Shown: positions 1 to 64,000 of the stretch, one piece after another
How the letters are laid out: every line of letters starts with the position of its first letter
Position numbering within the stretch: position 1 is the stretch's first letter
Source: Alphaproteobacteria bacterium CG1_02_46_17
Lineage (GTDB): Bacteria > Pseudomonadota > Alphaproteobacteria > Micavibrionales > Micavibrionaceae
Direction of reading: 5' to 3'
Assembly: GCA_001871905.1 (NCBI GenBank)
Contig: MNUG01000009.1
Span: 1-64,000 of the forward strand
DNA length: 64,000 nucleotides
Notes under the pieces: generated by a model
Seen by the model: only the letters and a program-made list of their open reading frames with translations
Told to the model about the DNA's origin: nothing
Databases searched by the model: none
Made by a program: the position numbers and the translations under genes

Positions 1-1444
1 CTGATCTATTAAGCTCTCTGGGGCGGTCGGTATAAGAGCGGTTGAGATTATCCGTGTAGATGCGGTGAGGTTCTTGTGTCACCGTATTTTTGGCAGAGTA
101 GAGAAGATTGGCCATATCGCCTGTTTTCCATGCGTTGAAACCGGGGCTAACGATCTGGCGGTTTATGTCCGGGAAGACAGACCGGAAGGTCGCATCAATA
201 TTGCGTGAAAAAGCATCCTGATAGACAGGGTTTGCGATGATGTTGGCTGTAACAAATCCATCTGGTTGAAGAGCCCCTTTGACCTGTTCAAAAAAATCGC
301 GCGTGACCAGATGTTCAGGGATATTTTGAAGGCTGGAGAACAGATCAATCAGGATCAGATCGTATTTTTGCGTATTTTGCATCAAAAAGCCACGGGCCGG
401 TATAGGGTGGAAATGTTTGTTTGGCCCGAGTTCATGTCCCAGAAAATATTTCTCGGAGACATCTTTCAACGATCCGTCAATGTCAACAAAGTCGTATATG
501 TTTATATCATCATCAAGACCCAGCGTGAATCCCCCAGCCCCCAATACCAGAATATGTGCGGGTTTGCGATCATCGGGAATCGTGTTGATAAAATTATCCT
601 CGAGATATCCGATATAAGGGAATGATTTTCCATCCTTATCTATACCCGATGATATGGTGTTGTTCAGGATTATCATCTTCATGCCGTCTTCGGGATCTGT
701 CATCACGGCAATGTTATTGTATTTGTTACTTTCCACGATGTGAAATGAATCAAGAACTTTTTGGCTGTTTAAGGCATAGGCCACAAAAACCAGTCCTGCC
801 GCAATGATAAGAGTTCTTTCGATGCGTGTGGATTTGTTGAGGCTGGTATAGAGCAACACCGCCAGAACGACATTTACAACCACGGTATGGTTGACGCCGA
901 TATAAGACATCAGGATCAGGGTGGTAAACGTCGCCCCAATGAAAGACCCCAATGTCGAGATGAAAAGAATTTTCCCAGTGGTTTCGGAGAGTTTTTGTTC
1001 GGAGAAGAAATTACTGAGAAGAGGGGTTGTCTGTCCCAATAAAAACACAGGCGTGACCAAAAAAATAAAAGTGTAAAAACTCGTTACAAGAATCCGGTCA
1101 TGAGTCAGGGTCGAAATGATGGTCTGGACAAATATAGCAGAGGAGAGAAAAGATAAACCCAGAAGAATGAAAACAGAAGATATGAGAATATTATGCGAAA
1201 GTTTGCGCCGGATGGTGCGGTTGTAGTCTTTTCCCAATCTGGATGGGGTGAATTTTCCGCCGAAATAATATCCGGCAGCCAGCGGGAGCAGCACCGCCGC
1301 GATAATAATGGATATAGTGTCCGTTCCGCTTCCGACATAAGGGGTTAGAATGCGGATCGCCAGTAATTCTGTCGAGAGAACAATGTAGCCTTCGACAAAG
1401 ATAATCAGAAAAATGTAAAAAATGGCACGGGGCGTCAGGGTCAT
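1..1444 (-). CDS. Membrane-bound spermidine synthase-like protein (partial, 3' end off the window)
   Basis: The frame runs open from an ATG at 1444 to the window edge, about 481 codons, so the C-terminus is missing. A GGAGAG ribosome binding site lies just upstream. The first 200 residues hold several hydrophobic segments. The second half has a Rossmann-type SAM-binding motif (ILVLGAGGFTLGL), then DFVDIDGSL and YDLILIDLF, as in the spermidine synthase fold. This architecture matches the fused membrane and spermidine-synthase-like family, whose substrate is often unknown. No other polyamine gene is nearby, so polyamine synthesis is only one possibility. The family is fairly sure, the reaction is not. 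Confidence 0.75.
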   Translation of the reverse strand, partial: MTLTPRAIFYIFLIIFVEGYIVLSTELLAIRILTPYVGSGTDTISIIIAAVLLPLAAGYYFGGKFTPSRLGKDYNRTIRRKLSHNILISSVFILLGLSFLSSAIFVQTIISTLTHDRILVTSFYTFIFLVTPVFLLGQTTPLLSNFFSEQKLSETTGKILFISTLGSFIGATFTTLILMSYIGVNHTVVVNVVLAVLLYTSLNKSTRIERTLIIAAGLVFVAYALNSQKVLDSFHIVESNKYNNIAVMTDPEDGMKMIILNNTISSGIDKDGKSFPYIGYLEDNFINTIPDDRKPAHILVLGAGGFTLGLDDDINIYDFVDIDGSLKDVSEKYFLGHELGPNKHFHPIPARGFLMQNTQKYDLILIDLFSSLQNIPEHLVTRDFFEQVKGALQPDGFVTANIIANPVYQDAFSRNIDATFRSVFPDINRQIVSPGFNAWKTGDMANLLYSAKNTVTQEPHRIYTDNLNRSYTDRPRELNRS

Positions 1445-1518
1445 GCTTGCTCTCCATATATGTTTTTACTCTAGCATGAAAAATATGTATCATCGACTGG
1501 TTATTCGGAGTTTTCCAA

Positions 1519-2322
1519 ATGTTTCGCCTTTCTTCACGTTTTACGCCATACCTGACCAGCCATGATTTTTTGAAATTTTTTGCCGTGGTCACGATGGTTA
1601 TCGACCATATCGGATTTTTCTTCTTTCCTGATCTTGATTGGTTGAGGGCCATCGGGCGGATGAGCTTTCCGGTCTGGCTGTTTTTGATCGGATTTGCCCG
1701 GACACGGGATATCCCGAAATCCATGTGGATCGGATGTGCTTTGTTGTTGGGTTCCAATATTGTGATGGGAGAATATATATTTCCATTGAATATTTTGGCC
1801 CTGATGATCGTGATGCGGTTCAGTCTTGATGCATTGAGCCGGGTTGTTTTCAAGAGTAAGGAAGGATTGTTCTATTCTTTTCTGGTTTTTTGTATTCTTG
1901 GGCTCCCGTTTTATATGGTGATTGAATATTCAACGTTTGGCGTGTTGATTGTTTTGCTGGGGTATGCTGCGCGGCACCGAGGCGAGACTTGTCTGGGGGC
2001 AGGGGCTGAAAAAATTTACTTTGGCGCCGTGATGAGCGTTGTGGCAATCAGTCAGATTTTTATATTCCATTTTCTGGGCTCTCTTGCCTATGCGGCCTTT
2101 GCAGGGTTTATGGCTGTTGGGGTGATGTTGTATCACTTTAGGCCGCAGGAATACCCTGTGTTGACGAAAAAAATGCCAATTGTCTTTCGCTGGGTGTTGC
2201 AGTTTTGCGGCCGATATAGTCTGGAAATTTACGTTGTCCATGTGATCGCTTTTGCTGCGCTGGCCATGGCCATAGGGAACGATGAGGTGGAGTGGTTTGC
2301 ACCGGATTTGTTTTTTCATTGA
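1519..2322 (+). CDS. TraX family membrane protein
   Basis: 267-residue polytopic membrane protein. The N-terminus carries the family signature: DFLKFFAVVTMVIDHIG at about residues 15-31, then LRAIGRMSFPVWLFLIGFA. TraX of the F plasmid N-acetylates pilin; chromosomal homologues are common and mostly uncharacterised. It stands alone, divergent from the spermidine-synthase-like gene, with 74 bp between the two starts. There is no conjugation gene nearby, so a conjugative role is unlikely. Acyl transfer to a surface protein or glycan is an inference from the fold family. Confidence 0.72.
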   Translation: MFRLSSRFTPYLTSHDFLKFFAVVTMVIDHIGFFFFPDLDWLRAIGRMSFPVWLFLIGFARTRDIPKSMWIGCALLLGSNIVMGEYIFPLNILALMIVMRFSLDALSRVVFKSKEGLFYSFLVFCILGLPFYMVIEYSTFGVLIVLLGYAARHRGETCLGAGAEKIYFGAVMSVVAISQIFIFHFLGSLAYAAFAGFMAVGVMLYHFRPQEYPVLTKKMPIVFRWVLQFCGRYSLEIYVVHVIAFAALAMAIGNDEVEWFAPDLFFH

Positions 2323-2334
2323 GTTTTGAAGAAT

Positions 2335-2352
2335 TCGCGATGACGGGGAGGG
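2335..2352 (+). repeat. Partial copy of an 18-bp dispersed sequence
   Basis: TCGCGATGACGGGGAGGG matches TCGCAATGACGGGGAGGG at 38196-38213 in 17 of 18 positions. Both copies are intergenic, which suggests remnants of one dispersed repeat family. Confidence 0.4.
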
Positions 2353-2365
2353 CGGTCGGAGGAAA

Positions 2366-4009
2366 TTAGGAGGCCTTTGCCGCGGTGCGGAGATTGAGGG
2401 CGGCTTCCATCAGGTTTTTTGTGTAAGTTTGGGCGGGGTTGTCAAAGACATCGGCGGCCCTACCGTATTCAACCATTTTTCCGTCTTTCATCACCAGAAT
2501 ATCGTGTGACATGGCGCGCACGACTTTCAGGTCGTGGCTGATAAAGATATAGGACAGGTCGTGTCGGCTTTGCAGATTTTGCAGTAGTTCAACGACTTGC
2601 GCCTGTACTGAGACGTCGAGCGCCGAGGTTGGTTCGTCAAGAATAATGAGTTTGGGATGAAGGACCAATGCACGGGCAATGGAAATGCGTTGGCGTTGAC
2701 CGCCGGAAAATTCATGCGGGTAGCGGTGCCGTGTCGCGGGGTCAAGCTGGACATTTTCCAGTGCCTCGACAATTTTTTCTTCGCGTTCGGATTTTGTGAT
2801 ATGGGGGAAATGGATACCCAGACCTTCACCGATAATGCTGCTGACGCTCATGCGCGGGGAGAGTGACCCGAACGGGTCTTGAAAGACGATTTGCATATCG
2901 GCCCGCAGAGCACGAAGGGTCTTTCCCGTCAAGTTTTCAATGTTGCGTCCCATGAATTCGATTGAGCCGGTTGAGCCCAAAAGGCGCAGCAAGGCAAGGC
3001 CAAGCGTGGTTTTTCCCGATCCTGATTCCCCGACAATACCAAGCGTATGTTTCTGGCGTAGGGTTAGGGAAATATCATCAACGGCATGGACAAATTTTGT
3101 GGTTTTTCCCAATAGGCTTTTTTTGACCGGAAAACGGACATGAATATTTTCTGCCCGAAGAATGACCGGAGCATTTTCATTGACCTGTTGTTGCAGGGCG
3201 CGTGGTTGAGCCGCCAATAACAGTTTTGTATAGTCATGGGTGGGCGTTGAAAATAATTTTGTTTTACTGGCATGTTCGACAATTTCACCGTGCTTCATCA
3301 CACAGATATCGTCACACATTTTTTCGACCACTTTGAGATCATGGCTGATAAGGATCAACCCCATATTAAGCCTTGTTTTCAAATCCTGAAGCAGTTCGAG
3401 GATTTGTGCCTGGATCGTGACGTCAAGGGCGGTTGTGGGCTCATCGGCAATCAACAGATCGGGCGTGTTGGCCAGTGCCATGGCGATCATGATCCGTTGG
3501 CGTTGACCACCGGAGAGTTCATGCGGATAGGATTTGAGGCGGTCTTTGAGTCTGGGCAGGCCGACCAGATCCATCAAGTCCAGAACACGGCGTTCAATTT
3601 CGTCTTTTGGACTGCGCGGGTAGTGGAGTTGAATGACTTCGGCAATCTGTTTGTAGATGGTGTGCAGCGGGTTAAGCGAGGTCATCGGTTCTTGAAAGAT
3701 CATACCGATTTTATCACCGCGAATTGATCTGAGATTTTTGTGATTTAATCCGATAAGTTCGCGGCCTTCGAATTTGATCGAACCGGAGGGGTGGGACGCT
3801 ATCGGATAGGGGAGGAGTTGCATGATGGATAGAGCAGTGACCGATTTTCCTGACCCTGATTCCCCCACCAGTGCCAGACTTTGGCCACAATCAAGTGAGA
3901 AGGTGACATGTTTGACGGCATCAAAAACCCCGTCCGGTGTTTTGAACCGGACGCCGAGATCATGAATATCAAGAAGTCTGGGAGAGGACCCCAAAGATGA
4001 ATGTGTCAT
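2366..4009 (-). CDS. yejF: Peptide ABC transporter, duplicated ATP-binding protein (YejF-like)
   Basis: About 547 residues with two complete ABC cassettes in tandem. Each has a Walker A (GESGSGKS), a signature (LSGGQRQR in the first, FSGGQRQR in the second), a Walker B (LLIADEP, LIILDEP) and a switch His (ISHDLK). The double-ATPase layout is typical of YejF, which powers the YejBE permease for oligopeptides, microcin C and, in rhizobia and relatives, cell-wall peptides. The permease genes lie 5 kb away (9085-11215) rather than adjacent. The ATG at 4009 is preferred over an in-frame TTG at 4018 with no better binding site. Confidence 0.9.
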
Positions 4010-4050
4010 GGGTTCCAATGTAAGTCGTTTTTAACAGTATGGAAAGAGGA

Positions 4051-4677
4051 TTAGAGCGTTGGGGCGTGATTTTCCGCATCTTGTTCCGTCACCACCAGAT
4101 AGGGGCGAGGGGATACGGATTTCCCGACATAAACGAATTTATATCCGTCTTCTTTATCTATCCCAGACGAGAGCGTGTCGTAATCATTCCGCGCGAAGGC
4201 ACTCAGACTCCCCTTGTTGCCAACCACGACGCGCGCAACCAAACGGTTGCGTTCTTTGGTTTGGCACCAGTCTTCGGCCATTTTCAGCAAGCGGTCCGCC
4301 AACCCCATCGACCGATAATCGGGATGGGTGCATACGCTTTGCAACAGGCAGGGAGCCTGATTGTAAATAAATTCAATAAAGGGGAGCCCTTCAAAATTAG
4401 GGATATCCGTCCAGTGTTCCATTTTGCGGACAATGGTCAGGGAAATTAATTGGCCTTGAATATTCCGCAAGCCAAGAATCACGTTGCCAGCGCGGTGCAT
4501 TTTTGTCATAAAATCAACCGTCTTCGGCAAGAGGTAAACTTTTTGCTCTTCGGTCAAAGAGGCCCGCACAGTATCAATCAAGTCCACAGCATCCTGAAAC
4601 TCGGACGCCGAATTCAGGTGGACGGGAATAGGATCAAAATTCAAATCTACAAACTGTTTCAGGGTCTGGGTTGTCAT
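4051..4677 (-). CDS. GNAT family N-acetyltransferase
   Basis: 208 residues. The acetyl-CoA-binding region around residues 110-130 reads SVCTHPDYRSMGLADRLLKMA, the GNAT motif A pattern (V-hydrophobic-P-x-Y-R-x-x-G-L/I-x-x-x-L). It is followed by RLVARVVVGN and a C-terminal strand with DYDTLS and GYKFVYVGKS. Substrate is unknown. The gene is downstream of and in line with the response regulator at 4935 but separated by 257 bp, so it probably has its own promoter. Confidence 0.7.
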   Translation of the reverse strand: MTTQTLKQFVDLNFDPIPVHLNSASEFQDAVDLIDTVRASLTEEQKVYLLPKTVDFMTKMHRAGNVILGLRNIQGQLISLTIVRKMEHWTDIPNFEGLPFIEFIYNQAPCLLQSVCTHPDYRSMGLADRLLKMAEDWCQTKERNRLVARVVVGNKGSLSAFARNDYDTLSSGIDKEDGYKFVYVGKSVSPRPYLVVTEQDAENHAPTL

Positions 4678-4812
4678 CCGCCTAAACTTTCTTATCTGTT
4701 ATTCGATTGTTCTGAAAAAAAATGGAACGAAGAGTTCTATATCGGTTATCTAACGCGTTCCTTTTATTGAGCCTATCAGCTAAAGCGCCCACGCCACTTT
4801 CCTGATCACTTC

Positions 4813-4857
4813 GATATGCGTTTTATGCATATCTTTTATGTGGCTATTATATATAGC
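4813..4857. promoter_or_regulatory. Two adjacent inverted repeats upstream of the GNAT gene
   Basis: GATATGC (4813-4819) and GCATATC (4827-4833) form a 7-bp inverted repeat with a 7-nt spacer. A second dyad, GCTAT/ATAGC, spans 4843-4857. They lie in the AT-rich 257-bp gap between the response regulator's stop and the GNAT start, where a promoter and operator for the GNAT gene would be expected. No binding protein can be named. Confidence 0.3.
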
Positions 4858-4934
4858 AGTGCAAAAAATTGCAAGAAAATAGTCCCCATTTCACGAAAAT
4901 TTATGGGGGTATTTTTTGTAACGTATTGAAATCA

Positions 4935-5408
4935 TTACTGATATTGATAGGCCCACCCGTGTGAAATGATCTGGTCTTCCCAGAATTTCTTGATGGTCAG
5001 TGCTGTTTCCGCAAACTCGTCCGCCGAGATGGGCTTTTTCAGATATTTGTCTGCCCCGACAGAAAAACAAAACTCGATGTCGTTTTCGTTGTTCGAGGTG
5101 GAGAGGACTATCACTGGAATCTGGTTCATGACTTTGTCGGATTTCATGGTCGAGAGAACTTCGCGGCAATCGGTTCCCGGTAAATTCAGATCAAGTAGAA
5201 CCAAAAGCGGTTTGCCGGTCATGGATTCTCTGGCAATCGAGCTTTCCAGAAAATTCAGAGCCTGATCCCCGTCTTCGCAGCGGTGGATTTTGGGAGAAAA
5301 CTCAACACGTTTGAAAGCACGCGAGATAATTTCGAAATCCACCGGACTGTCTTCGACAATCAGGACGAAATGCTCTTTCTTGTTCCCGTTATTTTGACTT
5401 TGAGCCAT
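4935..5408 (-). CDS. CheY-like single-domain response regulator (Rcp1 type)
   Basis: 157 residues, one receiver domain and no output domain. Acidic pocket in LIVEDSPVDF, phosphoacceptor Asp in LLDLNLPG, conserved Thr/Ser in IVLSTS and Lys in KYLKKP. The layout matches the Rcp1 class that pairs with phytochrome-like and PAS kinases. It starts 11 nt after the kinase gene at 5420 ends, so the two form an operon. The ATG at 5408 has a strong AGGAGGA site; the TTG at 5411 is a poorer choice. Expected to be the phosphoryl acceptor of that kinase. Confidence 0.88.
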   Translation of the reverse strand: MAQSQNNGNKKEHFVLIVEDSPVDFEIISRAFKRVEFSPKIHRCEDGDQALNFLESSIARESMTGKPLLVLLDLNLPGTDCREVLSTMKSDKVMNQIPVIVLSTSNNENDIEFCFSVGADKYLKKPISADEFAETALTIKKFWEDQIISHGWAYQYQ

Positions 5409-5419
5409 CAAGTCCTCCT

Positions 5420-6553
5420 TTATTCATGATTTCCAGTCCCCAGTGTGAACAGGAAGTATGTCCCGCCACCTGAAGAAGGTGTTTCAATCCATATCTTGCC
5501 GCCATGTTGATCTATAATCCGTTTTACAATGGTTAATCCTGATCCCGTTCCACCGCCATACGCGTCACGTCCATGCAGGCGCTTGAACATTTTGAAAACG
5601 GAGTGATGATGTTTTTCCAATATACCGATTCCATTATCCTGAACGTAGAAAACAGTCTGTTCGGGGCATTCTTCGCGTTCACAAGTGCCGATATGAATCT
5701 CTTTATTTTCAGAGTCGTTATATTTAATGCCGTTGACAATCAGGTTCCTGAAAATTTCGCCGATCTTGGCCTGATCGCATTTTGTTACCGGAAGAGGATT
5801 GTCGATTATGATCTTGGCATTATGTTCTTTCAGGAACAGTTCAAACGTTTCCAATACTTGCCGGATCACCTGATTGATATCCATATCAGCGTAGGACAGG
5901 TCGGTTTTGTTCAGGCGAGAGAAATATAGCAACGTATCAATCAGTTCGTTCATACGTTGGGACATTTTCATCAAGCTGGTGAGTTTGTTCTTGCCCTCTT
6001 CATCGAGCTGTTCGTTATAGTCTTCCCACATGAATTGCGAGTAGCTGTAGATGCCACGCATCGGCTCTTTCAAATCATGCGAGACAATGTAAACAAAATC
6101 ATCAAGTTCCCGATTGCTCTTTTCAAGAGCCTGCGTATAAATCTGTTTTTGAATCTCGTGTTCTTTCTGGGCGGTAATGTCACGGACAATTCCGACAAAG
6201 AAATGAGAATCATCTTCGATCACTTCGCCGATACTTAGCCACATCGGAAAAATCGACCCGTCTTTTCTCAGTCCTGTAACTTCGCGGCCAATGCCAATAA
6301 TTTTAGCTTCATGGGTGGTCAGGTAGTTGTTTATATAGCCATCGTGGTTGACGCTGTGAGATTGTGGCATCAGAACTTTCACATTCTGGTTGATGGCTTC
6401 TTTCGCTGTATAGCCAAAGAGTTTTTCACAAGCGCGATTGAACGAGAGGATAATGCCTTTGCTGTTGATGACAATGATCCCGTCCACTGTATTTTCAAGA
6501 ATTGCACGCAACTGCTTTTCACTGAATGATTCTGTTTGCGCTGCAGAGGCCAT
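5420..6553 (-). CDS. PAS-domain sensor histidine kinase
   Basis: 377 residues with no transmembrane segment, so probably cytoplasmic. A PAS domain covers about residues 10-130 (NTVDGIIVINSKGIILSFN, then a PAC-like end with GIVRDITAQ). A HisKA domain follows, with H-box SHDLKEPMRGI, then HATPase motifs: N-box FRNLIVNGIKY, G1 DNGIGI, G2 GTGSGLTIVK. The HDLKEP H-box is typical of phytochrome-related and FixL-like kinases. No haem- or flavin-binding residue can be assigned with confidence. It is co-transcribed with the CheY-like regulator at 4935. Confidence 0.88.
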   Translation of the reverse strand: MASAAQTESFSEKQLRAILENTVDGIIVINSKGIILSFNRACEKLFGYTAKEAINQNVKVLMPQSHSVNHDGYINNYLTTHEAKIIGIGREVTGLRKDGSIFPMWLSIGEVIEDDSHFFVGIVRDITAQKEHEIQKQIYTQALEKSNRELDDFVYIVSHDLKEPMRGIYSYSQFMWEDYNEQLDEEGKNKLTSLMKMSQRMNELIDTLLYFSRLNKTDLSYADMDINQVIRQVLETFELFLKEHNAKIIIDNPLPVTKCDQAKIGEIFRNLIVNGIKYNDSENKEIHIGTCEREECPEQTVFYVQDNGIGILEKHHHSVFKMFKRLHGRDAYGGGTGSGLTIVKRIIDQHGGKIWIETPSSGGGTYFLFTLGTGNHE

Positions 6554-6653
6554 CCTGATGCTCCGTCTAAAATATTTATTTTTTACTATAGGTTATATAT
6601 TCGATTGCCCTAAATACTATCAGAGCTCGGGTATATTAGCCTTACTTAAATTA

Positions 6654-6720
6654 AAACACAAAATTTTATTTCAAAAAAGCACAAAGTTTTGTGTTTATTG
6701 TTTCTCGAATAGTATATAAT
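6654..6720 (+). promoter_or_regulatory. Operator-like inverted repeats ahead of a TATAAT box
   Basis: AAACACAAAA (6654-6663) and TTTTGTGTTT (6687-6696) are a perfect 10-bp inverted repeat. A nested palindrome, CACAAA-gt-TTTGTG, covers 6680-6693. A TATAAT hexamer follows at 6715-6720, about 125 bp ahead of the regulator gene at 6847. The 293-bp gap between divergent kinase and regulator genes makes this a plausible shared control region. No good -35 hexamer was found at 17 bp. Confidence 0.35.
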
Positions 6721-6846
6721 GATTTCATCCCTTTTATCGACGATTGGTTAATCCGAAAAAGTGGCACTGCTTGAAAATTGAATATGTAAAAAAATGGCGA
6801 TTTGTTCGAGAAGCGCTTTGGCTACACATTTATTCGGGAGGCTGAC

Positions 6847-7389
6847 ATGACAACGGAAAACAAATATGAATGGGGGCAGTTCAGACGATCTTTAACGGAT
6901 CTGGAACATGTTAAAGTTTTGATCGTTGAAGATAGCGATATTGATTTCTATCTGGTCGAGAGAATCATGGCGCATAAAATGCCGTGGGCCTGTGATGTGA
7001 TCAGGGCCGAGACGATCCAACAGGCAGAAGGTATTCTGAAGGACAAGCAGTATCAGATTGATATTGTTCTTCTGGATTTGGGGTTGCCGGATTCTGCCAG
7101 TCCACAAGATACGTATCAACAGTTGTCCCGTTACAAGGATCAATGTCCGATCGTCATTCTAACCAGTATTGAAGACCATTTGATGGCCCTTGAGATGCTG
7201 GGTATCGGCGCACAGGATTATGTGTGTAAAAACATGATCTTGATGCAACCAGAGTTACTGGTGCGGATCATGGAATTTTCAATCGGGCGGCATCGCAGTT
7301 TGAAATCGTCGCGGGTTGAAATGGAGCAGAAACTGGCACAGACATCGGAATTGTTAAACTTGATGTCGGGATCTTATTCTGCGGGATAA
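6847..7389 (+). CDS. CheY-like response regulator, first of a tandem pair
   Basis: About 180 residues with a single receiver domain: KVLIVEDSDIDFYLV with the acidic pocket, Asp in IVLLDLGLPD, Thr in VILTS, Lys in DYVCKN. About 40 residues follow the receiver, with no recognised output domain. The ATG at 6847 follows GGGAGGC, so the upstream extension to 6802 is rejected. It is divergent from the PAS kinase and followed by a related regulator, which suggests a phosphorelay cluster. It could be another target of that kinase. Confidence 0.82.
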   Translation: MTTENKYEWGQFRRSLTDLEHVKVLIVEDSDIDFYLVERIMAHKMPWACDVIRAETIQQAEGILKDKQYQIDIVLLDLGLPDSASPQDTYQQLSRYKDQCPIVILTSIEDHLMALEMLGIGAQDYVCKNMILMQPELLVRIMEFSIGRHRSLKSSRVEMEQKLAQTSELLNLMSGSYSAG

Positions 7390-7440
7390 GCATAAATCTT
7401 CATTCGTTTTTTGAATATATTTCAAGGAGAGGTCGTCACC

Positions 7441-7896
7441 ATGGTGATGGAGGCCAGACAGGTTACGTTGATTGAAGACTCGGAAACAGATGCGGCGATT
7501 ATCAAGCGCATTATTTGCGAGAATTCACAGCCCGATTCCTATCGTCTTTACTGGTGCGAGACGATGTTTCAGGCTCGTGAATATTTGTTCGCATCGGCAG
7601 ATCTGGTTGATGTCATTCTTCTTGATTTGCATTTGCCCGATACATTGGATGGGCATGATAGTTTTTTGCAGGTCAAATCCTTCGCGCCTGATATCCCAGT
7701 AGTCGTGTTGACATCTTGTAACAATCAACAACTGGTGAAGTCGTTGCTGGATATGGGGGCTGATGACATCGTATCCAAAAGTCTTATTCCGACCAATCCG
7801 GATTTGTTATGTCGCGCGATTGATTTTTCCTTGTACCGAAACAAAAGGATAAGGCTAAAAAATTATATTGGCGTCAGCGAAGCACATGTTCGGTGA
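7441..7896 (+). CDS. CheY-like response regulator, second of a tandem pair
   Basis: 151 residues. Receiver motifs: LIEDSETDAAII, phosphoacceptor Asp in VILLDLHLPD, Thr in VVLTSCN, Lys in DIVSKSLIP. Its layout and the conserved helix near the end (RAIDFSLYR versus RIMEFSIGR) match the preceding gene, so the two look like a tandem duplication that has diverged. The ATG at 7441 follows AAGGAGAGG; the extension to 7411 is rejected. Its 3' end overlaps the convergent amidohydrolase gene by 23 nt. Confidence 0.82.
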   Translation: MVMEARQVTLIEDSETDAAIIKRIICENSQPDSYRLYWCETMFQAREYLFASADLVDVILLDLHLPDTLDGHDSFLQVKSFAPDIPVVVLTSCNNQQLVKSLLDMGADDIVSKSLIPTNPDLLCRAIDFSLYRNKRIRLKNYIGVSEAHVR

Positions 7897-9067
7897 TACC
7901 CGAAAAATATCTGATGACATCGGGAATGAGTTTGTCATTAAAATCATATTTCGGATGGTGAAGTCCGTAATTATGCGGAGAGGTAGGATCATCGGGCTCT
8001 CCTTGTCCGAAAATGATATAACAACCCGGTTTTTTCTGGAGCATCGCCCCAAAATCTTCGGCGGTCATGTGGGGAAGAAAGTCGGTTATCACCGCCGTTT
8101 CCCCAAATAAATTTTTCGCAATGCCAGCACATAGTGCCGCCTGAGCCGGATCATTGAGGGTCGGGTCATAGATACGTTTATAGTTCAGTGTGCCTTTTGC
8201 CCCGTGGGCGTGGGCGATACCTTCAACGATTTCCCGAATTCTTTTTTCGACCAGATCGCGATTTTTATTGTCAAACGTTCTGACCGTTCCAATCAGGTTT
8301 GCTTCGGAGGGAATGATGTTGTGGGCGCCGGTTCCGGCATTAAAATTGGTCACACTGATGACCGTTGATTGCGCCGGATTGACTGTGCGCCCGATGATTG
8401 TTTGCAAAGATAAAATAATTTCAGAGGCAATCACAATCGGGTCTATGGCTTCGTGTGGAAGGGCTGCGTGTCCGCCTTTTCCTGTTACTGTAATCTCGAT
8501 TGTATCGGAACTCGCCATGATCGGCCCGCCTTTGATTGCGATCGCACCAAGCGGGGCGTAGGGCCAGTTATGGATGGCATAGACACTGTCTATCGGATAT
8601 TTATCGAACAGACCTTCTTCGATCATACGAATGGCACCGCCACCACCTTCTTCTGCAGGTTGGAAAAAGAGGTGGACTGTGCCGTTGAAATTTTTTGTCT
8701 CAGCCAGATATTTTGCCGTCCCCAATAGAATAGAAGTATGTCCGTCATGGCCGCAGGCATGCATTTTACCAGTAATCTTCGATGACCAGTCCTGTCCCGA
8801 TTGTTCGGTAATGTTGAGCGCGTCGATATCCCCACGGAAGCCGATCCGTTTTCTTGACGAGGTGTTTTGCCCGTGGATGGTGGCAACAATTCCGGTTTTT
8901 GCCCAGCCGCGTTCGAACTCGATCCCCCATTCGGTGAGTTTGCGGGCAATAAGATCAGAGGCGTAAAATTCTTCGTAAGCTGTTGCAGGATTCTGGTGCA
9001 ATTCATGACGGCAGATTTTGACTTCTTCAGTAATACTGTTGAGAAGGTTGGTGTGATCTGTCGTCAT
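7874..9067 (-). CDS. M20 family amidohydrolase (N-acyl-amino-acid or hippurate hydrolase type)
   Basis: 397-residue metallopeptidase of the M20D class. Metal and catalytic motifs: GFRGDIDAL, MHACGHDGHTSILLG, FQPAEEGGGGA and a C-terminal MTAEDFG. The family cleaves N-acyl, N-acetyl or hippuryl amino acids with a di-metal centre. It lies just after yejE in the same direction, so it may cleave imported peptide derivatives; that is inference. The ATG at 9067 has a GGAGAGA site. The longer frame to 9193 overlaps yejE and is rejected. Confidence 0.88.
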   Translation of the reverse strand: MTTDHTNLLNSITEEVKICRHELHQNPATAYEEFYASDLIARKLTEWGIEFERGWAKTGIVATIHGQNTSSRKRIGFRGDIDALNITEQSGQDWSSKITGKMHACGHDGHTSILLGTAKYLAETKNFNGTVHLFFQPAEEGGGGAIRMIEEGLFDKYPIDSVYAIHNWPYAPLGAIAIKGGPIMASSDTIEITVTGKGGHAALPHEAIDPIVIASEIILSLQTIIGRTVNPAQSTVISVTNFNAGTGAHNIIPSEANLIGTVRTFDNKNRDLVEKRIREIVEGIAHAHGAKGTLNYKRIYDPTLNDPAQAALCAGIAKNLFGETAVITDFLPHMTAEDFGAMLQKKPGCYIIFGQGEPDDPTSPHNYGLHHPKYDFNDKLIPDVIRYFSGITEHVLR

Positions 9068-9084
9068 TTTATCTCTCCAACCTT

Positions 9085-10116
9085 CTATATCTTTGTTTTT
9101 CTCGGATCGAAGGCATCTCTGACAGCTTCTCCGATAAAGGTTAATAAAGTAAGCATAATCGCCAGAGAAAAGAAGGCCGTGCCACCCAGCCATGGGGCCT
9201 GAATATTATTTTTGCCCTGAGCCAGTAATTCACCTAGTGAGGGCGAACCCGGAGGCAAGCCCAACCCCAGAAAATCCAGCGATGTCAGGGCGGTAATAGA
9301 ACCGGTCAGGATAAAGGGCATCATGGTGAGCGTTGCCACAACCGCGTTGGGCAGGATATGACGGTGCATCAGGGTAAAGTTGCCAACACCAAGGGCACGC
9401 GCCGCACGGACATAATCGAGCGAGCGGGCGCGTAAAAACTCCGCGCGGACAACATCAACCAAAGACGTCCATGAAAAGAGCAGCAGGATCAGGAGAAGTG
9501 TCCAGAATCCGGGAACAAACATGGCAGAGAAAATAATCAGGATATAAAGACTGGGGAGTGACGACCAGATTTCAATAACGCGTTGGGCGATCAGATCAAC
9601 CTTGCCTCCGTAGAACCCTTGAAAGGCACCTGCTGTGACGCCGATCATCGAGGAAAAGATCGTAAGTGCCAGACCAAACAGGACAGAGAGGCGGAATCCG
9701 TAAAGAACCCTTGCCACCACATCGCGGCCCTGATCGTCCGTTCCCAGAAGATTGTCTGCGGTCGGGGCAGACGGCGCAGGCGTTGGCAGGTCATAGTTTA
9801 TGGTATCATAGGAATATCGGATCGGGGGCCAGATGATTTTACCGCCCGCAGTTTTGATGAGTTCTTGAACATACGGGTCACGGTAATCGGCTTCTGTTTC
9901 AAAGTCGCCGCCGAATGTGGTTTCCGGATAGTTTTTGAGAAAAGGCATATAGAGGCTGTCCTGATACGAGATGACCAGTGGTTTACTGTTGGCGATCACG
10001 TTGGCGGACATGGCCAGCACAAAAAGCACCATAAAGATCCAGAGTGACCAGTAGCCTCTCTTGTTGGCTTTGAATTGCGCCCAGCGGCGGCGGGTGATGG
10101 GGGTGGGGTTAAACAT
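9085..10116 (-). CDS. yejE: Peptide ABC transporter inner-membrane permease YejE
   Basis: About 343 residues. The N-terminus (ITRRRWAQFKANKRGYWSLWI) and the C-terminus (LTFIGEAVRDAFDPRK) match E. coli YejE closely. The EAA-loop region, with RAARALGVGNFTLMHRHILPN, contacts the ATPase. It forms the heterodimeric channel with YejB. The ATG at 10116 overlaps yejB by 8 nt and fits the family N-terminus; the start at 10170 would give a longer overlap and an atypical extension. Confidence 0.93.
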   Translation of the reverse strand: MFNPTPITRRRWAQFKANKRGYWSLWIFMVLFVLAMSANVIANSKPLVISYQDSLYMPFLKNYPETTFGGDFETEADYRDPYVQELIKTAGGKIIWPPIRYSYDTINYDLPTPAPSAPTADNLLGTDDQGRDVVARVLYGFRLSVLFGLALTIFSSMIGVTAGAFQGFYGGKVDLIAQRVIEIWSSLPSLYILIIFSAMFVPGFWTLLLILLLFSWTSLVDVVRAEFLRARSLDYVRAARALGVGNFTLMHRHILPNAVVATLTMMPFILTGSITALTSLDFLGLGLPPGSPSLGELLAQGKNNIQAPWLGGTAFFSLAIMLTLLTFIGEAVRDAFDPRKTKI

Positions 10117-11215
10117 TCGGGCTGGCCTCGAAATTGATGCGGGGGTCAACGAGAACATAGATGATGTCACGGATCAGTGTCACGACAAGTCCGATCAGGG
10201 CGTAGATGTAAAGCGTTCCCAGCACCACAGGATAGTCGCGGTTGATGATGGATTCATAGCCCAGCAAACCCAGACCATCGAGCGAGAAGATCACCTCGAT
10301 CAGCAAAGAGCCGGTGAAAAAGATATGCATAAATGCTGCAGGAAATCCGGCGATTACGATCAACATCGCATTTCTGAACACATGACCATAGAGGACACGT
10401 TTTTCGGAGAGGCCTTTTGCGCGGGCGGTCAGGACATATTGTTTGCCAATCTCGTCGAGGAACGAGTTTTTGGTCAGCATGGTGAGACCCGCAAAGCCGG
10501 AAATAACCATGGCGCACACTGGCAAAGTCATATGCCACATATAATCGAGAGCCTGTTTCCACCACGGAAAATCAGACCAGTTGTCAGAGATGATTCCGCG
10601 TAAGGGAAAGAGGTCAAAATATCGTCCACCTGCAAACAGGATGATCAGCAAAATTGCAAACAGGAACGAGGGGATCGCATAGCCGATAAAAATGACGGCG
10701 GATGTCCAGATATCAAAGCTTTGACCATCTTTGACCGCCTTTTTGATGCCGAGGGGAATTGAAATAAAATAGATCAGCAAGGTTGACCACAATCCCAGCG
10801 AGATTGAAACCGGCATTTTTTCTATGATCAGATCAATGACCCCCGCATCGCGGAAAAAACTTTGTCCCAGATCAAAATGCAGATAGTTCTTTATCATGAT
10901 CCAGAAGCGTTCGTAGGCCGGTTTGTCAAACCCGTACATGGCTTCGAGTTCTTTAATAAATTCAGGATCAAGTCCTTGTGCCCCGTGATATTGGGAGGAT
11001 TGTCCTGTCATTTGTGCCATGTTGTTGCCCGCAGCCATATCGCCGCCGCCGCCGGAAAAGCGGGAGGTGGCCTCGGTTCCGTGGCCTTGAAGTTGTGCAA
11101 TCATGCGTTCCACAGGCCCGCCGGGAACGAATTGGATGACAATAAAGCTGACCAGCAGGATACCGAAAATGGTGGGAACCATCATGGCCAGACGGCGAAG
11201 GATATAATTCAACAT
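10109..11215 (-). CDS. yejB: Peptide ABC transporter inner-membrane permease YejB
   Basis: 368 residues. It starts with MLNYILRRLAMMVPTIFGI, the standard DppB/OppB-family membrane entry, followed by a periplasmic loop rich in Gly and Met and five further hydrophobic segments. The EAA loop reads LTARAKGLSEKRVLYGHVFRNA. It is the partner of YejE in the oligopeptide and microcin C transporter. The gene starts 18 nt after the phosphatase-like gene ends and is followed by yejE and the amidohydrolase: one operon. Confidence 0.93.
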   Translation of the reverse strand: MLNYILRRLAMMVPTIFGILLVSFIVIQFVPGGPVERMIAQLQGHGTEATSRFSGGGGDMAAGNNMAQMTGQSSQYHGAQGLDPEFIKELEAMYGFDKPAYERFWIMIKNYLHFDLGQSFFRDAGVIDLIIEKMPVSISLGLWSTLLIYFISIPLGIKKAVKDGQSFDIWTSAVIFIGYAIPSFLFAILLIILFAGGRYFDLFPLRGIISDNWSDFPWWKQALDYMWHMTLPVCAMVISGFAGLTMLTKNSFLDEIGKQYVLTARAKGLSEKRVLYGHVFRNAMLIVIAGFPAAFMHIFFTGSLLIEVIFSLDGLGLLGYESIINRDYPVVLGTLYIYALIGLVVTLIRDIIYVLVDPRINFEASPNV

Positions 11216-11233
11216 GATTGGTATTGAATCATA

Positions 11234-11839
11234 TTACGGGCGGATATTCCAGTCGGAAACGCGCCAGTTTTTATCGAATTCCAAGATTCCGTAGGCTCCG
11301 GTCGAGAGTTTGGGCGGGAAATCACGGCCATTTTCTGCATGATGCAGGGCAAAACGGGCAATTCCGTTGCTGGTGACCACCATAATGGTCTGATCTTTGT
11401 GGGTGTCGGCACAATTTTTTAGAAAATTTTTCCAGTCGAGCAGAATTTGAATCGGGCGTGGTGACCAGCCTTCGGGCATGGTGCCCTCTGTATCCCAGTT
11501 CTTGATGGCGGCATCGCCAACGCGTTCCAGAACTTTGTCTTCGGTCTGGTTCTCGTCAGGGCCGTAGTCAATTTCGTTGAAGATTTCCAGACATTCGGGA
11601 GGATTGCCACATCCCAAAGCCACGCAAGCCAGACGCGCCGTGTCGATGGTTCGACGCAAGAAGGAGGTGTAAACCAGATCGGGTTTGAGTTTGGCGGATT
11701 TCAAATGATGTCCGAGTTTAAGTGCTTGTTCTTCGCCGCCTTCGGTGAGGGGCAAGTCTGTCCGCGCCCCCACGCGGGTGGGCGTTTCATCGGGGCGGAA
11801 AGTGTTGCCATGGCGGGCAATGATGAGTTTTGTCGTCAT
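11234..11839 (-). CDS. Histidine-phosphatase-fold protein lacking the second catalytic His
   Basis: About 201 residues. The N-terminus has the RHG motif (IIARHGNTF) with a downstream TDLPLTEGGEEQA, as in the phosphoglycerate mutase and CobC superfamily. The second conserved His, normally in a VxxHGG-type motif, is absent: the region reads VVTSNGIARFA. Activity may therefore be altered or lost. The ATG at 11839 begins at the first strand; an upstream start at 11875 is possible, neither has a strong ribosome site. It leads into yejB. Confidence 0.75.
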   Translation of the reverse strand: MTTKLIIARHGNTFRPDETPTRVGARTDLPLTEGGEEQALKLGHHLKSAKLKPDLVYTSFLRRTIDTARLACVALGCGNPPECLEIFNEIDYGPDENQTEDKVLERVGDAAIKNWDTEGTMPEGWSPRPIQILLDWKNFLKNCADTHKDQTIMVVTSNGIARFALHHAENGRDFPPKLSTGAYGILEFDKNWRVSDWNIRP

Positions 11840-11943
11840 AGGCTTTGTCTTACTGGAAAAGCTCTGGAATTTCATGCAAAAAACGCCTATGTTTTACGAA
11901 ATTTACTTATAAAAATGTAAAAACAGCAGAACAGGGAAGTATT

Positions 11944-12441
11944 ATGGAACAAGACACACAGATCGACATCATTACAGATTTTATCCAGTCAACCCTTCAA
12001 ACCGTCAACACTATTGGTAAATCTATTTCGTTGGTGAATGAGGTGGTGGGGCCTTTTGGATTTCAGAAAATATCCGATTCTGAATATTCTCCGGTTGATA
12101 TTGCGCAGGCGTTCCTTTCCAAAGTTCATGATTTCTTAGCGAAAGCCCAAAAGTTCGATATACCCGAATCCGCCCGTATAGATTTCATGCATGCGTGTGA
12201 CGTCACAAAAGAAGCAGTTCAGGCGTTGGATGTTGCTGCATATGATTGGAATGAAGTCTTTCCCAAGGGGCAAGATGCGGTTTCCATCCTTGCCGTTGCT
12301 GAACGTGTCGAGGATGTGGTGCGGATGGTACAAAGTTTATCTGACGGGTACGATTCCGCCGGAACCGATCTGGGGATGATTGCGTTACCTAATCTGATGT
12401 TTACTCGTTCTGATTTGTTGAAGCAGGCTCAACCCGCTTAA
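11944..12441 (+). CDS. Hypothetical protein
   Basis: 165 residues, soluble, no signal peptide, mostly helical by eye, with acidic stretches (MEQDTQIDIITDF at the start). I do not recognise the family. The ATG at 11944 follows a GGGA site. It is divergent from the phosphatase-like gene and its last 4 nt overlap the convergent O-antigen-ligase-like gene. Translation signals and a clean open frame support a real gene. Confidence 0.6.
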   Translation: MEQDTQIDIITDFIQSTLQTVNTIGKSISLVNEVVGPFGFQKISDSEYSPVDIAQAFLSKVHDFLAKAQKFDIPESARIDFMHACDVTKEAVQALDVAAYDWNEVFPKGQDAVSILAVAERVEDVVRMVQSLSDGYDSAGTDLGMIALPNLMFTRSDLLKQAQPA

Positions 12442-14102
12442 TTTTTTAGCATCTTTTCAATCGAGAGAATTTCGGTTCTGGTTTGTTTCGGATAGGGGTA
12501 AATAAGTCCTTTTTCCAGATAGGTCTTTGCGTTTTCTTTTTCTCCGGTGCTGAGTAAAATATTGATTGCCATTTTTCGCGCTGGCCAGAAAGTCGGATTA
12601 CGCGCAAGGCTTTCGTCCAGAAGAGGCAACAGGTCTTGTGCTTGCGAGGGATCTCTGACCAGTTGCGTGCGGGCGCGTAAATAGGGGATTTCGGCATTGA
12701 CCGGATTTTCGGACTCTGCCCTGTCCAGCAAAGTTTTTATTTCGTCAGTATCGGAGCTTTGCGCCAAGGACATAAAGCGTGCGGCCATCAGGCGACAATC
12801 AGGAAAATCAGGGTCACCGCGATCAAGACATTCGTCCAGCAGGGCATTGAAGCGGGGCTGGTCATGCAGATGATAGGCCGTTTGCATGTTGTTCCAGATT
12901 AGAAATGTATAAGCTCCCGAGAGGCCAAGCCAGATTATAGCCAGCAAGGTCAAAAGCATTGGGATCGAGAAGATCAGGGGTGATGATTTGGGGGTGGGTT
13001 GGGTATATAGCGTCGCCAGAGCAAAGCCAAAGATCATCATAAAGCCCACAACGTGCAGCGGGTAAGTCAGGTGGATGGACACAAACAGAGCCGTTAAAAT
13101 CGAGGCCGCGATGATGTGGTGCGGTTCGAGTGTTTTATTATTCCGAAGGGCAATGGTCTTGAGTGCAGCCAGAATAAAAACCACATAAAGCAGCAGTGTC
13201 GAAAGCCATCCTGATTCTACGGCGAACTGCAAAGGTTCCATATGCACCATCCAACCGAGTGAATCATGATCGCCAGCCAGCCGATAGGGCGGGTAGTAGA
13301 GATGAAATGTTCCAAGGCCAAAGCCCGTCCATGGATGTTCCCATGCCATATCCCATGCCGCCGTCCAGATGCTGAACCGTTCGGAGCTGTCTTGGACGCT
13401 TGATATCAGGCGGGTGTCAAATCCGGTGGTGAAAATCAAGGGGATGGTCACGGCCAGAGTAACTAGTCCCAGAATAAGGACAGATTTGTTTTTGAAAAGG
13501 GATGTTGTCTGGTGCGAAAGTAGAGCGTAGGTTCCAAAACCCATGAGCAAGGCAAGAAAGGCTGTCCGGCTTTCGGTCAGGATCATCCCCATAACCAAGA
13601 CCGGGATAAGAAATCGGGTGGGCTTCAAATACAGGGAAGCCAAAGCCGCAAAAGCAAAAGTCAGTCCCAGCAAATTTGTGTCATCAAACGGCCAGTCGGG
13701 GCGGTTTTGATGGTGGATGAAAAAATGATATCCGGCATAAAGCGCCAGACCTGTGCCGATCACGGTCAGCGGAATTGTCAGGTCAATTTTTGGTGTGGTT
13801 CGCACATAGAGATAGGTCAAAGGGAGTGCCGCAAAAATAACCCATGTGATTTTGGTCGGAAAGGGGATTGCACTGGCGAGGCCTGTTGCGCCCCAGACCA
13901 GCCAGAGCAGACAAAGGGTCAGGAGCATCGGATCTTTGGAATCTAGTTTGGTCAGGCGATTGCCCAGAATAAGAAAGGCGCAGAGTAAAAGTGTCGGGGC
14001 AAGGATGAGCGGGTTATCGCCACTTTGTGGCACGAGCCCCAAGAAAACAATCAGCCCCAAAAAATAAGAGGGCAGATGGTTAGACAAGAAGTTTTTCAGC
14101 AC
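12438..14102 (-). CDS. O-antigen ligase/polymerase-like membrane protein with C-terminal repeats
   Basis: 554 residues with about ten hydrophobic segments in the first 420. A large loop carries PWTGFGLGTFHLYYPPYR, the Wzy_C/O-antigen-ligase signature region (HPWxGxGxGxF). The last 130 residues are soluble and look like TPR-type helical pairs (LLDRAESENPVNAEIPYLRA). Such proteins polymerise or ligate O-antigen or other glycans at the periplasmic face. GTG start at 14102, preceded by GAGG, overlapping kdsB by 23 nt, so translation is probably coupled. The kdsB link supports a surface polysaccharide role. Confidence 0.8.
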   Translation of the reverse strand: MLKNFLSNHLPSYFLGLIVFLGLVPQSGDNPLILAPTLLLCAFLILGNRLTKLDSKDPMLLTLCLLWLVWGATGLASAIPFPTKITWVIFAALPLTYLYVRTTPKIDLTIPLTVIGTGLALYAGYHFFIHHQNRPDWPFDDTNLLGLTFAFAALASLYLKPTRFLIPVLVMGMILTESRTAFLALLMGFGTYALLSHQTTSLFKNKSVLILGLVTLAVTIPLIFTTGFDTRLISSVQDSSERFSIWTAAWDMAWEHPWTGFGLGTFHLYYPPYRLAGDHDSLGWMVHMEPLQFAVESGWLSTLLLYVVFILAALKTIALRNNKTLEPHHIIAASILTALFVSIHLTYPLHVVGFMMIFGFALATLYTQPTPKSSPLIFSIPMLLTLLAIIWLGLSGAYTFLIWNNMQTAYHLHDQPRFNALLDECLDRGDPDFPDCRLMAARFMSLAQSSDTDEIKTLLDRAESENPVNAEIPYLRARTQLVRDPSQAQDLLPLLDESLARNPTFWPARKMAINILLSTGEKENAKTYLEKGLIYPYPKQTRTEILSIEKMLKN

Positions 14103-14856
14103 GGCTTAAATCCTCGGGGCTGTCAATTCCGGTCATGGCAAGGCGTCCTTTATAATCAACCAGCACAGTTTGAATGGTCATGCCGTTTTCCAGCGCGCGG
14201 AGTTGTTCCAAGCCTTCGAGGTCTTCGTAACGGGAGGCGGGCAGGGTGATATATTTTTCAAGGCTTTCGCGTTTATATCCGTATAGTCCTATATGGCGAT
14301 AGACGGGCGAGAGGGGGAGTGTTCTGTTTTCCTTGCGGATTGCCGGAATAATATTTTTTGAAAACCACAAGGCGCGGCCTGAGTGGTCGATCGTTGCCGT
14401 CGTTCCGGAAAACGGGGTTGTTTTTTTGTGGTCGCGCAGTTGGTCGAGTTCCGCCCATGTCAGTTGGGTCACGGGCGTGATGATGTCAGCGGTGTTGTTT
14501 TGTTGTGCTTCATCAATCAGGGCGCGGACAAAATCAGGCGGGGTAAGGGGGGCGTCGCCTTGGAGATTGATAATAAAGTCTGGTTTATCCTTCATTTGAG
14601 AGATTGCGGCCATAGCGCGGTCGGTTCCGGTCGCGCAGGATTCCGGTGTCATCAGAAAGGGAATATCTTTGTCGGTGCAATGTGTTGCGATACGGTCATC
14701 ATCGGTTGCCACATGGATGGTGGTTTTTGAATCAGAGGCCGCATTCGCCACATCATAGACATGTTCCAGAATGGTTTTACCTTTGAGGATTGCCAGAGGT
14801 TTCCCCGGAAAACGTGTCGAGCCATAACGGGCAGGGATAATGATCGCAGTTTTCAT
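14080..14856 (-). CDS. kdsB: CMP-KDO synthetase (3-deoxy-manno-octulosonate cytidylyltransferase)
   Basis: 258 residues, normal length. N-terminal nucleotide-binding motif AIIIPARYGSTRFPGKPL; further signature segments INLQGDAPL and YRHIGLYGYKR. It activates KDO as CMP-KDO for lipid A-core assembly in the cytoplasm, which shows a Gram-negative cell envelope. The ATG at 14856 lies 5 nt after the upstream binding-protein gene; the frame extension to 14955 runs into that gene and is rejected. Confidence 0.95.
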   Translation of the reverse strand: MKTAIIIPARYGSTRFPGKPLAILKGKTILEHVYDVANAASDSKTTIHVATDDDRIATHCTDKDIPFLMTPESCATGTDRAMAAISQMKDKPDFIINLQGDAPLTPPDFVRALIDEAQQNNTADIITPVTQLTWAELDQLRDHKKTTPFSGTTATIDHSGRALWFSKNIIPAIRKENRTLPLSPVYRHIGLYGYKRESLEKYITLPASRYEDLEGLEQLRALENGMTIQTVLVDYKGRLAMTGIDSPEDLSRAEKLLV

Positions 14857-14861
14857 GTTTA

Positions 14862-16697
14862 TTATTCCTTGACCCACCAAGTATCGGTAACAGCCGGAGT
14901 AAGACCCGAAAGAGTTTTCGGGTGGTCGAGTTTTGACCACCAAGCGAGGCGCCATTTATTATAGTACCAGTTGGGAATGCACAGATAATTCCATTGCAAA
15001 ACACGGTCGAGGGCGCGGGATTGGTTGACCAGCTTTTCGCGTGTATCCGAGGCAATCAATTCATCAACCAGCTTATCCACCACCGGATTTTTAAGACCGA
15101 TATAGTTGCGCGAGCCTTGCAGGTCGGCTTTGGCCGATGTCCAGAATTCGCGTTGTTCGTTGCCCGGACTGTCCGATTGCGGGATGACCATGGTCGTCAT
15201 ATCAAAATCAAAATTTTGCATCCGGTTGATATACTGGGCGTCGTCAACAACGCGGAAGCTTGCCGCCACGCCAATTTTCTTGAGGTTCTGGGTAAAGGGC
15301 AAAATCCAGCGTTCAAAAGCCGGATTTGCATCCATGAATTCAAATTCCAGACGGGTTCCGGTTTTGTCATGAACGCGAATGCCGTCTGACGCCACTTTGT
15401 ATCCGGCAGCATCGAGAATATCGGCGGCCTTTTTCAAATTGGCGCGGTTGTTTCCTGACCCATCGGTGCTGGGCGGGTTATATTCTGTTGTGAAGACTTC
15501 CGGCGGGAGTTGATCGCGGAACGGTTCGAGGATTTCCAGCTCTGCCGGAGTGGGAAGGCCGTGTGAGGCAAGATCAGAATTTTCAAAATAGGAGCGGGTG
15601 CGGTTATAAGCCCCGAATGCGAATTGTTTATTTTCCCATTCGAAATCGAAAGCGTAGGCCAGAGCTTCGCGGACAGCCTTATCGGCGAACACCGGACGGC
15701 GGGTGTTATAAATAAAGCCTTGCATTCCTGTGGGGCGGGTGTTGGAAATTTCGGCTTTGATAATGCGCCCGTCCTTGATTGCGGGGGCGGTGTAGGCGGT
15801 TGCCCAGAGTTTAGCAACGTTTTCCTGTTGCAAATCGAATTCACCGGCAAAGAAAGCTTCTAACGCGACGTTTTGATCGCGGTAATAGGAGTAGGTGATT
15901 TTATCAAAATTATAGCGGCCTTTATTGACGGGGAGGTCTTTGGCCCACCAGTCTTTGTTCCGTTCGAATTCGATCGAGCGACCTGGCTGGATATTCGAGA
16001 TTTTGTAAGGGCCTGCGGCGACGGGTGGGGTCAGAGTTGTTTCGGCAAAGTTTTTACCCTGCCAGAAATGTTCGGGCAAGATGGGAAGTTGAGCCACGAT
16101 GAGGGGAAGTTCCCGATTGTTTTTTGAGGCGAAGTTGAAAGTGACGTGCAGATCATCAGACGCAGTGACTTTTGTCACATCAGCGTAATAGGCGCGGTAG
16201 AATGGAGTTCCATTTTTAACGAGGGTGTTGAATGTCCATTCGACATCATGGGCGGTCAGAGGTTCGCCATCATCCCATTTGGCATTCGGGTTGATGTTGA
16301 AGGTTATGGATGATCGGTCTTCAGACAGATCAACTGTTTGTGCGACATATCCGTAAAGTGTGAAAGGTTCGTCATAGGCTTGCACCATCAGGGTTGGATT
16401 GGTCAGAGCATCCACACCGCTTGCGGCGTTGCCTTTGATAATATAGGGGTTGAGATTGTCAAATGTGCCGATGGCAGACAAGCGCAAGGCCCCGCCTTTT
16501 GGGGCATCGGGGTTCACATAGTTGAAATGGGTGAAGTCCGCAGGGTATTTGATGTCGCCGTATAAAGAGAGAGCATATTGTTGCGTCGAGGCGTGAGCCG
16601 GAAGGCATAAAAAACCGAGCGCCATAGTCAGAATGGTTCGTTCACGCCAAGGCCGCAAAGTTCCGCATAGAGTGCAAAGAAAATTATTAGAGGTCAT
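14862..16697 (-). CDS. yejA: Periplasmic oligopeptide-binding protein (YejA-like, SBP family 5), copy 1
   Basis: About 611 residues. A signal peptide (TILTMALGFLCLPAHA) is followed by the mature start and the family segment FTHFNYVNPDAPKGGAL. YejA is the periplasmic receptor for YejBEF; rhizobial homologues bind cell-wall peptides. The ATG at 16697 has a GGAGA site at good spacing; the ATG at 16712 has none. It sits between the EAL protein and kdsB, 3.6 kb from yejB. A second paralogue is at 50993. Confidence 0.88.
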   Translation of the reverse strand: MTSNNFLCTLCGTLRPWRERTILTMALGFLCLPAHASTQQYALSLYGDIKYPADFTHFNYVNPDAPKGGALRLSAIGTFDNLNPYIIKGNAASGVDALTNPTLMVQAYDEPFTLYGYVAQTVDLSEDRSSITFNINPNAKWDDGEPLTAHDVEWTFNTLVKNGTPFYRAYYADVTKVTASDDLHVTFNFASKNNRELPLIVAQLPILPEHFWQGKNFAETTLTPPVAAGPYKISNIQPGRSIEFERNKDWWAKDLPVNKGRYNFDKITYSYYRDQNVALEAFFAGEFDLQQENVAKLWATAYTAPAIKDGRIIKAEISNTRPTGMQGFIYNTRRPVFADKAVREALAYAFDFEWENKQFAFGAYNRTRSYFENSDLASHGLPTPAELEILEPFRDQLPPEVFTTEYNPPSTDGSGNNRANLKKAADILDAAGYKVASDGIRVHDKTGTRLEFEFMDANPAFERWILPFTQNLKKIGVAASFRVVDDAQYINRMQNFDFDMTTMVIPQSDSPGNEQREFWTSAKADLQGSRNYIGLKNPVVDKLVDELIASDTREKLVNQSRALDRVLQWNYLCIPNWYYNKWRLAWWSKLDHPKTLSGLTPAVTDTWWVKE

Positions 16698-16741
16698 TGG
16701 CTTGTTCTCCATTTATTATTTCGGGAGGGGGTATCCAGTAT

Positions 16742-18151
16742 TTAGGCAACGTGTTTACGGTAGGCCATTTCCAGATCAGGTTTGCCGAACAGATAGCCTT
16801 CGCCATAATCAATTTCGAAATCCAGCAATTCGAGAAGCGCGCTTTCTGTTTCAAATTTTTCAACAATCAGTTCAAGACCTGAATTGTCCAGACGCGATTT
16901 CAGGCGTGCCAGATCCATTTCTCCATCTGATGTTTTACACAGATCGACCAGAGTTTGAGAGCCAAGTTTCAAAAAGTTGACACCACTTTCGGCCAGACGG
17001 TCGTCATCGAAATCGAGAGAGGTCAGGTTATCAATCGAGAATTTACAGCCTAAGCGACTTAGGCCATCAATGACGCGGATCAGTTGCGGTGGTAAGGTAG
17101 CGTATTCTTTATATTGAATCTCGAAAACCAGATGTCCGGCGAGGTCGCGTTTGGCCCGCAGAAATTCCAGCAGATCGGTCATATAGCGCTGGTTCTTGAA
17201 AGACTGGGCGCAGACATTGATGAAATAGCCGATACTTACGCCACGCCGTGCATCGGCGCGGATGGTGTCGATGGTATGCAATAACAGCAGATGATCGACA
17301 TTTTCGATGCTTGATTCTTCTTCAGCCAGAGAGCGATAGGTATCTGCGGGGAGGTAAATTCCTGCACGCGCACGGATGCGGGCAAATAATTCCAGATAGG
17401 AAATTTTGCGAGAGGGCAGGCGCACAATCGGTTGGGCAAAAATTTCGATCTTGTCGTTTTGAACGGCATGGTTAATCAGTTCGCTCAGAACGGCTTTGCT
17501 GTATTCCGGCACTTCGTCAAGCGGGCGTTCTGGCACCAGATCGGGTTCGGATTTCCGCGCAGATGGTTTGGAGTCCGATGTCATCAGAATGTCACGATAT
17601 TTGCGAATCTTACTTTCTTTGGTTACCGGTTCTTTTGGGGCAGGTTCGTTGGCTGGTTCTTGTTTCGGCATAAAAGCCGCGATAGAGGGCGGATTTGATG
17701 TTGGGCGGAGGCGATTGCCCATTTTCTGAAAGGAGCGTTGAACAGCCCCCATTGCTGACGAAGGAGGTTTTACAACCTGTTCGCTTTCCTGTGCGGGGGT
17801 GTCTGTGAGAGCGTTGAATTTTTTCAATTCTTTTTGAAGCGTGATGGCCGTTTGCACCATATCGTCTTTCAAGGCATCCACATCATTGCGGGTGCGGGCA
17901 ATCTCGCGGGTCATCTGGCTTTGTTGCGCGCCAAGTGTTTCGACCCGTTTGTTCAGTTTTGTTTCAACTGTGCGGCGAGTCATGGATTCAAAGCCGAATG
18001 TTCCGGCCAATATAAAGAAAGCGGTTGCAGAACCTGCGGCGATCCCGCCAAAGATCTGTCCGACGGTGGCAATGGTCATCAGTGACCCGCAGGCATATAC
18101 GCCAAGCCATAGTCCCGGATATTTGGTGAGGGTATCAAGCTGATTTGACAT
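16742..18151 (-). CDS. Membrane protein with coiled coil and degenerate EAL domain
   Basis: About 469 residues. Two N-terminal hydrophobic segments (near residues 12-60) lead into a coiled coil (about 65-125), a low-complexity linker, and an EAL-fold domain from about 220. The EAL catalytic signatures are eroded: ELF replaces EAL/EVL, FEIQYKE replaces ExTE, DNLTS replaces DDFG, LKLGSQ replaces KID, VEKFE replaces AEGVE. Loss of the metal ligands points to a non-enzymatic domain, perhaps a c-di-GMP receptor or scaffold like LapD or FimX. The ATG at 18151 follows AGGGGAG and overlaps pyrD by 17 nt. Confidence 0.78.
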   Translation of the reverse strand: MSNQLDTLTKYPGLWLGVYACGSLMTIATVGQIFGGIAAGSATAFFILAGTFGFESMTRRTVETKLNKRVETLGAQQSQMTREIARTRNDVDALKDDMVQTAITLQKELKKFNALTDTPAQESEQVVKPPSSAMGAVQRSFQKMGNRLRPTSNPPSIAAFMPKQEPANEPAPKEPVTKESKIRKYRDILMTSDSKPSARKSEPDLVPERPLDEVPEYSKAVLSELINHAVQNDKIEIFAQPIVRLPSRKISYLELFARIRARAGIYLPADTYRSLAEEESSIENVDHLLLLHTIDTIRADARRGVSIGYFINVCAQSFKNQRYMTDLLEFLRAKRDLAGHLVFEIQYKEYATLPPQLIRVIDGLSRLGCKFSIDNLTSLDFDDDRLAESGVNFLKLGSQTLVDLCKTSDGEMDLARLKSRLDNSGLELIVEKFETESALLELLDFEIDYGEGYLFGKPDLEMAYRKHVA

Positions 18152-19256
18152 TTTTCTCCCCTGTGTCCTGTTGTGCTTTTGCATCTTGTTTCTGGTGATC
18201 AGCCCCTATTGCCTGCTCCAGATTGGCATAACCACCCTTTTCAAGCAAGCTTTCGAGATCATCCTTGATTTTTTGAACCAGATTTGGCCCTGCAAACACC
18301 AGTCCGGAGTAGATTTGAACCAGCGAGGCTCCCGCGCGGATTTTGGCGTAGGCGTCCGCACCGCTTGAGATTCCACCCACACCAATGATCGGGATTGCCC
18401 CTTTGGTCAGGGCATAGAATTTGCGAATTATCTCGGTTGATTTGTCAGTCAGTGGCGCGCCGCTTAGCCCGCCTTTTTCACCGGCAAAAGAGGAGGGTAG
18501 AAAATCGGGGCGGGCAAGAGTGGTGTTGCTTAGAACCACGCCGTCAATTTTGAGGTCAAGCAAAACGGACGCAATGTCCGAGAGTTGGTCATCCGTCAGA
18601 TCAGGAGCCAGTTTAACCAGTATCGGCGGCGGATTCGTTCCACAAGAGTTCTTACGTTCTTGCATGATTGCTGTCAGGAGTTCGGTCAGAGGTTCTTTTT
18701 CCTGCAAATTGCGTAGGCCCGGCGTGTTGGGAGATGAAATGTTGATGGTCAGATAATCTGCCATCGGGGCCAGTGTGCGGATCAGAGAGGTGTAATCTTT
18801 GGCAGGATTGGTCTGATCTTTGTTCATCCCGATATTGATGCCCAGCACGCCATTGGGGCGCGGTTTCTGGCGAAGAAATTTTTCGAGATTTTGTTTGAAA
18901 TTGGCAACGCCCAGATTCGGGAATCCCATGCGGTTGATGACGGCACGATGTTCAGGGCACCGGAAAATACGCGGGCTCGGGTTGCCTGATTGTGGTTTGA
19001 TGGTTACGGTTCCGGCTTCGATGAATCCAAACCCCAGATGAAAAAGTCCAGAGATACTTTCAGCATTCTTGTCAAAGCCTGCAGCCAGCCCCACCGGATT
19101 GGGAAATACCCTGTCCCAAAGGGCAAGCCTGAGGGAGGGAGGGTTGCGTTTGGGTGGAAGCACCCACGACGGAGCGTAGCGCAAAGCCTTGAGCGTGAGT
19201 TTATGCGCGGTTTCCGGTTGAATTAAGAAAAGCAGTGGGGAGAGCGTTTTATACAT
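18135..19256 (-). CDS. pyrD: Dihydroorotate dehydrogenase, quinone-dependent (class 2)
   Basis: 373 residues with the class 2 N-terminal membrane-associating helix (MYKTLSPLLFLIQPETAHKL). FMN-site segments: GLAAGFDKN, NRMGFPN, ININISSPNTPGLR with the catalytic Ser, LSNTTLARP, IGVGGISSG. It oxidises dihydroorotate to orotate and passes electrons to quinone. A roughly 20-residue Lys/Gln-rich tail extends beyond the usual end. It overlaps pgsA by 8 nt and the EAL gene by 17 nt, so the genes are translationally coupled. Confidence 0.95.
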   Translation of the reverse strand: MYKTLSPLLFLIQPETAHKLTLKALRYAPSWVLPPKRNPPSLRLALWDRVFPNPVGLAAGFDKNAESISGLFHLGFGFIEAGTVTIKPQSGNPSPRIFRCPEHRAVINRMGFPNLGVANFKQNLEKFLRQKPRPNGVLGINIGMNKDQTNPAKDYTSLIRTLAPMADYLTINISSPNTPGLRNLQEKEPLTELLTAIMQERKNSCGTNPPPILVKLAPDLTDDQLSDIASVLLDLKIDGVVLSNTTLARPDFLPSSFAGEKGGLSGAPLTDKSTEIIRKFYALTKGAIPIIGVGGISSGADAYAKIRAGASLVQIYSGLVFAGPNLVQKIKDDLESLLEKGGYANLEQAIGADHQKQDAKAQQDTGEKNVKSA

Positions 19257-19803
19257 CGAGATGTTTCAAGCCTTCTTTCATGTATGTCCATCCGGTCATC
19301 ATGGTGAGGATGGTTGCAATTGTTAAAAGGCTGTAACCCATTTCCCAGTTTGGCGAGAAAACTTTTTCGCCCCAGTCGCCCATAATCAAAAAGCCGAGCG
19401 AAAACATCTGTGCTGTAGTTTTCCATTTCGCCAGATTGGAGACAGGGAACTTGATATTTTGCGGCCCAAAAAATTCACGAAGGCCGGACACCAGAAATTC
19501 ACGGCACAAGATAATGGTCACCGGAATGCATCCCCACCACGGTAAGTTGTTGTTGGCAAGCAAAGTAATCAACACCGTCGCGATAAAGATTTTATCTGCC
19601 ACGGGGTCGAGAAATTTTCCGAAGGCACTTTCGAGTTTATAGCGGCGGGCAATGTATCCATCCAGCCAGTCTGTCAGACATCCTGCCGTGTAAATTCCAA
19701 GTGCCGTCCACGCGGCCCATTCAGAATTAATGAGCATCATCGCAACAAGAATCGGAAGCGACATCAGCCGTCCGACCGTAATATAGTTCGGTAAGTTTCG
19801 CAT
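19249..19803 (-). CDS. pgsA: CDP-diacylglycerol-glycerol-3-phosphate 3-phosphatidyltransferase
   Basis: 184 residues with about four or five membrane segments. It carries the CDP-alcohol phosphotransferase motif D-G-x2-A-R-x8-G-x3-D-x3-D (DGYIARRYKLESAFGKFLDP). It makes phosphatidylglycerophosphate, the committed step to phosphatidylglycerol and cardiolipin. Length and the N-terminus MRNLPNYITVGRL match PgsA. First gene of the packed pgsA-pyrD-EAL-yejA-kdsB block. Confidence 0.93.
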   Translation of the reverse strand: MRNLPNYITVGRLMSLPILVAMMLINSEWAAWTALGIYTAGCLTDWLDGYIARRYKLESAFGKFLDPVADKIFIATVLITLLANNNLPWWGCIPVTIILCREFLVSGLREFFGPQNIKFPVSNLAKWKTTAQMFSLGFLIMGDWGEKVFSPNWEMGYSLLTIATILTMMTGWTYMKEGLKHLDV

Positions 19804-19910
19804 GGTTCATTTTTAAGCGATAAGTTTTTTTAATTCAACAACTTATCAAGAGATATGCACGGCTTGCATAGACAGCGAGACGTCATTTTCATAATATATA
19901 TCAGCGAGGA

Positions 19911-20345
19911 TTAGTCTTCCAGCTTCAGGGGAGCGCCAGTTGATTCGGTGATGTTTTCGAGATTGATGTCGAGGCAGACGTTGAATTCGGTCAGGTCGAG
20001 GTTCTTCTCTGCATTTTTTGGCATCATGATCTTGTTGGTAATGCAATATTCAATCAAGGCTGCGGAAATAAAGTCTGCGGTCAGGTTGATGAATTTCTGT
20101 TCGAAGGTTTTTTCATCAAAAAAGGTCAGGGTAATGGCCTTGGGGGTTTCCCGGACATTATAATCCCCCTGAATAGGAGCTTTGAACTGTTTCATGGAGT
20201 GGAATTCATATTCGGCGGTTCCGGCATAGCGCGCGCGAATGATCCGCCCTTCCGGAAATTTCATGCCCAAAGAGGCACCATAGTTGCGGATGGCGATGGT
20301 TGTTTCGCTGTGTGAAAATATCAATCGGCGTATTTCTGTTGCCAT
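19911..20345 (-). CDS. Conserved-looking hypothetical protein
   Basis: 144 residues, soluble, no signal peptide or membrane segment, a mix of strands and helices (MATEIRRLIFSHSETTIAI; later AEYEFHS and KAITLTFFDEKTFEQKF). I cannot assign a family. It is separated from pgsA by 107 bp and is divergent from the pilus locus across a 258-bp gap. Confidence 0.6.
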   Translation of the reverse strand: MATEIRRLIFSHSETTIAIRNYGASLGMKFPEGRIIRARYAGTAEYEFHSMKQFKAPIQGDYNVRETPKAITLTFFDEKTFEQKFINLTADFISAALIEYCITNKIMMPKNAEKNLDLTEFNVCLDINLENITESTGAPLKLED

Positions 20346-20603
20346 AAGTCTCTCGTGAGTGTTTTTCTTTTTATATATTATATTTTTTTATGTGCTGGAT
20401 TGCTCGAACAAAATACGAATCTACCTGTTTTTTTTTATTTTGCAACATCCTGATCTTCAAGTTTTTTTTACGATTGCGAGGTAGTCTGAGGAGTGAGGGT
20501 TAAGGATTGCCCCGTGATTCTTTGGAACTACTCTTATTATATACCTTGTGTTTCCGCCCCTTGAAAGGGATAAGTCAGGAGATACAAGGAGCCCCTTTTA
20601 AAT
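20346..20603. promoter_or_regulatory. Intergenic control region ahead of the pilus operon
   Basis: A 258-bp AT-rich gap between the minus-strand hypothetical and the plus-strand pilus genes. It contains the TATA-rich stretch TTATTATATACC (20534-20545) and a strong AAGGAG at 20587-20592. It must hold the start of the pilus transcript and of the divergent gene. No convincing -35/-10 pair or sigma-54 element was found. Confidence 0.35.
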
Positions 20604-22511
20604 GTGCCTGCAAGTGGAAAATTTATGGAAGTTATTGATTTAACAGGAAAAGACGAGGATCAGAACAAAAGTTCTGGTGGTGCAGGGTTGCCTGCGCGTC
20701 CCGATCAAATCAAAGCCCTTGATGCAAAGGAGCTTGTCAGGGCAGGTGGACATGGGCTATCGCGGCGGAGCGGAGGCGTTGCGGGACGCTATATTGATGA
20801 GGATGGACGGGGGCATTCCAGTGAGGCAGATGGTCGCGGACGTATCGGTGAGCGCATGGTCGCTCAGGGGATTATCACTCAGGAGCAATTGAATGTTGCC
20901 TTGCAGGAAAAGAAAATTACCGGAAAATTGCTGGGACAGGTTCTGGTTGATCTCGGATTTATTGGCGAGCAAATTCTGATCGAGTTTCTGGCCAAATCCA
21001 GTGGCCATGAGGTTTTTGACCCCAAAACGACAATCTTTGATGGTGAGGCGTTGGTTCTGGTTGATAAGGAGCAGGCCAAGAAGTTGCGTGTCCTCCCGAT
21101 TTCCTACCGGAATAATGTCGTTGTCGTTGCGATGGTTGATCCGTACGATATTGTGGCGACCGATGGATTAAAGAGAATTCTGCCCAAGGGCACCGAGGTT
21201 CGTTGCAAAGTTACGACAGCCACGATCCTTTCTGATGCTATTGATGCAGCTTATGGATATTCCAGCTTGATCGAGGATATTCTTAAGGAGTTGGATGACG
21301 GTACGGTTAACCCTGATGATGTCGCCAAGTTGAATGAAGACAAGGCTTATAGCCATCCGGTTGTGCGATTGGTCAACGCGTTGTTGATTGATGCCGTTAA
21401 AACAGGTGTTTCGGATTTGCACTTTGAGCCGGAAGAGAACTTTGTCCGTTTGCGGTACCGTTTAGACGGCGTGTTGTTTACCGCCCAGATTTTGCACAAG
21501 AAGATATGGAACGGGGTGTCCCAGCGGATTAAAATTATGTCGAAGATGAATATTGCCGACAAGCTGTCTCCGCAAGATGGACGTTTCAATCTGAATATCG
21601 GAGACCGTGAAGCGGACTTTCGTGTTTCATCCTTACCAACTGTCCATGGCGAAAATATTGTTCTTCGTGTTTTGGATAAGAACGCCAGTATTAAGCCATT
21701 GGTAAAATTGGGATTTAGTGAAGACAATCTGAAAAGAATCCGAATGGCGCAAGCACGCCCCGAGGGGATTATTATTGTGACCGGCCCGACTGGTTCGGGT
21801 AAGTCAACTTCTCTTTACTCAATGATTAATGAAATCAATAAGGTAGAGGTGAATATTCAGACATTGGAAGATCCTGTTGAATATTCTTTGCCAATGATCA
21901 GGCAAACCCATGTGCGGGAAGGAATTTTGACGTTCGCGGACGGTATTAAGGCTTTGCTGCGTCAGGATCCGGATATTATCTTTATCGGAGAGATCCGTGA
22001 CGGGATGACAGGAGATATGGCGCTTAAGGCGGCGATGACTGGTCACCAAGTTTACACAACCCTCCACACTAATGATTCGTTTGGCGCCATTCCGCGTCTG
22101 GTCGATATGGGATTAAAGCCCGGAATGATTGCGGGAGCGATTATCGGGGTTTTTGCACAGCGTCTGGTTCGTGTATTATGTGAAAACTGTAAGGAAGAAC
22201 ATCACCCCAACGAAGAAGAATGTCAAATTCTGGGTGTCTCTTCGGGTGAGGCTCCTAAAATTTTCAAAGCCCGTCAGGGTGGGTGTCCAGTGTGCTCTGG
22301 CCAAGGATATAAGGGGCGTGTGGCGATCGCAGAGATCTTGTTATTGGATGAAGATCTGGACGAGATTATTGCGCGCGGGGGCACAAAAGTAGAAATGAAG
22401 CGTGTGGCTCAACAAAAGGGATTCAAAAGTATGCGAGATGATGGTATCCTCAAAGTCCTTGATGGGGTCACGAGCATTGAAGAAATCGCTGGCGCCGTTC
22501 ACGTTTATTAG
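20604..22511 (+). CDS. pilB: Type IV pilus assembly ATPase (PilB/MshE/GspE family) with MshEN-like N-domain
   Basis: 635 residues. A disordered N-terminal stretch of about 70 residues precedes an MshEN-like domain (RIGERMVAQGIITQEQL, then LLGQVLVDLGFIGEQ). MshEN domains bind c-di-GMP. The ATPase core has Walker A GPTGSGKST, Asp box VEDP-type (LEDPVEYSLP), Walker B DPDIIFIGEIRD, His box TTLHTND, and a tetracysteine zinc site (CENC...CPVC). It drives pilus extension in the cytoplasm. GTG at 20604 has a good AAGGAG site; the ATG at 20625 is the alternative. Confidence 0.93.
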   Translation: MPASGKFMEVIDLTGKDEDQNKSSGGAGLPARPDQIKALDAKELVRAGGHGLSRRSGGVAGRYIDEDGRGHSSEADGRGRIGERMVAQGIITQEQLNVALQEKKITGKLLGQVLVDLGFIGEQILIEFLAKSSGHEVFDPKTTIFDGEALVLVDKEQAKKLRVLPISYRNNVVVVAMVDPYDIVATDGLKRILPKGTEVRCKVTTATILSDAIDAAYGYSSLIEDILKELDDGTVNPDDVAKLNEDKAYSHPVVRLVNALLIDAVKTGVSDLHFEPEENFVRLRYRLDGVLFTAQILHKKIWNGVSQRIKIMSKMNIADKLSPQDGRFNLNIGDREADFRVSSLPTVHGENIVLRVLDKNASIKPLVKLGFSEDNLKRIRMAQARPEGIIIVTGPTGSGKSTSLYSMINEINKVEVNIQTLEDPVEYSLPMIRQTHVREGILTFADGIKALLRQDPDIIFIGEIRDGMTGDMALKAAMTGHQVYTTLHTNDSFGAIPRLVDMGLKPGMIAGAIIGVFAQRLVRVLCENCKEEHHPNEEECQILGVSSGEAPKIFKARQGGCPVCSGQGYKGRVAIAEILLLDEDLDEIIARGGTKVEMKRVAQQKGFKSMRDDGILKVLDGVTSIEEIAGAVHVY

Positions 22512-22555
22512 TTTCTTTCTCGCTGTAACGTCCTGTTGCTGCGGGGTTTCACAGA

Positions 22556-23782
22556 GTGGAGGTTACCATTCAGCCCTATAAGTACAAAGCTTATAATGCT
22601 AAAGGTCGTCCGATTCGTGGCGTGGTTTCTGCCGCCAACGAAGTAGATTTGTATAACCAGCTTCAAGGTGCGGGGATGGAGCTGGTAAGCTGTGCCCCTG
22701 TTTCTGCCCGTCGAAGTAGCGGGATTGCGCTGCTCCGACCAAAAGTTAAAACACGCGATTTGATCCAGTTCTTTATGCATCTGGAACAAATGCAGGCGGC
22801 TGGTGTGCCAATGCTTGATTCTTTGGCCGATGTTCGGGATTCTGCGGAAAACCAGACATTGAAAGATATTATGACGGATGTTCACCGGAGTGTGTCTGAT
22901 GGAAGTTCGTTGTCAGAATCTTTGGCGGCTTATCCGAAGGTCTTTTCGAATCTTTATATTTCCCTGATTGAGGCTGGTGAAGAGACTGGTAATCTGGAGA
23001 TGTCTTATTCCCAGTTGATTAAATATCTGAAATGGATTGATGAGATGCAATCCAAAATCAAAAAGGCGACGCGCTACCCGACGATTTTGTTGGTTGTGGT
23101 CGTTTTGACGATTACGGTGATGATGGGGGTGGTCGTCCCCCAGATCGTCGGTTTTATCAAGAATTTGGGACAGGAATTGCCGGTTTATACCACAGCATTG
23201 ATGGCGACGTCCGAATTTTTCCAGGAATATTGGTGGGCGGTTCTCGCGGCTCCGGTTATTATGTTTTTCGTGTATAAATCCTTGCGCAAGAGTTCTGAAG
23301 GTTTCGCCTATCAGATGGATACGTTGTGGTTGCGCCTTCCGATTATGGGGCCTTTGATTCGGAAAATCTCGATTGCCCGTTACTCTCAAACCTTCGGCTC
23401 ATTGTTCTCAAGCGGGATTGATGTGATTAATTGCTTGAAATCGTCTCAACAAACCGTAACCAATCTAGCCTTGATCGAAGCTTTGGAAATTGTTCAGGCG
23501 CAGGTTCAGTCAGGCTCCCCCTTATCGGCGGCATTTGGCGCGTCAGGCGAATTCCCGACGCTGGTGACGCGTATGATCAAGATCGGTGAAGAGTCCGGTA
23601 ATCTTACTCCGGTTCTTAATCAGGTATCGGAATTCTACACAAGGGATGTTGATGAGGCGGTTCAAGGATTGATTACGATGATTGAGCCTATGCTAACCGC
23701 ATTACTTGGTGGTATGATCATGTGGATTGCTGTCGCTGTCTTTGGCCCGATTTACTCTAGTTTTGAACATATTGAAATGTAA
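22556..23782 (+). CDS. pilC: Type IV pilus inner-membrane platform protein (PilC/MshG/GspF family)
   Basis: 408 residues with two T2SSF domains. The first carries FFMHLEQMQAAGVPMLDSL and IEAGEETGNLEMSYSQL; the second FGSLFSSGIDVINCL and KIGEESGNLTPVLNQV. Three hydrophobic segments lie near residues 170, 225 and 380. It couples the PilB motor to pilin extraction. The GTG at 22556 gives the family N-terminus (YKYKAYNAKGRPIRG), but the best Shine-Dalgarno, GGAGG, lies inside codons 2-3, just ahead of an ATT; the start is uncertain by a few codons. Confidence 0.93.
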   Translation: MEVTIQPYKYKAYNAKGRPIRGVVSAANEVDLYNQLQGAGMELVSCAPVSARRSSGIALLRPKVKTRDLIQFFMHLEQMQAAGVPMLDSLADVRDSAENQTLKDIMTDVHRSVSDGSSLSESLAAYPKVFSNLYISLIEAGEETGNLEMSYSQLIKYLKWIDEMQSKIKKATRYPTILLVVVVLTITVMMGVVVPQIVGFIKNLGQELPVYTTALMATSEFFQEYWWAVLAAPVIMFFVYKSLRKSSEGFAYQMDTLWLRLPIMGPLIRKISIARYSQTFGSLFSSGIDVINCLKSSQQTVTNLALIEALEIVQAQVQSGSPLSAAFGASGEFPTLVTRMIKIGEESGNLTPVLNQVSEFYTRDVDEAVQGLITMIEPMLTALLGGMIMWIAVAVFGPIYSSFEHIEM

Positions 23783-23794
23783 CGGTTGGTTGTT

Positions 23795-25435
23795 ATGTCT
23801 GCACTTTACCCTTCGATTATATCCCCGACACGATGTGTTCTCCTTATTATGGACGAAGGGGTCGGCGTTTATGTGTCGTCCGGACGAGGTGTTTCGTTTA
23901 TTGATTCCTATCATTGGCGCGAGTCAGGCTTTGAAGAAAAGCTTTCAGACGCTATTTCCCGAAGTGGCGCTGTGTCTGTTGTAATTTTGAATGATGCGGT
24001 CGAACAGCATTACAGGAAAGAGAAAGTTCCTGTCCTTTCCTTCTTTGATAAAGCTAATATCATTCAACGTCGGTTAAATGTGGCGTTCCCGAATTTCTCC
24101 ATGCGGGCGGCGGTGGTTCTGAAAGAGGGAACCAAGTTGATCCGTGAAGCGGCCGCCAATGAAAAAGATGTGGTCAAGGGCGATCTTTATCTGTTCGCAG
24201 CCGTCCCTTCTACAGAAGCTTTTGGACGTATTATGAGTGCGGTTTCAAGCGTGGACGCCCAGATTGTCGGCTATGGTTTATTACCTGTTGAATCGACCCC
24301 TCTGGTTGATGCTTTGGTGAAAAAGCTGGCTAGCAGAAAGACAGGAATTGGTGGAGCGCGTTGGTCTATTCTGATTTCCCAGCATCGTGGCGGAGGATTG
24401 CGTCAGATCGTTGTCCGGAATAACGAGTTGGCGTTGACCCGTGTCACGCCGGTGATCGAGCCTGACCCTGAAAGTCCGGGAGCGTGGGCAGCTGATGTTT
24501 CTCAAGAGCTTCAGGCAACATTGAGTTATTTGTCCCGTTTCGGTTATACGCCGGAAGATGGTCTTGATATTATGGTCGTTGGTGACTCCTTATACACCGA
24601 GCCATTGGAGGGGATGATTTATGCCCCTTGTAACTATACCACCCTGACCTTGAAAGAAGCGTGTGACCTTATAGGTATCCGTGTTCTTGATCGGGGTGAG
24701 GAGCATTTCTCGGACGCGTTGCATGTCGGATGGGTCGGGCGCAAAGCCATGCTTGATTTGCCGCTGGTTTCCCGAGAAATCAATTCGATTAAAAAACCTC
24801 GTCAGGCGGCGATGGCGTTTATGGTTTTATGTTCGATTGGAGTTTCTGGTGTTGCAGCTTATGCTGTAGACGAGGCGATGCGGCTTTATCGGACAACCGT
24901 TAACATTGAAGTCGCTCAGGAACAGAAGAGAAAAATTGATGAGATTTACGCTGAAGAATTGAAGCGTAAAGAAAGTATGGGGATTGATGTTCCTTTGATT
25001 AAAGGGTCGTTGGCGATCAATAAATTGATATCTGATGCGGCGATTGATCCTTTGGTTGTTCTGGATGCCATTAGTAGGGAATTGCAGGATATCCGACTGG
25101 ACGGATTTGAGTTTAATAATACAGGGTCTGAGCCTGCAGAAACATTGAGCCCTGGAACTAATCTTGCGGACCGTAGAACCGAACTGCTGCTGAAAATGAG
25201 CTTTGCCGGATCTGTTGATGCGGTGAAGGGGAATGAGGAGCTTGATAAGCTGGTGGATCGTCTGAATAGTCGTCTGGAAGAGATCGGTTATAAGGCGCAA
25301 GTGAACAAACAGTTGCAAAAATTTACGTATGATTCCGCAGTCGATAGTCAGGCAGGGATAATTGCAAAGGTCCGAGCTGCACAAGACAGATATAATGCCG
25401 AAGTTAAAGTCGTGAGGGTCAAGAAAAATGGTTAA
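23795..25435 (+). CDS. GspL-like pilus assembly protein (PilM-like domain fused to PilN-like domain)
   Basis: About 546 residues. The first 330 have the mixed alpha/beta look of an actin-like (PilM/GspL cytoplasmic) domain (CVLLIMDEGVGVYVS; LDIMVVGDSLYTEPL). A single membrane helix follows at about 335-355 (AAMAFMVLCSIGVSGVAAYAV), then a coiled coil and a periplasmic ferredoxin-like region (VLDAISRELQDIRLDGFEF), as in PilN. PilM and PilN are normally separate; the joined form resembles GspL. ATG at 23795 preferred over TTG at 23786. It overlaps the next gene by 8 nt. Confidence 0.75.
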   Translation: MSALYPSIISPTRCVLLIMDEGVGVYVSSGRGVSFIDSYHWRESGFEEKLSDAISRSGAVSVVILNDAVEQHYRKEKVPVLSFFDKANIIQRRLNVAFPNFSMRAAVVLKEGTKLIREAAANEKDVVKGDLYLFAAVPSTEAFGRIMSAVSSVDAQIVGYGLLPVESTPLVDALVKKLASRKTGIGGARWSILISQHRGGGLRQIVVRNNELALTRVTPVIEPDPESPGAWAADVSQELQATLSYLSRFGYTPEDGLDIMVVGDSLYTEPLEGMIYAPCNYTTLTLKEACDLIGIRVLDRGEEHFSDALHVGWVGRKAMLDLPLVSREINSIKKPRQAAMAFMVLCSIGVSGVAAYAVDEAMRLYRTTVNIEVAQEQKRKIDEIYAEELKRKESMGIDVPLIKGSLAINKLISDAAIDPLVVLDAISRELQDIRLDGFEFNNTGSEPAETLSPGTNLADRRTELLLKMSFAGSVDAVKGNEELDKLVDRLNSRLEEIGYKAQVNKQLQKFTYDSAVDSQAGIIAKVRAAQDRYNAEVKVVRVKKNG

Positions 25436-26072
25436 GGGGTTATCCAACAAGATTGTTTTCTTTATCCTTTTTCTGCTGTTTGTTGGCGGCGCCGGTGGCT
25501 ATCTGGTCTATGAATATTTGATGCCTGCGCGCGAGGGAGCGGAACGCGAATTATCTGCCACCAAAGCGGCTATTGATGCAAAATATCAGGAAGTTGCCAA
25601 GATGAAGGAAGAGTTCATTTTGTTGCAAAGCCAGTTGCGGGATTTCAAAAATCTGGAAGCCAGAGGGTTCTTTGGCGATCAGGATCGCGCACAAGCTACA
25701 GAGAATTTTTCCAAGCTGGTTGATCGTACGGGGCTCTTGCAGGCCAATTTGAAATATGAAGCAGGTAAAGTTGTTGTCAATAAAATGGCGGAGGATGCCA
25801 AGCAGATTGTCATCAAATCCCGTGGCCAGATCAATATTGAGAGTCTGGATGATGTTGATGTCTATACATTGTTGAAATATATGCAAGAACGTTACCCGGG
25901 TAGTGTTGATGTTACCAAGGTTACACTGGAGCGTACCGAAACATTGAATGCGGATATGTTGCGGCAAATCGGAGGAGGAACTCCTGTCCCTCTCGTCAAG
26001 GGCGTCATTGAGTTTGATTGGAGAACGATGACATCTCGTGATGTTACCGCGCCGCAAGGTGGAGGAATATAG
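25428..26072 (+). CDS. PilO/MshJ-like pilus alignment protein
   Basis: 214 residues. Short cytoplasmic start, one membrane helix (VFFILFLLFVGGAGGYLVY), a coiled coil (AERELSATKAAIDAKYQEV), then a compact periplasmic domain. Size, topology and position between the PilN-like and PilP-like genes fit PilO, which bridges the inner-membrane platform and the secretin. Sequence identity to PilO is low by eye, so the call relies on topology and context. Confidence 0.75.
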   Translation: MVKGLSNKIVFFILFLLFVGGAGGYLVYEYLMPAREGAERELSATKAAIDAKYQEVAKMKEEFILLQSQLRDFKNLEARGFFGDQDRAQATENFSKLVDRTGLLQANLKYEAGKVVVNKMAEDAKQIVIKSRGQINIESLDDVDVYTLLKYMQERYPGSVDVTKVTLERTETLNADMLRQIGGGTPVPLVKGVIEFDWRTMTSRDVTAPQGGGI

Positions 26073-26073
26073 A

Positions 26074-26739
26074 ATGTTAGCTTATACCTATCGTATTGAT
26101 CGTCGATTATTGGGTCTGTTTTGTGCTGGTGTTTGCGCTGTGTCAGTTTTTGGCGCAGGAAGCGTAACGGCGCGTGCGGAAACGGGTTCTGCAAATGGCG
26201 GAGTTGCTTCTTCCTCGGCACCGACCTTCGGGACAACAGATTCTGTCGCTGCGCTGTCAGATGACGAGTTGCCTCCAGAGGTGAAAATTCTACAAAGTAT
26301 AGAGAAGGAAATCAGGGAAAAGTATAAAAAACAGATTTATGTGCGTGCTCAAGTCCCATCCCTGTTTTTTACTCCTGCTCAACATGCCCTATTGCGTGAG
26401 GCGCGGGTTGGATTTAATACGCGTGTTCCTACCTTTCAGGATTTGAAAGATTCTGGTGATCCGAATGACCCGAATTACAGACCGCCAACTTCGTTGCGTG
26501 AGGTAACTTTGAGCGGGATATTATACAATTCTCCTGATGACTGGACGGTTTATCTGAACAAGGCGCGTGTTACGCCTGACTCTATTCCATCCGAAGTGGT
26601 TGATATCAAAGTCTTCAAAGACTATATCGAATTACGTTGGTTTGATCAGATTTCCAACCAGATTTATCCGGTCCGCCTAAGGCCAAACCAAAGATTTAAT
26701 TTGGATGCGCGCGTGTTTTTGCCCGCCAAATCCTCATAA
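26074..26739 (+). CDS. PilP/MshK-like periplasmic pilus protein
   Basis: About 221 residues. A signal-type hydrophobic segment (LLGLFCAGVCAVSVFGAGSVTARA) is followed by an Ala/Ser-rich linker. The C-terminal domain reads REVTLSGILYNSPDDWTVYL ... PVRLRPNQRFNLD, the small beta fold of PilP, MshK and GspC homology regions that contacts the secretin. The ATG at 26074 follows GGAGGA; the frame extension to 26038 is rejected because it overlaps the upstream gene. Confidence 0.72.
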   Translation: MLAYTYRIDRRLLGLFCAGVCAVSVFGAGSVTARAETGSANGGVASSSAPTFGTTDSVAALSDDELPPEVKILQSIEKEIREKYKKQIYVRAQVPSLFFTPAQHALLREARVGFNTRVPTFQDLKDSGDPNDPNYRPPTSLREVTLSGILYNSPDDWTVYLNKARVTPDSIPSEVVDIKVFKDYIELRWFDQISNQIYPVRLRPNQRFNLDARVFLPAKSS

Positions 26740-26759
26740 TCGATCTGGAGCGTATCGTT

Positions 26760-27515
26760 GTGTCTGAGCCCGTTTTTCTCGCTGTAAAGGTTTCTGCTTT
26801 GCGCGCTGGCTATGGTCGCAAGGAAGTCCTACATGGCATTGATCTGTCGGTTGATGTCAGTCAGACTTACGGGTTGATTGGCTTGAACGGGGCGGGAAAA
26901 ACAACTCTGGTTAAAACAGTTCTTGGATTGAAAGAGCCGATATCGGGTGATGTCGCCGTCTTTGGAAGAAGCTCCCGGAATGCTGATGTTCGACTTGATG
27001 TGGCTTATTTGCCCGAACGTTTTGATCCTCCATGGTTTTTATCGGGTGGAGAATTTATCGATTTTGCAGTCTCTTTGTATGGGCGGCAGGTCAGTCGTGA
27101 GGATAAAACCCGTTTTTGCGAAGCGCTCTCCCTTGATGCTGCGGTTTTGTCGCAACGCGTCCAGACCTATTCCAAAGGGATGCGTCAGAAACTTGGGTTG
27201 ATTGCAACGGTCTTGACGGGATGTAAAATATTAATCCTCGATGAGCCGATGAGTGGTCTTGATCCGCTGGCGCGATCTTTGGTCAAGAGTATGTTGATTG
27301 ATGTCCGGCAAGAGGGGCGTACCATCTTGCTGAGCAGTCATATTTTATCGGATATGGATGAAATCTGCGATTTTGTGTCGGTTGTCCATCAAGGGGATTG
27401 TTTATTCACTGGTACACCTGCTGCGATGCGCGAGAGTACAGGTGAGGAGTCTTTGGAAAAGGCGTTTCTTAATGTTATCGGCCATGTGCCAAGAGTTCTA
27501 GGCAAGGTGGCGTAA
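26760..27515 (+). CDS. ABC transporter ATP-binding protein (PilH-like candidate)
   Basis: 251 residues, one ABC cassette: Walker A GLNGAGKTT, signature YSKGMRQKLGL, Walker B ILILDEPMSGLDP, switch LSSHIL. The class matches ATPases of ABC-2 exporters (NatA, GldA, PilH). It sits between the PilP-like and TPR genes; its likely permease is at 34481. In Myxococcus xanthus, PilH and PilI form such a transporter needed for pilus formation. GTG start at 26760, 9 nt after GGAG. Confidence 0.85.
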   Translation: MSEPVFLAVKVSALRAGYGRKEVLHGIDLSVDVSQTYGLIGLNGAGKTTLVKTVLGLKEPISGDVAVFGRSSRNADVRLDVAYLPERFDPPWFLSGGEFIDFAVSLYGRQVSREDKTRFCEALSLDAAVLSQRVQTYSKGMRQKLGLIATVLTGCKILILDEPMSGLDPLARSLVKSMLIDVRQEGRTILLSSHILSDMDEICDFVSVVHQGDCLFTGTPAAMRESTGEESLEKAFLNVIGHVPRVLGKVA

Positions 27516-27609
27516 ATGGTGTATCATTCTGTTCGTGGTTTTGGGCCGCGTCATTTATATCCGGCCTCTTTTGGTTCTATATCCATTCTATGTCCACCAG
27601 GTGAGAAGT

Positions 27610-29352
27610 ATGTCAGATCAGAATAATCATAACGATCAGGAAGAGTTCGAAGCGATGTTTTCCTCTGAGGAAGGCCGTCGGGATAAGGCACCTGTCCAGA
27701 AAAAACAGGACGGAGATTTTCCTGAAGAGATTCTGGACGTAGACGTTTTTGATGCTGATACAGTGTCTGGAGAAGATCTGGCTGACTTTTCGGATATTGA
27801 TGACGGGGTTGATGAAAACGGTATTTTTGCTGCATCCTCCGGAAAACGAAAAAATCGAAAAAAATCATCCTCTCCGGCAATGATGGCTTTGGTTGTATTG
27901 TTGGCTGTTGGTGGAGCCGGTGGATATTTCTATTATACCAATCCTGAAATTATCAATCAGATTAAAGAGAATTTTGCTGGAGAAGTGGCGTCGTCTTCTT
28001 TGTTATCCGGCTTGAATGTTTTGGATGGAGACTCAAAAGATGCTTCTGGTTCCCAGTTAGATGGTGGAACTCAAGATGTTGATTCTGTGATTGGTGGTAT
28101 CATTGCCCCAAGTGTTGACGAGATGCCTCCACAACCAGAGCCGGTTGAAATGACCGATGCTGCTGGTACTATTGTTGAGAATGCTTCAGGTGTTTCGGAA
28201 AATATGCCTGTACCGGATAATGTTGTGCCGTCTCCTGATGCGCCGTTGGTGGATTCTGGATCTGTGGCCCAGTCTTTGGATGGCGATATGCCACCGCCCC
28301 CCGCGACGCCGGATGCTCCGGTCGAGGAAGTTACTCAAAATTCAGGGTCTGTTGTTCCTGTTCCTGTTGCTGAAAATGAGCAAGTTGCAGAAAATGAAGT
28401 GATTCAGGACCCCGAGCCTGTCGTGGAGGGGAATGCAAAAATTATCCGTCCCACAGAAGATGTGAAGCACAAGATTACTTTGGTTGATGATTTATCACCG
28501 GAAGACAAGCCGAGTGTTTCTGATTTGCAAAGTGCGCCGGTTGTTAAAGCGGACGCAAAGCCAGTTGAGGATCAAGGTGAAGCTGCAACTGCAGACGCAG
28601 AGAAGAAAGATATGTTCTTTGATGCGCCTTCGGGTAAAATTCTGGCAACATTGCCTGCGCCATCTCTGGATGCAAAGCGTGGAAAATACGAAAGTATTAT
28701 TGTTGTAAACTCCCCGACGAAATCATCGAGCAAATCTTCCAAGAAAGCTGCTGTTGACAACCATCTGGATATTCAAACAACGACGCTAGATGATCGTGTG
28801 GTGGCTGCCAGCCGTGCTTTGAAGCTCGGGCGTTATGATGCCGCAAAAAATATGTATGATGAATTATATACCCTTAACCCTCGTGATCCGCGTGTGTTGA
28901 TGGGAAGGGCTATTCTGCTTCAGAAAATCGGCGAACCGGATCGCGCGATTGCCGCCTATGAAGAGGTTCTGGCTGTTGCCCCTGATAACGCAGAGGCTAT
29001 CGTCAATATGGCAGGACTGATCCGTAAGGTGCAGCCGGCCATGGCGTTGAGCAAATTGTTAGATATGCGTCAGAAACATCCTGATAATGCTGCGATTGCC
29101 GCACAGCTCGGTGTGGCTTATGCCGATTCAGGAAATCTGCAGGATGCGTATCGTTACTTAGATCTTGCAACGAGTATGCAGCCTGGCAACGCCCAGCATT
29201 ATTTCAATATGGCGATTATTGCCGAACGGGCGCGGGATATTCCAAAGGCGATCGGCATGTATGAAAAAGCATTGGAAGTGGATGCTATTCATGGCGGTGG
29301 AGCAACCATCAATCGTGATGTGATTTATGATCGCCTGACCCGATTGAGGTAA
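27610..29352 (+). CDS. Membrane-anchored TPR protein of the pilus locus (MshN/PilF-like position)
   Basis: 580 residues. Acidic cytoplasmic N-terminus of about 90 residues, one membrane helix (AMMALVVLLAVGGAGGYFYY), a roughly 280-residue Pro/Val/Glu/Asp-rich stalk, then about five TPR units from about residue 395 (ALKLGRYDAAKNMYDELYTLNPRDPRVLMGR). TPR proteins such as MshN and PilF/PilW help assemble secretins and pili. The ATG at 27610 follows AGGTGAGAAG. Confidence 0.78.
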   Translation: MSDQNNHNDQEEFEAMFSSEEGRRDKAPVQKKQDGDFPEEILDVDVFDADTVSGEDLADFSDIDDGVDENGIFAASSGKRKNRKKSSSPAMMALVVLLAVGGAGGYFYYTNPEIINQIKENFAGEVASSSLLSGLNVLDGDSKDASGSQLDGGTQDVDSVIGGIIAPSVDEMPPQPEPVEMTDAAGTIVENASGVSENMPVPDNVVPSPDAPLVDSGSVAQSLDGDMPPPPATPDAPVEEVTQNSGSVVPVPVAENEQVAENEVIQDPEPVVEGNAKIIRPTEDVKHKITLVDDLSPEDKPSVSDLQSAPVVKADAKPVEDQGEAATADAEKKDMFFDAPSGKILATLPAPSLDAKRGKYESIIVVNSPTKSSSKSSKKAAVDNHLDIQTTTLDDRVVAASRALKLGRYDAAKNMYDELYTLNPRDPRVLMGRAILLQKIGEPDRAIAAYEEVLAVAPDNAEAIVNMAGLIRKVQPAMALSKLLDMRQKHPDNAAIAAQLGVAYADSGNLQDAYRYLDLATSMQPGNAQHYFNMAIIAERARDIPKAIGMYEKALEVDAIHGGGATINRDVIYDRLTRLR

Positions 29353-29380
29353 TCAGTCTTGCCGAAGAGGATGTCTTGAT

Positions 29381-29890
29381 ATGTCCGGTATTGGCTTATT
29401 TTATTCCGATCCTTTTTATACAGCCATTATAGTGGGCGCGGTATTTTGTGTGGGGTTATGTCTGGGCAGTTTTTCCAGTGCCATTGCTTATCGCGCTGTG
29501 CGCGGGGAAAGTTGGATTGTTACTGGCTTTGGAGAAAATAAATCTGCTGCGCGGTCAAAATGTCCACACTGCCATCATCAATTAGGCTTTTATGATTTAA
29601 TCCCTGTCATATCGTGGGTACTTATGGCGGGGAAGTGCCGATACTGCAAAACTCCGATATCTATCCGTTATCCTGTTCTGGAATTATCGGCAGCTTTACT
29701 TCTGAGCGGATATTATCTCTATACCGGCTATTCCCAGAATATTATTCTAAACGGGCTGTTTGTTGTGTCGATACCTTTTTCTTTAGCGTTGATTGCGGCA
29801 AAGTTTGAAAAGGGGAGGAAACTACCCTTCTCTTTATGGTTTATGGGTTTATTATCTATGTGCGGAATGGTAGTATTATGTATCTTCTAA
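29381..29890 (+). CDS. Prepilin-peptidase-like protein keeping only the cysteine domain (no aspartyl protease domain)
   Basis: 169 residues. It matches the N-terminal part of PilD: GSFSSAIAYR, CPHCHHQLGFYDLIPVISW, GKCRYCKTPISIRYPVLEL, with both CxxC pairs of the methyltransferase-linked domain. Where PilD has its first catalytic Asp (near an IDxxxxxLPD segment), this protein reads AAKFEKGRKLPFSLW, and it ends before the second, GxGD. It therefore cannot be a standard A24 peptidase. It may methylate, be an accessory, or be a remnant. A complete peptidase is expected elsewhere. Confidence 0.78.
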   Translation: MSGIGLFYSDPFYTAIIVGAVFCVGLCLGSFSSAIAYRAVRGESWIVTGFGENKSAARSKCPHCHHQLGFYDLIPVISWVLMAGKCRYCKTPISIRYPVLELSAALLLSGYYLYTGYSQNIILNGLFVVSIPFSLALIAAKFEKGRKLPFSLWFMGLLSMCGMVVLCIF

Positions 29891-29891
29891 T

Positions 29892-29916
29892 CGATGTTTT
29901 TATCAATTAAACATCG
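29892..29916 (+). other. Intergenic hairpin between the PilD-like gene and pilT
   Basis: CGATGTTT and AAACATCG form an 8-bp stem with a 9-nt loop, 2 nt after the PilD-like stop codon. There is no T-run after it, so it is more likely an mRNA-processing or stabilising hairpin than a full terminator. Confidence 0.45.
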
Positions 29917-29998
29917 GACTTCACCGCAAATATTTACTTTCCGTTCGTAATTCTCAGGTAAGAATAGGGGACGGGTCTTTCGCCTCTGGAGGAATATT

Positions 29999-31165
29999 AT
30001 GGACATTACTCAACTTCTCGCGTTTGTTATGCAGAACAATGCATCCGATTTGCATTTGAGCGCAACAAACCCGCCGATCGTGCGTGTTTACGGGACGTTG
30101 AAGCGTCTGAAGGCCGAGGCTCTCACCAATGATGATATTCGAGGCATGTTGTACTCGATTATGAATGATGACCAGCGGGCCGAATTTGAAAAAAATCTTG
30201 AGATAGATTTCGCGATTGCCTTTGGAGAAAAAGCACGTTTCCGTGTGAATGCCTTTACAAACAGGAATGGAGCTGCGGCTGTGTTCCGTACCATTCCATC
30301 CGTTATTCCGTCGATGGAGGAGCTTGATCTCCCTCCAATTATGCGCCGTTTTGCTGAATTGGAAAAAGGGATCGTCCTTGTGACGGGGCCAACCGGTTCG
30401 GGTAAATCCACAACTTTGGCTTCGATGATTAATCACATTAACGAGACGATGCCCAAACATATTCTGACGGTTGAAGACCCTGTTGAGTTTTTTCACACAT
30501 CAAAGAAAGCCCTGATCAATCACCGAGAGTTGGGAACTGACACACAAAGTTTTTCCCGCGCTTTGAAAAGTGCTCTGCGGGAAGACCCTGATGTTATTCT
30601 GGTGGGGGAGATGCGCGACCATGAAACAATTTCTCTGGCCTTGACGGCAGCGGAAACCGGACACCTTGTTTTCGGGACACTTCACTCGAACTCGGCATCC
30701 AAAACCATTGACCGTATTATTGATGTGTTCCCGACGGGCGATAAGGAAATGATCCGCGCGATGCTGTCGAGTTCGTTGCAGGGTGTTATTGCCCAAACTC
30801 TTTTGAAACGTAAGGGCGGACAGGGGCGTGTGGCAGCGTTCGAAGTTCTGGTTGGAACCAACGCAGTACGAAACCTGATCCGCGAAAACCAGATTCCGCA
30901 GATGTATTCCATGATCCAGACTGGTTCTCGTTACGGTATGATTACCATGGAAGACTCAATCGAGAGCTTGCTTGATCAAGGAATTGTGGATGAAGAAGAA
31001 GTGCGTGCAGCCTTGATGAAGGCTACCGATGAAGAAGGTGGCGACCGTGATAGCGGTATGGCAAGTGCAGCCAAAGGTGGGGCGTCTATGCGCCGTAAAA
31101 CTGCCGGACCGGATGCGATGGCGGATGATGACAGCATTAACACTGATGAGGGATATTCGTTTTGA
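29999..31165 (+). CDS. pilT: Type IV pilus retraction ATPase
   Basis: 388 residues. N-terminal PAS-like domain (NNASDLHLSATNPP), Walker A GPTGSGKSTT, Asp box TVEDPVEF, Walker B DPDVILVGEMRD, His box FGTLHSN, and AIRNLIRE-like (AVRNLIREN) with a QMYSMIQTG segment typical of PilT. It powers pilus retraction and twitching. ATG at 29999 with a GGAGGAA site. It overlaps the next ATPase gene by 4 nt (TTGA). Confidence 0.95.
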   Translation: MDITQLLAFVMQNNASDLHLSATNPPIVRVYGTLKRLKAEALTNDDIRGMLYSIMNDDQRAEFEKNLEIDFAIAFGEKARFRVNAFTNRNGAAAVFRTIPSVIPSMEELDLPPIMRRFAELEKGIVLVTGPTGSGKSTTLASMINHINETMPKHILTVEDPVEFFHTSKKALINHRELGTDTQSFSRALKSALREDPDVILVGEMRDHETISLALTAAETGHLVFGTLHSNSASKTIDRIIDVFPTGDKEMIRAMLSSSLQGVIAQTLLKRKGGQGRVAAFEVLVGTNAVRNLIRENQIPQMYSMIQTGSRYGMITMEDSIESLLDQGIVDEEEVRAALMKATDEEGGDRDSGMASAAKGGASMRRKTAGPDAMADDDSINTDEGYSF

Positions 31166-32289
31166 GCGAACCTTTGATCTATTCCTATCTGGTTCAGATG
31201 AATCGTCAAAATGCTACGGATTTGTACTTGACTGTCGGAGTTCCTCCTACGCTGCGTGTTGATGATCGTTTGATCCATGTTTCATCTCAAAATATTGATT
31301 CAGCCCAGATGGGAGATATTCTGGGTACTATTCTGACCACGCGCCAGCGACGGGAATTCGAATCCAAAATGGAATTGAATACGGCTATCGATATGGGCGG
31401 GCATGGACGCTTTCGCGTGAACATCCTGCAGCAACGGCATCAGCCGGCTTTGGTTATCCGGCGGATTATTTCGCGTATCCCGAGTTTTGATGAATTGAGA
31501 TTGCCACCCTTGATGCAACAGCTTTCAATGTTGAGGCGGGGCTTGATCTTGTTAACCGGTATGACGGGGTCGGGGAAATCAACGACTTTGGCGTCAATGG
31601 TTGATTATCGAAATTCCAATTCGCAAGGGCATATTATTACCATTGAAGATCCGATCGAATATCATCACGAGCATAAGAGTTGTGTTGTAACGCAGCGCGA
31701 AGTCGGGGTTGATACGGAAAATTATGCGGTGGCTTTGAAAAATGCCCTGCGACAACGGCCAGACGTTATTCTGGTTGGAGAGATCAGGGATCGTGAAGTG
31801 ATGGAGCAAGCTTTGACGGCCTCCGAAACCGGACATTTGTGTCTGGCAACAATCCACACGAATAATTCATACCAAGCCATTGAGCGGATTGTGAATCTGT
31901 TTAATGAGGATATGCATCAGCAGATCCGTTTGAATCTGGCGACTAATTTGCGTGCCATTATATCCCAGCGACTTGTTTCAACAAAAACAGGGGGGATGAC
32001 CGTTGCTCTTGAGGTGATGCTTAATCAAGGCTTGGTTAAAGAATTGATTTTAGAAGGAAAAATATCAAAAATTCGCGATGTCATGGAGGCCAACCAGAAT
32101 TTGGGAATGGGAACCTTTGACCAATCATTGCTGGTGTTGTTTCAGGCTGGTGTTATTACCGAAGAGGTTGCTCTGTCCCAGAGTGATCTGCCGGGTGACA
32201 TGAAGATCAAGCTTCAGCAAGTGCGTCTTGGTGGATCGCAGTCGGGGCTATCCCAAATGGACACCTCGCTTTTGACAATTTCTGAATAG
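31162..32289 (+). CDS. pilU: PilT-dependent retraction ATPase (PilU-like)
   Basis: 375 residues, paralogous to PilT. Core motifs: DLYLTVGVPPTLRV, Walker A GMTGSGKSTT, Asp box TIEDPIEYHHEH, Walker B RPDVILVGEIRD, His box ATIHTNN. The IEYHHEHK segment and C-terminal length fit PilU, which assists PilT in retraction. TTG start at 31162 overlaps the pilT stop (TTGA); a GAGG lies about 10 nt upstream. Confidence 0.9.
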   Translation: MSEPLIYSYLVQMNRQNATDLYLTVGVPPTLRVDDRLIHVSSQNIDSAQMGDILGTILTTRQRREFESKMELNTAIDMGGHGRFRVNILQQRHQPALVIRRIISRIPSFDELRLPPLMQQLSMLRRGLILLTGMTGSGKSTTLASMVDYRNSNSQGHIITIEDPIEYHHEHKSCVVTQREVGVDTENYAVALKNALRQRPDVILVGEIRDREVMEQALTASETGHLCLATIHTNNSYQAIERIVNLFNEDMHQQIRLNLATNLRAIISQRLVSTKTGGMTVALEVMLNQGLVKELILEGKISKIRDVMEANQNLGMGTFDQSLLVLFQAGVITEEVALSQSDLPGDMKIKLQQVRLGGSQSGLSQMDTSLLTISE

Positions 32290-32406
32290 CGGCGGAATAG
32301 TGTCTGGTAATAAGAATAAAAATGGGGTAGAATCACTCAAGCTGTCTCAACGATGGTCCTACCTTTTTTGTTCATTTTAGTCTAAAGATTTAGCAGAGTT
32401 TTTGCC

Positions 32407-34467
32407 ATGACACTGAAACCTTCCTCTCTCAAGACTACGGTTACGAGCCTTCTTGCGTTATCGGTCTTTCTTCCTGCGTCGGGCTGTGATCTGGCGAATA
32501 ACCACACAAAAATGGATCGCTCGACCAATAACGAGTTTCAGGATTTCCGTGATGCCCTTGCTCCGCGCGAAGAGGGGTTTGGTGACCAATCTTCCATGGC
32601 ATCGGATATCCCCGATTTGCAGCCATATGTTTCCGACAGTGTGGAAAAGCTTCCGCCAATGCCTCTGGTGTCGATTTCGATCAACCAGAGTGTCCCGTTA
32701 CGTGAGGCCTTGTTCGAATTGGCCAAGCAGGCTGATTATGATATCGAACTTGATCCGCGTATCAGTGGGTCGGTTATCTTTACGGCGCGTAATCGCCCGA
32801 TGGATGTTGTGATTGACCGGATTTGTGAAATCTCAGGGCTGCGCTATAAATTTGACGAGAATACCTTGCGGATCGAATTGGATACGCCGTACTCCAAGAA
32901 TTATAAAATTGATTATCTGAGCTTTACCCGTAAAAACAGTGGTTCCATGAAAACGGATGTTTCTGTTGCCAGTGGCGGCGGGGAAGGTGGTGTTGGTGGT
33001 GGATCAACCTTCTCTGTTGATACATCTGCGGATTCGGATTTCTGGGCTGAGCTGGATACCAACCTGAAACAAATTCTTGCTTCCAACGCGTCTGGAAGTT
33101 ATCTGAAGACATCGGATGACCCGCAGATTACCTTGACGACAGCGGGCCCAACCAATCCTCCTGTTCCTCCGGTGGACGCGGCGTTGTTGCAGGATGGTTC
33201 TGCTGCAGCGACTGTTTCTCCTCAGGCAGGTGGTGATTATTATGTGACGTCTCCGGTTTCTCTTCCTGCCACTACGCAAGAGCCCCAATCTGAGCCGGTT
33301 GTCGGAGATAGTGTGAATGTTGACACTTCTGCGACTGCCAATGAAGCGGTCAATCAGCCAACGGCTGCTCCTGCCCAACCTTCGTCTGTTCCTTTGGAAG
33401 GTGGTGCCGCAGGGCAGACTGCCGTTGCGCCTGTGCCAACCTTGAAAATCGAGTCCTTGCCATCTTCTCTGGCAACCGGGGCAAGTTCCGCGCAGAATGA
33501 AATTTCCTTTACCCCGTCCTTTTCCTTGAATAAGCAAGCGGGAATCGTTTCTGTTTATGCGAATGAGCGTTTGCACAAGAAAGTTAGGGAATATCTTGAT
33601 GAGTTGAGGCGTTCGAGTACCTCACAAGTCCTGATCGAAGCCAAGGTTCTGGAAGTCTCTTTGTCTGACGAGTTCGCGACGGGGATCAAGTGGGATCTGC
33701 TTGACCGTGTTGGTGACTTTAATTTGACAGGAACTTTTACAAAACCATCCTTTAGTTCAGCTTCAACCAATGTTCTCACCCTAGGGTTCACGGGGGATGA
33801 TATTAGTTCTTTTGTTGATGCCTTGTCCCGTTTTGGAACGGTTCATGCCTTGGCAAGCCCACGGCTGACCGTTTTGAATAATCAGGCGGCTGTTTTGAAC
33901 GTGGCGAGAAATCAGGTTTATTTCAAGCTGGATGTTGAGTCTGATACAACATCCGATGGAACAAATGCAACGACCAGTGTGACAGTTGATTCTGAAATTA
34001 AAACAGTGCCGGAAGGTGTTTTGATTAACGTGATGCCATCCATTAATCTGGATAAAAATATGGTATCGATGCAAGTTCGTCCAACCGTGACCAAGATTGA
34101 AGAATATGTTTCTGATCCCGGGGTTGCGTATGTTGCCGCGCAGAATAATGTTGATATTGAATCCCTTATTCCGATTGTGAATGTTCAGGAAGTCGATTCC
34201 GTTTTGAATATGCGCTCGGGTGAAATGATGGTGATGGGAGGCTTGTTGCAAGACAGCTCGTCATCCCAACAAGAGGGGGTTCCTGTTGCCAGCGAGATTC
34301 CTATTTTTGGTGGATTGTTCCGTAATCAGGGAGATACAGTCAAAAAATCCGAGCTGGTTATTTTCCTGAAAGCGACCATTCTGAATGAAGCGAATGAAAG
34401 TATTCATCAGACTGATCGTGATTTGTATAAGAACTTCAGTCAGGATAGACGTCCTGCGAAAATGTAG
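32407..34467 (+). CDS. Type IV pilus outer-membrane secretin lipoprotein (PilQ/MshL family)
   Basis: 686 residues. A lipoprotein signal (lipobox LPASGC, near residue 27) precedes a secretin/TonB short N-terminal domain (SVPLREALFELAKQADYDIELDP), a Gly/Pro/Ala-rich region of about 200 residues, and the C-terminal secretin domain (VLIEAKVLEVSLSDEFATGIKW, then VPVASEIPIFGGLFRN). It forms the outer-membrane pore for the pilus. The lipobox and compact layout resemble MshL more than long PilQ proteins. Confidence 0.92.
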   Translation: MTLKPSSLKTTVTSLLALSVFLPASGCDLANNHTKMDRSTNNEFQDFRDALAPREEGFGDQSSMASDIPDLQPYVSDSVEKLPPMPLVSISINQSVPLREALFELAKQADYDIELDPRISGSVIFTARNRPMDVVIDRICEISGLRYKFDENTLRIELDTPYSKNYKIDYLSFTRKNSGSMKTDVSVASGGGEGGVGGGSTFSVDTSADSDFWAELDTNLKQILASNASGSYLKTSDDPQITLTTAGPTNPPVPPVDAALLQDGSAAATVSPQAGGDYYVTSPVSLPATTQEPQSEPVVGDSVNVDTSATANEAVNQPTAAPAQPSSVPLEGGAAGQTAVAPVPTLKIESLPSSLATGASSAQNEISFTPSFSLNKQAGIVSVYANERLHKKVREYLDELRRSSTSQVLIEAKVLEVSLSDEFATGIKWDLLDRVGDFNLTGTFTKPSFSSASTNVLTLGFTGDDISSFVDALSRFGTVHALASPRLTVLNNQAAVLNVARNQVYFKLDVESDTTSDGTNATTSVTVDSEIKTVPEGVLINVMPSINLDKNMVSMQVRPTVTKIEEYVSDPGVAYVAAQNNVDIESLIPIVNVQEVDSVLNMRSGEMMVMGGLLQDSSSSQQEGVPVASEIPIFGGLFRNQGDTVKKSELVIFLKATILNEANESIHQTDRDLYKNFSQDRRPAKM

Positions 34468-34480
34468 TTTGTGAAGAGGA

Positions 34481-35254
34481 ATGTCCTTACACCTGATTAA
34501 ATATGTGCTGCTTGCAGCGTTTAGGGATCGCATGCTCTGGGGAGTAGTCGCGATCTCTCTTTTGGGGGCCTGTTTGTCCCTGTTTTCTGGATCTGCTGCG
34601 ATTATCGAACAGGACCAGTTCGTCATATCCTATATGGCGGGAGGGATCAGAATTTTATCCCTGATGGGACTGGTATTGTTTGTTGTCTTTTATATCAGAA
34701 GATCCTTTGATGCCCGGGATGTCGAGTTTTTACTGACACGGCCGATCTCCCGTGTTTCTTTTGTGTTGTCCCATGTCGTCGCGTTTTCTATTTTATCAAT
34801 TATGAGTGCTGGCTTTCTTGCCTTACTCTTATTTTTTGTTGTTCAGGGTAAGAATGTCCCTGAGGGTATGATGTTGTGGGCATTCGGTGTGATGTTCGAA
34901 TATATTATTGTATCCAATACAGCATTCTTTTTTTCCATGGTTTTGGGGAGCCCCGTGACGGCGGGGCTTTCGACTTTGGGGTTTTATGTCCTTTCTCGCA
35001 TGATGGGGGGGCTTCTGGCTATCTCAGCCCAAGTGGGAAATAGTGCTCATGCCGGGGTCTATAAAGGTCTTTCGCATGTCATGGATGTTGTGTCTGTTAT
35101 TATTCCCCGTTTGGATCTAATGGCCCAGACATCCTGGCTAATTTATGGGGATGCTAAAATTTCGGATTGGGGATTTATCCTTTTGCAGGGGGTTGTTTTT
35201 CTTTCTTTGGTGGTTGGTGCCACGATTATTGATTTGAAACGCAAACAGTTTTAA
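34481..35254 (+). CDS. ABC-2 type permease (PilI-like candidate)
   Basis: 257 residues with six hydrophobic segments, no large soluble domain. ABC-2 permease features include the segment DVEFLLTRPISRVSFVLSHV after the second helix, common in NosY/GldF-type permeases. It has no ATPase beside it; the only unpaired ABC-2-type ATPase in the locus is at 26760. It starts 13 nt after the secretin stop, so it is in the same operon. Confidence 0.78.
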   Translation: MSLHLIKYVLLAAFRDRMLWGVVAISLLGACLSLFSGSAAIIEQDQFVISYMAGGIRILSLMGLVLFVVFYIRRSFDARDVEFLLTRPISRVSFVLSHVVAFSILSIMSAGFLALLLFFVVQGKNVPEGMMLWAFGVMFEYIIVSNTAFFFSMVLGSPVTAGLSTLGFYVLSRMMGGLLAISAQVGNSAHAGVYKGLSHVMDVVSVIIPRLDLMAQTSWLIYGDAKISDWGFILLQGVVFLSLVVGATIIDLKRKQF

Positions 35255-35264
35255 GGTTTGCCTG

Positions 35265-35999
35265 ATGGCTAGATTCTTTCGTCTTTTCCACCCTGCTTTG
35301 GTAGTTCTTTTAGGTTGTGCCATTTTGGCAAACATCTTTATGTCGCATTATACGCGCGATATGAAAGCCAAATGGGTGAACGTGCCTCTTCCCCCATCTT
35401 CTTTGGGGATTTCTTCTGCTTTTTTGGGAGATCGTGAGCTGGCGTTTCGTTCCAGCGCGATGGCTTTGCAAAGTTTCGGGAATGAGACCGGACAGGTTCA
35501 GGCCTTGAAAGATTATAATTACGACCATTTAGGGAAATGGTTTGACATGGAAGACCAGTTAAACCATCGGTCTGATTATGTCCCGTTTTTAGCGGCGTAT
35601 TATTTTGGCGCTACACAAGATCCGTCTCAGTTGGGGCCGGTTATCGCGTATTTACGTCAAGTGGGGAAAAATCCCGAGGGCGAGAAATGGCGGTGGCTGG
35701 GGCAGGCGGTCTATTTGGCTCGTCACAAGATGAAGGACAATGATCTGGCATTGCAGTTGGCCGAAGAGCTGGCCGATACGTATCGTCCGGGTATGCCAGC
35801 ATGGCCGTTGCAAATGAAAGCCATAATTGCCTCTGATATTGGAGATAAGGATCTGGCTTATTCCATGATGGTGGAAATGTTGAGGACAAGTTCGGAGAGT
35901 ATGCACCCGAACGAAGTTAATTTCATGTTGGATTATATCTGTAATACCATCCTCAGCCCTGTTCAGAAGGGTCGGGATGCTCTATGTAAAGATCAATGA
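35265..35999 (+). CDS. Membrane-anchored helical-repeat protein (PilG-like candidate)
   Basis: 244 residues. One N-terminal helix (LVVLLGCAILANIFM) and a soluble, wholly helical body with TPR-like spacing (AAYYFGATQDPSQLGPVIAYL; LALQLAEELADTYRPGMPAWP). I do not recognise it by sequence. Its place 10 nt after the permease suggests an accessory to the ABC transporter, like PilG of Myxococcus. The stop overlaps the next start (ATGA). Confidence 0.6.
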   Translation: MARFFRLFHPALVVLLGCAILANIFMSHYTRDMKAKWVNVPLPPSSLGISSAFLGDRELAFRSSAMALQSFGNETGQVQALKDYNYDHLGKWFDMEDQLNHRSDYVPFLAAYYFGATQDPSQLGPVIAYLRQVGKNPEGEKWRWLGQAVYLARHKMKDNDLALQLAEELADTYRPGMPAWPLQMKAIIASDIGDKDLAYSMMVEMLRTSSESMHPNEVNFMLDYICNTILSPVQKGRDALCKDQ

Positions 36000-37105
36000 G
36001 CAGGACACCGTACACAATTCCGGAATTTTCATTTTCCCTGAGCGAGATTTTCGCGTTGATCGGATTGGTTCAGGCTGTTGCTGTTATTGTCTATATCCTG
36101 TTTCGTGCAGGGCATGTCCGTCATGTGGTTGTGCCTGTTTTCTGTTTCTTTGTTCTGGGATGTGTGTTCCTGCTGGATTTCGGACATAGCCGTCTGGCAC
36201 ATGAGTTTCCCCTTTATCCCTTTGTGCAGAATAGTTTGTGGCTGGCGGTTCCAGCTTTTTCTGTGCTGCTGATTATTCAGGTCGCAGATTTGGGAGCGTT
36301 CCCGAAGGCTGGATATTGGCTGAATTTATTGGTGCCTTTGGCAGCATCCATACTCGGTTGGGTTTCCGGGGCTCTTGTTCTCGATCACCAGTCTTGTCAG
36401 ATTTTTGATTATTGCGGGATGGATGAGCGGTTACAGGCCGGAACCGTACTCGGAATTATGGCGGGGCTGGTTTGCTTCTGGATTGCGCGAGGTTCGTTTG
36501 AGCCACTGAGCGAGGATAAAGAAACAAAGGGGGAGCGGTTCTGGCTGATTATCTCTTTCATTGTTATGAACCTGCTGTTTATTTTTGTGACGTTGTTATC
36601 GGTCTCCGGCACGGTCTCCGGACAGGCTTATTTTCTATTGCGCGATGTGTTGGGTGTGGGCATGTCTTATGTTGCATCGACCAGTTTATTTCGCATTTAT
36701 CCGCCTTCCATCAAGTTGGAAAAAAGAGAGACGGCAGACAAGCCTAGCGAGGAAGATTTCGAGTTAATCAGAAAACTCAATCAGTTACTTGATCTTGATA
36801 AGGTTTATCATGAATTTAGTTTTTCACGATCAGATCTGGCACGTGAACTTGGCATATCAGAAGCGCGTGTTTCAAGGCTGGTGAGCATGGCTTTCGAGAA
36901 AAGTTTGCCGCAAGTTATCAATGAACGGCGAATCAAAGATTCCCTTTTATTGCTGGATCAGACAGACGCCCAGATTTCTGTGGTGGCAGAGCAAGTCGGG
37001 TTCAATTCAGTGCCGACTTTTAACCGTGTTTTCAAAGATAATATGGGTGTTTCACCAAGCGAATATCGGTTGGGAAATAAAAATGAGTCTGATTGTGGAA
37101 AATAG
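35996..37105 (+). CDS. Membrane-bound AraC-family transcriptional regulator
   Basis: 369 residues. The first 240 hold about seven hydrophobic helices; the last 110 are an AraC-type double helix-turn-helix (FSRSDLARELGISEARVSRLV and VAEQVGFNSVPTFNRVFKDNMGVSPSEYR). Such proteins sense a signal in or near the membrane and act on DNA directly. It ends 176 bp before the prepilin gene, so control of pilin or of the pilus operon is the obvious guess. ATGA overlap with the previous gene shows it is in the operon. Confidence 0.88.
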   Translation: MSRTPYTIPEFSFSLSEIFALIGLVQAVAVIVYILFRAGHVRHVVVPVFCFFVLGCVFLLDFGHSRLAHEFPLYPFVQNSLWLAVPAFSVLLIIQVADLGAFPKAGYWLNLLVPLAASILGWVSGALVLDHQSCQIFDYCGMDERLQAGTVLGIMAGLVCFWIARGSFEPLSEDKETKGERFWLIISFIVMNLLFIFVTLLSVSGTVSGQAYFLLRDVLGVGMSYVASTSLFRIYPPSIKLEKRETADKPSEEDFELIRKLNQLLDLDKVYHEFSFSRSDLARELGISEARVSRLVSMAFEKSLPQVINERRIKDSLLLLDQTDAQISVVAEQVGFNSVPTFNRVFKDNMGVSPSEYRLGNKNESDCGK

Positions 37106-37133
37106 CTTCTCAATCTGACAAATTGAGAAGCTA
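37103..37133 (+). other. 12-bp inverted repeat at the regulator's stop codon
   Basis: AGCTTCTCAAT (37104-37114) pairs with ATTGAGAAGCT (37122-37132), extended by T37103-A133, with a 7-nt loop. It starts inside the stop codon of the AraC gene. No T-run follows directly, so it may be an operator, an RNA-processing hairpin or a transcript-end protector ahead of the pilin gene. Confidence 0.5.
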
Positions 37134-37190
37134 ATGAACCGTTTGATTACGATTTTTTAACGAAAAATGCGTCATTCTGGTTAGTGCGGG

Positions 37191-37211
37191 ATAGCCTTTA
37201 GGCTATTTTTG
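37191..37211 (+). terminator. Rho-independent terminator upstream of the prepilin gene
   Basis: ATAGCC (37191-37196), loop TTTA, GGCTAT (37201-37206), then a short T-run (TTTTG). It would end most of the pilus operon transcript before the pilin gene, leaving the prepilin to its own promoter. TATACT at 37214-37219 could be that promoter's -10 box, but no -35 is clear. Confidence 0.6.
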
Positions 37212-37281
37212 TATATACTGTCCGGGGCCTCTCTCTCGTGAAGGCATCTTTAACATCACATCTACCTGAATGGAGTTTTCA

Positions 37282-38061
37282 ATGACACAATCAACCCTGC
37301 AAACTCGTCGGTCGGAGCGCGGTTTTACGCTCGTCGAATTGGCGATTGTTATGATTATTATCGGTCTTTTGATCGGTGGTATCCTTAAAGGACAAGAACT
37401 TATTAATAATGCTCGTGTAACTGCTGCTGTTTCCCAATTGAAAGGAATTGAAGCCGCTATTAACACTTTCCGTGATAAATATGCAGCAATTCCTGGCGAT
37501 ATCACAAACCCAACGGCTCGCCTTCCAGACTGTACTGGAACAATTTGTGTTAAAGTTGGCAACGGCGACTCTTTGCTCCAAGTTACCGCAGTTGCTGGTG
37601 ACGTTGGTGGTGGTGCAACAGACGATGAGGGTGGACGCGCTTTCATCCACTTGGCAGCGGCTGGAATCCTTTCCGGTAGTAACGTGGACTCAACTATTGG
37701 TACATGGGCTGCTGGTGCGGCTTTGCCAAACTTTAATATCGCCGGTCAGATTGCTATTGGCTACAATGACACTTCGCCGACTGGACTGGTTGATGGAGCC
37801 TCTGTTCTAACGGGTCACTATTTGGCTGTTGGTACGGTTGGTGGTGCTGCGATGGGTGGTGAAACAATCGCTGCGTCTCAAGCTGGTAACATTGATCGTA
37901 AACTTGATGATGGTCTGCCAAATGCTGGTTCGGTTCGTGCTTCTGGTACTGAAGGTGCTGGTGATGCGACTGATTGTGCCGCTGGTCCAGCTACAAGCGA
38001 TATCTACGCTGAAAATTATGATGGTAAATCCTGTGGTTTGTTCGTTCGCGTCATGAACTAA
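37282..38061 (+). CDS. Major type IV prepilin
   Basis: About 259 residues. Leader MTQSTLQTRRSERG, cleavage site RG/FTLVE with Glu5, then the pilin helix (LAIVMIIIGLLIGGILKGQEL). Cys residues occur near residues 90-97 (DCTGTIC) and at the C-terminus (DC ... SC), consistent with disulfide-bounded loops. Length is greater than typical pilins of 150-170 residues. ATG at 37282 follows TGGAG; the start at 37270 is rejected. It is flanked by terminators on both sides, so it is a single-gene unit, usual for a highly expressed pilin. Confidence 0.92.
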   Translation: MTQSTLQTRRSERGFTLVELAIVMIIIGLLIGGILKGQELINNARVTAAVSQLKGIEAAINTFRDKYAAIPGDITNPTARLPDCTGTICVKVGNGDSLLQVTAVAGDVGGGATDDEGGRAFIHLAAAGILSGSNVDSTIGTWAAGAALPNFNIAGQIAIGYNDTSPTGLVDGASVLTGHYLAVGTVGGAAMGGETIAASQAGNIDRKLDDGLPNAGSVRASGTEGAGDATDCAAGPATSDIYAENYDGKSCGLFVRVMN

Positions 38062-38086
38062 CCGTTTGGTGATTATAAAATTCGGG

Positions 38087-38119
38087 AAGCCCTGCCTTTG
38101 GTGGGGCTTTTCTTTTTTT
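38087..38119 (+). terminator. Strong Rho-independent terminator of the prepilin gene
   Basis: A 10-bp stem from 38087 to 38109 (AAGCCCTGCC / GGTGGGGCTT, with G-T wobbles, loop TTT) followed by TTCTTTTTTT. Confidence 0.85.
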
Positions 38120-38121
38120 GT

Positions 38122-38213
38122 ACCGTTCCGCAGACGACTGAAGGACGCTTGGCGATCCAGAACGGTTTCACTGGATTGCGTCGTCACGGAGTTCCTCGCA
38201 ATGACGGGGAGGG
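38122..38213. repeat. Non-coding palindrome-rich repeat remnant
   Basis: ACCGTTC (38122-38128) and GAACGGT (38160-38166) are inverted; ATTGCG (38175-38180) and CGCAAT (38197-38202) form a second dyad. The segment 38196-38213 recurs at 2335-2352 with one mismatch. The shape recalls short palindromic repeats scattered between genes in several alphaproteobacteria. Confidence 0.45.
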
Positions 38214-38302
38214 AAGATTTGGTGTCTGTGCGGGGGTGTTGATTTTTTATGAAAATTTCTATATAAGAGCCGGTACACCTATTTTGAAGATGTGATGTTG
38301 TT

Positions 38303-39424
38303 ATGGCTCCGGTTAAAAGAAAATATGACGCCTATACAGGGGTGAAGTACCGTTATGTGATTGATGAGCATACGGGGCGGCAGATTTTATTGCCCAAAGC
38401 AGAGCATAAGGGCGTCATTGGCGGGGTCACAGAGTTTTATGATCCCAAAGGCGATCATAAGGGGCATACATTGTTGTGTCCCGACTGCGAGCAAGCGGAG
38501 ATGACTTACATCAATCCATACAAGCAACATGGTAGAAACAAGCAGGTTCGTGGGCATTTTAGACCGAACAACCGCAAAGATAATCCGGGACATGCGAGTG
38601 ATTGTATCAGTGATTTGCGGATGAATGAGGATCGTGACCCGAAACCTGACAATAAAGATTATTCAAAAGGCCCAATTATTTATATTAATTCTCTCGCAGA
38701 TGAGTTTAACAAGCTCGCGGGGAAACGTTTCAAGTTCGGGCGTAAAGCTTTGTTCGAAGAAGATGAAGAAGGCGTCTTGAGATTCCGTGATGCCGATCTG
38801 GCTGATCGCGAGCGGTTTTCGGTCAAGACTCCCCATGATCTGTTCCGGATTATGAAACGCCTTGATCCGGTTCGACTGAAAGACTCCCGTATTATCTATG
38901 GGAGCAGTGTTGCGAAGTGGGATCATTTTCTGGTCAGGCTGGGGCCGAAGGTTCAAAATCACAAAAGTAACCAGAATCACCCGTCCTTTTATCGCTTTAT
39001 CGAGTTGGCCAAGGATCTGTTCGCAAAAGAATTCCACCCCGTTATGCTCCATTTTAATGCGAGTAACCATAAAATCAAATGCAGGGAGCATTTGGGGCTT
39101 CCCTATAGGCAAGTGACACTGGATGCGTTCAGTATGGCGCATAACGGACAAAAAGTCCGTGTTTTGCCTTTGGTCGGGATATATAATGAGCAGAGCATGG
39201 CGGAGCTATCCAAGGGCGGAGATTTCTTTGCGCTGGCGTTGCCGAAAGAGTTAAAGCGTGCGGATGGCGACCCCGGGCTATATTTTATGATTTTTGATGT
39301 TCATAGCCCTGACCTTTTGGTTTCCAAAGACAGGCATGAGCTGGCGCGGGCCGTTGGTAGTCGGGCTAAAAATATGAGGGCATCCGGCAAATCCGGAGGA
39401 GGATCAAATGATCTATCTCCCTGA
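38303..39424 (+). CDS. Zinc-finger hypothetical protein (CoiA-like N-terminus)
   Basis: 373 residues. Near residues 54-98 it has LLCPDCEQ, then RGHFRPNN, then GHASDC: a Cys-x2-Cys ... His ... His/Cys cluster like the zinc finger of the CoiA family, whose members include a competence protein and nuclease-like proteins. The rest (about 270 residues) is unrecognised, with a Gly/Ser-rich tail. No clear ribosome binding site is seen at ATG 38303. It lies alone between the pilin terminator and sucB. Confidence 0.6.
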   Translation: MAPVKRKYDAYTGVKYRYVIDEHTGRQILLPKAEHKGVIGGVTEFYDPKGDHKGHTLLCPDCEQAEMTYINPYKQHGRNKQVRGHFRPNNRKDNPGHASDCISDLRMNEDRDPKPDNKDYSKGPIIYINSLADEFNKLAGKRFKFGRKALFEEDEEGVLRFRDADLADRERFSVKTPHDLFRIMKRLDPVRLKDSRIIYGSSVAKWDHFLVRLGPKVQNHKSNQNHPSFYRFIELAKDLFAKEFHPVMLHFNASNHKIKCREHLGLPYRQVTLDAFSMAHNGQKVRVLPLVGIYNEQSMAELSKGGDFFALALPKELKRADGDPGLYFMIFDVHSPDLLVSKDRHELARAVGSRAKNMRASGKSGGGSNDLSP

Positions 39425-39499
39425 CTTTATATCTTTTTCATATCTCCATTTTAAAGTGTGACGAATTTCGTGAGATAATCCTGTCATATTCTTGCCCTC

Positions 39500-39521
39500 T
39501 CCCCCTTGATTTTTAGGGGGA
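39500..39521 (+). other. Leader hairpin upstream of sucB
   Basis: TCCCCCT (39500-39506) and AGGGGGA (39515-39521) form a 7-bp GC-rich stem with an 8-nt loop. No U-run follows, so it may be a leader structure or the trace of a terminator for the preceding gene. Confidence 0.35.
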
Positions 39522-39577
39522 AAAGGTGAATGTTCATGAGATCAAATTAATTCAGAAGAATCAGGAAAATCAAACTT

Positions 39578-40783
39578 ATGACCCAAATTCTTGTTCCCAC
39601 GCTGGGCGAGTCTGTATCGGAAGCCATCATCTCCAAATGGTTGAAAAAAGAAGGCGAAGCCGTCGCTTTGGATGAGCCGATTTGCGAGCTCGAAACCGAT
39701 AAAGTGACCTTGGAAGTTAATGCACCTGCCGCAGGCGTGATCTCAAAAATTTCCCATGAAGAAGGTTCAACGGTTGAAGCCGGTGCCGTTCTGGGTGAAA
39801 TTGAAGAAGGTGCCAGTGCGGGCGCTGCTCCAGCTCCAAAGGCCGAGGCCCCAAAAGCTGCGGCTGCTCCAGTTGCCGCGGCTACGCCTGTTGCTGCAGA
39901 AAAATTGTCTCCGGCAGTTCAGAAAATGACAGCCGATAACAAGATCAATCCGGCGGAGGTTTCCGGAACCGGAAAGGATGGTCGGGTCACCAAAGGGGAT
40001 GTAATTGCCCATATGGAAGCACCAAAAGCTCCTGTGGCTTCTGCTCCGAAAGCGGCGCCTGTTGTTGCTCGGGCTGCGGGCCCTCGTGAAGAGAAAGTCA
40101 AAATGACACGTCTTCGTCAGAAAATTGCCGAGCGGTTGAAAGAAGCGCAGAATACTGCGGCGATGCTGACCACATTCAACGAAATCGATATGACAGCCGT
40201 CATGGAAATGCGGTCTTTGTATAAAGATCAGTTCGAGAAAAAACATGGCGTGAAGCTGGGCTTTATGTCGTTCTTTGTCAAAGCTGCGGTCAATGCTTTG
40301 CGCGAAATTCCGGCAGTGAATGGCGAGATCAGTGGTGACGAGATTATCTATAAAAACTACTATGATATCTCTGTCGCTGTTTCTACGCCGCAAGGTCTGG
40401 TGGTTCCGGTGGTCAAGGATTGCGACACCAAGTCGATGGCGCAGATTGAAAAGGATATTGGTTCACTTGGTTCTCGCGCGCGCGAAGGGAAAATTACCGT
40501 TGATGAAATGTCGGGCGGTACCTTTACCATTACCAATGGTGGTGTTTTTGGTTCCCTGATGTCCACCCCGATTATCAACCCGCCGCAAGTGGCTATTCTC
40601 GGGATGCATAAAACCATGATGCGCCCGATGGTGATGCCGAATGGTGAAATCAAGGCACGTCCGATGATGTATCTGGCTTTGTCTTACGATCATCGCCTGA
40701 TTGACGGGCGCGAGGCTGTAACGTTCCTCGTTCGGATCAAGGAAGCTTTGGAAGACCCTCAGCGGTTGATTTTGGAAGTTTAG
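39578..40783 (+). CDS. sucB: Dihydrolipoyllysine succinyltransferase, E2 of 2-oxoglutarate dehydrogenase
   Basis: 401 residues. Lipoyl domain with the lipoylated Lys in [11 protein letters not shown] (about residue 43), an Ala/Pro-rich linker, a peripheral subunit-binding domain ([20 protein letters not shown]), a second linker, and the catalytic core ending with the active-site [11 protein letters not shown]. The core signature is that of succinyltransferases. It transfers succinyl to CoA in the TCA cycle. sucA and lpd are not adjacent, unlike the common sucAB-lpd order. A CAGGAAA site precedes the ATG. Confidence 0.95.
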
Positions 40784-40797
40784 ATTGAGTTTTAGAG

Positions 40798-40828
40798 CGG
40801 CCTGTGAAAACGGGCCGTTTTATTTTTC
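40798..40828 (+). terminator. Rho-independent terminator after sucB
   Basis: An 8-bp stem CGGCCTGT / ACGGGCCG (one G-T pair) with a GAAA tetraloop, then TTTTATTTTT. Confidence 0.88.
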
Positions 40829-40863
40829 GGGACTTTTTTAGCAGTTCGAGGTAGAATTTCTTC

Positions 40864-41061
40864 ATGCAAATTCATCCAGTCAGCCCCGCAAAACCTGAAA
40901 GACAATTTCTTAAAGAGATTGCGCGCAAGCCTTTTGCTCCGGATTCTATCGGGTCTTCCGGTGATGTGGCTCCGCCTGCTGTGGGGGCGATTTATACCCA
41001 AGAAGGTAAAATCAAAGATAGCGTCAATAAGCCAGGCCAATTTATCCACGAAATCCGTTAA
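40864..41061 (+). CDS. Small hypothetical protein
   Basis: 65 residues, soluble, Pro-rich (MQIHPVSPAKPERQFLKEI), no membrane segment. It begins 36 bp after the sucB terminator and ends 5 bp before the GNAT gene, so the two probably share a transcript. A CGAGG-type site lies about 10 nt upstream. No family recognised; a real small gene is plausible but not proven. Confidence 0.45.
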   Translation: MQIHPVSPAKPERQFLKEIARKPFAPDSIGSSGDVAPPAVGAIYTQEGKIKDSVNKPGQFIHEIR

Positions 41062-41066
41062 TTGAT

Positions 41067-41573
41067 ATGCCAGTTTCTGTTTCCATTCATCAGATGACCA
41101 CCGAAGATGTCGGGCGATTGTCATTATTTGCCATGGGGCACGTTACAGAAGAACATTATTTCGTCGATAGTTGGGATGAACAGCAAGAAGAGCGTCGCGT
41201 TGTTCTGGTTGCTGAGCTTGACGGCAGTATTGCCGGATATGTCCATTATAATCGTCGTCCCAAATATCAACCTTTCCGGTCTTTGCAAATTCCTGAAATT
41301 CAGGATTTATATGTCGATCACAAATTTCGCCGGATGGGGATCGGTCGGGCTTTGATTGCCGCTTGTGAGGATCTGGCCCGCGCCGACGGGATACAAGAGA
41401 TCGGGATCGGTGTTGGTGTGGGCAGTAATTTCGGTAATGCCCAGAAGTTATATGTAGGATTGGGATTTGTTCCAGACGGTGCGGGGGCCGTGTTCGAAAG
41501 AGCTCCAATTTCTGTGGGTGAAGTGCGCCCCGTTGATGACAGGCTTTGCCTGATGATGTTCAAATCGTTATAA
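41067..41573 (+). CDS. GNAT family N-acetyltransferase
   Basis: 168 residues. Motif A for acetyl-CoA reads EIQDLYVDHKFRRMGIGRAL (R-x-x-G-I-G-x-A), followed by IGVGVGSNFGNAQKLYVGLGF, the motif B Y-x-x-x-G-F signature. Substrate not predictable. It is 5 bp downstream of the small ORF and 35 bp upstream of the methyltransferase gene, which has its own binding site and a different base composition. Confidence 0.8.
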   Translation: MPVSVSIHQMTTEDVGRLSLFAMGHVTEEHYFVDSWDEQQEERRVVLVAELDGSIAGYVHYNRRPKYQPFRSLQIPEIQDLYVDHKFRRMGIGRALIAACEDLARADGIQEIGIGVGVGSNFGNAQKLYVGLGFVPDGAGAVFERAPISVGEVRPVDDRLCLMMFKSL

Positions 41574-41608
41574 TTTCTATAAATTTATAATTTGAGGGAA
41601 TATTAAGT

Positions 41609-42592
41609 ATGTTGCAGGAAAAGGCTTCAAGAAATCGCACATTGTCATGTACGGAGAGTGAGGTTGCTGATTATTCTAAGGAATTACTTTCTCTCGGAGA
41701 ACGTGTTTTAGAGCAAGACATAGAGAATAGAATTTTCTGCCAAGATATGTTTGAGGCCTGTCAATATTTACCCCATCAATTTGCCGATCTTTTAATTCTC
41801 GATCCCCCTTATAATCTTACCAAAGATTTTCATGGTCAAAAATTCAGAGCCATGGGTGCGGATAGTTATCAGGCATGGTTTAGATCTGTATTAAGTGCCG
41901 TTGTTCCTTTGCTTAAAAATAATGCTACGATATATGTTTGCAGTGATTGGAAAACATCGGGTGATATCTATCCTATCCTTAATGAATTTTTTCAAGTGAG
42001 AAATAGGATAACTTGGGAAAGAGATAAAGGAAGAGGGGCAAAGACTAACTGGAAAAATAATACAGAAGACATATGGTTTTGCACTATGTCCGATGAATAT
42101 TACTTTGATCTTGATTCTGTTAAGATGAAAAAGAAAGTTATAGCCCCATATCGTGATGAATCTGGTCAGCCAAAAGATTGGGAAAGTACGGAGCAGGGGA
42201 ATTTTAGATTAACACACCCTTCCAATATTTGGACTGATATTACTGTACCCTTTTGGTCAATGCCAGAGAACACAGATCATCCAACGCAAAAGCCTGAGAA
42301 ACTGCTGGCAAAACTTATTCTTGCCAGTTCAAAAAAGAATGCGGTTGTTTTTGACCCATTTTTGGGAAGTGGGACGACCGCAGTTGTAAGTCGGAAGTTG
42401 GGCCGAAGCTTTACTGGGATAGAGATTAATAACGAATATTGTTGTTGGGCATTGAAGCGCTTGGATAATATTCAAGACTCCCCAGATATCCAAGGTTATT
42501 CCAGTGGAGTTTTCTGGGAAAGAAATAGTCTTTCTGTGCAGAAGAAAGCGACAAAAGAGGGTGGGGACGTTATCGGAGGATTATTCTCATGA
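41609..42592 (+). CDS. Type II DNA methyltransferase (beta-class, adenine or N4-cytosine)
   Basis: 327 residues. Catalytic motif IV DPPYNLT (about residue 67) precedes the variable region, then HPTQKPEKLLAKLI (motif X-like) and the SAM site FDPFLGSGTTAV, so the motif order is that of beta-class amino-methyltransferases. YYFDLDSV in the variable region is shared with enzymes such as M.RsrI. It protects the host against the adjacent nuclease. Strongly AT-rich compared with flanking genes. GAGGGA site before ATG. Recognition site unknown. Confidence 0.9.
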   Translation: MLQEKASRNRTLSCTESEVADYSKELLSLGERVLEQDIENRIFCQDMFEACQYLPHQFADLLILDPPYNLTKDFHGQKFRAMGADSYQAWFRSVLSAVVPLLKNNATIYVCSDWKTSGDIYPILNEFFQVRNRITWERDKGRGAKTNWKNNTEDIWFCTMSDEYYFDLDSVKMKKKVIAPYRDESGQPKDWESTEQGNFRLTHPSNIWTDITVPFWSMPENTDHPTQKPEKLLAKLILASSKKNAVVFDPFLGSGTTAVVSRKLGRSFTGIEINNEYCCWALKRLDNIQDSPDIQGYSSGVFWERNSLSVQKKATKEGGDVIGGLFS

Positions 42593-43257
42593 AATCTTCC
42601 TTCTTTTACAGTGGAAAAAATATCTCAATTCAAGAGTCCTTGAAGAGTTATCTTAATAAATTGCCGGACTTTATGTCTTTGCAAACGGCTAGAAGCCCAA
42701 GAGCTGTCGGTGATGCTATTCAAGACGTTGTTGCAGAGAAACTTGGTGATTTATTAGGCGATGAATGTAATGGATACTCATCGGTTTTTGCTAGAAGAGC
42801 TATGGCTGATGCTGCATTTACATTTTCTGATGGGGATTACTGTATAGTTGATGTCAAAACCCATAGAAAAGATACCGCATTTAATATGCCCAATCTGACT
42901 TCAGTAGAAAGAATCTCAAGATTCTATGAGGATGATAAGAATATTTTCTCTATTTTGATGGTCAGCTATCAGGTAGAGGGCAGTGCTGTGAGGGTTTCGG
43001 ACGTGAAGTTTTGCCCTATAGAGTTTATTGATTGGGGCTGTCTTACGATCGGTGCGTTGGGGTGGGGGCAGATACAGATCGCCAATGCTAACAGATTGGT
43101 TATTAATCAGAATTATTCTCGTAAAGACTGGATGCTGAAATTATGTGACGTTATGCTGGAATTTTATCCGAGAGAGATTTTAAGGATCAATGAAAGGGTT
43201 TCCAGATTCGCTGATATAAAAGAGTTTTGGGAATGTAAAGAAAATATCTGGAAATAG
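42589..43257 (+). CDS. Probable type II restriction endonuclease
   Basis: 222 residues, in an ATGA overlap with the methyltransferase. A PD-(D/E)xK-type active site is visible near residues 70-90: MADAAFTFSDGDYCIVDVKTHRK (Asp, then D-V-K). An upstream helix with DAIQDVVAEKLGDLL supplies a plausible acidic residue. The gene is AT-rich like its partner. The pairing, overlap and motif make a restriction enzyme the best reading; sequence family not recognised. Confidence 0.78.
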   Translation: MKSSFFYSGKNISIQESLKSYLNKLPDFMSLQTARSPRAVGDAIQDVVAEKLGDLLGDECNGYSSVFARRAMADAAFTFSDGDYCIVDVKTHRKDTAFNMPNLTSVERISRFYEDDKNIFSILMVSYQVEGSAVRVSDVKFCPIEFIDWGCLTIGALGWGQIQIANANRLVINQNYSRKDWMLKLCDVMLEFYPREILRINERVSRFADIKEFWECKENIWK

Positions 43258-43306
43258 ACCTAATACATTTATTTTTATATCAATATAACCAGCAATGGAG
43301 GATGCC

Positions 43307-45979
43307 ATGGCACAGTGGGTTTACGGGTTTGGAGCGGGTAAAAGTGAAGGTCGGGCAGACATGAAAAATCTGCTGGGCGGGAAGGGTGCCAATCTTGCCG
43401 AGATGGCCTCGATCGGATTGCCGGTTCCTCCGGGATTTACAATTACCACCGAAGTTTGCACTTATTTTTATCAAAATGACAAAAAATATCCAGACGAATT
43501 GATAGCGCAAGCCATGCATTCTTTGGCCGAGATTGAAGCATCGGTCGGGGCGCAGTTCGGCGATGCTGAAAATCCCTTGCTGGTCTCGGTGCGGTCAGGG
43601 GCGCGGGTCTCTATGCCGGGCATGATGGATACTGTTCTTAATCTCGGTTTGAACGACCAAACGGTTGAAGGCCTATCCAAAAAATCCAATGACGAGCGGT
43701 TTGCATGGGACAGTTATCGCCGCTTTATCCAGATGTATGGCGATGTGGTTCTGGAAGTGGCACATCATGAATTTGAAGGTATTCTTGAAGATTATAAACG
43801 CGATCATCAGCTGTCCAATGATACGGATATCACCGCCAGCGGTTGGAAAGAAATTGTTGCCGAGTATAAGGCATTGGTTCAACGCGAGTTGGGGAGGCCC
43901 TTTCCACAAGACCCGCAAGAGCAATTGTGGGAAGCGATCGGTGCCGTGTTCAGATCGTGGATGACCCCGCGTGCCGTGACATATCGCAAGATTAATTCCA
44001 TTCCAGAAAGTTGGGGAACTGCGGTTAATGTCCAAGCCATGGTGTTTGGAAATATGGGGGAGGACTGCGCGACTGGTGTTGCCTTTACCCGTGACCCATC
44101 GACAGGCGAGAATTATTTTTATGGCGAGTATTTGATCAATGCGCAAGGCGAAGATGTGGTTGCCGGTATTCGGACACCGCAACCATTGTCCAAAGCCGCG
44201 CGAGAAAAAGAAGGCAGCTCGTTGCCGTCGATGGAAGAGTCCATGCCGGTGGTTTACGCGCAGTTGAATGACGTGCGCGGGCAGCTCGAACGGCATTACA
44301 AGGAAATGCAGGATATCGAGTTCACTGTGCAACAAGGCAAGCTTTATATGCTGCAAACCCGTACCGGAAAACGGACTGCGGCTGCAGCTTTGAAAATTGC
44401 CGTTGATATGGTCGGGGAAAATCTGATCTCAAAGGAAGATGCCATACTGCGTTTGGACGCGTCTGCGCTTGATCAATTGTTACATCCGATGCTTGATCCG
44501 AAAGCGCCTCGCGAGGTGATTGGCAAGGGATTGCCCGCATCACCGGGGGCTGCGAGCGGGATTGCGGTCTTTAGTGCGGATGAAGCCGAAAAACGTGGTC
44601 ATGACGGGGCAGATGTTATTCTGGTGCGGGTTGAGACTTCGCCAGAGGATATTCACGGGATGCATGCTGCGCGCGGAATTCTGACCACCAGAGGGGGGAT
44701 GACTTCCCATGCTGCTGTTGTGGCGCGGGGAATGGGTCGCCCCTGTGTGGCAGGTGCCGGAGCAATCCAGATTGATATGAAATCAAAAGTGATGATTGCG
44801 GGCGGTGTCGAAATTGCCGAAGGGGATTTAATCACGATTGATGGAACCAAAGGTGAAGTCATCAAGGGACGTGTGCCGACTTTACAGCCGACTTTGTCGG
44901 GTGACTTCGCAACGGTGATGGGGTGGGCAGATGCGGTGCGCCGGATGGGCGTGCGCGCCAATGCCGAAACTCCGCTTGATGCCAAAGTCGCGCGGGATTT
45001 TGGCGCGGAAGGAATTGGATTGTGCCGGACGGAGCATATGTTTTTTGATCCGGCGCGTATTCAAAAAGTCCGCGAAATGATCTTTGCGGAAAATGAAGCA
45101 GAGCGTCGCAAAGCGTTGGAGTCCTTGAAGCCCTCACAAAGTGGCGACTTTCTGGAGTTATTCCAGATCATGAAAGGGTTGCCGGTGACAATTCGATTGC
45201 TTGACCCGCCGCTTCATGAGTTTTTGCCGCATGAAAAAGTGGATATCGAGAGTTTTGCCACAACTGCCAAAATTCCTGTCGATCGTGTCTATCGCCGTTT
45301 GAATGAATTGAAAGAGTCTAACCCGATGTTGGGGCATCGCGGATGTCGTTTGGGGATGACTTATCCTGAAATTTACGAGATGCAGGTCGAGGCAATTTTT
45401 GCAGCGGCACTTAAAGTCGATGTTATTCCGGAGATCATGATTCCGTTGATTGCCACACGCAAGGAATTATCCGTTCTGAAAACGATGACGGATGATGTTG
45501 CATCGAGAGTTTATGTTCGGGATGGCAAGGCGTTGCCATATATTGTTGGAACCATGATCGAGTTGCCTCGCGCAGCGTTGATGGCTGGAGATATTGCCGA
45601 GGAAGCCGAATTCTTTAGTTTTGGTACCAATGATCTGACCCAGACGACATTGGGAATGAGCCGTGATGATGCAGGGTCTTTCTTGCCGTTTTATGTTGAT
45701 CGCGGTGTCTTTGCCAAAGACCCGTTTGTCAGCATCGATCAGGAGGGTGTTGGACAATTAATCGGAATAGCGTGCGAGCGTGGACGGAAAACCCGAGCAG
45801 ATATCAAGCTTGGTATTTGTGGTGAACATGGTGGTGATCCGGATTCGATTGATTTTTGCGAACGTGCCGGACTTGACTATGTGTCGTGTTCTGCTTTCCG
45901 TGTGCCGATTGCAAGACTGGCAGCGGCACAAGCGGCTTTGCGCGCCAAGAAAGATGAAAAATTGAAAGCCGTGGCGTAG
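43307..45979 (+). CDS. ppdK: Pyruvate, phosphate dikinase
   Basis: 890 residues, typical length. The N-terminal ATP-grasp domain starts WVYGFGAGKSEGRADMKNLLGGKGANLAEM; the phosphohistidine domain has GGMTSHAAVVARGMG with the catalytic His near residue 468; the PEP/pyruvate domain ends with IKLGICGEHGGDP. It converts pyruvate, ATP and phosphate to PEP reversibly, serving gluconeogenesis or PPi-linked glycolysis. ATG at 43307 follows GGAGG with normal spacing; the ATG at 43295 would put that site inside the gene. Confidence 0.96.
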   Translation: MAQWVYGFGAGKSEGRADMKNLLGGKGANLAEMASIGLPVPPGFTITTEVCTYFYQNDKKYPDELIAQAMHSLAEIEASVGAQFGDAENPLLVSVRSGARVSMPGMMDTVLNLGLNDQTVEGLSKKSNDERFAWDSYRRFIQMYGDVVLEVAHHEFEGILEDYKRDHQLSNDTDITASGWKEIVAEYKALVQRELGRPFPQDPQEQLWEAIGAVFRSWMTPRAVTYRKINSIPESWGTAVNVQAMVFGNMGEDCATGVAFTRDPSTGENYFYGEYLINAQGEDVVAGIRTPQPLSKAAREKEGSSLPSMEESMPVVYAQLNDVRGQLERHYKEMQDIEFTVQQGKLYMLQTRTGKRTAAAALKIAVDMVGENLISKEDAILRLDASALDQLLHPMLDPKAPREVIGKGLPASPGAASGIAVFSADEAEKRGHDGADVILVRVETSPEDIHGMHAARGILTTRGGMTSHAAVVARGMGRPCVAGAGAIQIDMKSKVMIAGGVEIAEGDLITIDGTKGEVIKGRVPTLQPTLSGDFATVMGWADAVRRMGVRANAETPLDAKVARDFGAEGIGLCRTEHMFFDPARIQKVREMIFAENEAERRKALESLKPSQSGDFLELFQIMKGLPVTIRLLDPPLHEFLPHEKVDIESFATTAKIPVDRVYRRLNELKESNPMLGHRGCRLGMTYPEIYEMQVEAIFAAALKVDVIPEIMIPLIATRKELSVLKTMTDDVASRVYVRDGKALPYIVGTMIELPRAALMAGDIAEEAEFFSFGTNDLTQTTLGMSRDDAGSFLPFYVDRGVFAKDPFVSIDQEGVGQLIGIACERGRKTRADIKLGICGEHGGDPDSIDFCERAGLDYVSCSAFRVPIARLAAAQAALRAKKDEKLKAVA

Positions 45980-45991
45980 TGGATCGGATTT

Positions 45992-46648
45992 CTAGCCCAG
46001 AAGAACTTTGAGAAAATCTTCTTTTGTATAAACGGAGGCTATGGCTTCGGGGGCTGGTGGTGTCGCATCGTTTAAGCGGCGGTGAATAACCGGAAGGCCT
46101 GCTGCGGCGGCTGAGGTTACGCCATAGGGGTCGTCTTCAATCACGATGCAGTCCTGTTTGTCGATTTTTTGTCCGGTTAATTCTTCCATGCGCGCATGTG
46201 CGATCAGGTATGGTGCGGGATGAGGTTTGCGTTCCGGATAATCTTCCTTGGATAAGATGAAATCAAAATAGGGCATCAGGCCTTTGTTTTCGATCATCGG
46301 GCGCACTGATTTGCCGCGTGCATTGGTGACTACGCATTGGCGGGCTCCATTTTCCTTGAAGAAATTAAGCGCATAGTCAACACCGGGACGCAACGGGATC
46401 TCAATAACGCGTGCGTGATACCAATCGTCTATTTCCTTCAAGTATTGATCCATGGGAACATTAAACCCAAAATCCTTTTGAAGAGCTGCCCAGTTTTGTT
46501 GTCCGTTATTGTGGTAGAACAGATCATGATATTCAGAAGGGAGGGATAATCCGTGTTTTTCTGTGATGGCCAGATGTTTTTCCCAGTGCAGTTTTGCGTT
46601 TTCAACAAGGGTGCTGTCACAGTCCCAGAAGATAAATTTGGCTGTCAT
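45992..46648 (-). CDS. HAD superfamily hydrolase
   Basis: 218 residues. Motif I DCDSTLVEN with nucleophile and acid/base Asp near residues 9-11, motif II VVTNARG, motif III KxxY-type Lys in KEDYPERKPHP, motif IV VIEDDPYGVTSAAAAG. The layout with a helical cap after motif I is that of phosphoglycolate-phosphatase-like enzymes. Substrate unknown. Its N-terminus overlaps ygfZ by 32 nt, so it is translationally coupled. Confidence 0.85.
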   Translation of the reverse strand: MTAKFIFWDCDSTLVENAKLHWEKHLAITEKHGLSLPSEYHDLFYHNNGQQNWAALQKDFGFNVPMDQYLKEIDDWYHARVIEIPLRPGVDYALNFFKENGARQCVVTNARGKSVRPMIENKGLMPYFDFILSKEDYPERKPHPAPYLIAHARMEELTGQKIDKQDCIVIEDDPYGVTSAAAAGLPVIHRRLNDATPPAPEAIASVYTKEDFLKVLLG

Positions 46649-47339
46649 CGGTTTGTGTTTCTCTCAATTCGGCTTCACGGTCGCGGTTCATTAAAATCAG
46701 CCCTATATTACCCCGAGATGAGCGCATAAGGCCAGTGTTTTCAATCACTGTTCCTGCGTCGGGAGGTGTGGATTTGAAACGTGCTGCAACCAGATGTTTT
46801 CTGCCCAGATTGCGGTTATGCATGCGGGCAACCAGCTCTTGTCCTACATAACAGCCTTTGGTGTAAGAAACGGCTTCCTGATCGAGATTGAGTTCGGCAA
46901 GTGTTGAAACTCCGATTTCAGCATCACGGGAACCGTCGGGAATGGATTTTTTAATGCGGTTCATATCCCAGTCCTCGAAAGAAATTTCTTCGCCATCCGG
47001 TTTTTTGGTCACCCGCGATAAATTATTGGCGTAGATGGTTACATCCTGTTGTGCCTTGATGGTGATGGGGGTACGGAGTTTATAGATCATGAAACGCCGC
47101 GCAAGGTCTTGGGTGCGTTCGCCACCTTCGCAGTCGAGTGCATAGCCAGTGTCTGTTTTTGTAACGTAGAAATCATGCAGGAATTTTCCTTGCGGGGTTA
47201 AAAGACAGGCATGAATATTCTGGTGTGTATTCAAAAGATCAACATCATTGCTGATAATATTTTGCAGGAAATCGTGAGCTGGGCTTCCTTCAATCGTGAT
47301 AAGGCCACGATTGGGGAGTGTGACGAATGAGGCAGGCAT
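46617..47339 (-). CDS. ygfZ: Folate-binding iron-sulfur repair protein YgfZ
   Basis: 240 residues with the GcvT-like fold. The signature K-G-C-x-x-G-Q-E is present (YTKGCYVGQELVARMH). YgfZ helps maintain certain Fe-S enzymes such as MiaB and uses tetrahydrofolate. ATG at 47339 sits immediately after the EAL gene's stop codon. The frame extension to 47549 runs back into the EAL gene and is rejected. Confidence 0.9.
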   Translation of the reverse strand: MPASFVTLPNRGLITIEGSPAHDFLQNIISNDVDLLNTHQNIHACLLTPQGKFLHDFYVTKTDTGYALDCEGGERTQDLARRFMIYKLRTPITIKAQQDVTIYANNLSRVTKKPDGEEISFEDWDMNRIKKSIPDGSRDAEIGVSTLAELNLDQEAVSYTKGCYVGQELVARMHNRNLGRKHLVAARFKSTPPDAGTVIENTGLMRSSRGNIGLILMNRDREAELRETQTDDSQIYLLGL

Positions 47340-47340
47340 A

Positions 47341-48975
47341 TTATTCGTCCTCAATCGGAAGCGGATTGACTTCGGCCTTGCCAAACAGCCATCCTTGCCC
47401 TTTGTCAACGCCAATGCTGTCGAGGAAGACTCTTTGTTCTTCTGTTTCGACCATTTCCGCCACCACATAGACGCCCATTTCATGACACATTTGCACCATG
47501 TTTTTGACCATTGTTGCGTCACGAGGAGAATTGAGAACCTTGCGGACATAAGCCCCGTCGATTTTTACGCCATCAACATTGAGTTTATGGAGATATTGGA
47601 AGGAGGCAGACCCCGCCCCGAAATCGTCAAGGCAAACATGATACCCTTTTTGGCGGAGCTGTTGAATATAGCCATCAACCTTATCGAGGTCTTTGATCTC
47701 GCTGGATTCTGTGATCTCAAAAATCAGATGCTTCGCGGCTTCCGGATATTCTTCGAGGGTTGCTGTGAGTTTTTTAACAAAAATTTCGCTTTGAATGGAT
47801 TGGCCAGACAGATTGACTGCCAGTTTTCCGATCTCGCGTTTCTTGCGGTTCTGGTCAGCAAATTTCAAGCATTGGCGGCAAACGCCCAGATCAAGATCAG
47901 GGGAGAGGCCAATATCTTCACACATCGTAATCATTTCAAAAGGAGAGTCATCCGCATTGAACCTGACCAGAACTTCATGGTGAGAAACTTTTCCGGTTTT
48001 CATCATAACAATTGGTTGGAACCGTAATTTGAAATCCTGATGCGAGATCATCCGTTTGAGATTATTGATCTTGATCGAATTTTCTTCAAGGAAGGAATTG
48101 AAAGACGCGTTCAGATCGCCGCCCACGGCGTCAAGTCCGGCCTGTTCCATTTTATTCATTGTATAAAGAACCGCACGAGTGGCTTCGCGTGCAGAAAGGG
48201 CGGTCAAATCCCCTTCGATATTTTTTGACTGGACATTGATTGAATCCGCAATATTATAGCGTTCTGCAATCTCCATAATTTTTTTCTGCAACTGGTCTTC
48301 GGCCTGACCGTTTTCAGTCTTCAGAAGCAGGAATTTTTCATCATCGACTTTAACAGCAGTTTCTCCATCGAGAGACGCTTCCATCATCAATTGACCGATG
48401 GCTGCCGTCAGGCCCGCCCATGAATTGGCATCCAGTTTTTTCTGGAAGGCGGACATTCCCTCGAGCTGCATCACCTGCACATCAACAGCTTGATTGGTTT
48501 CACCCAAATTGGCGATTTTTTTGCGTAAAAGTTTTTCAAATTCATCAACGCTCGGGATGTTTTGGGGAGCAGCTTCGTTGCGGTTGAAGCCTATAAAACT
48601 AAGCAGGGAATCCGCCAAGGTGATTGCAATGTAAACCGGGCCATCGTCCTTCATAGCGAAGCTGGAGAGGAAAACATGTTTTTCTTCAATAACGCCATTT
48701 TTATGGGTGATTTTTGTCAGGTAGGGGCCTTTTTTTCCTCCTGCCCTTGTATTTTTTGTAATACTGGTGGTTAGGTCGATATCGTTGGCATCGAGGAACT
48801 CGGAGAGTTTTTTGCCCATAACTTCTTTTTCATCATAGCCGGTAATGGCTTTGACGGCACCGGATATATAGGAAATTTGCTCATGATCTGTGACCTCTAC
48901 GAGCAGATCAGCCGCAGCGAAGGCGAACGCGAGAAAGCGGTCACGTTGTGATTTGAGTTCTTTGGTTTGTGGCAT
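47341..48975 (-). CDS. PAS-EAL c-di-GMP phosphodiesterase
   Basis: 544 residues, cytoplasmic. An N-terminal PAS-like sensor (about 20-120, LLVEVTDHEQISYISGAVKAITGYDE), a GGDEF-like-sized middle region without GGDEF, and a C-terminal EAL domain (about 300-540) with catalytic residues intact: EVLVRF, NLSGQ, FEITESS, DDFGAG, KIDGAYVR, VAEMVET, KGQGWLFG. It should hydrolyse c-di-GMP to pGpG. It heads an operon with ygfZ and the HAD gene. Confidence 0.85.
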   Translation of the reverse strand: MPQTKELKSQRDRFLAFAFAAADLLVEVTDHEQISYISGAVKAITGYDEKEVMGKKLSEFLDANDIDLTTSITKNTRAGGKKGPYLTKITHKNGVIEEKHVFLSSFAMKDDGPVYIAITLADSLLSFIGFNRNEAAPQNIPSVDEFEKLLRKKIANLGETNQAVDVQVMQLEGMSAFQKKLDANSWAGLTAAIGQLMMEASLDGETAVKVDDEKFLLLKTENGQAEDQLQKKIMEIAERYNIADSINVQSKNIEGDLTALSAREATRAVLYTMNKMEQAGLDAVGGDLNASFNSFLEENSIKINNLKRMISHQDFKLRFQPIVMMKTGKVSHHEVLVRFNADDSPFEMITMCEDIGLSPDLDLGVCRQCLKFADQNRKKREIGKLAVNLSGQSIQSEIFVKKLTATLEEYPEAAKHLIFEITESSEIKDLDKVDGYIQQLRQKGYHVCLDDFGAGSASFQYLHKLNVDGVKIDGAYVRKVLNSPRDATMVKNMVQMCHEMGVYVVAEMVETEEQRVFLDSIGVDKGQGWLFGKAEVNPLPIEDE

Positions 48976-49082
48976 TTTATTCAGTATGCGTATAAAAGAT
49001 TTTTAATCTGTAAAGAAGGTGAAACGGGCGACACACGCACGCTCTATTATATCAGTAAAAACAGAATGTTAAAGGGGGGAAG

Positions 49083-49158
49083 TGGTGCCTAAGGCCGGAA
49101 TCGAACCAGCGACACAGCGATTTTCAGTCGCTTGCTCTACCAACTGAGCTACTTAGGC
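49083..49158 (-). tRNA. tRNA-Phe (GAA)
   Basis: 76-nt cloverleaf read on the minus strand: acceptor GCCTAAG/CTTAGGC, D arm GCTC/GAGC, anticodon stem AGCGA/TCGCT with loop CTGAAAA (anticodon GAA), T arm GCTGG-TTCGATT-CCGGC, discriminator A and encoded CCA. All stems pair. Confidence 0.97.
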
Positions 49159-49206
49159 ACTTTTGGTCTTCCTTCTTTGTTTTCATACTTTGTTGCTACG
49201 CTCCTA

Positions 49207-49224
49207 ACCTAGGGTTTACTAGGT
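49207..49224. other. Hairpin in the tRNA-Phe upstream region
   Basis: ACCTAG and CTAGGT form a 6-bp stem with a 6-nt loop, inside the 224-bp gap between tRNA-Phe and the glycosyltransferase gene. The gap must contain the tRNA promoter and that of the divergent gene. I see no other structure in it. Confidence 0.3.
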
Positions 49225-49382
49225 GTCGTCGCTTGCGCCTTGTCTGAAAGCAAATCAGTTTGACCAATGAGGCAAAATAATCTCGCCTGATTTGGTGGAG
49301 TGTTTATAATCAATTAAATCCGGCTTGTCTAGTGTCGATTTTACTATTTTAGTTTGGCAGAAAACCCTGTATCTTGCTGAAT

Positions 49383-50354
49383 ATGCAGGAAAAAATATTA
49401 TTTATCACCTCTAGTCGGATTGGCGATGCCGTTTTATCGAACGGGATTTTGAATTATTTGGTGACCAGATATCCGGATGCCAGAGTGACAATCGCCTGTG
49501 GGCCGTTGGTGCAGAGCCTTTATGACGGATTACCCCAGTTGGAGCGGATTATTCCACTCAAAAAACAATCCTGGAAGCGCCATTGGATGAAGTTATGGCG
49601 TGAAGTTGTTGCAACCCGTTGGGATATTGTCGTCGATATTCGTAATTCTGCTGTATCGCGTCTTGTCCTCTCGAAAGAGAAATATTGCATGGGGGCGGGG
49701 ATTGATGGCAAAGCCCATAAATCTATCCAGAATGCTTCTATTCTTGGATTAAAAGCTATTCCTGTGACGCGGATGTGGTTTGCGGAAAAGCAAATGAAGA
49801 TGGCGCGCAATCTTATTCCAGCCGGAAGTCCTGTTTTGGGGATTGGCCCGACATCCAACTGGATCGGGAAGACGTGGCCAATTGAAAATTTTATTGAATT
49901 GACTGGCCGGTTGATAAAATCAGGAGGGTTGTTTGACGGATATCGGGTTGCTGTTTTTGCCGCACCCGGCGAGGAGCCTGCCGCGCGCGTCTTGTTAGCC
50001 AGTTTACCCGAGGGAACTGGTATTGATCTAATCGCCAAGGGAAATCCCGGGGAAGCCGCTGCCTGTTTATCTTTGTGTGATTTTTATATTGGAAATGATT
50101 CTGGTTTGATGCATGCAGCCGCCGCCGCAGGTGTTCCAACGCTTGGGCTGTTTGGAGCCAGTTATCCGGAAATATATGCGCCATTTGGCGCATGCGCCGC
50201 ATTTGTCCGGACACCAGAGACATTTGACGAATTGAAGAGCTTTTCGGGATATGATCCGAAAACGCTGGATCATTCCCTGATGACGAGTTTAACAGTTGAT
50301 TCTGTTTATGATGCTGTCGAAAAATTGAAAAGAGCCGTACCGCTTGTGGCATAG
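49383..50354 (+). CDS. Glycosyltransferase family 9 (heptosyltransferase-like)
   Basis: 323 residues. N-terminal half starts ILFITSSRIGDAVLSNGILNYL, the ADP-heptose-binding GT9 pattern (R-x-G-D-x-x-x-x-x-P); the C-terminal half has LGIGPTSNWIGKTWP and GNDSGLMHAAAAAGVPTLGLFG, the conserved nucleotide-sugar region. The family adds heptose to the LPS inner core. ATG at 49383 is preferred over the upstream TTG at 49374. A terminator follows. Confidence 0.9.
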   Translation: MQEKILFITSSRIGDAVLSNGILNYLVTRYPDARVTIACGPLVQSLYDGLPQLERIIPLKKQSWKRHWMKLWREVVATRWDIVVDIRNSAVSRLVLSKEKYCMGAGIDGKAHKSIQNASILGLKAIPVTRMWFAEKQMKMARNLIPAGSPVLGIGPTSNWIGKTWPIENFIELTGRLIKSGGLFDGYRVAVFAAPGEEPAARVLLASLPEGTGIDLIAKGNPGEAAACLSLCDFYIGNDSGLMHAAAAAGVPTLGLFGASYPEIYAPFGACAAFVRTPETFDELKSFSGYDPKTLDHSLMTSLTVDSVYDAVEKLKRAVPLVA

Positions 50355-50362
50355 GTTAAAGT

Positions 50363-50385
50363 AAAGCCCCTGAAAAGGGGCTTTT
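50363..50385. terminator. Bidirectional terminator
   Basis: AAAGCCCCT / AGGGGCTTT, a 9-bp stem with a GAAA loop, between convergent genes; T-run on the plus strand. Confidence 0.88.
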
Positions 50386-50394
50386 GAATTCGGG

Positions 50395-50919
50395 CTATTC
50401 GTTGTATTGGCGTTCTTGCGGAGTACGTTCCTGAACTTTCGTCCGGTATTTTTCATACCCGATTGTATCCAGATAAGTATCACGGGCGCGTTCTTCCGTT
50501 TTATAGTTCACATATTTTACGCGCTCCCAGCCTTTTGAGGTCATGCAGCCTTCGAAGTCATGGAAATCATACATTTCGGTGCGCATATATCCATCGCGTT
50601 CCGGAGTGTCCCATGCGCCCATCCGTGAAGCAGTGCTTCCTGCTACGATTTTATCGGTATCAACATCCCATGTTTCAGCAGGAACAGCGTTTTTAATTGC
50701 GCCTAAACGTTCCATTTCATTGATGGTGGCGGTACAAGTAGCCATGTCCTGAAACAGCACTTGCTGGGCTTTTGGCCCTTGCTGATAGATGGCATCAGTT
50801 GTGCCGATATGTTGCCAGTAACGGCCATTTTCCTCAAATTCCTTGGTCATATCGGTTCCGCAACCGGATAGTGCGAAGGTTGCTAAACAGGAGAGCAGGA
50901 GTATATTTCTTTTTGCCAT
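50395..50919 (-). CDS. Hypothetical lipoprotein
   Basis: 174 residues with a lipoprotein signal: MAKRNILLLSCLATFALSGC, lipobox LSGC with the lipid-bearing Cys near residue 20. The mature part is polar with several aromatic residues and two further Cys (ATCTATI and EGCMTSKGWE). No family recognised. It should sit in the outer or inner membrane facing the periplasm. An AGGG site lies upstream of the ATG. It is followed by the bidirectional terminator. Confidence 0.75.
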   Translation of the reverse strand: MAKRNILLLSCLATFALSGCGTDMTKEFEENGRYWQHIGTTDAIYQQGPKAQQVLFQDMATCTATINEMERLGAIKNAVPAETWDVDTDKIVAGSTASRMGAWDTPERDGYMRTEMYDFHDFEGCMTSKGWERVKYVNYKTEERARDTYLDTIGYEKYRTKVQERTPQERQYNE

Positions 50920-50992
50920 AGGACGACCCTAATCAGTTAACGATTCAAGACGTGTTACCGTAACAGAGGTTTGCCTCTGACTCAATGCTGTT

Positions 50993-52804
50993 TTAGGGTC
51001 TATCTTCAGATATAGCTGTCGGATGGGTCGCCCACCAACTCTCCATCACATTTCCATATAATGATGGTTGTGCGGGATGTTCCAGAGTGTTCCAGTAAGC
51101 CACATTGTCATGATCGCTGTAGAACAGGGGAATGGCATAATTTTCCCATGTCAAGATCCGGTCAAGGGCGTGTGTATAGGTCACCATTTCTTCTCGTGTT
51201 TTTGCATTCGGGATTTCTCCGGCCAACCGTTCGATGGCAGGGTTACAAATTCCTGCATAGTTGAAGCTGCCTTGCATTTTTGCAGACGCACATCCCCAGT
51301 ATAATGTCTGTTCTGTTCCGGGGGAGAGTGTGTTCTGCCAGAAATGAAGCATCATGTCATACTCATAGGATGTCAGGCGGTCTTGAAAGGCCGCAGAATC
51401 AAGGGTGCGCGGCGTGACCGTAATGCCAAGGCGTTCCAATGATTTTTTCAAAGAGATGGCAAGCTTTTCATCTTCGGCACTTCCGACCAGAATTTCAAAG
51501 CTGAACGGCGCGCCTGTTTGTTCGTTAACCCGCAAGCCATTGCGGACAGTCCATCCTGCCTCTTTGAGAAGGGCATCGGCATTGATCTGGTTGGCTCTGG
51601 TCGCAACCATTGAACCAGATGGAGGCGCTTGCCACGCCGCGCCAAAGACCTCTTCGGGAAGGTCGTCCTTATAGACGTTCAGGATGCCCAATTCTTCCGA
51701 TGAGGGGGTTCCTGTGGCCGCGAGTTCAGAGTTTGGAAAATAGCTGGTTGTGACGCTGTACTGGCCGTGAAAAATATTCCGGTTGATCCAGTCATAATCG
51801 ACCATTAATGACAACGCACGCCGGACTTTCGGATTGTCGAACGGGGCGCGTCTTGTGTTGAAGATAAAGCCCCACATGCGTTCAACGCGGCCATGCTTGA
51901 TCTGATCTTTTTTAATCATGCCGGAGGAAACTGCCGGTAAATCATAGGCGGACACCCAGTGTCCGGGATCGTTATCCTGCCAGACATCCAATGATCCGGT
52001 TTTGAATGACTCAAAGGCTGCGGTCTGATCCCGAAAATAATCAAAAGATATTTTGTCGAAGTTATATTGACCTTTGTTGACGGCAAGATCTTGGCCCCAA
52101 TAGTCGGGATTGCGTTCATAGACGATCCGCCGTCCTGCGGAGACTTCGGAAACCTTATAGGGGCCGGAGGAGTTCGGTATTTCAAGCGTTGTTTTATTAA
52201 AGTCTCTTCCTGTCCACCATGCTTTCGAGAGAACTGGCATCAGCGAGAGAATCATAACCGTTTCGCGGTCATAGCCTTTCCCCAGTGCAAATATGATCGT
52301 GTGGTCATCTTTTCGGGTAACTTTTTTGACCAGCTTATAAACGTTCCGCATATTCGGGCGACCTTTTTCCTTAAGCAGATCAAAGGAAAATTCTACGTCG
52401 CTTGATGTGATTGCTGTGCCGTCATTAAATTTTGCCGATGGATTTAAGTGGAAAGTGATGGAGGATCTGTCTTCGGCGACCTCAACCGATTCGGCAATCG
52501 AGGGGTACATGGTAAAGGGTTCATCCCATGAGCGGGACATAAGGCGGTCATAAAACAGGTTAAGACCTTGGGCCGAATTTCCTTTGAGGGAAAAGGGATT
52601 GAGCGTGTCGAACGTCCCAAAAGCAGCGCGGCGCAATATACCACCTTTTGCTGCCTCTGGATTTGTGTAGTTAAAATGGGTAAAGTTCTGTGCCATCTGT
52701 GGCTCGCCAACCATAGCAAGGCCGGTCAGTGCGGAACTTTCATCCGCAAAGGCCGAAGAAGATAACAAACAAAAAACAAAACCAATTTTTAGCGATTTGA
52801 ACAT
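50993..52804 (-). CDS. Periplasmic oligopeptide-binding protein (YejA-like, SBP family 5), copy 2
   Basis: About 603 residues, similar in layout to the copy at 14862. Signal peptide LKIGFVFCLLSSSAFA, then NFTHFNYTNPEAAKGGIL as the mature start, with DNPKVRRALSLMVDYDW and SYFPNSELAATGTPS typical of the family. It probably presents peptides to YejBEF or a related permease. Its ATG at 52804 lies in CATG shared with the divergent macro-domain gene. An in-frame TTG at 52840 is possible. Confidence 0.88.
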   Translation of the reverse strand: MFKSLKIGFVFCLLSSSAFADESSALTGLAMVGEPQMAQNFTHFNYTNPEAAKGGILRRAAFGTFDTLNPFSLKGNSAQGLNLFYDRLMSRSWDEPFTMYPSIAESVEVAEDRSSITFHLNPSAKFNDGTAITSSDVEFSFDLLKEKGRPNMRNVYKLVKKVTRKDDHTIIFALGKGYDRETVMILSLMPVLSKAWWTGRDFNKTTLEIPNSSGPYKVSEVSAGRRIVYERNPDYWGQDLAVNKGQYNFDKISFDYFRDQTAAFESFKTGSLDVWQDNDPGHWVSAYDLPAVSSGMIKKDQIKHGRVERMWGFIFNTRRAPFDNPKVRRALSLMVDYDWINRNIFHGQYSVTTSYFPNSELAATGTPSSEELGILNVYKDDLPEEVFGAAWQAPPSGSMVATRANQINADALLKEAGWTVRNGLRVNEQTGAPFSFEILVGSAEDEKLAISLKKSLERLGITVTPRTLDSAAFQDRLTSYEYDMMLHFWQNTLSPGTEQTLYWGCASAKMQGSFNYAGICNPAIERLAGEIPNAKTREEMVTYTHALDRILTWENYAIPLFYSDHDNVAYWNTLEHPAQPSLYGNVMESWWATHPTAISEDRP

Positions 52805-53342
52805 GAGCAAGAGCCTAGCAGACCAGACAAAGACATCCAACCCACAAAATCCCCCTAAATTGCGGGTTATTCATGGGAATTTTATGGAGCAGGAGGGCGT
52901 TGAGTCCTTGGTCTTCTTTATGCCTGAGGAATTGTCATGGCAGGGGCTGTTGAATGCCGCTATTCTGGTCAGGTTTGGCCCTAAACTGGATGAGTATATC
53001 CTCGATCATGCGGTTAAACCCAAGCGCGGTGATGTGTTCCTGATTCCGGCCGATGTGTCACCTTATCCCCGCTTGATTCTGGGGATTCTTCCCAAATGGG
53101 ATGGAGGGATGGACGACGAGGAACGCGCTTTGAAGAAATGCTTGCGCGGGATGATTGAAAAGGCGGAGGAGGCAGGCGTTTCCTCGATAGCTTTTCCGGC
53201 ATTGGGTATGGGTAATAAAGACTATCCAATCCGCAAGGCTGCACGTCTTACAATGGGGGTGTTATCTTCTTTTCCGTACAAAAATTTGCGCGAGATTAGA
53301 GTCGTGTGTAAATCCCCAGATATGTATGACGCCTATTCATAG
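52803..53342 (+). CDS. Macro-domain protein
   Basis: About 179 residues forming one macro domain: LRVIHGNFMEQEGVESLVFF at the first strand and loop, then a long central helix region, and IAFPALGMGNKDYPIRKAA, the loop that binds the ADP-ribose phosphates. Macro domains bind or hydrolyse ADP-ribose, O-acetyl-ADP-ribose or related nucleotides. ATG at 52803, with no clear ribosome site; it starts head-to-head with the yejA-like gene. Confidence 0.8.
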   Translation: MSKSLADQTKTSNPQNPPKLRVIHGNFMEQEGVESLVFFMPEELSWQGLLNAAILVRFGPKLDEYILDHAVKPKRGDVFLIPADVSPYPRLILGILPKWDGGMDDEERALKKCLRGMIEKAEEAGVSSIAFPALGMGNKDYPIRKAARLTMGVLSSFPYKNLREIRVVCKSPDMYDAYS

Positions 53343-53351
53343 TTATCCACA
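53343..53351 (+). other. Single DnaA-box-like nonamer
   Basis: TTATCCACA matches the DnaA box consensus exactly, in the 114-bp gap between two genes. Only a weaker relative (GAATCCACA near 53404) is close, so this is not an origin; possibly chance or a titration site. Confidence 0.3.
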
Positions 53352-53456
53352 GGATAAGCCCCCAAAATCAGATGTTTTCTTTGTTGTTAAGGAGTCATTA
53401 AGTCGAATCCACAAGGATGAAGCTATACGGAACATCGATAAAACAGGAGGTTCTCT

Positions 53457-53900
53457 ATGACGCTCACAGAACAAAACAAAAACCAGAACGTTGATCCGAT
53501 TTATTTACCTTTCCCACCAGAAGACCCGCATGAGGCCGCAAAAACCGAGATGGAAATTTATGCGCGCTTCATGCGGCATCTGCGGACGGTTCCCTGCTCA
53601 CGTCAGGAAATCCAGATTTTGACAGCGATGCAATTCGTTGCCGATATGATGGTTCTTGATGATGCTTATGTGGCCAAGGTTCTGGTCGATCTGGGGTTAC
53701 GCGCCCCACGGCTGGCTTTTCCTGAAATGTACCTCGAATTTGTTGACGCCGCACTGATGCGTGACGGATACGAAATAGGGTCTGCCAATCGGGATATGGT
53801 CGAATTGAAAATGCATTGGGATGCAATCGGGGAAGACCGATTGGCACCATTCCGCCGTGCCTATCCGACCTTGACAGAAGGCATTTTTATCAGGGTATAG
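53457..53900 (+). CDS. Hypothetical protein
   Basis: 147 residues, soluble, helical, with no signal peptide. The N-terminus is polar (MTLTEQNKNQNVD); the rest has charged helices (TEMEIYARFMRHLRTV; ILTAMQFVADMMVLDDAYVAKVLVDLGL). I cannot place it in a family. A strong AGGAGG site before the ATG at 53457 and a clean frame support a real gene. It converges on the penicillin-binding protein gene. Confidence 0.65.
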   Translation: MTLTEQNKNQNVDPIYLPFPPEDPHEAAKTEMEIYARFMRHLRTVPCSRQEIQILTAMQFVADMMVLDDAYVAKVLVDLGLRAPRLAFPEMYLEFVDAALMRDGYEIGSANRDMVELKMHWDAIGEDRLAPFRRAYPTLTEGIFIRV

Positions 53901-53913
53901 GGGGAGCTATATT

Positions 53914-55950
53914 CTAGTCGTTAAAACGACCATAGCCGACGCGGTCGCCGGGTCGATCAGGTTTGAATGTGGAGGATGGATGAGCGTTGTTTGTTCGATC
54001 AAGAACTTCGCCATCGCTGTTTTCTCCTGTCAGGTCAGGGAAAGGCGCAGACATCAAATTATTTAGCAAATCAGAAAAGTCTGCCGAACCGGAGATGTCC
54101 TTAATTAAATTATATTTTGACGGGGAGGGATCGGCTTTGGCCGCCGATATGATGTCACGCCATGCGCGTGCTGGGAAGCTTCCACCTGTCACGCGTTTCA
54201 TCGAAGAGTTATCGTCATTACCAAACCAGACAACACTCACATAGTCTTGAGAAAATCCGTCAAACCACGCGTCACGGTGATCTTGCGTTGTTCCGGTTTT
54301 TCCTGCTGCAAAAAATGATCCTTTGGCATTTTGTCCTGTTCCGTTTTGCACTACGCTAATCATCATATTGACCAGCGTTCTGATGTCATCGGAACGGAAC
54401 ATGCGGGGAGAGGATTCAGGTTTATGCTCGTAAAGAATGTTGCCGCTTTCTTTTTCGGTGATCTTCATAACCCCGAATGGTTTGATCGCATAGCCGCCGC
54501 TGGCGATGGTGGCATAGGCTCCGGCCATTTCGATCATCGGGACTTCGGAGCTTCCCAGTGCAATCGAGAGATTCGGTTCTATATCAGCGGTAATCCCCAT
54601 GCGGCGGGCAACATTGATAACTTTTTCGACACCGACGGCCTTGGCCAGTTTGACTGCAACGGTATTGAGAGACATAGTTAGTGCATCAATCATCCGGACT
54701 TCTCCGAAATATTCATTGGCGAAGTTGGTCGGGCGATATTTTCCTTCGGTGAGTGGGCCGTCATCAATGATGGTGTCTTCGGTTGCACCTTGTTCGATGG
54801 CAGCCAGATAGACAAAAGGCTTGAAGGAGGAGCCGGGTTGGCGTAGCCCTTGGGTCGCGCGATTAAACTGGCTTTCGTTATAATCTATACCTCCGATCAG
54901 GGCGACGATGCTGCCATCCGGACGTAAGACAATGGAGGCCGCTTGCGAGACTTTTGATTTTTCCTTGTTGTCGGCAATATATTTTTGAAGGGTCTTTGCC
55001 GTACTGGTTTGAACCTGTGGGTCCATGGTGGTTTTGACAATGATGTCGGTGGTCGGTGCACCAATTGTATCTTCGAGGTTATCAACCACCCAGTCAGAGA
55101 AATAACGACCTGATGTATCTTCGGTTTTTTCGATGATCCTATTGATTTTTCCAGAGCTGGCTTTTTTGAGTTGTTGTTCGGTGATAAAGCCCGCATCTTC
55201 CATGACCGAGAGCACAGTTTTGGCACGGTCTTGGGCAGCTTTCGGATTGGAAAGTGGTGAGTAGCGGGACGGGGCTTTCAAGAGACCCGCAATGATGGCG
55301 GCTTCATAGAGCGTTAGGTCGTGGGCGTCCTTGTTGAAGTATATTTTTGCAGCGGCTTTCACTCCATAGGTTCCGGCGCCAAGATAGACACGGTTCATGT
55401 AGGCCGCGAGAATTTCCTGTTTGGTCAGTTCATGTTCAAGCCACACGGCGAGCATGGCTTCCTGGATTTTCCGTTTGTAGGTTTTTTCCTGAGACAGAAA
55501 CAAATTTTTAGCAAGCTGTTGTGTAATGGTTGACCCACCCTGATGACGGCCTTTATTGGTCAGATTGACAAAAACAGCGCGGGTCAACCCGATTGGGTCG
55601 AGACCATAATGGTAGTAGAAGCGGCGGTCTTCCGTCGCAATAATGGCGTTGGTGATGTTTTTCGGCAAATCTTCTGCGGTGACGTTGCCTTCTTTAATGT
55701 CGCCGTAACGGGCAATGACCGAGTCGTCATTGGCCAGAACTGTGACCGAGGCCTTGCGTTCAAAGCGCGGGTTATCAATCAGGTTTGGTAAATCTTTGGC
55801 AAACCATGCCAGAACGGCAGCAAGAATAAGAACACACCACAAGCCCATCACAAATCCCCATTTCACCAGCCGGCGAAATAGTGAAGGAGTTGGCTTTCTT
55901 GACGGGCGATTTCCCGCAATCAGCTTTCTTTTTCTTTTGTCACGTCCCAT
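53914..55950 (-). CDS. Class A penicillin-binding protein (PBP1a-type)
   Basis: 678 residues. Basic N-terminus and one membrane helix (WGFVMGLWCVLILAAVLAW). The glycosyltransferase (GT51) domain has EDRRFYYHYGLDP and HQGGSTITQQLAKNLF. The transpeptidase domain has SSFK (PGSSFKPF), SLN (MSLNTVAV) and KTGTT. It polymerises and cross-links peptidoglycan at the outer face of the inner membrane. ATG at 55950 follows AGGGA. Length and domains match PBP1a/1c class, slightly short for PBP1a. Confidence 0.93.
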   Translation of the reverse strand: MGRDKRKRKLIAGNRPSRKPTPSLFRRLVKWGFVMGLWCVLILAAVLAWFAKDLPNLIDNPRFERKASVTVLANDDSVIARYGDIKEGNVTAEDLPKNITNAIIATEDRRFYYHYGLDPIGLTRAVFVNLTNKGRHQGGSTITQQLAKNLFLSQEKTYKRKIQEAMLAVWLEHELTKQEILAAYMNRVYLGAGTYGVKAAAKIYFNKDAHDLTLYEAAIIAGLLKAPSRYSPLSNPKAAQDRAKTVLSVMEDAGFITEQQLKKASSGKINRIIEKTEDTSGRYFSDWVVDNLEDTIGAPTTDIIVKTTMDPQVQTSTAKTLQKYIADNKEKSKVSQAASIVLRPDGSIVALIGGIDYNESQFNRATQGLRQPGSSFKPFVYLAAIEQGATEDTIIDDGPLTEGKYRPTNFANEYFGEVRMIDALTMSLNTVAVKLAKAVGVEKVINVARRMGITADIEPNLSIALGSSEVPMIEMAGAYATIASGGYAIKPFGVMKITEKESGNILYEHKPESSPRMFRSDDIRTLVNMMISVVQNGTGQNAKGSFFAAGKTGTTQDHRDAWFDGFSQDYVSVVWFGNDDNSSMKRVTGGSFPARAWRDIISAAKADPSPSKYNLIKDISGSADFSDLLNNLMSAPFPDLTGENSDGEVLDRTNNAHPSSTFKPDRPGDRVGYGRFND

Positions 55951-56007
55951 ATGTTTCCCTATGCGGGGTGTTTAGCATAGATAATGTTGAAAATGGTAGG
56001 GAAAATA

Positions 56008-56155
56008 TAGGATATGTTGATATTCAGCATCCTTTGGACTGCAAATAATGGTTTTCTGAGCTTCCGCTTCTCACGTACACTGAAGTACGCTGCGATGCGG
56101 TTCTCGAAAATCCACTATTTTCGTCGCAAAATATTTTAAATATCAACATATCCTA
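56008..56155. repeat. 148-bp palindromic intergenic element
   Basis: The terminal arms TAGGATATGTTGATATT (56008-56024) and its exact reverse complement (56139-56155) are 17 bp. The interior is also self-complementary with few breaks: GG-TTTT and GAG pair with CTC and AAAA-CC, and the centre is CGTAC-ACTGAA-GTACG (56074-56089). Every pair is symmetric about 56081-56082. It lies between pbp and mgtE stop/start. This is the shape of a MITE or REP-like element. Confidence 0.85.
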
Positions 56156-56162
56156 GGTTTTT

Positions 56163-57587
56163 TTATAAAAGAAATAGTGAGGCCAGCCCCAAAAAGGCGA
56201 AAAAGCCAATCACATCGGTCATCGTGGTCAGGAAAACCGAGGAGGCAACCGCTGGGTCGATATTGAATTTATTCAAGACAACCGGAATGGAGGAGCCGAA
56301 AAAACCGGCCACGATCAGATTGATAATCATAGCCGTTGCAATAACAACCCCCAGACCGGTATTTTGAAACCAGAATCCTGCAATCAAACCAATCAGGAGA
56401 GCAAAAACCAAACCATTCAGGACACCCACGGCAGTTTCCTTGCCAATGACCCGCCATGCGTTGGCACCCGAAATTTCATTGGTGGCAATCGCGCGTACCG
56501 CCACGGTCATGGCCTGTGTTCCCGCGTTTCCGCCCATACCGGCAACGATCGGCATCAGAACAGCCAGTGCCACAATCTTTTCAATGGTGGCATCAAAAAG
56601 CGAGATAACGGAAGCCGCCAGAAAAGCGGTTAGCAAATTGATAAACAGCCAGCGGGAGCGGGCAAAAGCAGTGGGTATGATTGTCCGGTACAAGTCGTCT
56701 TGTCCGACCCCTGCCAGTTTCAACAAGTCTTCTTCAGCTTCTTCGTCAATAACAAAGAGCACATCGTCATAGGTGATAATGCCGATCAGGCGACCACTGT
56801 CATCAACAACAGGGGCAGACGCAAGATTTTCATTCCGGAAAAGTGTGGCGACTTCTTCCTGATCCATTGTGGCGGGGATCGAGTGGACTTCATCAAGGGT
56901 CAGGCTGTCAATTTTGACCGAGCGTTGGGACCGCACCAGTTTGTTCAGCGGAATTTCCCCGACGACGTGATGGGCAGGGTCGATTACGATCAAGTCATAG
57001 AAATCATCGGGAAGGGTGTCGCGCGCCGCCCGCAGATAATCAATGGTCTTTCCAACCGTCCAGAATTGCGGAATGGCCACAAATTCCCGTTGCATCAAAC
57101 GGCCTGCGGAATCTTCGGGGAAACTTAGACCTTCTTCCAGAGCCAGCCGGATCTTGGCCGAGAGTTTGCGCATAATCTCTTGCTGGAATTCTGTATCCAG
57201 TGGGGCGATGATATCGAGCGCATCATCACTATCCAGATCGGAAAGAATTTTTGCAACCTGATCGGCTGGCATATTTTCCAGCACACCTGTGCGAACTTCT
57301 TCGTCCAAAACCGGAATGACATCCGCATCAAAATGACGGGCAAATCCCATCATCAAGGTTCTTCTGGTTTCACCCGTTACTTTTTCAATAAGCTCTGCTT
57401 TGTCGCTGGTGCTTAGATCATCAAGAAGTGTATCAACCTGTTCGCTATTTTCTTCAAAGAGGGCATCGGAGATTTCACGGATTGTCTCATCCGGCAGCCC
57501 AAGAAATTCGGTTGCACCGATTTCCTCATCGGGAAGAACCGATGAGTCGAAATTTTCTTTTACATCTTCCGGTATTTGGTTGTTCAT
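56163..57587 (-). CDS. mgtE: Magnesium transporter MgtE
   Basis: 474 residues. N-domain with helical repeats (LLDDLSTSDKAELIEKV, LSDLDSDDALDIIAPL), two CBS domains (about 140-270), and five membrane helices at the C-terminus with the pore segment (IVAGMGGNAGTQAMTVAVRAIA). It is the Mg2+ channel gated by Mg2+ on its cytoplasmic domains. ATG at 57587 follows GAGGGGC. Downstream of maeB, probably its own unit, with a terminator in between. Confidence 0.95.
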   Translation of the reverse strand: MNNQIPEDVKENFDSSVLPDEEIGATEFLGLPDETIREISDALFEENSEQVDTLLDDLSTSDKAELIEKVTGETRRTLMMGFARHFDADVIPVLDEEVRTGVLENMPADQVAKILSDLDSDDALDIIAPLDTEFQQEIMRKLSAKIRLALEEGLSFPEDSAGRLMQREFVAIPQFWTVGKTIDYLRAARDTLPDDFYDLIVIDPAHHVVGEIPLNKLVRSQRSVKIDSLTLDEVHSIPATMDQEEVATLFRNENLASAPVVDDSGRLIGIITYDDVLFVIDEEAEEDLLKLAGVGQDDLYRTIIPTAFARSRWLFINLLTAFLAASVISLFDATIEKIVALAVLMPIVAGMGGNAGTQAMTVAVRAIATNEISGANAWRVIGKETAVGVLNGLVFALLIGLIAGFWFQNTGLGVVIATAMIINLIVAGFFGSSIPVVLNKFNIDPAVASSVFLTTMTDVIGFFAFLGLASLFLL

Positions 57588-57649
57588 CGCGTGCCCCTCG
57601 GGTGCTGGAGGTTAAGCTACGCCTTCATAGTTCAGATTCCACAAAAGCT

Positions 57650-57682
57650 CAACCCCCCGACTAATATAATGTCGAGGGGTTG
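57650..57682 (-). terminator. Terminator after maeB
   Basis: CAACCCCcCGAC and GTCGaGGGGTTG form a 12-position stem with one mismatch and a 9-nt AT loop; on the minus strand it is followed by a short T-run (CTTTTG). Confidence 0.75.
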
Positions 57683-57695
57683 ATAAAAAAGGGGT

Positions 57696-60011
57696 TTAGG
57701 CCGCTGCTTCTTCGCGCAGAATAGTCGGGTTTTCGTGTTCGGCGAAGATCTGGGCACCGACCGTTGAAACCGCCGTCAGGTTGACGATGGTTCTGGCTGT
57801 TGCTGCATTGGTCAGAATATGTGCCGTGTGCGCTGTTCCCAGCAGAATCGGGCCAACCGGAATACAGTCTGCGAGAACCTTAACGGCGTTATAGGTAATG
57901 TTGGCGGCATCCACAGTCGGCATAATCAGCAGGTTTGCCGATCCTTTCAGGGTCGAGTTGGGCATGATCTGGTTGCGAATTTCCTCCGACAAGGCACAAT
58001 CAGCATGCATTTCCCCGTCAATTTCCAGTTCAGGCGCGCGCATTTTGATGTCAAAACAGGCATCACGCATTTTGAAGGCGCTGTCATGGCGGTGCGATCC
58101 AAAATTGGAATGGGAAATCAGGGCGACTTTTGGAGTGATCCCGAAACGACGGATTTCTTCGACAGCCAGCATGGTCATTTCAGAAATCTGTGCAACGCTG
58201 GGATCCGGATTGATATGGGTATCGCAGATAAAGAGCGGGCCACGGGTCGGATGCAGCAGGCCGATCATGGCAGCAGCAGTTTCAACACCGGGGCGAAGTC
58301 CCACGACATCCACGATTGTTTTCAAATGCTCGCGATAGGGAGCCACGGTGCCGCAGATCATGCCGTCTGCTTCACCTTTGTGAACCATCAGGGCTCCGAT
58401 CACGGTGGTATTGGTGCGGACAACGTTACGCGCCAAAGACGGGGTGACGCCGTTGCGTTCCATAATTTTTTGATAGGTTGCCCAATAGTCGTTATAACGG
58501 GCATCATTTTCAGGATCGACCAGATCGAAATCCTCGTCAGGTTTCATGCGCAAGTGAAGCTTTTTGATCCGGCTTTCGATTACGGCACGACGACCAACCA
58601 GAACCGGACGGGCGAGATTCTCATCAACAACAGTTTGTGTTGCACGGAGAACGCGTTCTTCTTCACCTTCACAATAGGCAATCTTTTTGGGATTGGTTCT
58701 GGCTTTGGCAAATACAGGGCGCATCATGGCGTCCGATTGGTAGAAGAACTGGGTCAGTTTGTTCTTATAGGCTTCCCAGTCTTCGATCGGGCGGGTGGCC
58801 ACACCTGTTTCCATTGCGGTTCTTGCGACAGCCATAGGCAGTTCAACAATCAAGCGTGGATCGAATGGTTTCGGGATCATGTATTTAGGGCCGAATTCGA
58901 GAGATTCATCCGAGTAGATGGCTGCCACTTCGGCAGGGGCTTCCTTACGGGCCAGCGCAGCAATAGCGCGGACACAGGCCATTTTCATTTCTTCGTTGAT
59001 GGCGGTTGCGCCAACATCAAGGGCTCCACGGAAAATATATGGGAAGCACAGAACGTTATTTACCTGATTGGGAAAGTCAGACCGTCCGGTGCAGATAACA
59101 GCATTCGGTTTTGCTTCCAATGCTTCAGAGGGCATAATTTCAGGTGTCGGGTTGGCTAGTGCCATAATAAGTGGCGCATCAGCCATATCGGCAACCATTT
59201 CTTTTTTAAGAGCGCCTGCTGCCGAGAGTCCCAGAAAAATATTCGCACCTTTAATGGCGTCAGCCAGAGTCCGGTCTTTGGTCTCAATGGCGAATTTTTC
59301 CTTTTCCGCGTCCATGCCTTCATTGCGGCCTTTATAAACAACACCGTTGCGATCGCATACTGTGATGTTCTCTTTCGGCATACCTAGATTTGTTATCATT
59401 GTCAGGCAGGCAATCGCCGCCGCACCTGCACCAGAGGCAACCAGTTTCACTTCGTCGATCTTGCGGCCCGTGATTTCCAGCCAGTTCAGAATAGCCGCAC
59501 CAGAGATAATCGCTGTTCCGTGTTGGTCATCATGGAAAACAGGAATTTTCATCCGTTCGCGCAAAGTGCGTTCAACCTCGAAACATTCCGGAGATTTAAT
59601 GTCTTCCAAATTTATACCGCCGAAAGATGGTTCGAGAGACGCAATGATTTCAATCAGTTTTTTCGGGTCGGTTTCGTCAATTTCAATATCGAGGGAATCT
59701 ATGTTGGCGAATTTTTTGAAAAGAACAGATTTTCCTTCCATCACCGGTTTGGAGGCCAGAGCACCGATTGCACCCAGTCCCAAAACAGCGGTTCCGTTCG
59801 ATATAACGGCGACCACGTTACCACGGGATGTATAATCCAGAGCTGTTAGCGGGTCTTTTTCAATTTCTTCACATGCGAAAGCAACACCCGGAGAGTACGC
59901 CAGAGACAAATCACGCTGGGTGGTCATTTGTTTGGTTGGAACGATAGATATTTTTCCGGGGCGAGGGTGGCGGTGGTATTCAAGAGCGGCTTCGCGCAAA
60001 CTGTCTTTCAC
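57696..60011 (-). CDS. maeB: NADP-dependent malic enzyme with phosphotransacetylase-like C-domain
   Basis: 771 residues. Malic domain at about 1-170 with the Tyr in LAYSPGVA and LGLGAIGALASKPVMEGK; NAD-binding domain with LVASGAGAAAIA; C-terminal PTA-like domain (about 430-760). It decarboxylates malate to pyruvate with NADP+ reduction; the C-domain is regulatory in the family. GTG start at 60011, 8 nt after AAGGA. With ppdK at 43307 the cell can route malate to PEP, a gluconeogenic pair, though the genes are far apart. Confidence 0.96.
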   Translation of the reverse strand: MKDSLREAALEYHRHPRPGKISIVPTKQMTTQRDLSLAYSPGVAFACEEIEKDPLTALDYTSRGNVVAVISNGTAVLGLGAIGALASKPVMEGKSVLFKKFANIDSLDIEIDETDPKKLIEIIASLEPSFGGINLEDIKSPECFEVERTLRERMKIPVFHDDQHGTAIISGAAILNWLEITGRKIDEVKLVASGAGAAAIACLTMITNLGMPKENITVCDRNGVVYKGRNEGMDAEKEKFAIETKDRTLADAIKGANIFLGLSAAGALKKEMVADMADAPLIMALANPTPEIMPSEALEAKPNAVICTGRSDFPNQVNNVLCFPYIFRGALDVGATAINEEMKMACVRAIAALARKEAPAEVAAIYSDESLEFGPKYMIPKPFDPRLIVELPMAVARTAMETGVATRPIEDWEAYKNKLTQFFYQSDAMMRPVFAKARTNPKKIAYCEGEEERVLRATQTVVDENLARPVLVGRRAVIESRIKKLHLRMKPDEDFDLVDPENDARYNDYWATYQKIMERNGVTPSLARNVVRTNTTVIGALMVHKGEADGMICGTVAPYREHLKTIVDVVGLRPGVETAAAMIGLLHPTRGPLFICDTHINPDPSVAQISEMTMLAVEEIRRFGITPKVALISHSNFGSHRHDSAFKMRDACFDIKMRAPELEIDGEMHADCALSEEIRNQIMPNSTLKGSANLLIMPTVDAANITYNAVKVLADCIPVGPILLGTAHTAHILTNAATARTIVNLTAVSTVGAQIFAEHENPTILREEAAA

Positions 60012-60162
60012 GGGAGTATCCTTACATAATTGAACTTAAAAATTGTGTAGGTGCAACTGACCAGAAAATCAGAATATTTTCAAGGGGGTGACTGTGATGT
60101 GGTGCAATAAAAACTATTGTTTTCAAGTCTTCAATGAACGTGCTCTTGGCCAATTTATTGGA

Positions 60163-60585
60163 TTAGGGTGTTTCGGGCATTTTGAGACCCCAAGCCTGTG
60201 CCGCGTGATATTGAATCTGGGCGGTTACATCCTGCCTTACATGATGGCCGTTTCCGTAGAATATTCCGTCTTTAACGCGCTCTTTTGCGAGTTCGGCAGC
60301 GAGGATTCCTGCTGCGTGTATAAAAGAATCCTCTAATTTTCTGGATAGGAGGCGAAGGGCGCGGGGATCACGAAGTGTCTCTTCAAGTTCGGATCTGACG
60401 GTGTGCGCCAATTTTTCCGAGTCTATTGGACGTTTCCCGTATTCTCCTTCGAGTTCAATACATGAAACTGCCTGATATACTATATTTCCAAGATCCGCGA
60501 TGTCGCGGCGAGCTTCTGGATTGAGCAGGGAAATCTGATGGATAAGACGCGCGGCATTTGCGTAGTGTTCAAGAATTTGGGACAT
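60163..60585 (-). CDS. Hypothetical protein
   Basis: 140 residues, soluble and helical (MSQILEHYANAARLIHQIS; RALRLLSRKLEDSFIHAAGILAAELAKERV), with two His-rich turns near the end (NGHHVRQD, IQYHAAQAW). No family recognised. It follows the NUDIX gene by 43 bp and precedes maeB by 151 bp. A weak AAGG site precedes the ATG. Confidence 0.6.
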   Translation of the reverse strand: MSQILEHYANAARLIHQISLLNPEARRDIADLGNIVYQAVSCIELEGEYGKRPIDSEKLAHTVRSELEETLRDPRALRLLSRKLEDSFIHAAGILAAELAKERVKDGIFYGNGHHVRQDVTAQIQYHAAQAWGLKMPETP

Positions 60586-60628
60586 GATTTTTGTTACCTT
60601 TTATTTTCCATTTAGTATCAAGTTAATA

Positions 60629-61120
60629 TCAATTGGGATGCTGTTCCCAGTTCGGTTGGTTAGCACTGATCCGGCTTGTTGTCTGGGATAAAATATGTTG
60701 TTTTGCTCGATCAATAAGCCCACGCATTTGGGTATGGGCTGGTTCCGGCCAATTTTCCAATGTTGACCAGCGGACATCCTCAACTTCTATCGGACAGAGA
60801 GCCATGTTTAGTTCGTCGGCTTTTGAAATAACGTAGAGAAAAATTTTGCAGCTATATTCCGAAGAGAGAGGGCCGTGAAGGGTCTCGATCAATTGATCGG
60901 GATCAAGCTCGACACCAATTTCTTCCAGAGTTTCTCTTAATGCGGCTTGCTTATGGGTCTCTTCTCCATCAACCAGTCCACCAGGAAGGCTCCATGTGCC
61001 ATCTTTTTTTCGTAATTGTGCCAGATATTGGCCTTTGTCTTGGGCATAAATAAGGACAAACGCGCGATCTGTTGTGATGGGGCCATACGCCGCGGCTACG
61101 TTAAAACATTCTATTTCCAT
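60629..61120 (-). CDS. NUDIX hydrolase
   Basis: 163 residues. Complete NUDIX box G-x5-E-x7-R-E-U-x-E-E-x-G-U: GGLVDGEETHKQAALRETLE followed by EIGVE. The family hydrolyses nucleoside diphosphates linked to another group; the substrate here cannot be predicted. It lies between the pseudouridine synthase and the hypothetical gene, probably one operon downstream of tRNA-Leu. Confidence 0.88.
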   Translation of the reverse strand: MEIECFNVAAAYGPITTDRAFVLIYAQDKGQYLAQLRKKDGTWSLPGGLVDGEETHKQAALRETLEEIGVELDPDQLIETLHGPLSSEYSCKIFLYVISKADELNMALCPIEVEDVRWSTLENWPEPAHTQMRGLIDRAKQHILSQTTSRISANQPNWEQHPN

Positions 61121-61160
61121 AGGTCATATTTATGGGGGCGTTTGGGAAAAGGCAAGGGTT

Positions 61161-61916
61161 TTATAGTTTTGCCCCACGATTTTTAAGGTCTTCGATCAGG
61201 GCCTCAACTTTATAGGGGGGGATTTCGATCATCTGCCCCGGTTTTAAGTCTCCGAGTTCGAAAGGGCCGTAATTTGTGCGGATCAGACGGTTGACCACGC
61301 AGCCGAAATGTTCCATCAGCTTGCGGATCTCCCGATTTTTCCCCTCGTTTAAGACAATTCGATACCATGTATTACGACCTGTCGGGTCTTTTTCTTCCAT
61401 CACGGTTGCGCCGCGATAATGGATGCCGTTGGACGTCACGCCTTTGGCAAGGTTGATGATTTGTCCTTCGCTCAGGCGTCCATGAACACGCACACGGTAT
61501 ATGCGATCCAGCCCGATTTGCGGGGACATCAGGGCTTGTGCCAGCGGGCCATCACTGGAAAAAAGGAGGAGGCCTTCACTGTTTATGTCCAGTCGGCCAA
61601 CATTCATCAAACGAGGCAGCGAGTTGCGGTGATTTTTCGGGTTAAAGGCCGGAAGGTCATAGACTGTGCTGCGCCCTTCGGAATCTGACGTGGTCACCAG
61701 ATAGTCCAGAGGTTTGTTCAGTATAAACAGGCGGGGCAGAGGGGCTGAGGCGATTGTTAGAGGTTTGCCGTCCACAGAGACTTTGTCGCCGTCTTCGACC
61801 GGAGTCGTGGCGGTTGCTATTGTGCCATTGACGCGCACACGTCCGTCCGCCACGATGCGTTCTGCTTCACGGCGGCTTCCAATTCCTGATCTTTGTAGAA
61901 ATACGTTTAAGCGCAT
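61161..61916 (-). CDS. rRNA pseudouridine synthase (RsuA/RluB family)
   Basis: 251 residues. S4 RNA-binding domain at the start (RLNVFLQRSGIGSRREAERIV), then the catalytic loop GRLDINSEGLLLFSSDG with the active Asp, and NEGKNREIRKLMEHFG, a RsuA/RluB/E/F signature. It isomerises uridine in rRNA. ATG at 61916; the frame extension to 62066 runs through the tRNA-Leu gene and is rejected. RluB (23S) is the likeliest of the four members. Confidence 0.9.
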   Translation of the reverse strand: MRLNVFLQRSGIGSRREAERIVADGRVRVNGTIATATTPVEDGDKVSVDGKPLTIASAPLPRLFILNKPLDYLVTTSDSEGRSTVYDLPAFNPKNHRNSLPRLMNVGRLDINSEGLLLFSSDGPLAQALMSPQIGLDRIYRVRVHGRLSEGQIINLAKGVTSNGIHYRGATVMEEKDPTGRNTWYRIVLNEGKNREIRKLMEHFGCVVNRLIRTNYGPFELGDLKPGQMIEIPPYKVEALIEDLKNRGAKL

Positions 61917-61936
61917 AATGATCTCTATGTGAGAGA

Positions 61937-62023
61937 TGGTGCGGCCAAGAAGACTCGAACTTCCACGGGCTAATGCCCACAACGACCTCAACGTTGCGCG
62001 TCTACCAATTCCGCCATGGCCGC
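61937..62023 (-). tRNA. tRNA-Leu (GAG)
   Basis: 87-nt class II tRNA on the minus strand: acceptor GCGGCCA/TGGCCGC, anticodon stem CAACG/CGTTG with loop TTGAGGT (anticodon GAG), a long variable arm with TGGGC-ATTA-GCCC, T arm GGAAG-TTCGAGT-CTTCT, discriminator A, encoded CCA. Confidence 0.97.
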
Positions 62024-62095
62024 GAAAAGGTTCGCAGTTTCTATCAAATCGCCTAAGGAGTTGCAAGTGGAAAAGATTGGCATTACATCATCTTA

Positions 62096-62719
62096 ATGGA
62101 TTGGATTATTTCCCAAGAGCTGGTGGATTACCCCTATGCCGTTAGCGAGATGGAGCGACGGGTTGCAGGGATTCGTGATGGCAGTATGGACGAAGCGGTG
62201 TGGTTGTTGGAACATCCCCCCCTTTATACGGCTGGAACCAGTGCCAGAGCCGAGGATTTGTTGAGCCCGCGCTTTCCGGTTTATGACACGGGGCGTGGCG
62301 GGCAGTACACATATCATGGGCCCGGGCAGAGGGTTGGTTATGTGATTCTGGATTTGAAGAAACGCCAGCAAACCCCTGATATTAAAAAGTATGTTTGGCA
62401 GCTTGAGGAATGGGTGATCCGGTCTTTGGCCGAGTTTAATGTCCAAGGGGAGCGGCGCGCGGGGCGGGTTGGAATCTGGGTTGATCTGGGAAATGGGCAG
62501 GAAGCCAAGATTGCTGCGCTGGGGGTGCGTGTCCGGCATTGGGTGACGTTTCATGGTGTTTCGATCAATGTTGATCCGGATTTGAGCCATTTTAATGGAA
62601 TTGTTCCCTGTGGCATCAAAGAGCATGGGGTAACGTCTTTGGCTCAATTGGAAAAAAATGTTTCACTGCAGGATATTGATCTGGCTTTGAAAAAGACTTT
62701 CGATACGATCGGATTTTAA
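62096..62719 (+). CDS. lipB: Lipoyl(octanoyl)transferase
   Basis: 207 residues. Signature [13 protein letters not shown] near residue 68, the conserved Lys in [10 protein letters not shown], and the catalytic Cys in VPCGI near residue 168. It transfers octanoyl from acyl carrier protein to lipoyl domains, including SucB (39578). ATG at 62096 has no good ribosome binding site nearby; AAGGAG at 62055 is too far. Its stop overlaps the convergent gene by 4 nt. Confidence 0.95.
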
Positions 62720-63600
62720 TCTGCGGCTTGTGGGGAGGCTTGGCTGTGGGCGAGATGGGTGCAGAATTGAATCAATTTATCAATGTCACCTTTTAACCTA
62801 TTGTAATCTGGTGTTATTGTTCCTGTCGATTCATTCAGGTACAAAGATTTATTGATTTCGATTTGAAGAGAGTTTCTGCCGCGTGCCGGAGCACCATAGC
62901 GACGGACAATCTCCACACCTTTGTACGGGACATTCACAGCTATGCGATAGCCGAGATCAGCCAGAAAAAATTGAACTGCTCGCCGCAAAGTAATCGAACA
63001 ACTGGTTCCGTCCATATCCCCCAGTATAAAATCTGGCGGGTGACCCATATAGTGGTTGCGGAGGGCTGAGGAGGGCATAGAATGGCAGTTAATATGAAAA
63101 TACATGCCATGTCGGGAGACGCAGTCATCGAGCAGTGACTTTAGGGCCGCGTGATAAGGGTGGTAGTAGTCTTTCAGGCGTTTTTCAATTTCCCGGGCAG
63201 TTAATTTGCGGTCATAGACAGGGGTATGTTGTCCGATCGTCTCGCGGATTAACCCATGGCCAGCGTTGGAGCGTTGGGTTGGGTTGGGCAAGACTTCTAA
63301 ATTCTCGGGATCTGATAACAGGTCGGAATTGATATCTGCGGCATTTCGATTGACGTCAATATAGGTGCGTGGAAACAGAGCCTTGAGGAATCCGATATCG
63401 TGGGTTTTGGCGGTGTCTTCAAACAAGTTATCAACCAACTGGTCTTCGGCATGGCGGAGCTGGTCAATTGGGCATGAAAAATTGAAGTCTGGCGGATAGA
63501 TCGTCCCTGAATGGGGAGAGTCGAGAACAAGAGGGGAATCTCCATGTTTCGATGGGTGCATTTCATAGACATTTTTCAAGTGATGCGGTGTTTTTTCCAT
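62716..63600 (-). CDS. N-formylglutamate amidohydrolase
   Basis: 294 residues. FGase family signature [13 protein letters not shown] at the start, then [37 protein letters not shown] and the C-terminal [13 protein letters not shown]. It releases formate from N-formyl-Glu in the histidine pathway, or acts on related N-formyl compounds; no other hut gene is nearby, so the substrate is uncertain. Confidence 0.88.
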
Positions 63601-63671
63601 GATGCCAACTTGTTTCGGATTCCTATTTTATATAAGCTGTGGAACGAATTTTCATTACAGGAATCAAAGTT

Positions 63672-64000
63672 ATGCACGATCTTAAAGCTCTTCGGGACAA
63701 TCCGGAACAATTTGACCAAAACTGGGCCCGTCGCGGATTGGAACCTCAGACCCCGCCCATTCTGAAGCTGGATGAAGAGCGCAGGTCATTACAGACTGAA
63801 TTGCAGGCTTTGCAATCACGTCGCAATGAAGCGTCCAAGGAAATCGGTGCGGTGAAGTCCAAGGGCGGGGATGCCCAAGCCTTGATGGATGAAGTGGCTT
63901 CGATCAAGGACAAGATGACGTCTTTGGAAGAGCAGGAACGTGTTAAGGCTGATGAACTGACTGAGTTGCTGTCGTCTTTGCCGAATATGTTGGCGGAAGA
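63672..64000 (+). CDS. serS: Seryl-tRNA synthetase (partial, 3' end off the window)
   Basis: The first 109 codons are present: MHDLKALRDNPEQFDQNWARR, then the two-helix antiparallel coiled coil of SerRS (LQALQSRRNEASKEIG ... SSLPNMLAEE), which binds the long variable arm of tRNA-Ser. ATG at 63672, AGGA site upstream. Confidence 0.92.
   Translation, partial: MHDLKALRDNPEQFDQNWARRGLEPQTPPILKLDEERRSLQTELQALQSRRNEASKEIGAVKSKGGDAQALMDEVASIKDKMTSLEEQERVKADELTELLSSLPNMLAE

Follow-up and report, generated by a model that had tools for sequence, protein, structure and literature searches.

A stand-alone zinc domain of PilD in an alphaproteobacterial pilus locus: a candidate pilin N-methyltransferase

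The pilus locus of Alphaproteobacteria bacterium CG1_02_46_17 contains a short pilD gene, whose product keeps the zinc domain of the prepilin peptidase and has no peptidase domain. From the comparison of sequences, we infer that this product is rather likely to be a stand-alone zinc-dependent pilin N-methyltransferase, which would rely on the peptidase of another pilus system. On a wider scale, the chances seem even that prepilin maturation has been divided several times between a minimal (about 96–190 aa) zinc-dependent N-methyltransferase and a leader peptidase from another filament system. With equally divided confidence, we suggest that the methyltransferase remains at the pilus locus, or persists where the locus is lost: The methyl mark would be the part of PilD which cannot be replaced, while cleavage can.

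The window, by which we mean the whole stretch of 64,000 nucleotides that we have analyzed, corresponds to contig C37 of G000, a genome of 2.07 Mb estimated to be 99.87% complete. It contains a type IVa-like pilus cluster, whose genes appear in the order PilB, PilC, PilM/N-, PilO- and PilP-like, ABC ATPase, TPR protein, zinc-domain gene, PilT, PilU and PilQ-like secretin, with a prepilin further on. The features are as follows:

20604..22511, + strand: extension ATPase, which we take to be PilB-like (PF00437 and PF05157)
22556..26739, + strand: genes presumably coding for PilC, PilM/N-like, PilO-like and PilP-like proteins (open reading frames, order conserved in relatives)
26760..27515, + strand: ABC-transporter ATPase of the pilus cluster, flanked by the PilP-like and TPR genes (PF00005)
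27535..29352, + strand: TPR protein, immediately upstream of the zinc-domain gene (Pfam TPR)
29381..29890, + strand: zinc-domain-only PilD, 169 aa, with an ATG start in the list of open reading frames; one long helix, the zinc loop and three long helices, without peptidase domain
29561..29647, + strand: four cysteines (C61, C64, C86 and C89), with DLIPVISW between them and Gly-Lys preceding the third one
29801..29803, + strand: K141, at the position of the first catalytic Asp in the alignment with intact PilDs
29999..31165, + strand: PilT (TIGR01420 match, 1.6e-143)
31162..32289, + strand: PilU-like second retraction ATPase, which we take to be PilU (TIGR01420 match, 1.1e-125)
32407..34467, + strand: secretin, presumably PilQ-like; the name comes from no profile, and homologues are found at the equivalent place in relatives
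37270..38061, + strand: prepilin with an N-methylation motif, RGFTLVE (PF07963, 30.8 bits)

The prepilin is the kind of substrate that would be expected. The ABC-transporter ATPase gene has the same position in the pilus loci of four relatives (G022, G074, G064 and G014).

The 169 aa protein is a PilD orthologue, both by its place in the locus and by its sequence. Comparison of loci shows that relatives have their full-length PilDs at this same place, with the TPR gene on one side and pilT on the other. An earlier reading of the window, made from the sequence alone, had described the protein as a stand-alone cysteine domain of PilD, which keeps both CxxC pairs and the DLIPVISW segment. This description agrees with our results: The first pair is CPHC (C61, C64) and the second CRYC (C86, C89), and Pfam profile PF06750 (A24_N_bact) gives a match of 5.6e-26 (90.9 bits, with a cut-off of 23). 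No match to PF01478 (Peptidase_A24) is found in the protein with an E limit of 10, the HMMER filters removing most matches beyond about 0.1. Both catalytic Asp regions are missing, as was also claimed. The segment of the first catalytic Asp of intact PilDs is occupied by AAKFEKGRKLPFSLW, and in the 60-copy alignment K141 is found in the column where 34 of 34 aligned intact PilDs have D. GxGD, the second Asp region, is absent from the 169 aa protein, both in its sequence and in the alignment.

The AlphaFold2 model of this protein is confident (mean pLDDT 92.2), with four long helices and a Cys4 loop. Helices are predicted at 11–40, 75–81, 96–115, 121–142 and 150–168. According to the alignment and the model, both CxxC pairs sit between helices 11–40 and 96–115, and two extra helices of the window protein correspond to the beginning of the peptidase half. 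Searches of the PDB gave no credible experimental structure for the methylase domain, neither by sequence nor by fold, where nothing was found at E <= 0.001. NCBIfam gave no informative match for the five proteins examined.

That a normal PilD is concealed here by an error of sequencing or assembly has a practically negligible probability, and we have rejected this idea. It would fit the full-length PilD orthologues which lie between the TPR gene and pilT in other genera of the family. Nevertheless, only 108 nt separate the stop of the zinc-domain reading frame from the start of pilT (29999), a stretch too short for the missing 100 aa or so, and for an intact A24 domain in frame downstream, which the sequence-only reading had considered as evidence against itself. 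Truncated copies are found in nine other genomes (G004, seven more of the same genus, and G010), there is no other PF06750 match in the host genome, and both PF01478 matches are on other contigs. Full-length orthologues had also been considered as contrary evidence; they do exist in other genera at the same position, but the genus mates share the short form. The position of these orthologues indicates, therefore, that the short form is derived and not a mistake.

We have compared a sample of 95 genomes of the order, including that of the window. A24_N is found in 84 of them and Peptidase_A24 in 93. The classification of genomes is based on the A24_N copies and most of the A24 copies, which were extracted (all A24 matches were listed for 40 genomes); a PilD copy was classed as intact and full-length by its GxGD motif. 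The 95 genomes contain 55 intact full-length copies, mostly 250–300 aa long, and 26 non-catalytic ones: 23 truncated copies and three full-length copies without Asp (G008, G012 and G050). PilT is present in the genome for 16 of the truncated copies, while the other seven are found in genomes without a PilT-level match. In some relatives, the stand-alone domain is only 96–113 aa long. Two genomes with genes cut by contig ends, G063 and G083, were left out of the counts of intact and defective copies.

A full-length PilD of G010 (L004) was left out of all PilD counts: We have set it aside as a probable contaminant, by the gene content of its contig. This contig (L218, G010:C12) carries the full PilD together with a different set of genes which we take to be pilMNOPQ, and also, presumably, aroB and accBC. 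Its GC content and tetranucleotides show no foreign composition. Should L004 be genuine, G010 would have both a truncated copy and a complete PilD. In the A24 tree, this foreign-looking PilD clusters with an A24 protein of G027 (L035, a 238 aa frame), which has no zinc domain and is found near two GFTL-type pilins.

We have studied the conservation of the zinc domain by aligning 60 copies, namely the 26 non-catalytic ones and 34 of the 55 intact ones. In 17 columns of the zinc domain, all 34 aligned intact PilDs have the same residue. The 26 non-catalytic copies retain these residues in 440 of 442 cells, with only two changes, from G to A and from R to K. The first catalytic Asp, in turn, is kept in none of these 26 copies: It is replaced by another residue in 19 and by a gap in seven. 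The four Cys are invariant in all 60 aligned copies. A study of Pseudomonas PilD reports that zinc is required for methylation and not for cleavage, and links the four Cys, a Gly and the basic residue next to the third Cys to methylation (PMC3584216). The window protein keeps the residues linked to methylation; among the 23 truncated copies, 22 have the Gly that precedes the third Cys by two places, and 20 the basic residue just before this Cys.

The same authors suspect that the zinc site serves for structure or for recognition (PMC3584216). This suspicion would favor a zinc-domain accessory without methyltransferase activity, which would only bind pilins or the TPR protein, helping pilus assembly by docking or as a chaperone. 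We consider such a role quite unlikely, since the residues conserved in those 440 cells are invariant in bifunctional PilDs and include most of the methylation-linked ones.

The idea that the gene is a decaying remnant, en route to loss, is very improbable. The three full-length copies without Asp do resemble intermediates of the decay of the C-terminal half; that of G008, inside the genus of the window, looks like an intermediate. On the other hand, the 17 columns are almost unchanged across separately truncated lineages. The truncated copy of G004 is 92% identical over the whole protein to that of the window, and dN is well below dS between them: 0.04 and 0.25 in the zinc domain, 0.03 and 0.25 in the tail. 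This is the sole informative pair; in other pairs of the genus dS is near or above one, or not computable. In this one pair, G000 and G004, the zinc-domain-only gene evolves under purifying selection.

In a PilT tree of 73 genomes, the distribution of the defective PilD state corresponds to six changes (5–6 in bootstraps), and at least three are forced by the best-supported branches. The six changes are placed in the genus of the window together with g31, in g3 together with g17, and in G044, G032, G071 and G063. For this purpose G063 was counted as defective. The tree excludes G039, whose match is PilB, and G009, where PilT and pilD are on different contigs; the unclassed G021 and G069 are left out of the count of changes. 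We read these changes as losses because PilD is taken as ancestral, which is suggested by the full-length orthologues found at the same place. The domain had been supposed to be split off PilD. It does stand alone, but within this order the data fit a repeated loss of the catalytic half of PilD in several lineages better than a split, and the likely replacement is a PilD-like paralogue with only the A24 domain.

The proposal that the peptidase must be encoded elsewhere is in agreement with the gene content of the host genome. In a profile search of this genome, the single occurrence of PF06750 (A24_N) is the 169 aa protein, while PF01478 (Peptidase_A24) occurs twice, on contigs C3 and C16, in both cases as an intact enzyme without A24_N or zinc domain. 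A second, complete PilD, whose search had been suggested, was not found in the host genome with either profile. The A24 protein of C16, which we take to be CpaA-like, adjoins a presumably cpaB-like gene. The other one is an orphan:

G000 contig C3, L243:17322-17867: PilD-like A24-only enzyme, 181 aa (PF01478, 69.3 bits)

This orphan carries both Asp regions, VIDFRTWILPD and GLGDVK, and no Cys4 domain. A tree of 188 A24 domains shows three groups: CpaA-like, PilD and orphan, the last one with 63 members. The 181 aa enzyme of the host is placed apart from the CpaA-like group and beside the PilD group, a position which may hint at cleavage of the T4a prepilins of the window. Both Asp are present in every one of the 63 orphans, as shown by pattern for 58 and by eye for five, and the Cys4 motif is found in none.

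In the mechanism that we propose, the pilD gene of the pilus locus would have lost its aspartyl-peptidase half. The remaining membrane-anchored Cys4 zinc domain would still methylate mature type IV pilins at their new N-terminus, in a reaction dependent on SAM and zinc. Cleavage of the leader peptide would be carried out in trans by a separate A24 peptidase, most likely the 181 aa orphan, less likely the CpaA-like enzyme. We have also considered the orphan as the other half of PilD, an idea which we have rejected: It forms its own group in the A24 tree, is often found at the second pilus locus described below, and is also present in relatives with an intact PilD, and in G048 without a zinc domain.

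Another arrangement would be an obligate two-subunit enzyme, in which the zinc-domain protein is inactive alone and binds the A24-only peptidase, forming a PilD-like heterodimer that both cuts and methylates. The extra helices of the window protein match the start of the peptidase half and, as expected for a docking surface, they are conserved between G000 and G004. Such an enzyme, which is with the accessory role the rival to be taken seriously, is unlikely, however: The copies found in G039 and in six f7 genomes stop right after the second long helix, and G048 keeps the orphan without any zinc domain.

Coming back to a methyltransferase with a borrowed peptidase, the neighbourhood of the orphan is of interest. 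In seven of 13 neighbourhoods (G000, G048, G039, G044, G011, G013 and G068) it adjoins a response regulator and a second pilus locus, with a secretin, an ATPase and a platform-like protein, to which we have given the label 'type IVb-like'. In the other six (G067, G073, G071, G032, G012 and G072) it has no such neighbours. In L243:9262-17281 and in L245, the type-IVb-like locus is placed head-to-head with the A24-only peptidase and the response regulator. The second-locus ATPase is found in 64 of the 95 genomes; 56 of these 64 contain the orphan, compared with seven of the 31 genomes without this ATPase.

The orphan is also present in 18 of 19 genomes with a defective PilD and PilT. The exception is G010, which is 89% complete and also lacks the ATPase of the second pilus. 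Among the genomes of the PilT tree which are at least 90% complete, the orphan is found in 15 of 15 with a defective PilD and in 29 of 45 with an intact one (Fisher 0.006, kinship ignored); a kinship-aware test of orphan against PilD defect, with 2–5 pairs, is not significant. The presence of the orphan follows the second pilus locus, so it is not itself a response to the loss of PilD. This explanation of its presence is thus weakened, by the second locus and by the kinship-aware test. Three genomes, G024, G077 and G080, which keep the orphan without the second-locus ATPase though PilD is intact, also count against a link with PilD loss. As the orphan follows the second locus, the second peptidase probably predated the loss, and made the peptidase half of PilD dispensable. 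A telling case is G012, where PilD is dead, the second-locus ATPase is unmatched and the orphan is still kept.

The combinations found in four genomes speak against the proposed mechanism. G048 contains the orphan, without a zinc domain and without N-methyl prepilins. No orphan was found in G076, G079 and G085, which have zinc-domain-only genes; G076 and G079 have only the CpaA-like enzyme, and G085 (72% complete) has no A24 match at all. Another A24-only peptidase, found in G063 and G069 (L194 and L159), has a GFTLLE-type pilin and a platform-like protein as neighbours, and may belong to a third kind of pilus locus.

The presence of the zinc domain tracks that of prepilins with the N-methylation motif. 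PF07963 prepilins are found in 92 of the 95 genomes, and the three genomes without them (G048, 100% complete; G082, 85%; G046, 79%) are all without A24_N. A24_N is absent in 11 of the 95 genomes, and the chance of finding all three among them is 0.0012, ignoring kinship. Eight genomes with N-methyl prepilins and no zinc-domain match count against this tracking: G021, where the gene is cut at a contig end, and G025, G056, G065, G066, G078, G089 and G093, which are 73–90% complete. The seven zinc-domain-only genomes without PilT contain 2–4 PF07963 prepilins each: two in G039, G067 and G073, three in G076 and G085, and four in G079 and G087. Regarding the secretin, G039 has a strong PilQ match, four of these genomes have weak matches and two have none. 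Three genomes of family f7, G067, G079 and G073 (L219, L220 and L222), have the TPR gene and a 105 aa zinc-domain gene side by side; the rest of the T4a pilus locus was not found around this pair. That both genes outlive the remaining locus in these three genomes would agree with the accessory role discussed above, against which the association with N-methylation-motif prepilins must be set.

On a wider scale, we have analyzed 387 alphaproteobacterial genomes across the class, with a completeness of at least 90%. A24_N is found above the cut-off in 84 of them. Besides G000 and G044, zinc-domain-only genes of 111–189 aa, not cut by contig ends, are present in 11 genomes outside the order: G192, G178, G162, G280, G141, G323, G464, G244, G259, G404 and G338. 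All 11 have at least one Peptidase_A24 match elsewhere, which in G464 is only a weak one (29.7 bits); G178, with 10% contamination, has a complete PilD too. This count leaves out G353, G377 and G403, because of contig ends. Copies were read in 34 of the 84 genomes, including all those with frames shorter than 215 aa, so that dead full-length copies in the other genomes would escape.

Some genomes of this sample have two copies. In G188, G350 and G475, a full PilD is accompanied by a second copy which has neither GxGD nor a match to PF01478. The pair is of another kind in G416, G280 and G192 (L377, L378 and L379): One copy has a zinc domain and no GxGD, while the other has both Asp regions and CxCG in place of the second CxxC. 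Their sequences suggest a division of labour between the two copies, in favor of the proposed mechanism, but the altered CxCG pair might still bind zinc. In G331 (L349), the PilD frame breaks shortly after GxGD and continues in another frame, possibly due to a recent frameshift or a sequencing error.

With the usual bifunctional enzyme, according to our reasoning, deletion of the gene also removes cleavage. Deletion of the stand-alone gene should abolish methylation and leave cleavage untouched. A natural stand-alone domain, with the 96–113 aa found in some relatives, is a small construct for assays and structure determination. These lineages reveal which half of PilD is retained by selection when a second peptidase is around, and the repeated, separate loss of the cutting half in related bacteria offers a natural route to study the purpose of pilin methylation.

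Several known systems may be compared with the one described here. R64 PilU and CpaA are prepilin peptidases with peptidase activity only. In a published account, TadV and archaeal FlaK are also peptidase-only (PMC10191384). The openly accessible literature, which leaves out most subscription papers and all preprints, and the accessible part of PMC6668835 gave no description of a stand-alone methylase domain. With PilD/GspO (PF06750 and PF01478), the present protein shares the zinc domain, the Cys4, GSF and DLxPxxSW motifs and the position in the pilus locus; it differs in having neither the peptidase domain nor the two Asp, and in its size, 169 aa instead of mostly 250–300. TadV and FlaK (PMC10191384) show the same separability of the two activities, and the likely partner here is of their kind. 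They are the mirror image of our protein: a peptidase without methylase domain in their case, a methylase domain without peptidase in ours. MSH loci without a peptidase of their own have also been described (PMC6668835); a pilus system depending on the peptidase of another is the shared idea, whereas here the locus retains half of its own enzyme. In the TadB/TadC fission of the platform protein (PMC6668835), a two-domain pilus protein gives rise to single-domain proteins, as in our case, but here the second half seems to have been lost, its function covered by an existing paralogue.
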